Below, piece after piece: positions 1 through 20,475 of a stretch of DNA of 20,475 nt. The stretch lies in IMG/VR virus record IMGVR_UViG_3300023184_000618, positions 1 to 20,475 of that record; one strand, given 5' to 3'. The notes beneath the pieces were generated by a model. That model was given only the letters and a program-made list of their open reading frames with translations. It was not told the origin of the DNA and did not search any database. This DNA is from a virus. The first letter of the stretch is position 1. Each line of letters starts with the position of its first letter. Position numbers and translations under genes: made by a program.

Positions 1-15
1 TGGCGTAAAGAAACT

Positions 16-50
16 GGTATGTCCATTTTTAAAAATAACATAGACATACC
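16..50 (-). other. 8-bp inverted repeat downstream of gp32
   Basis: GGTATGTC at 16-23 is perfectly complementary to GACATACC at 43-50, with a 19-nt AT-rich spacer containing a T5A5 tract. It is the most distal of three hairpins after the gp32 stop codon. It shares bases 48-50 with the larger hairpin at 48-86, so the two cannot both form completely. The role is unknown; an RNA-processing, terminator or attenuator element is possible. Confidence 0.4.
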
Positions 51-86
51 GCTGTGAGGGTATGATTTCAATTACCTCACAGCGGT
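48..86 (-). terminator. Strong 12-bp hairpin after gp32, probable terminator or 3'-end stabiliser
   Basis: ACCGCTGTGAGG at 48-59 pairs perfectly with CCTCACAGCGGT at 75-86 around a 15-nt loop. In the leftward direction the stem is followed by a T-rich stretch (ATGTCTATGTTATTTTT), so the U-tract is interrupted and delayed compared with a classical rho-independent terminator. The position, about 38 nt past the gp32 stop, fits termination or 3'-end protection of the gp32 message. Confidence 0.5.
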
Positions 87-106
87 CTGGAAACAAAACG
101 CGATCT

Positions 107-122
107 AAATGCGATAGCATTT
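107..122 (-). other. Small hairpin abutting the gp32 stop codon
   Basis: AAATGC at 107-112 pairs with GCATTT at 117-122 around a 4-nt loop, one base beyond the gp32 stop (124-126). There is no U-tract. It is probably part of the structured 3' end of the gp32 mRNA. Confidence 0.35.
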
Positions 123-123
123 G

Positions 124-1122
124 TTACGCTTTTTGACGGGCCCTAATCATTGCCAAGATGTCTTGAGCTTTGTCCGAAGATGGCTTAGCCACTACCGGAG
201 CACTGGCCACTGCTGGCTCATCATCAGAATCACTTGATGCTGCTGTTGCGGGTGCCGACTTAGCTTCAACTTCATGAACATTACCGTGTCCATCAACAAC
301 GGCTGTTGCTGGTGTAGAACTACCTGCTGGAGCATTGACCCCGGCTGGGCGGAAATACTGACCCCAACGTTCTGTGTCATAACTCTGTCCATCAACACTT
401 GCTTCAAACATTTCTTTAATGACTTTGAGTTCAACTTCGCCTGGTTTCTTGGGCATAAATGTGCTCAAGTCAAACAGACCATGTTTCTCGATAGCCGCTT
501 GTTCGGCTTCTGTTAGTGCTGTTTCTTTACGAGCCCACTTTGATCCGTTGTAGTCAGCGAAGCCGCCTTTGCTACCTTTGCTGATGCGGAAATCCAAACC
601 ACGCAAATAATCTGTTGGCAATTCTTCCAACTCAGGATCCATTAACGCACCCTTGATAGTTGTAAAGATTTGTGGGCCGATGATGAATCTACGAATTGGA
701 TTCTCTGGGGTCTTGTCATCGCCTAGTGGGTTTTCGCGAACAAAGCCTTGGAAAATATAACTGCGTTTCTTCCAATACTTACGACCCATTTCCTCAAGAC
801 TCTTGTCTTTGAACCAAGTGCGAACTTCTGTAAGCACTGGACAAGTTTCTTGCCACATTTCCACGCAAGGGACTTGCACGTATACTTGTTTGGATTCCAT
901 TTCACCTTTGATGCCATTGAATGGCAAACGAATCATTGCTCGTTCTTGCCAAAAGAATGTGTTCTTGGTATTGCCGTCTGGAAGGAATCGGAGTGTTGCG
1001 CTTGCGCCTTCTTCCATGTTCCAGTGTGGATAAATTGCATTATCACCACCTGTGGAGTTGCCGCCTTGTTTGTTACCTTCTGATTGTGCGAGTCTCGCAC
1101 GGATGTCTGCTAAAGATGCCAT
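124..1122 (-). CDS. 32: Single-stranded DNA-binding protein, T4 gp32 type
   Basis: 332 aa. It coats ssDNA during phage replication, recombination and repair. The gp32-like signs are the region near residues 40-48 (ASATLRFLPDG), where T4 has AVIRFLP; a central basic/aromatic OB-fold region (about 85-235) including FADYNGSKW; and a C-terminal tail (about 275-332) that is Ala/Ser/Asp-rich, with an acidic patch (SDSDDEP), as expected for the partner-binding tail. Only two cysteines (C86, C94) lie where T4 has its His-Cys3 zinc site, so the zinc module looks degenerate. The N-terminus (ADIRARLA) and extreme C-terminus (AMIRARQKA) resemble each other. The ATG has an AAAGG Shine-Dalgarno about 10 nt upstream. 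The gene has its own promoter and terminator, unlike the packed genes upstream. T4 gp32 controls its own translation, and the repeated leader here may do the same. Confidence 0.85.
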   Translation of the reverse strand: MASLADIRARLAQSEGNKQGGNSTGGDNAIYPHWNMEEGASATLRFLPDGNTKNTFFWQERAMIRLPFNGIKGEMESKQVYVQVPCVEMWQETCPVLTEVRTWFKDKSLEEMGRKYWKKRSYIFQGFVRENPLGDDKTPENPIRRFIIGPQIFTTIKGALMDPELEELPTDYLRGLDFRISKGSKGGFADYNGSKWARKETALTEAEQAAIEKHGLFDLSTFMPKKPGEVELKVIKEMFEASVDGQSYDTERWGQYFRPAGVNAPAGSSTPATAVVDGHGNVHEVEAKSAPATAASSDSDDEPAVASAPVVAKPSSDKAQDILAMIRARQKA

Positions 1123-1127
1123 AGTTA

Positions 1128-1187
1128 GTTGCCTTTCAAAGTTTAGTTACTATGTTGCCTATCTAAAAATTTAGATTCGAGTTGCCT
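1128..1187 (-). repeat. Three AGGCAAC direct repeats in the gp32 mRNA leader
   Basis: On the minus strand AGGCAAC occurs at 1187-1181, 1160-1154 and 1134-1128, with 26-27 nt between starts. The last copy contains the gp32 Shine-Dalgarno sequence. An A/T-rich inverted repeat (ATCTAAA/TTTAGAT, 1161-1176) lies between the first two copies. A translational operator or decoy ribosome site is inferred, not shown. Confidence 0.45.
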
Positions 1188-1200
1188 GTGATGCCAATGT

Positions 1201-1235
1201 AAAAAGCGCATACACTAGGGTTAGTATATACGCTT
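1201..1235 (-). terminator. Rho-independent terminator between the 897-aa gene and gp32
   Basis: In the leftward transcript, the arm at 1235-1222 pairs with 1217-1204 over 14 positions (12 Watson-Crick and two G-U), with loop ACCC. The distal arm ends in TT and runs directly into further T residues (CGCTTTTTAC). It lies 51 nt past the stop of the 897-aa gene and would end the long leftward late transcript before gp32. Confidence 0.75.
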
Positions 1236-1251
1236 TATTTCTCAGCGTCAA
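1223..1251 (-). promoter_or_regulatory. Sigma70-like promoter for gp32, overlapping the terminator
   Basis: On the minus strand, TTGACG (1251-1246; 5/6 to the -35 consensus) is followed after exactly 17 nt by TATACT (1228-1223; 5/6 to the -10). The expected start is near 1216, giving a leader of about 94 nt to the gp32 ATG. The -10 lies in the first arm of the terminator, so transcripts starting here carry only the second arm and would escape it. Confidence 0.6.
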
Positions 1252-1254
1252 GTG

Positions 1255-1262
1255 TATTTATG
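1255..1262 (-). promoter_or_regulatory. Possible late promoter (CATAAATA) upstream of gp32
   Basis: The minus strand reads CATAAATA, 7/8 to the T4 late -10 TATAAATA and identical to the element before gp19 and before the 202-aa gene. Here it is about 130 nt from the ATG, inside an inverted repeat (GCGTCA/TGACGC, 1245-1266), and its transcript would cross the terminator, so it is less convincing than the others. Confidence 0.3.
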
Positions 1263-1285
1263 ACGCGGTTGTTCTAATTGCAGAA

Positions 1286-3979
1286 TTACTTCTTCATTCC
1301 GGAAAGTTCTTTGAGTCGGTCCAAAAAGCTGGTGTCTTTGGAGACTTCTTTCATTTTGCCGGCGTGTCCGTATTGTCCAGCCAAGGGTGAACGACTTTCT
1401 TCTGTAGCCGAGTCTGGATGTGGCTTGCCGTGAGCACGTTGATAGTAATCAAATTCAGCTTTGCGATCCTTTTGCTCAATATCTTGAGTTGTCAACGGTG
1501 CCAGGCCTTGTGCTCGACGTTGGACCGTTGGAATTTCATAATCTTTAGGATTGGTAGGATCAATTGCTTCGTCAGTAGTTTTGTCAGGAAAATTTGGATC
1601 ATCGTGTTTGCTCTCACGTGTGTCTTGAGCAATATTGTCGTATCCCATCATTTTACTGGCTTGATCCATGACCTGCATGACCATTTTAGGATCTTTAAGT
1701 TCACCAGCACGGGCTTTGTCCATTATGAATTTATAAGGTTTTTGCACTCGTGGATCACCACCGTTGACAACTGAAGGTTCCAATTTTTGTAATGACTGTA
1801 TGTAATGAGATACACCCATGCCGTTTTGGGCCATTTTATACATCATATGTATGTTGGCTAACACCCCTGACGAAGTATCAGCCTGAGTAAAATCTAATGC
1901 TCGTTCAGGTCCCATATGGGAGTAACTATCATCTCTATTCAGCCCGTCAGCATACACAGTTTCGCCTTCGTTGGTCTTGGGGAAATTTGGATTGTCCCAT
2001 GCCTTCTTTTCTTGTTTGTCGTGATACCAATTGGCGGCTTTTTCGATGCCTTTACCAATTACACCACCAAGTGCGGCTCCGCCTGCGGCAGCAAGAGTAC
2101 CTGCCATTGGATGCGAAGCCAATTGATTTAGCGTATCATAATCAATGATCTCATCTACTTTTTCTCCGCCGGCATGATCATATTGCGGAGCAGGACGTTC
2201 TTGGGCAGGAACACCAGCAATTTTCAACATGCCTGCTAACGAATCTTGATACTCGTCGGCATAGTCGCCCACACTTTCGCGTTCCATACTGTAGTCAGAA
2301 TCTGGAATGCCGGGGCTGTTGCTACCATAACCGTCGATGCCCAAGTCGGCACCAAAACGATCTGCTACCCATTCGTATGGATCACCGTCACGAGCTTTCT
2401 TTGTGCCATATGGCATGTCGTCAAAGTAATAGTCATACAGGGCATTGTGCAGTTCATCACTGACTTCACCTGTTTCTTGGAAGTCTCGAACATCACGTTT
2501 GAATGTGTCAAGTATGTGTTGTAATGTTGATCCTGTGCTGTCAGTTAGCACATTTTCAGTCAAGCCAGCAGCACGACGAATTGATCGTAATGCATCTTCG
2601 GCTATATTTTCATAGTCACCTTCTGGGTCAATTCCATGTTTGTTTATATCGATGTCAATATTTTCTTCATCGTCAGACGGTTCGAGATCAGCCGGATTAG
2701 TGGCTTCGGGTGGATTCATCTCAGCAGTATCATCAATCTGCAATTGGTCCAATACACGACGCACTTCAGGAAAGTCACTGAGTTCTTGTAGTCGATCCAT
2801 GACCACTTGACGTGCATCTGCGTTGGCATCGCGATCAGCCAGTTCGCCCAATTGATCAAACAACTCATCATCACCAACAAGGTCATACAGTTGTTCAGTG
2901 GCATTGGTAGCATCAGCGCCCACTGGCAAGTCCGTACTCAACAGTTCAATCAATTGGTCTTGTTTTTCTGGAGTGTCTGGCAACGCCCAAGTTCCTTCTG
3001 CAAGTCGTTCGACCCAGGCTTCAAATATGTTGGCTTCTTTCATTTCAGTTCCTTGTTGTTGTATTTTAGCCAGCAGCGGTAGTGCTGACTCAATTCTTGT
3101 GTCAATGCTTTGCTTGACAAAAAGATTCTTTAAACTTTCAATCACTACATCCTGTTCTGAAATTTCAGCCGGGCTCCATGATTCAAAATATGTGGTGTAT
3201 CCAGTTCGAGTGCCAAGCCCTTTGAGACTGCGTTGCAAGTTTGATTGGTATTCTTTAACTTGTTCTACCAGTTGCTGTGTATCACCTTCAAAGATCTGTC
3301 CTTGATTGGCTCTGCGGAAACGACTTAGCACTGCCAGTTCTGTGACTATTTCACTGATGTGATTGCCTCTGGTATCGTAAGGACGGCCTCCTTGGCGCAC
3401 ATGCTCCAACATGGCACGGCCGCCAGTCAAGCTCTTGAACGGTAACTTGTAACGCTCGCTATCAGCTGTTTCAATAAACAAACTTTCAATGTAGCGATAA
3501 CGAGCATCACCTTCGGCAATGTTCTTTTTATGGCGAATCATCAGTCGTGCTTCAGTTGCGGCACCGTTCCAGCTAGTAGTGCGATTGCCGGTCCAACTTT
3601 CAAACAGGCCTTCTTTGATGGCTGCTTGCCCTTGCATACTGTAACGCAGGCGATTCAAGTTTTTGATACCAAAACTCATGAAGTTTCTAACAGCAAAGTT
3701 TTTCAACTGTTCCAAGAAAGCAAACCAGTCGTTTTTGTCGTCACCTTCCATGCCGCGGCCCACATTGTCCGAGCAATAAACTTCAAGATCATTGTCATCG
3801 CCCAGCATGATTACCACTGTGCCATAGTCTTTGCCGCTTTGGGCACGGAAGTCAAAACTGTATATTTCAGTTTCTGCAGGGTCAGCGGCGGGTTTACCAG
3901 AACTGTCCAGCATTTCTGGGTCAAAATCTCTACTGACCAGTAGATCAAATAATTTTCGAGCGGGTGTAATATCTGCCAT
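1286..3979 (-). CDS. Large acidic protein of unknown function downstream of terminase
   Basis: 897 aa. I cannot assign a function; similar long proteins seem familiar from uncultured T4-like phages. An N-terminal alpha/beta-looking region (1-270) includes KNLNRLRYSMQGQAAIKEG. Three FExW motifs follow or are embedded (LFESW about 125, YFESW about 263, IFEAW about 316). The third leads into ERLAEGTWALPD, where LAE|G (about residue 328) matches a gp21-type prohead-protease site; NIAE|G lies in the N-terminal part. Next comes an acidic stretch (about 360-480) rich in Asp/Glu. Residues about 624-645 form a Gly/Ala-rich segment with a GxxxG-like pattern (LAAAGGAALGGVIGKG). The C-terminal 200 residues hold two copies of D(N/D)PNFP. 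The gene starts 10 nt after the gp17 stop with a poor Shine-Dalgarno sequence, and a strong terminator follows. A virion or prohead-core role is only inferred from context. Confidence 0.75.
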   Translation of the reverse strand: MADITPARKLFDLLVSRDFDPEMLDSSGKPAADPAETEIYSFDFRAQSGKDYGTVVIMLGDDNDLEVYCSDNVGRGMEGDDKNDWFAFLEQLKNFAVRNFMSFGIKNLNRLRYSMQGQAAIKEGLFESWTGNRTTSWNGAATEARLMIRHKKNIAEGDARYRYIESLFIETADSERYKLPFKSLTGGRAMLEHVRQGGRPYDTRGNHISEIVTELAVLSRFRRANQGQIFEGDTQQLVEQVKEYQSNLQRSLKGLGTRTGYTTYFESWSPAEISEQDVVIESLKNLFVKQSIDTRIESALPLLAKIQQQGTEMKEANIFEAWVERLAEGTWALPDTPEKQDQLIELLSTDLPVGADATNATEQLYDLVGDDELFDQLGELADRDANADARQVVMDRLQELSDFPEVRRVLDQLQIDDTAEMNPPEATNPADLEPSDDEENIDIDINKHGIDPEGDYENIAEDALRSIRRAAGLTENVLTDSTGSTLQHILDTFKRDVRDFQETGEVSDELHNALYDYYFDDMPYGTKKARDGDPYEWVADRFGADLGIDGYGSNSPGIPDSDYSMERESVGDYADEYQDSLAGMLKIAGVPAQERPAPQYDHAGGEKVDEIIDYDTLNQLASHPMAGTLAAAGGAALGGVIGKGIEKAANWYHDKQEKKAWDNPNFPKTNEGETVYADGLNRDDSYSHMGPERALDFTQADTSSGVLANIHMMYKMAQNGMGVSHYIQSLQKLEPSVVNGGDPRVQKPYKFIMDKARAGELKDPKMVMQVMDQASKMMGYDNIAQDTRESKHDDPNFPDKTTDEAIDPTNPKDYEIPTVQRRAQGLAPLTTQDIEQKDRKAEFDYYQRAHGKPHPDSATEESRSPLAGQYGHAGKMKEVSKDTSFLDRLKELSGMKK

Positions 3980-3989
3980 AGTAGTGTAT

Positions 3990-5555
3990 TTAGCGCCTTA
4001 CGCTGATGAATGGCATCGGCGGGATTATGTTATCTCCGTGGTCTCTCAGCTGGGTATCAATGCTGTTATCGTAGGTTTGTAGCAATTGTAGCATACGCAC
4101 CGTCAGCACTGTGCTCATAACCAAGTCATCAGTTTCTCCTATTTTGGCTGCATAGCCTGCACCAGAAGCCACAAAGGTTTTGAGTTCGCTAACCAGGCTT
4201 GAACTGCGTACCTTCATGCGTCCAGATTCAATCAAGGTTTTTAACTTGTTGCAGGCCGCCAGCTTGGGTTTATTTGTAGTATTAAATCCTTTGCGGTATC
4301 TCTTATTTCCGCCATTGTGCGGGTCACTTAGAAAATAGCCCTGTATGTTTTCTTCACCGTATTCATCAATACTGATCAGTGCAGCTTCACCAATGGTATT
4401 GTTTTCTATGCTGTAATATATTTTTTGTGGATCCTTGACTGTTTCGTTAATGTGGGCACAAATAGCCGCTAAAATGCGAACCTGCTCGGGTATGGGTGTT
4501 CTGTTATGACGCCACTCAGCCACTTGTTCCGTGGTTTCTGCTTCAAATATTTGTATAGCAGCGGCATCACCACCAGTGCCCAGACTAGGGTCAAGTCCAA
4601 TTACATAAGTGCGTCCTGCCTTAGGGCGCTGATACCAACGAACCTGCCCAGTTTTATACAAGGGTTCATGCCCTTGCAAATCTAATAATTTAGTTGGTGC
4701 TATAAGTGTCTCATCATTTATAACAAATTCGCAACCCATCTCACGGCGGAAACGATCATCACCTAGCTGTGCCCGCTGTTCGCTGGCCCATTTTTCATCA
4801 CGGTCTGGATGCTCGTTCCAATAGCTACGATAGCTTTTAAATCCATTGATACCAACATCAGTAGGATTACCAAATTCATCCTCGCACTTGAGGGCGCCTT
4901 TCCACAACAGGGCAAACTGATCTTCGTCGCTGTTTGGTGTTGATGTAATAATTGCTTTACCACCAGTGGCCAAGGTAGGGCTAATGGATGTCCAGAACTC
5001 TTTGGCAATGCCCGGACGGACGAACGCAAACTCGTCACAGTATAGGAGTGATATACTCATACCACGACCGGTGTTTTCTGTTGTGGTAGTTGAAACTATG
5101 CGTGATCCGTTTTCAAAGTCCAAATTACCTTTATTGTAACTGGTAACGCCTGCACGGATATGATCTGGGCACAGCTCGTAGGCATAGCGGATACGTTGCA
5201 TGATCTCTTGTGAGCCGGTGTATTTGTGTGCGGCAATTAAAATTGTTGAATCTGGGCGGAACATGGCTACCCATAGCAAGTAGCCAGCGGCACTGGTACT
5301 CTTACCGGTTTGTCGCGGCATCATGCTGATACTGAAGCGATAGTTGTGATAGGTATCTATCAGTCGCTTTTGATAGTCAAACGGATGATACAACATCTTG
5401 CCTTTGGTAGGATGCTGGATATGAAAAAAGTTATCAAGAAAATATTGCGGACCTGTAACAGGGTCAGCACATTTTACAAACTCCTCTAACTGTTGGTCAG
5501 TAAAGGCTGTCTTCTTGTATGGCGTTTTAACTAACGTGGATTCGGTTTGGCTCAT
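3990..5555 (-). CDS. 17: Terminase large subunit (gp17): packaging ATPase and nuclease
   Basis: 521 aa; T4 gp17 has 610. The motor sits on the prohead portal, hydrolyses ATP to pump DNA in, and cuts the concatemer. ATPase domain: Walker A MPRQTGKS at about 79-86, Walker B LLYCDEF with D174/E175, and coupling motif ITSTPN at about 206. RNase H-like nuclease domain: D322 in VIGLDPSLGTGG, E384 in YYSIENNT, and D476/D477 in DDLVMSTVL, matching the Asp-Glu-Asp triad of T4 gp17. The start ATG overlaps the stop of the radical SAM gene (ATGA) and has no clear Shine-Dalgarno sequence, so translational coupling is likely. The usual partner gp16 is not adjacent but about 7.5 kb upstream in the same direction. 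Confidence 0.96.
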   Translation of the reverse strand: MSQTESTLVKTPYKKTAFTDQQLEEFVKCADPVTGPQYFLDNFFHIQHPTKGKMLYHPFDYQKRLIDTYHNYRFSISMMPRQTGKSTSAAGYLLWVAMFRPDSTILIAAHKYTGSQEIMQRIRYAYELCPDHIRAGVTSYNKGNLDFENGSRIVSTTTTENTGRGMSISLLYCDEFAFVRPGIAKEFWTSISPTLATGGKAIITSTPNSDEDQFALLWKGALKCEDEFGNPTDVGINGFKSYRSYWNEHPDRDEKWASEQRAQLGDDRFRREMGCEFVINDETLIAPTKLLDLQGHEPLYKTGQVRWYQRPKAGRTYVIGLDPSLGTGGDAAAIQIFEAETTEQVAEWRHNRTPIPEQVRILAAICAHINETVKDPQKIYYSIENNTIGEAALISIDEYGEENIQGYFLSDPHNGGNKRYRKGFNTTNKPKLAACNKLKTLIESGRMKVRSSSLVSELKTFVASGAGYAAKIGETDDLVMSTVLTVRMLQLLQTYDNSIDTQLRDHGDNIIPPMPFISVRR

Positions 5556-6673
5556 AATAATGTTGCTAGCTCAGGCCATAGTTGTTCAAAGCGGCCTGCT
5601 GCACCAGCATGATATTTACTTTCAATTTCGGCGATGTGATTTATAAATTCTGGTAACAAATTATTGCTGGCTTGCTGATGTCGAGCTTCGGTTTCTTGCA
5701 AGAAGTTGCGTTGACCATGGTCTAGATCTGGTTTACTTAACACTGTTCGTAATTCTGTAAGGGCCAACTGTCTAACTTCAGGTCCTAGTTGTAACGGATC
5801 TAAATAGACTGGATGATACAGGCTTTGCCAATGCACAGGCACAGCTTGCTCTTGTGCCCACTCAATCAATTCAGACAGTCTGGTAGCGTTGTAAATGTTG
5901 TAAAGCGGATGTATGCCCAACCTATGTCCAGCACAGGATTGTATTGTTTTGATATTGCGTTCTGTCTGCGACCAGTTACCGCCGTAACGCACATACTCAA
6001 AACGTTCACCCGTGTTGTCGATGCTGATGTTCCAACCCACACGAGATCGTTGGGCCAATTTTTCAAATATTCTATTACTGGCTAAATCTACACCTAGATT
6101 GGTTATAACATCAACCTGACAGTCTGCAGGTATTACATCTAACAATCGTTCGTTTTCTTTTAACAACAAGGGTTCACCACCAATTAGGGCTACTTTTTTG
6201 ATATGAGTTTGATGTTGTTCAAGATAGTCGCACACCTGATCTGCATAGGGCCTGGTTCCGGACTGGGTTGACAATTGTTTTAAGCTGGCCCATTGACTGC
6301 TGCTGTGTTCGTTGCAGTAGTTACAACTGAAATTACAAGTAGTATTCCAGCGTATATCAATCAGCACAGGATAGTGTTCTACATCTGCGGCCTTGTTGGC
6401 ATCAAAGCCAGGATTTATTCTATTGTGCCAGTCACGTTCACTGCGCCCGTAACGTTCGGCCTGCACACAGTTGTGGCAATACTGAGCATGTGGACGGCCC
6501 TCACGTAGGGTTTGACGTATTTCTTGCAAGACTGGGCCATGCAGAATCTCCTCAATAGTTTGGCTGTTTAAATTGCCCAACATGTTAGGATCGCCTGCAC
6601 AGCAAGTTTTGACACTGCCTTGTGGATTGATGTGCAGGCCTCTCCACGGAGCTGCACACAAGAAATTGCTCAT
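5552..6673 (-). CDS. Twitch-type radical SAM protein
   Basis: 373 aa. A radical SAM enzyme: a [4Fe-4S] cluster cleaves S-adenosylmethionine to start radical chemistry; substrate unknown. The cluster motif is CNFSCNYC (C113, C117, C120), followed by GGEP at about 165 (SAM binding) and a barrel-type core ending near residue 300. An N-terminal accessory-cluster (twitch/SPASM-like) segment precedes it, with C6, C24/C25, C66 and C69 in CAAPW, TCCAG and CHNC contexts. This order, accessory segment first, matches the twitch-domain radical SAM family I recall from phages and bacterial surface-polysaccharide loci. The gene lies between a secreted nuclease and gp17, overlapping the latter by 4 nt. The start codon sits in a hairpin and lacks a Shine-Dalgarno sequence. 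Peptide, sugar or nucleotide modification are all possible. Confidence 0.9.
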   Translation of the reverse strand: MSNFLCAAPWRGLHINPQGSVKTCCAGDPNMLGNLNSQTIEEILHGPVLQEIRQTLREGRPHAQYCHNCVQAERYGRSERDWHNRINPGFDANKAADVEHYPVLIDIRWNTTCNFSCNYCNEHSSSQWASLKQLSTQSGTRPYADQVCDYLEQHQTHIKKVALIGGEPLLLKENERLLDVIPADCQVDVITNLGVDLASNRIFEKLAQRSRVGWNISIDNTGERFEYVRYGGNWSQTERNIKTIQSCAGHRLGIHPLYNIYNATRLSELIEWAQEQAVPVHWQSLYHPVYLDPLQLGPEVRQLALTELRTVLSKPDLDHGQRNFLQETEARHQQASNNLLPEFINHIAEIESKYHAGAAGRFEQLWPELATLL

Positions 6674-6688
6674 ACTGTAATTATGAGC
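6668..6688 (-). promoter_or_regulatory. Hairpin covering the start codon of the radical SAM gene
   Basis: GCTCATA (6668-6674) is the exact inverse of TATGAGC (6682-6688) with a 7-nt loop. In the leftward mRNA the ATG (6673-6671) lies in the 3' arm. No Shine-Dalgarno-like sequence precedes the ATG, so expression may depend on ribosomes arriving from the nuclease gene, which stops 22 nt upstream. Confidence 0.4.
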
Positions 6689-6695
6689 AGTTGAG

Positions 6696-7409
6696 TTACT
6701 GTCCTAAATTAAACTGCATACCAGTAGCCTGTTCAATTACAGACATTGGAACTTGATATTTAGGCAAGTCCTGAACTGGTAGTGCGGCATTGGGCATTAG
6801 ATAGGCTTGAACATTACGACTGTTCTTTTCAATGATAATCTTATACAAACGAGTTGGAACACCTAGTCCATTGCCTACTACCTGGTGTCCAGGATCGTAA
6901 ATACCACCTGAGATGATGTAGAAGTCTGTGCCTGGCGTTGCGGCCCATTGGCGTTCCCAAGTTTCCAACTGCTTCCAAATGCCGCGATTGTTGTTGGCCA
7001 CTTGTGCCACCATATTTGATAAGAAGAAGCTTTCACTCATAACCGCATCGTTGATGGTATTGTTGCCAGCTGGACTCATGTGTCCACGATCATGTGTCCG
7101 TCCCAGCACAGCATAGTCAGCCAACTGTGCTTGACACTGCGTTGCTACTGCTGGATCAGGACGAAAGTTGTCTCGGCGTTTGGCTGGGCCTGACATAGTG
7201 GCCACGGTTAAATGTTCAAACACAGCCACCGGTGCTTTGACACTGCAACGATGTATGACTGCATAGTTTGTTTTGCACAGTTCTTGATCGCCTGGCTCGG
7301 GTTGATACTGTGGTGTGCCGTTGACTGTGAATTGTGGGCACTGCTGATTGATCTGGGCAAGGGCAAATACTGGTGCTAGTAATACAAGGGTTAATAATAT
7401 TTTTTTCAT
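6696..7409 (-). CDS. Exported DNA/RNA non-specific endonuclease (NUC1/Serratia nuclease type)
   Basis: 237 aa from the ATG at 7409. A longer frame opens at 7445, but the internal start gives a clear Sec signal peptide (MKKILLTLVLLAPVFALA, cleavage near A18/Q19) and fits the 10-nt gap to the upstream gene. The beta-beta-alpha-metal motif is DRGHMSPAGN (D107-N116), with H110 as the general base. N132 in FFLSNMVAQ matches the Mg2+-binding Asn, and WKQLETWER plus IISGGIYD follow in the family's order. The mature part has four cysteines, compatible with two disulfides in the periplasm. The catalytic core looks complete. The enzyme would cut DNA and RNA outside the cytoplasm; whether it serves scavenging, entry, exclusion of rival DNA or is virion-borne cannot be told. 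It is unusual within a late structural operon. Confidence 0.9.
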   Translation of the reverse strand: MKKILLTLVLLAPVFALAQINQQCPQFTVNGTPQYQPEPGDQELCKTNYAVIHRCSVKAPVAVFEHLTVATMSGPAKRRDNFRPDPAVATQCQAQLADYAVLGRTHDRGHMSPAGNNTINDAVMSESFFLSNMVAQVANNNRGIWKQLETWERQWAATPGTDFYIISGGIYDPGHQVVGNGLGVPTRLYKIIIEKNSRNVQAYLMPNAALPVQDLPKYQVPMSVIEQATGMQFNLGQ

Positions 7410-7419
7410 GCACTCATCT

Positions 7420-9078
7420 TTAATTTGTAAGTTCACTCCAACCAAATTTCCAAATTAAGTCAGCGTTGTTGTTGTTATATCCTGCACATAAGGTCAGTGT
7501 TATTGGTGTACCATTGGCATATCTAGACAGTTGTAATCTACGTGCCACATCTTCTCCAACTGTGAAAGTGTCGCGGCTGCTAGTAACACCAGCATAGACC
7601 ACTGTTCCGTCGCCAATTTGAACAGCACTGGTATTGGCCTGCACCACGCTGCCGCTGACATTGGCATAGGTCAAGCCAGCCACGTTGCTGGCATTTAGCA
7701 CCAGTTGGAAACACCCATACTGCACATCGGTGAGTAGTAAATCTATCTGCGATGGCACAACCACAGCATCTATATAAGCAGGATTGAGTCTAATAGTGGC
7801 CAAGTTGGTATACACATTGCCTGTGGATAATCGTGTGGGACTTATTCCACTGCCAACATACTGTATGGTAGGAGTTGGTGAGAATCCACCCTCACTAATA
7901 ACAGTGCTACAGATTTGTTTCATAGTTTTGACGCCACCAATGGCCGTAGTATTGGTAATCTCGTAGCGTGGATTCAGCGTAGCTGAGGTCATATAGACCT
8001 TGGTATTGCCTGTTTGGTTCGCGTGTTGGAAAGTGTGGCACACTATAAACTGACCATTGATGATAAATCCTGCACGAACATTTCCTACTCCTAGCCATTC
8101 AATGTCGGCCCAGAATATTTGAGTCAATGTAGGGTCAAGATTTATTCCCGACGGATTGGGGCTAGCACCTGTTTTAAGTGTGTCGGTGTTCCACGAAGTT
8201 TGTGCTATGCGTTCTTCAACAATGGATCCCGATGCCGATGATCTAATCACAAGATAAAGAGTGGTGCCATTGGCTTCAAAATATACACCATTGTTAGCAG
8301 TAAAGTAGCCCACACGTTGACGACAACCTGCTTCAAGAGCACCAAACGCAAAGGTATTCATGGTCAACAAGCTCTTGCCTGGTTGATAGGCCTGTGTGGT
8401 TCGGGCTTGATTAATTACACTGGAGCCATTGGCTGAAGTCACTGATAGGTTGAATGAGCTTTCGTTGGCCACATAAGTAATGCTACCACTGTTAGCTGTA
8501 ACGTTGCTAAACTGCCCACCATCAATATACATGTTTTGACTGTCAAACAATGTGTAAGGTTCACTTACTCGTAAACGACCAAACGCATCAAGATTGGTTC
8601 CACCTATAGTTGTTGCAACATTGCCGCCAGCCACTGTGACATTGCCTGACACTGACCAAGGAGTTGTTCCTTGTGTAACATTGACGTTGCCCAGTATGCC
8701 AACATTGCCGGCCACATTGGCATTGCCTGTGATGCTTACCGATCCTGTTATCGGATTCACCGTTACATTGCCGGTGATGCCGGCTATGTTGCCGGTAATG
8801 CCGGCTATGTTTCCAACAACAACCACGTTGGCGTTACCTAGTATGCCAACGTTGCCAGATACAGGCATAGTGTTGCTAGAATTGTAAATGTCTATATTTC
8901 CTAGCTCAATAACATGAGCATCAACATTGCCAGGAATATTTACGTTGCCACTAATAATAATGTTGCCAAGAAATCCAGTTCGGAGATACACGTTGCCCGA
9001 CACCTCGTCGAGGGCCAGTGCTTGATTGATGTTACGTAGGTACCACGGTGCTACGTTTGATGGTTCTGGGTAGGCCAT
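7420..9078 (-). CDS. GN-repeat virion structural protein, fibre-like
   Basis: 552 aa. The N-terminal 24 residues lead into a long low-complexity region (about 25-170) built of short units ending in GNV, GNI or GNA (for example IAGITGN, VGILGN, VSGNV), typical of an elongated beta-solenoid or trimeric fibre shaft. A junction DAFGRLRVSEPYTLFDSQ (about 166-183) starts a globular C-terminal domain of about 370 residues; FGRLR-type domains occur in other phage structural proteins. There is no catalytic motif. The start ATG overlaps the TAA of the preceding small gene (TAATG), and the AAAGGA Shine-Dalgarno lies inside that gene's last codons. It is likely a fibre or surface decoration protein on head or tail; receptor or glycan binding is inferred only. 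Confidence 0.7.
   Translation of the reverse strand: MAYPEPSNVAPWYLRNINQALALDEVSGNVYLRTGFLGNIIISGNVNIPGNVDAHVIELGNIDIYNSSNTMPVSGNVGILGNANVVVVGNIAGITGNIAGITGNVTVNPITGSVSITGNANVAGNVGILGNVNVTQGTTPWSVSGNVTVAGGNVATTIGGTNLDAFGRLRVSEPYTLFDSQNMYIDGGQFSNVTANSGSITYVANESSFNLSVTSANGSSVINQARTTQAYQPGKSLLTMNTFAFGALEAGCRQRVGYFTANNGVYFEANGTTLYLVIRSSASGSIVEERIAQTSWNTDTLKTGASPNPSGINLDPTLTQIFWADIEWLGVGNVRAGFIINGQFIVCHTFQHANQTGNTKVYMTSATLNPRYEITNTTAIGGVKTMKQICSTVISEGGFSPTPTIQYVGSGISPTRLSTGNVYTNLATIRLNPAYIDAVVVPSQIDLLLTDVQYGCFQLVLNASNVAGLTYANVSGSVVQANTSAVQIGDGTVVYAGVTSSRDTFTVGEDVARRLQLSRYANGTPITLTLCAGYNNNNADLIWKFGWSELTN
8768..8809 (-). repeat. 21-bp tandem repeat (two copies) within the GN-repeat gene
   Basis: 8768-8788 and 8789-8809 differ at a single base and encode two successive IAGITGN units. 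This near-identical pair lies in a longer array of degenerate GN units and suggests recent slippage or recombination changing the shaft length. Confidence 0.7.
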
Positions 9079-9464
9079 TATCTAGGATATCCTTTGAATG
9101 CCTTTACAGGACTTGTTTTATCTACTGTGGATGGTTCTTCACTTTTAGCTGTGCTTACTAGTTCTTTGCCGCCTGGCGTGTTTGTCATGGCCAAGGCCTT
9201 GTCAATTACTTTTTCAATGTTATTATTCATGCCTACAACAACACCATGTTCACCAAATGCTGTTTCTGGGCTCCACGCTGGAAGATTTTTAGCCATTCCA
9301 TCTATGCCAGCATCGCTTCTTGCTCGTGCCATGGCCACACCAAATCGATAATTGCGATAAGGATCTGCGGCACTGAGTCCAGGAATTATATAAGTGTAAC
9401 GCATTGGTTCAGCTTCTTCAGGAGGAAGATTGCGTTGCTCTACTATAAACTCTCGTGCTCTCAT
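9078..9464 (-). CDS. Small protein with capsid-targeting-like N-terminus (tandem paralogue B)
   Basis: 128 aa, unknown function. The N-terminus MRAREFIVE|QRN resembles a cleavable targeting peptide ending in IxE, the T4 gp21 protease motif, though Gln at P1' is atypical. The centre has YRNYRFGVAMARARSDAG and AWSPETAFGEHG, which correspond by eye to YELNRVMMAVAMADG and SWSGRYNTAHPY in the preceding gene. The C-terminus SPVKAFKGYPR matches that gene's SPVVAFKGYPR. The start overlaps the upstream stop (ATGA), with AAAGGA 8 nt before the ATG inside the upstream coding sequence. It is probably a diverged duplicate and possibly an internal head protein. Confidence 0.7.
   Translation of the reverse strand: MRAREFIVEQRNLPPEEAEPMRYTYIIPGLSAADPYRNYRFGVAMARARSDAGIDGMAKNLPAWSPETAFGEHGVVVGMNNNIEKVIDKALAMTNTPGGKELVSTAKSEEPSTVDKTSPVKAFKGYPR
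9080..9102 (-). repeat. 23-bp gene-junction repeat, copy 1
   Basis: Identical to 9463-9485. It encodes the C-terminal FKGYPR of the 128-aa protein and contains AAAGGA, the Shine-Dalgarno sequence for the GN-repeat gene. Confidence 0.75.
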
Positions 9465-9835
9465 CTAGGATATCCTTTGAATGCCACCACTGGGCTATGA
9501 ACATGTGTGGATTCTACTTCTTGACTACGATTATCACCTGCGTTGAGATCGTACGTTTCACTGCCGGTGGCTTGTAAAGCCTGTTTCAGCATGGCTGCTT
9601 CTTCGTCAGTGTAAGGATGTGCAGTATTGTAGCGACCGGACCATGATTCAGTATCTAAATCCAATGGCTTTCCTGATCCATCAGCCATGGCCACGGCCAT
9701 CATTACACGATTTAATTCATAGGTACGATCGTAGCCGCCAAAGTCACGAAATTTAGTAAGGCCTCGAGTTCCGGCCTGACGGCGTTTGCCAATCTTGCCA
9801 ACACGTTTCTCAATGAGAAACTCAGCTGCTCGCAT
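9461..9835 (-). CDS. Small protein with capsid-targeting-like N-terminus (tandem paralogue A)
   Basis: 124 aa, unknown function. It begins MRAAEFLIE|KRVGKIGKRRQ: a 9-residue peptide ending in LxE, as in T4 prohead-protease sites, followed by a basic stretch. The middle contains YELNRVMMAVAMADG and AHPYTDEEAAMLKQAL, and the end is SPVVAFKGYPR, shared with the next gene. AGGA lies 8 nt before the ATG. There are 2 nt between the stop of the 97-aa gene and this start, and a 4-nt overlap with the next gene. It is likely a soluble internal or core-associated head protein, an inference from the N-terminus and position. Confidence 0.7.
   Translation of the reverse strand: MRAAEFLIEKRVGKIGKRRQAGTRGLTKFRDFGGYDRTYELNRVMMAVAMADGSGKPLDLDTESWSGRYNTAHPYTDEEAAMLKQALQATGSETYDLNAGDNRSQEVESTHVHSPVVAFKGYPR
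9463..9485 (-). repeat. 23-bp gene-junction repeat, copy 2
   Basis: Identical to 9080-9102, 383 bp apart. It encodes FKGYPR of the 124-aa protein and supplies AAAGGA as ribosome binding site to the 128-aa gene, so one sequence serves both as a C-terminal tag and as translational coupling signal. Confidence 0.75.
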
Positions 9836-9837
9836 GA

Positions 9838-10131
9838 TTAGGTTCCTGCGGCGTTGAACACGCTGTATTGCGCTGAACTTTGTGTGCCTAGTGCTCGTGC
9901 AGTAAATGTAGTTCCGGCCATGATCAAATAGTTGCCAGCGCCAACATAAATTTCTTGTGTAGTTCCACTGGGAACACTGACCACGTTGGCATACAAATTT
10001 CCTACTGCAGCCGCACTGCCCAAAGCTGTGGCATTTATCTGATAGGTAACATCATTGCTGCCCGCACTGATTTCTGCTTTGTCTGTGGTCCAAGCTACGT
10101 TGCCTGCTGCATTAACTACTTGAATAGCCAT
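9838..10131 (-). CDS. Small Ala/Gly/Thr-rich probable virion protein
   Basis: 97 aa from the ATG at 10131 (MAIQVVNAAGNVAW). A nine-codon longer version would need a TTG at 10158 inside the upstream gene. The ATG is preferred because AAAGG lies 9 nt before it and it begins just after the upstream stop (10137-10139). The sequence is beta-prone, with Ala/Gly/Thr and Asn and no Cys or His, like small head-decoration or fibre-base proteins (EIYVGAGNYLIMAGTTFTARA). The family is not recognised. It sits between the 765-aa protein and the tandem small paralogues. Confidence 0.7.
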   Translation of the reverse strand: MAIQVVNAAGNVAWTTDKAEISAGSNDVTYQINATALGSAAAVGNLYANVVSVPSGTTQEIYVGAGNYLIMAGTTFTARALGTQSSAQYSVFNAAGT

Positions 10132-10136
10132 GTTGG

Positions 10137-12434
10137 TTAACCTTTGTAATTTTGCCAAGTCTTGAACAAGTTACGCTCAAGTGCAATTGACTCTTCCATG
10201 CTGGCTTGGCGACGTAACTGGCTGGCCAATACTGGTGTTGTTGATTGACCGGTACTCTTAGGACCATTCAATCCGCCGGAGTATGTGCGTAGATTAGGAT
10301 CTGCCGCCAACGTTTCTGTATTGGTTGGCCAGTCTGGTGCGTTTTCATCTACCATTTGATCGCAACCACATGGGCTACCACCGCATGTTGGGCAGGCCTT
10401 GGGAATTTGACTTTCAAGTCCGGCCAACTTCAACAACATCATCAACTTGGCTGCTTCTTCACCGTCAGCAGTGACAGTAATTGCAGGCGCCATTTCACCA
10501 TCACCACATTCTTGCATCTTAGATTCAATAGAGATACTTTCAGTAATCATCTTTTCAATTGAATTGTTGAGGCTTTCGTAAACGCCTTTGCCAAACTGCA
10601 TGCCTTTGCTGGGCTTACCGCTTGGAGAGGCAGTGGCTACTGATCCGGACACTGTTGTTTCATCAACTTTTTCTTCTTTGGCTTTTTTGGCTTTGCCGCC
10701 TTGCTCGTCTTTGCCCAGGCGTCCAGCAACTACATCACCCTGTGTGACTTTGTCGTAGGGCTTGGCATTGTTGGCCAAGTTGCCATCGTTTGCCTCGTCA
10801 GTCTTTTTGACTTTCTTAGGCAACTTACTGATGTCTTTGCCCTTGTCTGCTTGATTGAATTCTTTGGCCACTTTGGTAGCTACTCCAACTTTTTTAGCAA
10901 ACTTAGGATTGTGTGCAGCTCCGGCCATCATACGTGCCTGTGATTGACTGACTGATTTTTCTTTTAGTTGGTCAACACCGCCCAATGTATTATTACTTTG
11001 TTGCAACTTGTATCGCAATAGTTTGGTCAGCTCCGCTTGAGCTTTCATTCCGTCTGGATCTTTGATGAATGGTTTGAGAAACATGGCCAAACGATATGCT
11101 TGTTGAATTTCACCGCCAGAGAAGTCAGCACTTTCGGGCACTATGGTAATGCCTTCACGGCCCATGTGCTGTTCGGCATCGCGCTCGTGTGTGCTGAGAA
11201 TATAGTCAGTGACACTGCTCATCATGCCTTTGATTTGACCAATCTTTTCTTGCACCCATTCTGGCATGTTCTCATTGCCGCGCAAAGCACCTTCAAGTTC
11301 TCTTGCGTGACGAACAATAGTATGTAATGAGTCTTTGGTCATTCCGGCCTCGTCGTTGTATTCACCTTGTTCAGCCGGGCTAACACTTTCACTGCTCATG
11401 TTGCTGGGGCGAGTCATCATTACGCCATCGCTGTCAAGATCTTCTTTGGTCTTGGTTGGACGGCCGCTTTTGTATTTGTAACTTTTAGCTGTCACACGTT
11501 CTGGTCGTTTTTCTTTGGCAGGACGTCCTTTTTTCTTAGGACCGTCTGATACTGCGGCTTTTTTCTTGTTCTTCAAGTTGCCGTGTTCATCATAGTCATC
11601 GTCATTGCCAGTGTCATCACGGTCACTGCGATAGCCATACTTTTTATGACGGTTGCGTTCGCTTTCACTGTCAGTGTTGACACCTTTCATTGAACCTTGT
11701 GCTCCTTTGAGCAAGCGCATATCTAGTTCTTCAAGGTTTGAATTGTCGGTAAACTCTTTGCCGCCAACTTTGAATTTGCCACCTTTAGGAGTTTTAGCCA
11801 ATGCGCCTGTAAATGCGTTGCCTTCATCAGTCATGCCCTGGCTTTCGTCATACTTGTCATAACGGTTGCGAATCGTGCTCATAGTTTTGTCACTGGCATG
11901 TTCACGACCGGCTTTTTGCAGGGCCTTCATGCCCTTCTCGCCATATTTCTTTTTACCAATGGCTGCTTGAAATGCTGACTCGTCCATGCTATCGCATTTA
12001 CAAGGACTGCAATCACAAGTTGGGCACATACCTTCTTCAAGATTACTAGTGTCTTTAAATGTCTTGTCGCCTAGTTTGAAACTGCCACCTTTTGGTGTCT
12101 TGGCCAGTGCACCTGTAAATGCATTACCTTCGTTTTCGATATCTTCTTTAGGATGACGCAGTTTGTTTAGCACTGCACCGGCCACACGCTCGCCGGCGGC
12201 CTTTGAACCATAACGCTTGCCTGCATCAGCTGCAATCTTGCCAAATGCCTTGCCTGGCTTGCCAATGTCTTTGCCGGCACGGGCTGCTTTGGCTGAATAA
12301 CTGGATTCATCTAGTGCTTTTGTCAACGGACTCTTGGCAACAGCTTCGGCCTTTTTACTTTCAGCAAGGTTTTGCTGCTCGGTCTTGGCAGACAACTCTG
12401 CTAGTTTCTTATTTAGGTCGTAAAAAAATGTCAT
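10137..12434 (-). CDS. Lys/Asp-rich repeat protein with Cys knuckles and AT-hook-like motifs
   Basis: 765 aa, function unknown. The N-terminus MTFFYDLNKKLAELSAKTEQQ leads to NLAE|S near residue 25, a match to prohead-protease motifs. Two near-identical units beginning GNAFTGALAKTPKGG lie at about 102-134 and 204-236, each ending NLEE. Two Cys knuckles share the pattern CPTCxxSPCxCD, at about 136-147 (right after the first unit) and 681-692. Between them are AT-hook-like KKKGRPAKEKRP and KSGRPTKTKED at about 298-330, then coiled-coil-prone Lys/Glu segments. Composition is highly charged and probably largely disordered. GAGG lies 9 nt before the ATG. A DNA-associated internal or core head protein is the best guess from motifs and neighbours. 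A scaffold is the alternative. Confidence 0.75.
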   Translation of the reverse strand: MTFFYDLNKKLAELSAKTEQQNLAESKKAEAVAKSPLTKALDESSYSAKAARAGKDIGKPGKAFGKIAADAGKRYGSKAAGERVAGAVLNKLRHPKEDIENEGNAFTGALAKTPKGGSFKLGDKTFKDTSNLEEGMCPTCDCSPCKCDSMDESAFQAAIGKKKYGEKGMKALQKAGREHASDKTMSTIRNRYDKYDESQGMTDEGNAFTGALAKTPKGGKFKVGGKEFTDNSNLEELDMRLLKGAQGSMKGVNTDSESERNRHKKYGYRSDRDDTGNDDDYDEHGNLKNKKKAAVSDGPKKKGRPAKEKRPERVTAKSYKYKSGRPTKTKEDLDSDGVMMTRPSNMSSESVSPAEQGEYNDEAGMTKDSLHTIVRHARELEGALRGNENMPEWVQEKIGQIKGMMSSVTDYILSTHERDAEQHMGREGITIVPESADFSGGEIQQAYRLAMFLKPFIKDPDGMKAQAELTKLLRYKLQQSNNTLGGVDQLKEKSVSQSQARMMAGAAHNPKFAKKVGVATKVAKEFNQADKGKDISKLPKKVKKTDEANDGNLANNAKPYDKVTQGDVVAGRLGKDEQGGKAKKAKEEKVDETTVSGSVATASPSGKPSKGMQFGKGVYESLNNSIEKMITESISIESKMQECGDGEMAPAITVTADGEEAAKLMMLLKLAGLESQIPKACPTCGGSPCGCDQMVDENAPDWPTNTETLAADPNLRTYSGGLNGPKSTGQSTTPVLASQLRRQASMEESIALERNLFKTWQNYKG

Positions 12435-12439
12435 TGCTA

Positions 12440-13048
12440 TTATCCTCTTGGGTTGGCACCAGTGGCTGGGCGTGGTGGGCGTTTTACTTTGGTCATTGGG
12501 CTAGTATTACCCATTGGCAAATCGTTGGTTGTTTTTGCAGCCGGTGTCTTACCACCAGCTACAGTGAAGTCACTACGATATTCGTTTTTTAACACAGCAT
12601 GTTGGTCATAAGGAGCAGAATAGTCTTTGCTCAGTGCCTTTTGTGCAGCATCTGGAGCAGGATAGTCTGTGTCAGTCAACAAGTTTTTGTTTTCAGCTTC
12701 AACCTTTTCACGCTCAATATCCATGCCCACTTCGTGTGGCACAGTCAACATGATGATTCTGTTTGGATCTAAGAACAACAGTTGAGCAATTTCTTTGATC
12801 TGTGGCTCGATAGCTGGATAGCGGAATTCCACATCCATGCTGGTCACCGAGTCGTTGCTGTGCTTGGGAAAGTCGGCCGGTTTGAGTTGAACCGGAGTGG
12901 TCTTTGGCTTGCTGATTTTTACAACTTCAAACTGTTTGAGTCGTTCTTCTAACTGCTTGATAAAATCAGGTGCAACATCACCTACAATTTTAATGCGATA
13001 ATTGTAAGTTCTTTCGCTTTCTGCGAGGTATTGTTGAAAATTTTTCAT
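12440..13048 (-). CDS. Putative internal head protein with T4-like capsid-targeting sequence
   Basis: 202 aa. The first ten residues, MKNFQQYLAE, closely resemble the T4 internal-protein capsid-targeting peptide MKTYQEFIAE and are followed by Ser, a suitable P1' for cleavage by gp21-type prohead protease. Residues about 14-110 look like a compact alpha/beta domain (YNYRIKIVGDVAPDFIKQLE, then VTSMDVEFRYPAIEPQIKEI and RIIMLTVPHEVG). The rest (about 115-202) is polar, Pro/Lys-rich and probably disordered, ending KVKRPPRPATGANPRG. An AGGGA Shine-Dalgarno lies 8 nt before the ATG, and a CATAAATA late promoter lies 18 nt upstream, overlapping the gp16 stop. Function after entry or in the capsid is unknown. 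Confidence 0.75.
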   Translation of the reverse strand: MKNFQQYLAESERTYNYRIKIVGDVAPDFIKQLEERLKQFEVVKISKPKTTPVQLKPADFPKHSNDSVTSMDVEFRYPAIEPQIKEIAQLLFLDPNRIIMLTVPHEVGMDIEREKVEAENKNLLTDTDYPAPDAAQKALSKDYSAPYDQHAVLKNEYRSDFTVAGGKTPAAKTTNDLPMGNTSPMTKVKRPPRPATGANPRG

Positions 13049-13066
13049 CTTAGTATCCCTATATGA

Positions 13067-13074
13067 TATTTATG
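13067..13074 (-). promoter_or_regulatory. Late promoter (CATAAATA) for the 202-aa gene
   Basis: The minus strand reads CATAAATA, one mismatch to T4 late TATAAATA, 18 nt upstream of the ATG at 13048 and overlapping the stop codon of gp16 (13070-13072). The same 8-mer precedes gp19 at a similar distance, which supports a phage-specific late element. Confidence 0.55.
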
Positions 13075-13558
13075 CTTTTATATTGTTTTGCGAGGTTGTG
13101 GCTATGAGTCGTTCCAGCAAGTCGTTACGACTCAGCACTTGTCCATGCGCTGTTTCCATGGCTTCTTCGGGCGCATTACGCAGTTTGTCTTGATCCATTT
13201 TCAACTTTTTCAACTGCAAATCAACCATTTTTAATTTTTTGTTCAGCTTGGTGGTTTTGGCTGTGAGTGCATGGCCCAACATGCTGCTGGCCACGGCAAA
13301 TATTTCACCTGAGTAGCGGCTGTCAACTTGCATACCCAAGTCCATCAAGTCATTGAATGTTTCTGTGGCTTTTGAAGCCAGTTCGTCCAGCTCTTGGTCG
13401 CCGGTTTCCAAGTCGCGCACTGTGGGCAGGGCTGCATCTATCTTGTCTATGGTAGCGTCTATTTCGGCCAGCTGGGTACGGGTTTGCTCAACAGTAGGAG
13501 TCGCTTCGGGCTGTTCCGAAGGCGGGAAATCAAAGAGTTCTTCCAATTTTCTGGTCAT
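13070..13558 (-). CDS. 16: Probable terminase small subunit (gp16-like)
   Basis: 162 aa, against 164 in T4 gp16. The T4 protein forms ring oligomers that regulate gp17 and recognise DNA. Here residues 23-48 are helical, and residues about 69-128 (from NDLMDLGMQVDS through EIFAVASSMLGHALTAKT to LKKLKMDQDKLRN) follow the pattern of the T4 central coiled-coil region (LMDAAKIFLE, MEVFATLMGQMTTTN, ILKLHKDMKDI). The tails are acidic and variable. The identification is by eye and less certain than for gp17. It follows gp4 after 29 nt with a weak Shine-Dalgarno sequence. The usual gp16-gp17 adjacency is broken. Confidence 0.65.
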   Translation of the reverse strand: MTRKLEELFDFPPSEQPEATPTVEQTRTQLAEIDATIDKIDAALPTVRDLETGDQELDELASKATETFNDLMDLGMQVDSRYSGEIFAVASSMLGHALTAKTTKLNKKLKMVDLQLKKLKMDQDKLRNAPEEAMETAHGQVLSRNDLLERLIATTSQNNIKA

Positions 13559-13587
13559 ACCATATTTACCGCCAGACTATTCTGGTA

Positions 13588-14022
13588 TTATTTCTTACCG
13601 CCTTGATGGTAAATCATGTCTTCGTTGATAACCCTGAATGTAAGCCCGTTGCGTTTGGCCCATTTGGTGGCGGCATCCCACTTGGCATAGTTCAGTGCCA
13701 CAATAGCACGATCTCGGTCTGACGCCTTACTTTCAAGTAGGCTTTGCTTTTTAGGTTTAATTTCAATCAGTTCCGCAATGGTGGTGTTGTTGCGTCCACG
13801 ATAGGTCACTAGGAAATCTGGAATATAAACACTTTGCTTGCCAGTTAGCGGATTACGATATGGTATGCGAATACTTTCGCTGGCCCATTGTAACACATTA
13901 TCGTTTGAATCCAGGAACATCATAAAGGTAAGTTCCCAACCAGATCTATATTTGGGCGTGCCTTTGCCCACATATTTGGCAACATTTTTTACTGTGTATG
14001 GGCCTTGACGAAAGTTGGGCAT
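13588..14022 (-). CDS. 4: Head completion protein, T4 gp4 / TnsA-like nuclease fold
   Basis: 144 aa from the ATG at 14022; a TTG two codons upstream is less likely because AGGG lies 7 nt before the ATG. T4 gp4 (50/65) finishes the filled head so that tails can attach. The fold is PD-(D/E)XK-like: E30 in YRSGWELTF, D69 in YIPDF and E87/K89 in LIEIKPKK, with KYVGKGTPKYRS near the start. The final region (AKWDAATKWAKRNGLTFRVINED) matches the C-terminal helix-strand of the family. The nuclease residues are all present, so activity is possible, though gp4 action at the head is not fully explained. The preceding gene stops 2 nt upstream of this ATG. Confidence 0.85.
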   Translation of the reverse strand: MPNFRQGPYTVKNVAKYVGKGTPKYRSGWELTFMMFLDSNDNVLQWASESIRIPYRNPLTGKQSVYIPDFLVTYRGRNNTTIAELIEIKPKKQSLLESKASDRDRAIVALNYAKWDAATKWAKRNGLTFRVINEDMIYHQGGKK

Positions 14023-14024
14023 GA

Positions 14025-14390
14025 TCAAGCCCTGATGTTTCTTGCCGTATAAAAGTTAGGCGTAGATGGTGCCAGCACACCCAATAAGGTAGCAGGACTA
14101 CGAATTGTGTTAAGGTAGTAGGCCATCAGTATGGTCACTTCAGGCTCCGAAGATCCGCCTTGCTGAAACGTTTGTAATAGATCCAACACATTGACGTTGC
14201 TAAACTCTGCTACTCTGAACAAACTGCTGGTCATATTTTGTGCAGCAGCATCAGTTAGAAAAACGCTTCTAAAATAACTCAATACTGCATCAAACTCTGT
14301 GGCAGGTATATTGGCATCATAATTGTAGAATTGATCAAAAATTCTAACAGTTTGATCAATTGAATAGTTGGTACTATTGACTGTGGTCAC
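14025..14390 (-). CDS. Small conserved-looking virion-module protein of unknown function
   Basis: 121 aa. It starts at GTG (14390), made credible by a perfect AGGAGG 9 nt upstream. The sequence looks alpha-helical (TEFDAVLSYFRSVFLTDAAAQ, FSNVNVLDLLQTFQQGG, VTILMAYYLNTIRSPATLLG). Similar short proteins near neck and tail genes seem familiar from marine T4-like phages, but I cannot name the family. The position between the tail-tube-like gene and gp4 suggests a neck or tail assembly role. Confidence 0.75.
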   Translation of the reverse strand: MTTVNSTNYSIDQTVRIFDQFYNYDANIPATEFDAVLSYFRSVFLTDAAAQNMTSSLFRVAEFSNVNVLDLLQTFQQGGSSEPEVTILMAYYLNTIRSPATLLGVLAPSTPNFYTARNIRA

Positions 14391-14392
14391 GG

Positions 14393-15607
14393 TTACGTTC
14401 CTCCTGACAGGCTAGGATTAAAATTAGGTGATCGAGTTGATACCGGTGGAGTAGGAAAGAAGATACCACCACTGCCATTGGTAACTGGCTGTGTAGGTAT
14501 GCCCAGGGGTGAGTTTAACGGACTTGAACTTGCACCACGAATTATTCCCGGCAATGCGCCACGTATAGTGCTGTTGACTGCTTGGTTGACTTCAGCATTG
14601 ACTACACTTCTGAGATTGACATTCTTAAATGTATTGTATGCAGTCAGTGCCTTTTGAGCCGCGCCGATGGGATTCATTGGTCCGCCGCTGGCCAGATCTT
14701 CAACAATACCAATACCAGCATCAAGTAATCCACCTTGACCCAGCACAGTTTGTGTGCTGCCAGGTCTGGCCAATGCACTCGGAACAGTATCATAGTAAGC
14801 AGGATCTGCAAATCCTACCACGTTGGTGTCAGGTCTGGCTTTACCAATGGCTCCGGTATAGTATTTGACAGTTTCGTATTTGACTGTCATTTTGTGACTC
14901 ATAATACCATTGCTTTGGCTGTAGTCATAAGTGTCGTGATTCCAATCAGTGATCATTGGATTGATCAGTATGTATTCAGCAAACTTGTGTTGGTTCATTC
15001 CATAAATCCGGATATCTCTAAAGAAAGGAGGTTTGGTATTGCCGGCACCACTTAGTGGAACTCCACTGCTGTAACTTTCACCGATATAACCCCAGTCGTT
15101 GACCACTTGACTTGGATTATATATGTCTCTAGCATTATAATTGAAGCCAGCAGGTGTGCCAATCACAGCGGCCATTTGACCATTTTGATTGGTTACGTTG
15201 TCGTATGCTTGGCTAGGATCTTTGTAGTAGTATTGAAAATAATTGTACCACATGTTGCGAATCAAATCGCTGCCGTCGTCATGAAATTCAAATATGCAAG
15301 GCTGGTATTCAATTTTGGTCTGTGCTAGTCGCTTACGGTTATATTGATTAAGTGTCTCAACACTCATTTGATAACTGGGTAATTGTGCCGTCTTGACCAT
15401 AAGGCCGATTGTGGCAGTATCTTCGTTAGGGAAAGCTGCTTGTAGGGAAGGAACTGCTCGGTTTATAGTAAAGTAAACATGGAATAAAAACTTCTGGCGA
15501 GGAGCATTTTCATAGCCGTTTTGTAGGAATGTCTTGGAGGCATGGGCATAATCTTTTAGCCCATTAAACCCAACAAATCCCTGAAGGAAGTCCTGACCCC
15601 AGGCCAT
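14393..15607 (-). CDS. Tail-tube-related protein (gp19/gp54-like), candidate tube initiator
   Basis: 404 aa. The first 270 residues have features of a tail-tube fold: RQKFLFHVYFTINRA near residue 38, VKTAQLPSYQMSVETLNQYN near 71, EYQPCIFEFHDDGSD near 99, RNMWYNYFQYYYKD near 117, then RDIRIYGMNQH and a strand-rich MTVKYETVKYYTGA near 240. This order (tube strand, hinge with P-S-Y and N-Y-N, strand, W-Y-Y helix) parallels gp19 and gp54. The last 130 residues are Gly/Ser/Pro-rich. It starts 6 nt after the tail tube gene. It may be the baseplate tube initiator, a tail terminator or a second tube protein; which one is not decidable here. Confidence 0.6.
   Translation of the reverse strand: MAWGQDFLQGFVGFNGLKDYAHASKTFLQNGYENAPRQKFLFHVYFTINRAVPSLQAAFPNEDTATIGLMVKTAQLPSYQMSVETLNQYNRKRLAQTKIEYQPCIFEFHDDGSDLIRNMWYNYFQYYYKDPSQAYDNVTNQNGQMAAVIGTPAGFNYNARDIYNPSQVVNDWGYIGESYSSGVPLSGAGNTKPPFFRDIRIYGMNQHKFAEYILINPMITDWNHDTYDYSQSNGIMSHKMTVKYETVKYYTGAIGKARPDTNVVGFADPAYYDTVPSALARPGSTQTVLGQGGLLDAGIGIVEDLASGGPMNPIGAAQKALTAYNTFKNVNLRSVVNAEVNQAVNSTIRGALPGIIRGASSSPLNSPLGIPTQPVTNGSGGIFFPTPPVSTRSPNFNPSLSGGT
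14400..14405 (-). promoter_or_regulatory. Perfect AGGAGG ribosome binding site that fixes a GTG start
   Basis: AGGAGG lies 9 nt before the GTG at 14390, within the last codons (Gly-Gly) of the tail-tube-like gene. It is the strongest Shine-Dalgarno sequence in the window and compensates for the non-ATG start. Confidence 0.7.
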
Positions 15608-15613
15608 AACCGC

Positions 15614-16237
15614 TTAGAGGCCTACGCCAGATGCCACGTCGCCTACTGTGCGTCCGATCAATGTGCCAACACCTTGTCCAGCCACTTGGTTTGCATTATC
15701 AAAAGTAATGTTCATTGTGATAGTGGCTGCTTCACTGGTTCCATAGTTCAAGTCATTGTAGTTAACTGACTTGAGATAACAACCATACAGTTCCCAAGTT
15801 TCTAATGCCACAGGAGCAGATGTTCCGTTGCCGCCGTCTAACACTTCAAACACTGTTAAGAACTTGTAGTCAATGCCCGAAGCAGCTGACGCCATTTCCA
15901 TAAAGTCCAATTGTTTCTGCAATTGCTCGCCAACTAGCCTAGAAACAGCACCGCTGGCATCATCACGTATGTTACATACAGCATCAGCCCAGGTATATTT
16001 TCCAGCCAATTTAACCGTGCTGTTATAGATAGGAATTGGGATTTCTGCAAACTCAACACTGGGTCTAGTAAAATCCATAACCTGTTTGGTCAATTCAGTG
16101 ACTGGTTGACTTACTCCAAAATTCTGAAAAGTAACGCGAAAGCGATACTTGAGTTTTGGCATTAACAAGCCTTGACTTGGAGTGCTTTGGTTACTGGCCA
16201 AAGGCACAGTCATTCTACTTAATGATGAAACAGCCAT
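15614..16237 (-). CDS. 19: Tail tube protein, T4 gp19 type
   Basis: 207 aa; T4 gp19 has 163. It polymerises into the inner tail tube through which DNA passes. Characteristic features: KLKYRFRVTFQNFG near 28-41, TKQVMDFTRPSVEFAEIPIPIYNSTVKLAGKYTW between about 50 and 85, an acidic stretch NIRDDASGAVSRLVGEQLQKQLDF, and the closing strands TWELYGCYLKSVNYNDLNYG and TITMNITFDNA. It carries an N-terminal extension of about 25 residues and a Gly-rich C-terminal tail. AGGAG lies 8 nt before the ATG, and a CATAAATA late promoter lies about 22 nt upstream in the 46-nt gap after the sheath gene. Confidence 0.9.
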   Translation of the reverse strand: MAVSSLSRMTVPLASNQSTPSQGLLMPKLKYRFRVTFQNFGVSQPVTELTKQVMDFTRPSVEFAEIPIPIYNSTVKLAGKYTWADAVCNIRDDASGAVSRLVGEQLQKQLDFMEMASAASGIDYKFLTVFEVLDGGNGTSAPVALETWELYGCYLKSVNYNDLNYGTSEAATITMNITFDNANQVAGQGVGTLIGRTVGDVASGVGL

Positions 16238-16258
16238 GGTATTATCTCCTATATACTT

Positions 16259-16266
16259 TATTTATG
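16259..16266 (-). promoter_or_regulatory. Late promoter (CATAAATA) for the tail tube gene
   Basis: CATAAATA on the minus strand, 7/8 to T4 TATAAATA, 21 nt upstream of the gp19 ATG and in the short sheath-tube gap. It would allow extra gp19 transcription independent of the long sheath gene. Confidence 0.6.
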
Positions 16267-16283
16267 GTCGTATTGGCCATGGG

Positions 16284-19200
16284 TTAACTGGCAGTAGCCA
16301 CTGTGCTGATACTAGAACTAATTGCTCCAGTGTTCTGAATACGCAATGGAATGTAGATAAATTCAACCGATTTAACTGGTTCAATTGCAATATCAACATA
16401 CAATTCGTTGGCATCAATTGTGGCTGGTGAGTTGTTACTTAAATCGCAAACCACTAGGTAATCATAGATACCACGTTTTGCTACCAAGTCAAGCATTAAA
16501 CTAGTGCATGAGTTGGTAATTTGATTGCGTGTGATTTGATCATTGGGCTCAAACAAATATTGGTTACCAATTTCTTGTAAACGACCACGTATAAATGCAA
16601 CCAAACGTGCCACGTTGATGCGGTCCAAGGCACTTGAAACATTGGTAGCTGTTTTGTTACCAAAGTTAGTGATACCAATGCCTGGAATAAATGTAATTGG
16701 GTTGATATCCAACTGATACAATACATCTCTCAGATTTTGGCTCACACCAATGGTTGTAAATTCACCAGTTTGGCCATTTACATAACCCAGCAATGCCGCA
16801 TTGTCAATTACACCACGCAGTGTTCCTGCTGGCGCTAACCAAGGATACGCAATTTCGTCACTGCGAATAATTGTGCGAATCATCATGTGGCTTGGTGGTT
16901 GAACCACTGGGCTACCTGACAAATCAGTGGTCTGACAACTTGGATAGAACACGCCCAGGTATGGATCAAATGACCCTTGACCGTCGGCTGTGACTAATCC
17001 GGCGCCGTCATTGTTACTATGCCAAGCGGCAAGTGAAGTGCCATCTGGTCCTAAACGCAATGGAGTATCACCGATCACAAATGCAGTGTTCTTACGATCA
17101 TTGTTGAGTTCAACCATGTTGATCATCAACTCAGGATACTGAGGGCAAGCAATCAAGTTAAATTGACGCTGTTCTTCGCGAGCTTGCTCGCTGGTATCAA
17201 TACCACTCTTGAGTGCAGCAACAATAATAGCACGTTGTGCCAGGCGACCCATGTATGGCGATCCGTCATTTCTGTTACCGCTGGCATTGACCCAAGTGTT
17301 AACTGTACCATTTTCCGCAGTCAATGCAGACCAATATGTGGCATTAGTTGGAGCAATATTTGCTGTAGGAGGTGTGGTTAAGCAAACATAAATTGTGCCA
17401 TTGTAGTTGACAAAATCGTTATACACATAAGATGTAGTGCTGTCATACACCGGAACATTAAAATCAGATGTATTAAAATAATCACCTTGGAATTCTTTTA
17501 CATTAAATCCGCTTCTACGTGTGTTCCACAACAGTGTACCTTGTGGATATAGTGTAGCTTCAGGAGCATCTAAATCCAAGTAGTTACTGGTTAACAAGCT
17601 GGTGATTGATGGAAGTGTGCCGGTTACTGGATTGGCCTGGCCATTTGGCGACCAACGAGCATCTGCAAACACAATACCATTTTGTGTTGTTTGATCTGTG
17701 TTGTTAATTGTTACCCACTGGTCCGTACCGTCTATATTACTCCAACGATTGATCAGTGGGTAATTTTCTAAATCACTGGTGTCGATCCATAGATCACCAT
17801 AAACCAATGGACTTTGTGCTGTATTGGTTTGTGTGGTAGGAGCTGTAGTGCTGAATATAGGGCCTGCAGCATTAGTCAATGACAAATCATCGCCGCGAAC
17901 ATCGTTATCTACGTTTTGATAACCCATCCACATACCATTGTTCTGAATCATGATGTCAGCTTGTGTAGTAGCTGAGTAATACCAATAAGTTCCATTGTCT
18001 GGATCTTGGTCTGGTCCAGTGGTGCTGGCTGTATAAGTGAATGTTGGTGCGGTTACCCAGTAACTTAAAATCAAGTCGTCATCTGCACCAGCACGACAGA
18101 ATTCAGTGCTGACACTAAATCCAGCAGTTGAAACTGGGTTACCACTGCCAACTGTAGTATCAGTCAACACAATAGTTCCGCCTGCGTTGTGAGTGAAAAC
18201 AATTGCTCCTGCACTATTAACTGTAGCAGTTACGTAGGATGCAAATGTTGAAGAGCCAACTGCGGCACTGACTGCTGTTAAGAAATCAGCTACTGTTGTT
18301 CCAGCCAAGGTTGCTGTTACTGCTGCACCCAAGGTAGATTGTCCTGGTATAGTTGCAGCAATAGTGAATGTATTTCCGTTTACAAACGGACCAGGTGTAT
18401 CGTCAGATCCTGTTACAATTGTTGATCCTGCGGCGTATCTTTCAAAAATCTGAACGCCTAATGTGGCTGGATCGTTGTATTCAGGATTGGTTGTGGCCAC
18501 TGTGGTTCCGGCTACAATATTCTTACCACCGCCAGATGGATCCAATGTGTAGGTGGCTTCGGACAGCGTTGAATATATGTTACATGCCTGCTGAACATAG
18601 GCGCCCAACAATGTGCTGTATTTTTTAAGTGATAAATTGGCGCCAAGATTTACGCTGTTGGTGCGTTGCCATACAGAACCAGTTGGTTCTGGTTGAGTAT
18701 CTGTAGATCTCCAACGTGGTGCTGAATAGTTAGGAGCAGCTAAGAATGCAGGTGGGTAATACACGCCTGCACTAATACCAACATCACTCAATGCTGTTCC
18801 GCTTGCACCAGGCAGGACCGAAACTACGCCAGGTTGTGAAATTGTTCCACCACTGACATATGACGCAGTAACAGTGCTGGCAAATGATACCGTAGAATTA
18901 CCGCAAGCGGTTACTGTGTAAGTTCCGTTATAACCACTAGGATTAACGTTGGCTACTGTGATTGAAGAGCCAACTGCATATGGTGCTTGTGACAAGGTAG
19001 CGAATGTCAATGTGGCTACTGTTCCGTTTCCTGTGGCATTGCCCACTGAAGGATTTGCACCAAGTGTAGTGCTGTCAGCATAAATCTGTAACTTGCTGTC
19101 AACAAACGCAGAATAAACACCAGTGATAGCGGCACTGTTGATTGCATCGCTGAGACCTTCAAGTGTATTGTTAGGACTGACTGGAACTGCAACAGAAGTA

Positions 19201-19967
19201 GCGTTGATATAAACAATATTATTGGCAGTCAGTGTGGTTACCGAATTGGTTCCTTGCACTGTTGGCCAGGCTGTTTTCCAATCATCGCTACCAACTTCCA
19301 CCCAGGTATTGTAAGCGTCAGACAAGGTAGTGTCAGAGGTTTGACTGCTGGTTGGTCCACCGCGCTTGTAGTAGCCAGGATTGTTGATGTTGGTAGCAGT
19401 GATGGCATAATCGCCAATTGATCCAATGCTTTGCAATGGTACAGTGGTGTTACCAGTCAGTTGTGTTGTGTCTGTAATCACCATTGGCACTTGATTGGTA
19501 AAAGCAGCGGTGGTTTGATTCCATTGAGATATTCCCCATAGACTGTTGGTTGTGTCTAACCAATAAGTTCCGTTAGGAGGAGTACCAACTGGGCGAATCA
19601 AACTGGCTGTCAATGCTGACAAGTCAACGTCAACACGTTGAACATACGCACGATTTGTAATGCCTAATGCGCTGTAAGCAGCCAATAAGCCATATTCATT
19701 CAGTTCGTAACCGTTGATCGGTGTACCAGCTGTGGTTTTGTAAAAGAACGGAACACCGTATGTTGCAGACAAATCGCGCTGGCTGGTAATCAAATATACC
19801 TTGTTAGCGTTGGCTTTTAATGTGCCGGCCGCAACACCTACGCCTGTGCCAGAAACTTTGTTCTGTGCAGTAGCAAGTAAAATATAAGGTACTGAGTTGA
19901 CTGCAGCCGGAATATATTGACTTTGGTCAACAACGGTAACTTCTACGCCAGGTGATAAGAGTGCCAT
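16284..19967 (-). CDS. 18: Tail sheath protein (gp18), greatly enlarged
   Basis: 1227 aa, about twice T4 gp18 (659). It forms the contractile outer sheath. The N-terminus (MALLSPGVEVTVVDQSQYIP, then PYILLATAQNK and YGVPFF) and the C-terminal 320 residues (about 905-1227: IDTSEQAREEQRQFN, NDRKNTAFVIGDTP, IAYPWLAPAGTLRGVIDN, INPITFIPGIGITNFGNKT, INVARLVAFIRGRLQEI, LYVDIAIEPVKSVEFIYIP) are typical sheath. Between them (about 160-900) lies a very large inserted region of Thr/Ser/Gly/Asn-rich beta modules: NTLEGLSDAINSA (about 266-278), a YNGTYTVT module (about 349), a second IN-like module (about 545-600), NGTYWxx and GDLWIDT motifs (about 131, 656, 726) and a CBM5/12-like segment (about 838-885). 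AAGGA lies 8 nt before the ATG, and an exact TATAAATA lies upstream. The inserts should protrude from the tail surface. Confidence 0.93.
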   Translation of the reverse strand: MALLSPGVEVTVVDQSQYIPAAVNSVPYILLATAQNKVSGTGVGVAAGTLKANANKVYLITSQRDLSATYGVPFFYKTTAGTPINGYELNEYGLLAAYSALGITNRAYVQRVDVDLSALTASLIRPVGTPPNGTYWLDTTNSLWGISQWNQTTAAFTNQVPMVITDTTQLTGNTTVPLQSIGSIGDYAITATNINNPGYYKRGGPTSSQTSDTTLSDAYNTWVEVGSDDWKTAWPTVQGTNSVTTLTANNIVYINATSVAVPVSPNNTLEGLSDAINSAAITGVYSAFVDSKLQIYADSTTLGANPSVGNATGNGTVATLTFATLSQAPYAVGSSITVANVNPSGYNGTYTVTACGNSTVSFASTVTASYVSGGTISQPGVVSVLPGASGTALSDVGISAGVYYPPAFLAAPNYSAPRWRSTDTQPEPTGSVWQRTNSVNLGANLSLKKYSTLLGAYVQQACNIYSTLSEATYTLDPSGGGKNIVAGTTVATTNPEYNDPATLGVQIFERYAAGSTIVTGSDDTPGPFVNGNTFTIAATIPGQSTLGAAVTATLAGTTVADFLTAVSAAVGSSTFASYVTATVNSAGAIVFTHNAGGTIVLTDTTVGSGNPVSTAGFSVSTEFCRAGADDDLILSYWVTAPTFTYTASTTGPDQDPDNGTYWYYSATTQADIMIQNNGMWMGYQNVDNDVRGDDLSLTNAAGPIFSTTAPTTQTNTAQSPLVYGDLWIDTSDLENYPLINRWSNIDGTDQWVTINNTDQTTQNGIVFADARWSPNGQANPVTGTLPSITSLLTSNYLDLDAPEATLYPQGTLLWNTRRSGFNVKEFQGDYFNTSDFNVPVYDSTTSYVYNDFVNYNGTIYVCLTTPPTANIAPTNATYWSALTAENGTVNTWVNASGNRNDGSPYMGRLAQRAIIVAALKSGIDTSEQAREEQRQFNLIACPQYPELMINMVELNNDRKNTAFVIGDTPLRLGPDGTSLAAWHSNNDGAGLVTADGQGSFDPYLGVFYPSCQTTDLSGSPVVQPPSHMMIRTIIRSDEIAYPWLAPAGTLRGVIDNAALLGYVNGQTGEFTTIGVSQNLRDVLYQLDINPITFIPGIGITNFGNKTATNVSSALDRINVARLVAFIRGRLQEIGNQYLFEPNDQITRNQITNSCTSLMLDLVAKRGIYDYLVVCDLSNNSPATIDANELYVDIAIEPVKSVEFIYIPLRIQNTGAISSSISTVATAS

Positions 19968-19995
19968 AGTGAAAATCCTTTTTTCTAGTTGTTAA

Positions 19996-20003
19996 TATTT
20001 ATA
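19996..20003 (-). promoter_or_regulatory. T4-type late promoter (exact TATAAATA) for the tail module
   Basis: The minus strand reads TATAAATA exactly, 28 nt upstream of the gp18 ATG. T4 late genes use this 8-bp element through gp55 (sigma) and gp33. It is the only exact copy I found among the intergenic regions and heads the leftward late operon. Confidence 0.75.
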
Positions 20004-20065
20004 TTAAAAGGCAAAAACAAGAGGTAATCAAGGCCTTTGGCAAAGGTTTTTATGGTAAATATACC

Positions 20066-20413
20066 ATGATTAGACCCGTTTGTCCTGCATGTCGCCAACG
20101 GCCTTGCGCCATTAACTACTACCGTGACGAAATTGCACACTATCGAAATCGATGTGGACAATGTATTGCTAAAAATCGCGGCGTTAAACCACCCGAGCCT
20201 AGATGGAAGACAGCAGGTTACAAGAAAAAACCTGCCTGTGATCGTTGTGGTTTTAGATCACGTTATGCCAGTCAGCTGTTGGTATATCATGTAGATGGAA
20301 ATCAGCACAATACCACTCTACGCAATTTAAAAACCATATGTCTAAACTGCGTAGAAGAAATCAAACGGATGGACCGTCCTTGGACGCCTGGTGAGCTAGA
20401 ACCAGATCTTTAA
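20066..20413 (+). CDS. Small zinc-ribbon / HNH-like protein
   Basis: 115 aa, the only rightward gene. Four CxxC-type pairs: CPAC (C6, C9), CGQC (C30, C33), CDRC (about C58, C61) and ICLNC (about C91, C94), enough for two zinc sites. The second half, with a CDRCGF knuckle, LLVYHVDGNQHNTTLRNLKTICLNC, follows the HNH/treble-clef pattern (H-x-DG-xxx-N-xxx-NL-xx-C), except that a Cys replaces the final His, so nuclease activity is uncertain. Similar short proteins seem familiar from T4-like phages, without known function. AAAGG lies 19 nt before this ATG, too far; it fits better a 5-codon ORF starting at 20052. The gene diverges from gp18 and its 3' end overlaps a leftward gene by 53 bp. Confidence 0.8.
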   Translation: MIRPVCPACRQRPCAINYYRDEIAHYRNRCGQCIAKNRGVKPPEPRWKTAGYKKKPACDRCGFRSRYASQLLVYHVDGNQHNTTLRNLKTICLNCVEEIKRMDRPWTPGELEPDL

Positions 20414-20475
20414 TTTGACTATACAGATTGTCTAGTCCGTCGGTATTGTTGTCTATTACAGCGTCAAATTTGGTG
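20361..20475 (-). CDS. 3' end of a leftward gene, possibly a nucleotide/nucleoside kinase (partial)
   Basis: An open frame enters from the right edge and stops at TGA (20363-20361), giving 37 residues. It begins TKFDAVIDNNTDGLDNLYSQ, continues IKDLVLAHQASKDG and ends SV. The FDxVIDNN...L..L..QI pattern is common at the C-termini of small P-loop kinases (adenylate/deoxynucleotide kinase-like). Only the tail is visible, so the product is a guess. The last 53 bp overlap the rightward zinc-ribbon gene, convergently. Confidence 0.45.
   Translation of the reverse strand, partial: TKFDAVIDNNTDGLDNLYSQIKDLVLAHQASKDGPSV

What the first reader, a model, noticed from the sequence alone, without database searches (positions are those of the whole stretch)
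12440..13048. 202-aa protein with a near-copy of the T4 capsid-targeting sequence
MKNFQQYLAE|S aligns with the T4 internal-protein targeting peptide MKTYQEFIAE|A: same length, same Met-Lys start, Q and A-E conserved, conservative F/Y and L/I changes, and a small residue after the cut. In T4 this peptide sends IPI-IPIII into the prohead, where gp21 removes it and the protein is later injected. I infer the same route for this unrelated-looking protein, making it a candidate injected effector.
Basis: partly seen in the sequence, partly recalled or inferred. Interest (0 to 1): 0.65.

Follow-up and report, generated by a model that had tools for sequence, protein, structure and literature searches.

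The report
Capsid-targeting-like tag on jumbo-phage virion protein
A conserved structural protein of giant T4-like phages begins with a ten-residue peptide that keeps exactly the residues phage T4 uses to send proteins into its growing head and clip them there, so it is probably a head-targeted virion part rather than an injected effector.

Summary
The ORF at 12440-13048 lies on the minus strand (202 aa) and starts MKNFQQYLAE|S, 5/10 identical to the T4 internal-protein signal MKTYQEFIAE. It is not chance: the T4-type decapeptide occurs at 6 of 1,800 N-termini in six related contigs, all six being this gene, and at 0 of 8,044 internal Mets. Across 76 non-redundant homologues, positions 2, 4, 7, 8 and 10 (critical in T4) are nearly invariant, while 3, 5, 6 and 9 vary.

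Relatives carry a gp21 (S77) protease and a gp23 whose inferred cut site, YLxE|N, resembles YLAE|S. Other proteins in these genomes, including two in this window, start with a related peptide, M[KR]AxEF[ILV]xE.

"Unrelated-looking injected effector" is not supported. The protein is a single-copy, syntenic virion protein of RaK2-, CBB-, 121Q- and PA5oct-like jumbo phages, found by mass spectrometry in CBB and PA5oct virions. It has a ferredoxin-like domain and is acidic in most relatives. Glu10 is replaced by D, S or A in several lineages, so cutting is not universal.

Best reading: prohead targeting by an N-terminal helix, clipped by gp21 in this clade. Cleavage and location inside the head are not shown.

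The parts
12440..13048 (-). 202-aa virion structural protein (RaK2 ORF047 / CBB_210 / PA5oct EST35_0202 family, phrog_14802)
13019..13048 (-). N-terminal capsid-targeting-like decapeptide MKNFQQYLAE; inferred gp21-type cut after Glu10 (between 13019 and 13018)
   Evidence: T4 rules from PMC9026906
12695..13012 (-). residues 13-118: predicted ferredoxin-like beta-alpha-beta-beta-alpha-beta domain plus a helix
   Evidence: AlphaFold2 model, pLDDT mostly 76-91; Foldseek to S6/GlnK-type folds, weak
12443..12694 (-). residues 119-202: low-confidence, Pro/Lys-rich C-terminal tail
   Evidence: (pLDDT 45-67)
13070..13558 (-). upstream syntenic gene, weakly like small terminase subunit
   Evidence: phrog_445 E=0.004, phrog_16202; a gene in this position is also present in PA5oct, RaK2, CBB
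13588..14028 (-). TnsA-like head-completion (gp4) protein, syntenic landmark
   Evidence: phrog_218, PF08722
10137..12434 (-). downstream 765-aa virion protein
   Evidence: phrog_16759/25121/22033
10632..10664 (-). DE|TTVSGSVAT motif in the 765-aa protein, like the gp23 post-cleavage arm
9438..9464 (-). MRAREFIVE, related N-terminal peptide on the 128-aa ORF 9078-9464
9809..9835 (-). MRAAEFLIE, related N-terminal peptide on the 124-aa ORF 9461-9835

Best explanation
The protein is the clade's version of a conserved virion structural protein of T4-related jumbo phages. Its first ten residues form a short amphipathic helix that works like the T4 capsid-targeting sequence: Lys2, Phe4 and Tyr7 dock the protein to the prohead core during assembly, and the gp21-type protease then cuts after Leu8-Ala9-Glu10, leaving the ferredoxin-like domain and its tail in the mature head. 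Shown here: the sequence, its conservation pattern, the protease and the matching gp23 site in relatives, and (in other phages) virion presence of homologues. Inferred: docking to the core, cleavage, and location inside the head. Injection is not supported by any evidence here.
For: The most conserved five of positions 2-10 are exactly 2, 4, 7, 8 and 10 (0.04 bits on average, against 1.84 for 3, 5, 6, 9 and 1.10 for residues 13-118; best of 126 choices). In T4 IPIII, targeting depends mainly on residues 4 and 7 and processing on 8 and 10 (PMC9026906). Conservation is at protein level: Leu8 uses six codons. Gp21 homologues occur in relatives and isolates. The clade's gp23 has YLRE|NAS, YLKE|NAS or HLAE|NAT at the position equivalent to the T4 cut, close to YLAE|S. 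The peptide is a lower-confidence helix (4-10, pLDDT 65) just outside the folded domain. Unrelated proteins of these phages share M[KR][AS]xEF[ILV]xE N-termini, 14/1,800 against 0/8,044 internal. PA5oct and CBB homologues are in virions by mass spectrometry.
Against: Position 10 is A in PA5oct and XaC1, S in Phosso and 7t3, D in RaK2, BF, XbC2, Hallingskeid and L194, though gp23 of PA5oct keeps Glu, so cutting is not a family trait. The peptide aligns without gaps with the rest of the family, so it may be an integral helix. An amphipathic helix alone would give conserved 4/7/8. No N-terminal sequencing or head localisation exists here.
Confidence: 0.55

Rival explanations
1. The N-terminal helix is a permanent docking element of a structural (head, neck or tail-completion) protein and is never cut; the match to the T4 signal is convergence of an amphipathic helix with a Glu at its end.
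For: Positions 4, 7 and 8 are hydrophobic or aromatic in all 13 isolate homologues while Glu10 is D/S/A in many; the gene sits among tail-tube, head-completion and terminase genes.
Against: Within the window's clade Glu10 is kept in 75/76 non-redundant sequences including marine ones at 42-46% identity, while neighbours 9 and 11 vary; gp23 cut sites have the same L-x-E form.
Confidence: 0.33
2. A T4-style internal protein delivered into the host to counter a defence.
For: CTS-like N-terminus; T4 IPI works that way (PMC3012670).
Against: Core single-copy syntenic gene across RaK2-like phages, near-neutral here and acidic (pI 4.4-5.4) in most relatives against 9.6-9.7 for two T4 internal proteins, no accessory or variable behaviour, no match to a defence or effector family in PHROGs or Pfam.
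Confidence: 0.08
3. Chance resemblance without functional meaning.
Against:: position-specific conservation across clades and shuffled expectation 0.005.
Confidence: 0.04

Closest known systems
T4 internal proteins (IPI, the 100-aa and 193-aa internal proteins) and their capsid-targeting sequence
   Same: N-terminal M-K-x-[FY]-x-x-[FY]-[IL]-x-E followed by a small residue; gp21-type protease in relatives
   Different: Conserved core virion gene with a folded ferredoxin-like domain, not basic, not a variable accessory gene; cleavage and encapsidation not shown; Glu10 lost in several homologues (T4 IPI also lacks Glu10: MKTFKEFTST..., with the next [LI]-x-E at ITE19)
RaK2-like 'virion structural protein' (RaK2 ORF047, GAP32_204, CBB_210, 121Q/PBECO4, BF; phrog_14802)
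   Same: Homologous along the N-terminal ~110 residues, same gene neighbourhood (tail tubes, TnsA-like gp4, one gene, then this gene)
   Different: Enterobacterial members mostly start MN[KR]LQ..[IF]L[TI][EDSA] and are acidic; C-terminal tails differ
PA5oct EST35_0202 / MIJ3_00043 (Arenbergviridae)
   Same: Closest annotated gene order; PA5oct protein detected in virions by ESI-MS/MS
   Different: MKSFRDYYDA: targeting residues kept, processing residues lost
Phage P1 DarB N-terminal packaging signal
   Same: N-terminal capsid-targeting principle (PMC9024508)
   Different: Different signal, 30 residues shown sufficient; P1 appears to lack a separate scaffold

Membership tests
T4-type capsid-targeting sequence (CTS) | N-terminal ~10 residues with targeting residues 4 and 7 aromatic/hydrophobic and Lys2 | tested here: met
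   K2, Y7 invariant, F4 75/76; T4 roles from PMC9026906
T4-type capsid-targeting sequence (CTS) | L/I-x-E motif at the end of the peptide | tested here: met
   L8 invariant, E10 75/76 in the clade, but E10 absent in PA5oct, Phosso, RaK2, BF and others; the cut itself was not tested
T4-type capsid-targeting sequence (CTS) | gp21-type prohead protease in the same phage | tested here: inconclusive
   Not in the 20-kb window, which is a fragment; present in 8/11 and 8/10 relative contigs and 7/7 isolate jumbo phages
T4-type capsid-targeting sequence (CTS) | Peptide sufficient to bring a protein into the head, and removed there | not testable with these tools
   Needs fusion and N-terminal mass spectrometry
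T4 internal protein (injected) class | Variable, accessory, basic DNA-embedded protein | tested here: not met
   Core syntenic gene; pI 7.8 here and 4.4-5.4 in most relatives
T4 internal protein (injected) class | Injection into the host | not testable with these tools
   No experiment available here
RaK2-like virion structural protein (phrog_14802) | Sequence homology | tested here: met
   phrog_14802 E=0.0014 for this protein, best 1.7e-16 within the clade, 54/76 members match; tblastn chain to PA5oct, Phosso, RaK2, CBB
RaK2-like virion structural protein (phrog_14802) | Conserved gene order | tested here: met
   Order tube-tube-(gene)-gp4-TerS-like-this gene in the window and PA5oct; tube-tube-gp4-(gene)-this gene in RaK2 and CBB
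RaK2-like virion structural protein (phrog_14802) | Presence in the virion | not testable with these tools
   For homologues only: CBB_210 13 peptides, 60.5% coverage (PMC5259590); PA5oct EST35_0202 ESI-MS/MS tag

The most novel reading that the evidence does not exclude
Jumbo T4-like phages use a shared N-terminal signal code (MKxFxxYLxE and M[KR]AxEF[ILV]xE) to load several unrelated proteins, including a conserved virion core protein, into the prohead or inner body. In some lineages the code is split: the targeting residues are kept while the cleavage residue is lost, leaving an uncut anchor.
Probability: 0.35. Interest if true: 0.65.

Novelty: new variant of a known kind. Interest (0 to 1): 0.48.

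Why it matters
From my own knowledge, the T4 targeting peptide is well studied mainly in T4 and close relatives. If the same code works in the RaK2/PA5oct-type jumbo phages, virion proteins loaded into the head could be listed from sequence alone, and the unknown protein make-up of their inner body (seen in phAPEC6 and 121Q, PMC7247149) would become testable. It would also give new encapsidation tags for cargo in large capsids.

Tried and rejected
PF03420 in the window's own record: nothing, but the record is only 20 kb. PA5oct homologue as viral-contig query: no relatives. PDB sequence search with the family profile: no meaningful hit. Foldseek against PDB: only generic ferredoxin-like folds (ribosomal S6, GlnK) with TM to the query of about 0.3, so no function drawn. 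A link between the peptide and mass-spectrometry detection in PA5oct was considered: two (0150, 0238) of three motif proteins are tagged, too few for a test. Idea of an accessory effector rejected because of conserved synteny and charge. Chance match rejected.

Full report
What is there. The window is a 20,475-base virus record from a T4-related myovirus. Nearly all genes read on the minus strand: tail sheath 16284-19967, two tail tubes, a 121-aa ORF, a TnsA-like gp4 head-completion protein 13588-14028, a TerS-like gene 13070-13558, the finding's ORF 12440-13048, a 765-aa virion protein 10137-12434, small ORFs, a 552-aa virion protein, a nuclease, a radical SAM protein, large terminase 3990-5555, an 897-aa virion protein and a gp32-like ssDNA-binding protein. 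The ORF is on the minus strand and encodes 202 aa beginning MKNFQQYLAESERTYNYR.

Is the match real? T4's 100-aa and 193-aa internal proteins start MKTYQEFIAEA, so the decapeptides share 5/10 identities without gaps. Among 1,800 predicted genes of six related contigs the pattern MKx[FY]xx[FY][ILV]xE occurs at six N-termini, all this family, and at none of 8,044 internal Mets; residue shuffles give 0.005 expected. Gene calls came from a simple script of my own, and the pattern was chosen after the fact, so the stronger test is conservation. In 76 non-redundant homologues, positions 2, 4, 7, 8 and 10 average 0.04 bits of entropy, positions 3, 5, 6 and 9 average 1.84, and residues 13-118 average 1.10; of the 126 ways to choose five of positions 2-10 this is the most conserved. 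These are the positions that matter in T4: targeting mainly at 4 and 7, processing at 8 and 10 (PMC9026906). Synonymous codons vary at Leu8, Tyr7 and Phe4, so the constraint is on the protein.

Machinery. Eight of 11 and 8 of 10 relative contigs encode a gp21 (Peptidase_S77) homologue; the others may be fragments. All seven isolate jumbo phages searched have one, with T4 as positive control. In the clade, gp23 carries YLRE|NASSG, YLKE|NASAG or HLAE|NATAG at the place aligned with the T4 gp23 cut (FLTE|AEIGG). The candidate site YLAE|S (S, N or T at P1' in relatives) has the same form. The gp23 cut itself is inferred from T4, not measured.

Other carriers. Two further ORFs in the window start MRAREFIVE and MRAAEFLIE. 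In relatives the pattern M[KR][AS]xEF[ILV]xE starts 14 of 1,800 proteins against 0 of 8,044 internal Mets, and a looser N-terminal pattern occurs on ten clusters of proteins with unrelated bodies. In one contig a 66-aa protein starts MRAQEFIKE|NASVGATSSGSVAT, followed by almost the same residues as the gp23 cut site in that phage, which links this peptide type to gp21 processing.

What the protein is. tblastn and profile searches connect it to Pseudomonas phage PA5oct EST35_0202, MIJ3, Sinorhizobium phage Phosso, Agrobacterium phage Atu_ph07, Vibrio phage 2.275.O and the RaK2/GAP32/CBB/121Q/BF group. In PA5oct, RaK2 and CBB it lies downstream of the tail-tube and gp4 genes. PA5oct's copy carries an ESI-MS/MS virion tag and CBB_210 was seen with 13 peptides and 60.5% coverage (PMC5259590). 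AlphaFold2 gives a helix at 4-10 (pLDDT 65), a ferredoxin-like domain to about residue 118 and a low-confidence tail. It is therefore a conserved structural gene, not an accessory effector; most relatives are acidic while two T4 internal proteins are basic.

The complication. Position 10 is Glu in Atu_ph07 (MKTLQDYLTE|S), Vibrio (MKDLNTILTE|S), PBECO4, GAP32 and CBB, but Asp in RaK2, BF, XbC2 and Hallingskeid, Ser in 7t3 and Phosso, and Ala in PA5oct and XaC1. In T4, Asp10 blocks cutting but not targeting, and T4 IPI has MKTFKEF without Glu10, its next [LI]-x-E being ITE19. So the family looks like a targeted protein whose clipping is optional, or an uncut N-terminal helix that resembles the signal. 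I put 0.55 on targeting with clipping in this clade and 0.33 on the uncut-helix reading.

Verdict. Observation confirmed; interpretation partly supported: capsid-targeting-like signal likely, injected effector unlikely. New variant of a known kind.

Noticed in passing
T4 NC_000866 18966-19130 (gp61.1); GAP32_288 218183-218341; Vibrio 2.275.O 16459-16635; G012 148624-148812; G014 62030-62230: Small proteins (52-66 aa) that look like a mimic of gp23's cut site and mature N-arm: e.g. GAP32_288 MKKKRVNE|NASSGATSSGSIASV against gp23 MLRE|SATAGATSAGNIAT; T4 gp61.1 MKTFKEFIKE|DMVAGDSGGNPENISIGTTSGAVVNKG against T4 gp23 FLTE|AEIGGDHG... T4 gp61.1 shares MKTFKEF with IPI and sits next to the primase gene; GAP32_288 sits near a primase-helicase gene and between virion structural genes. 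T4 gp61.1 may be an unrecognised head-targeted protein.
   Followed up: partly
window 10632-10664 (765-aa protein); PA5oct EST35_0203: The same E|[TN]..[SA]G.[IV]A[ST] arm-like motif inside larger virion proteins encoded next to the finding (KVDE|TTVSGSVAT; KVEE|TASAGASSAGGIAS).
   Followed up: partly
window 9078-9464 and 9461-9835: Two adjacent small ORFs with MRAREFIVE / MRAAEFLIE N-termini; in relatives the largest cluster of such proteins (117-133 aa) has 136 sequences.
   Followed up: partly
window 5552-6673 and 6696-7445: Radical SAM protein and a nuclease whose N-terminus looks like a signal peptide, between virion genes and terminase.
   Followed up: no
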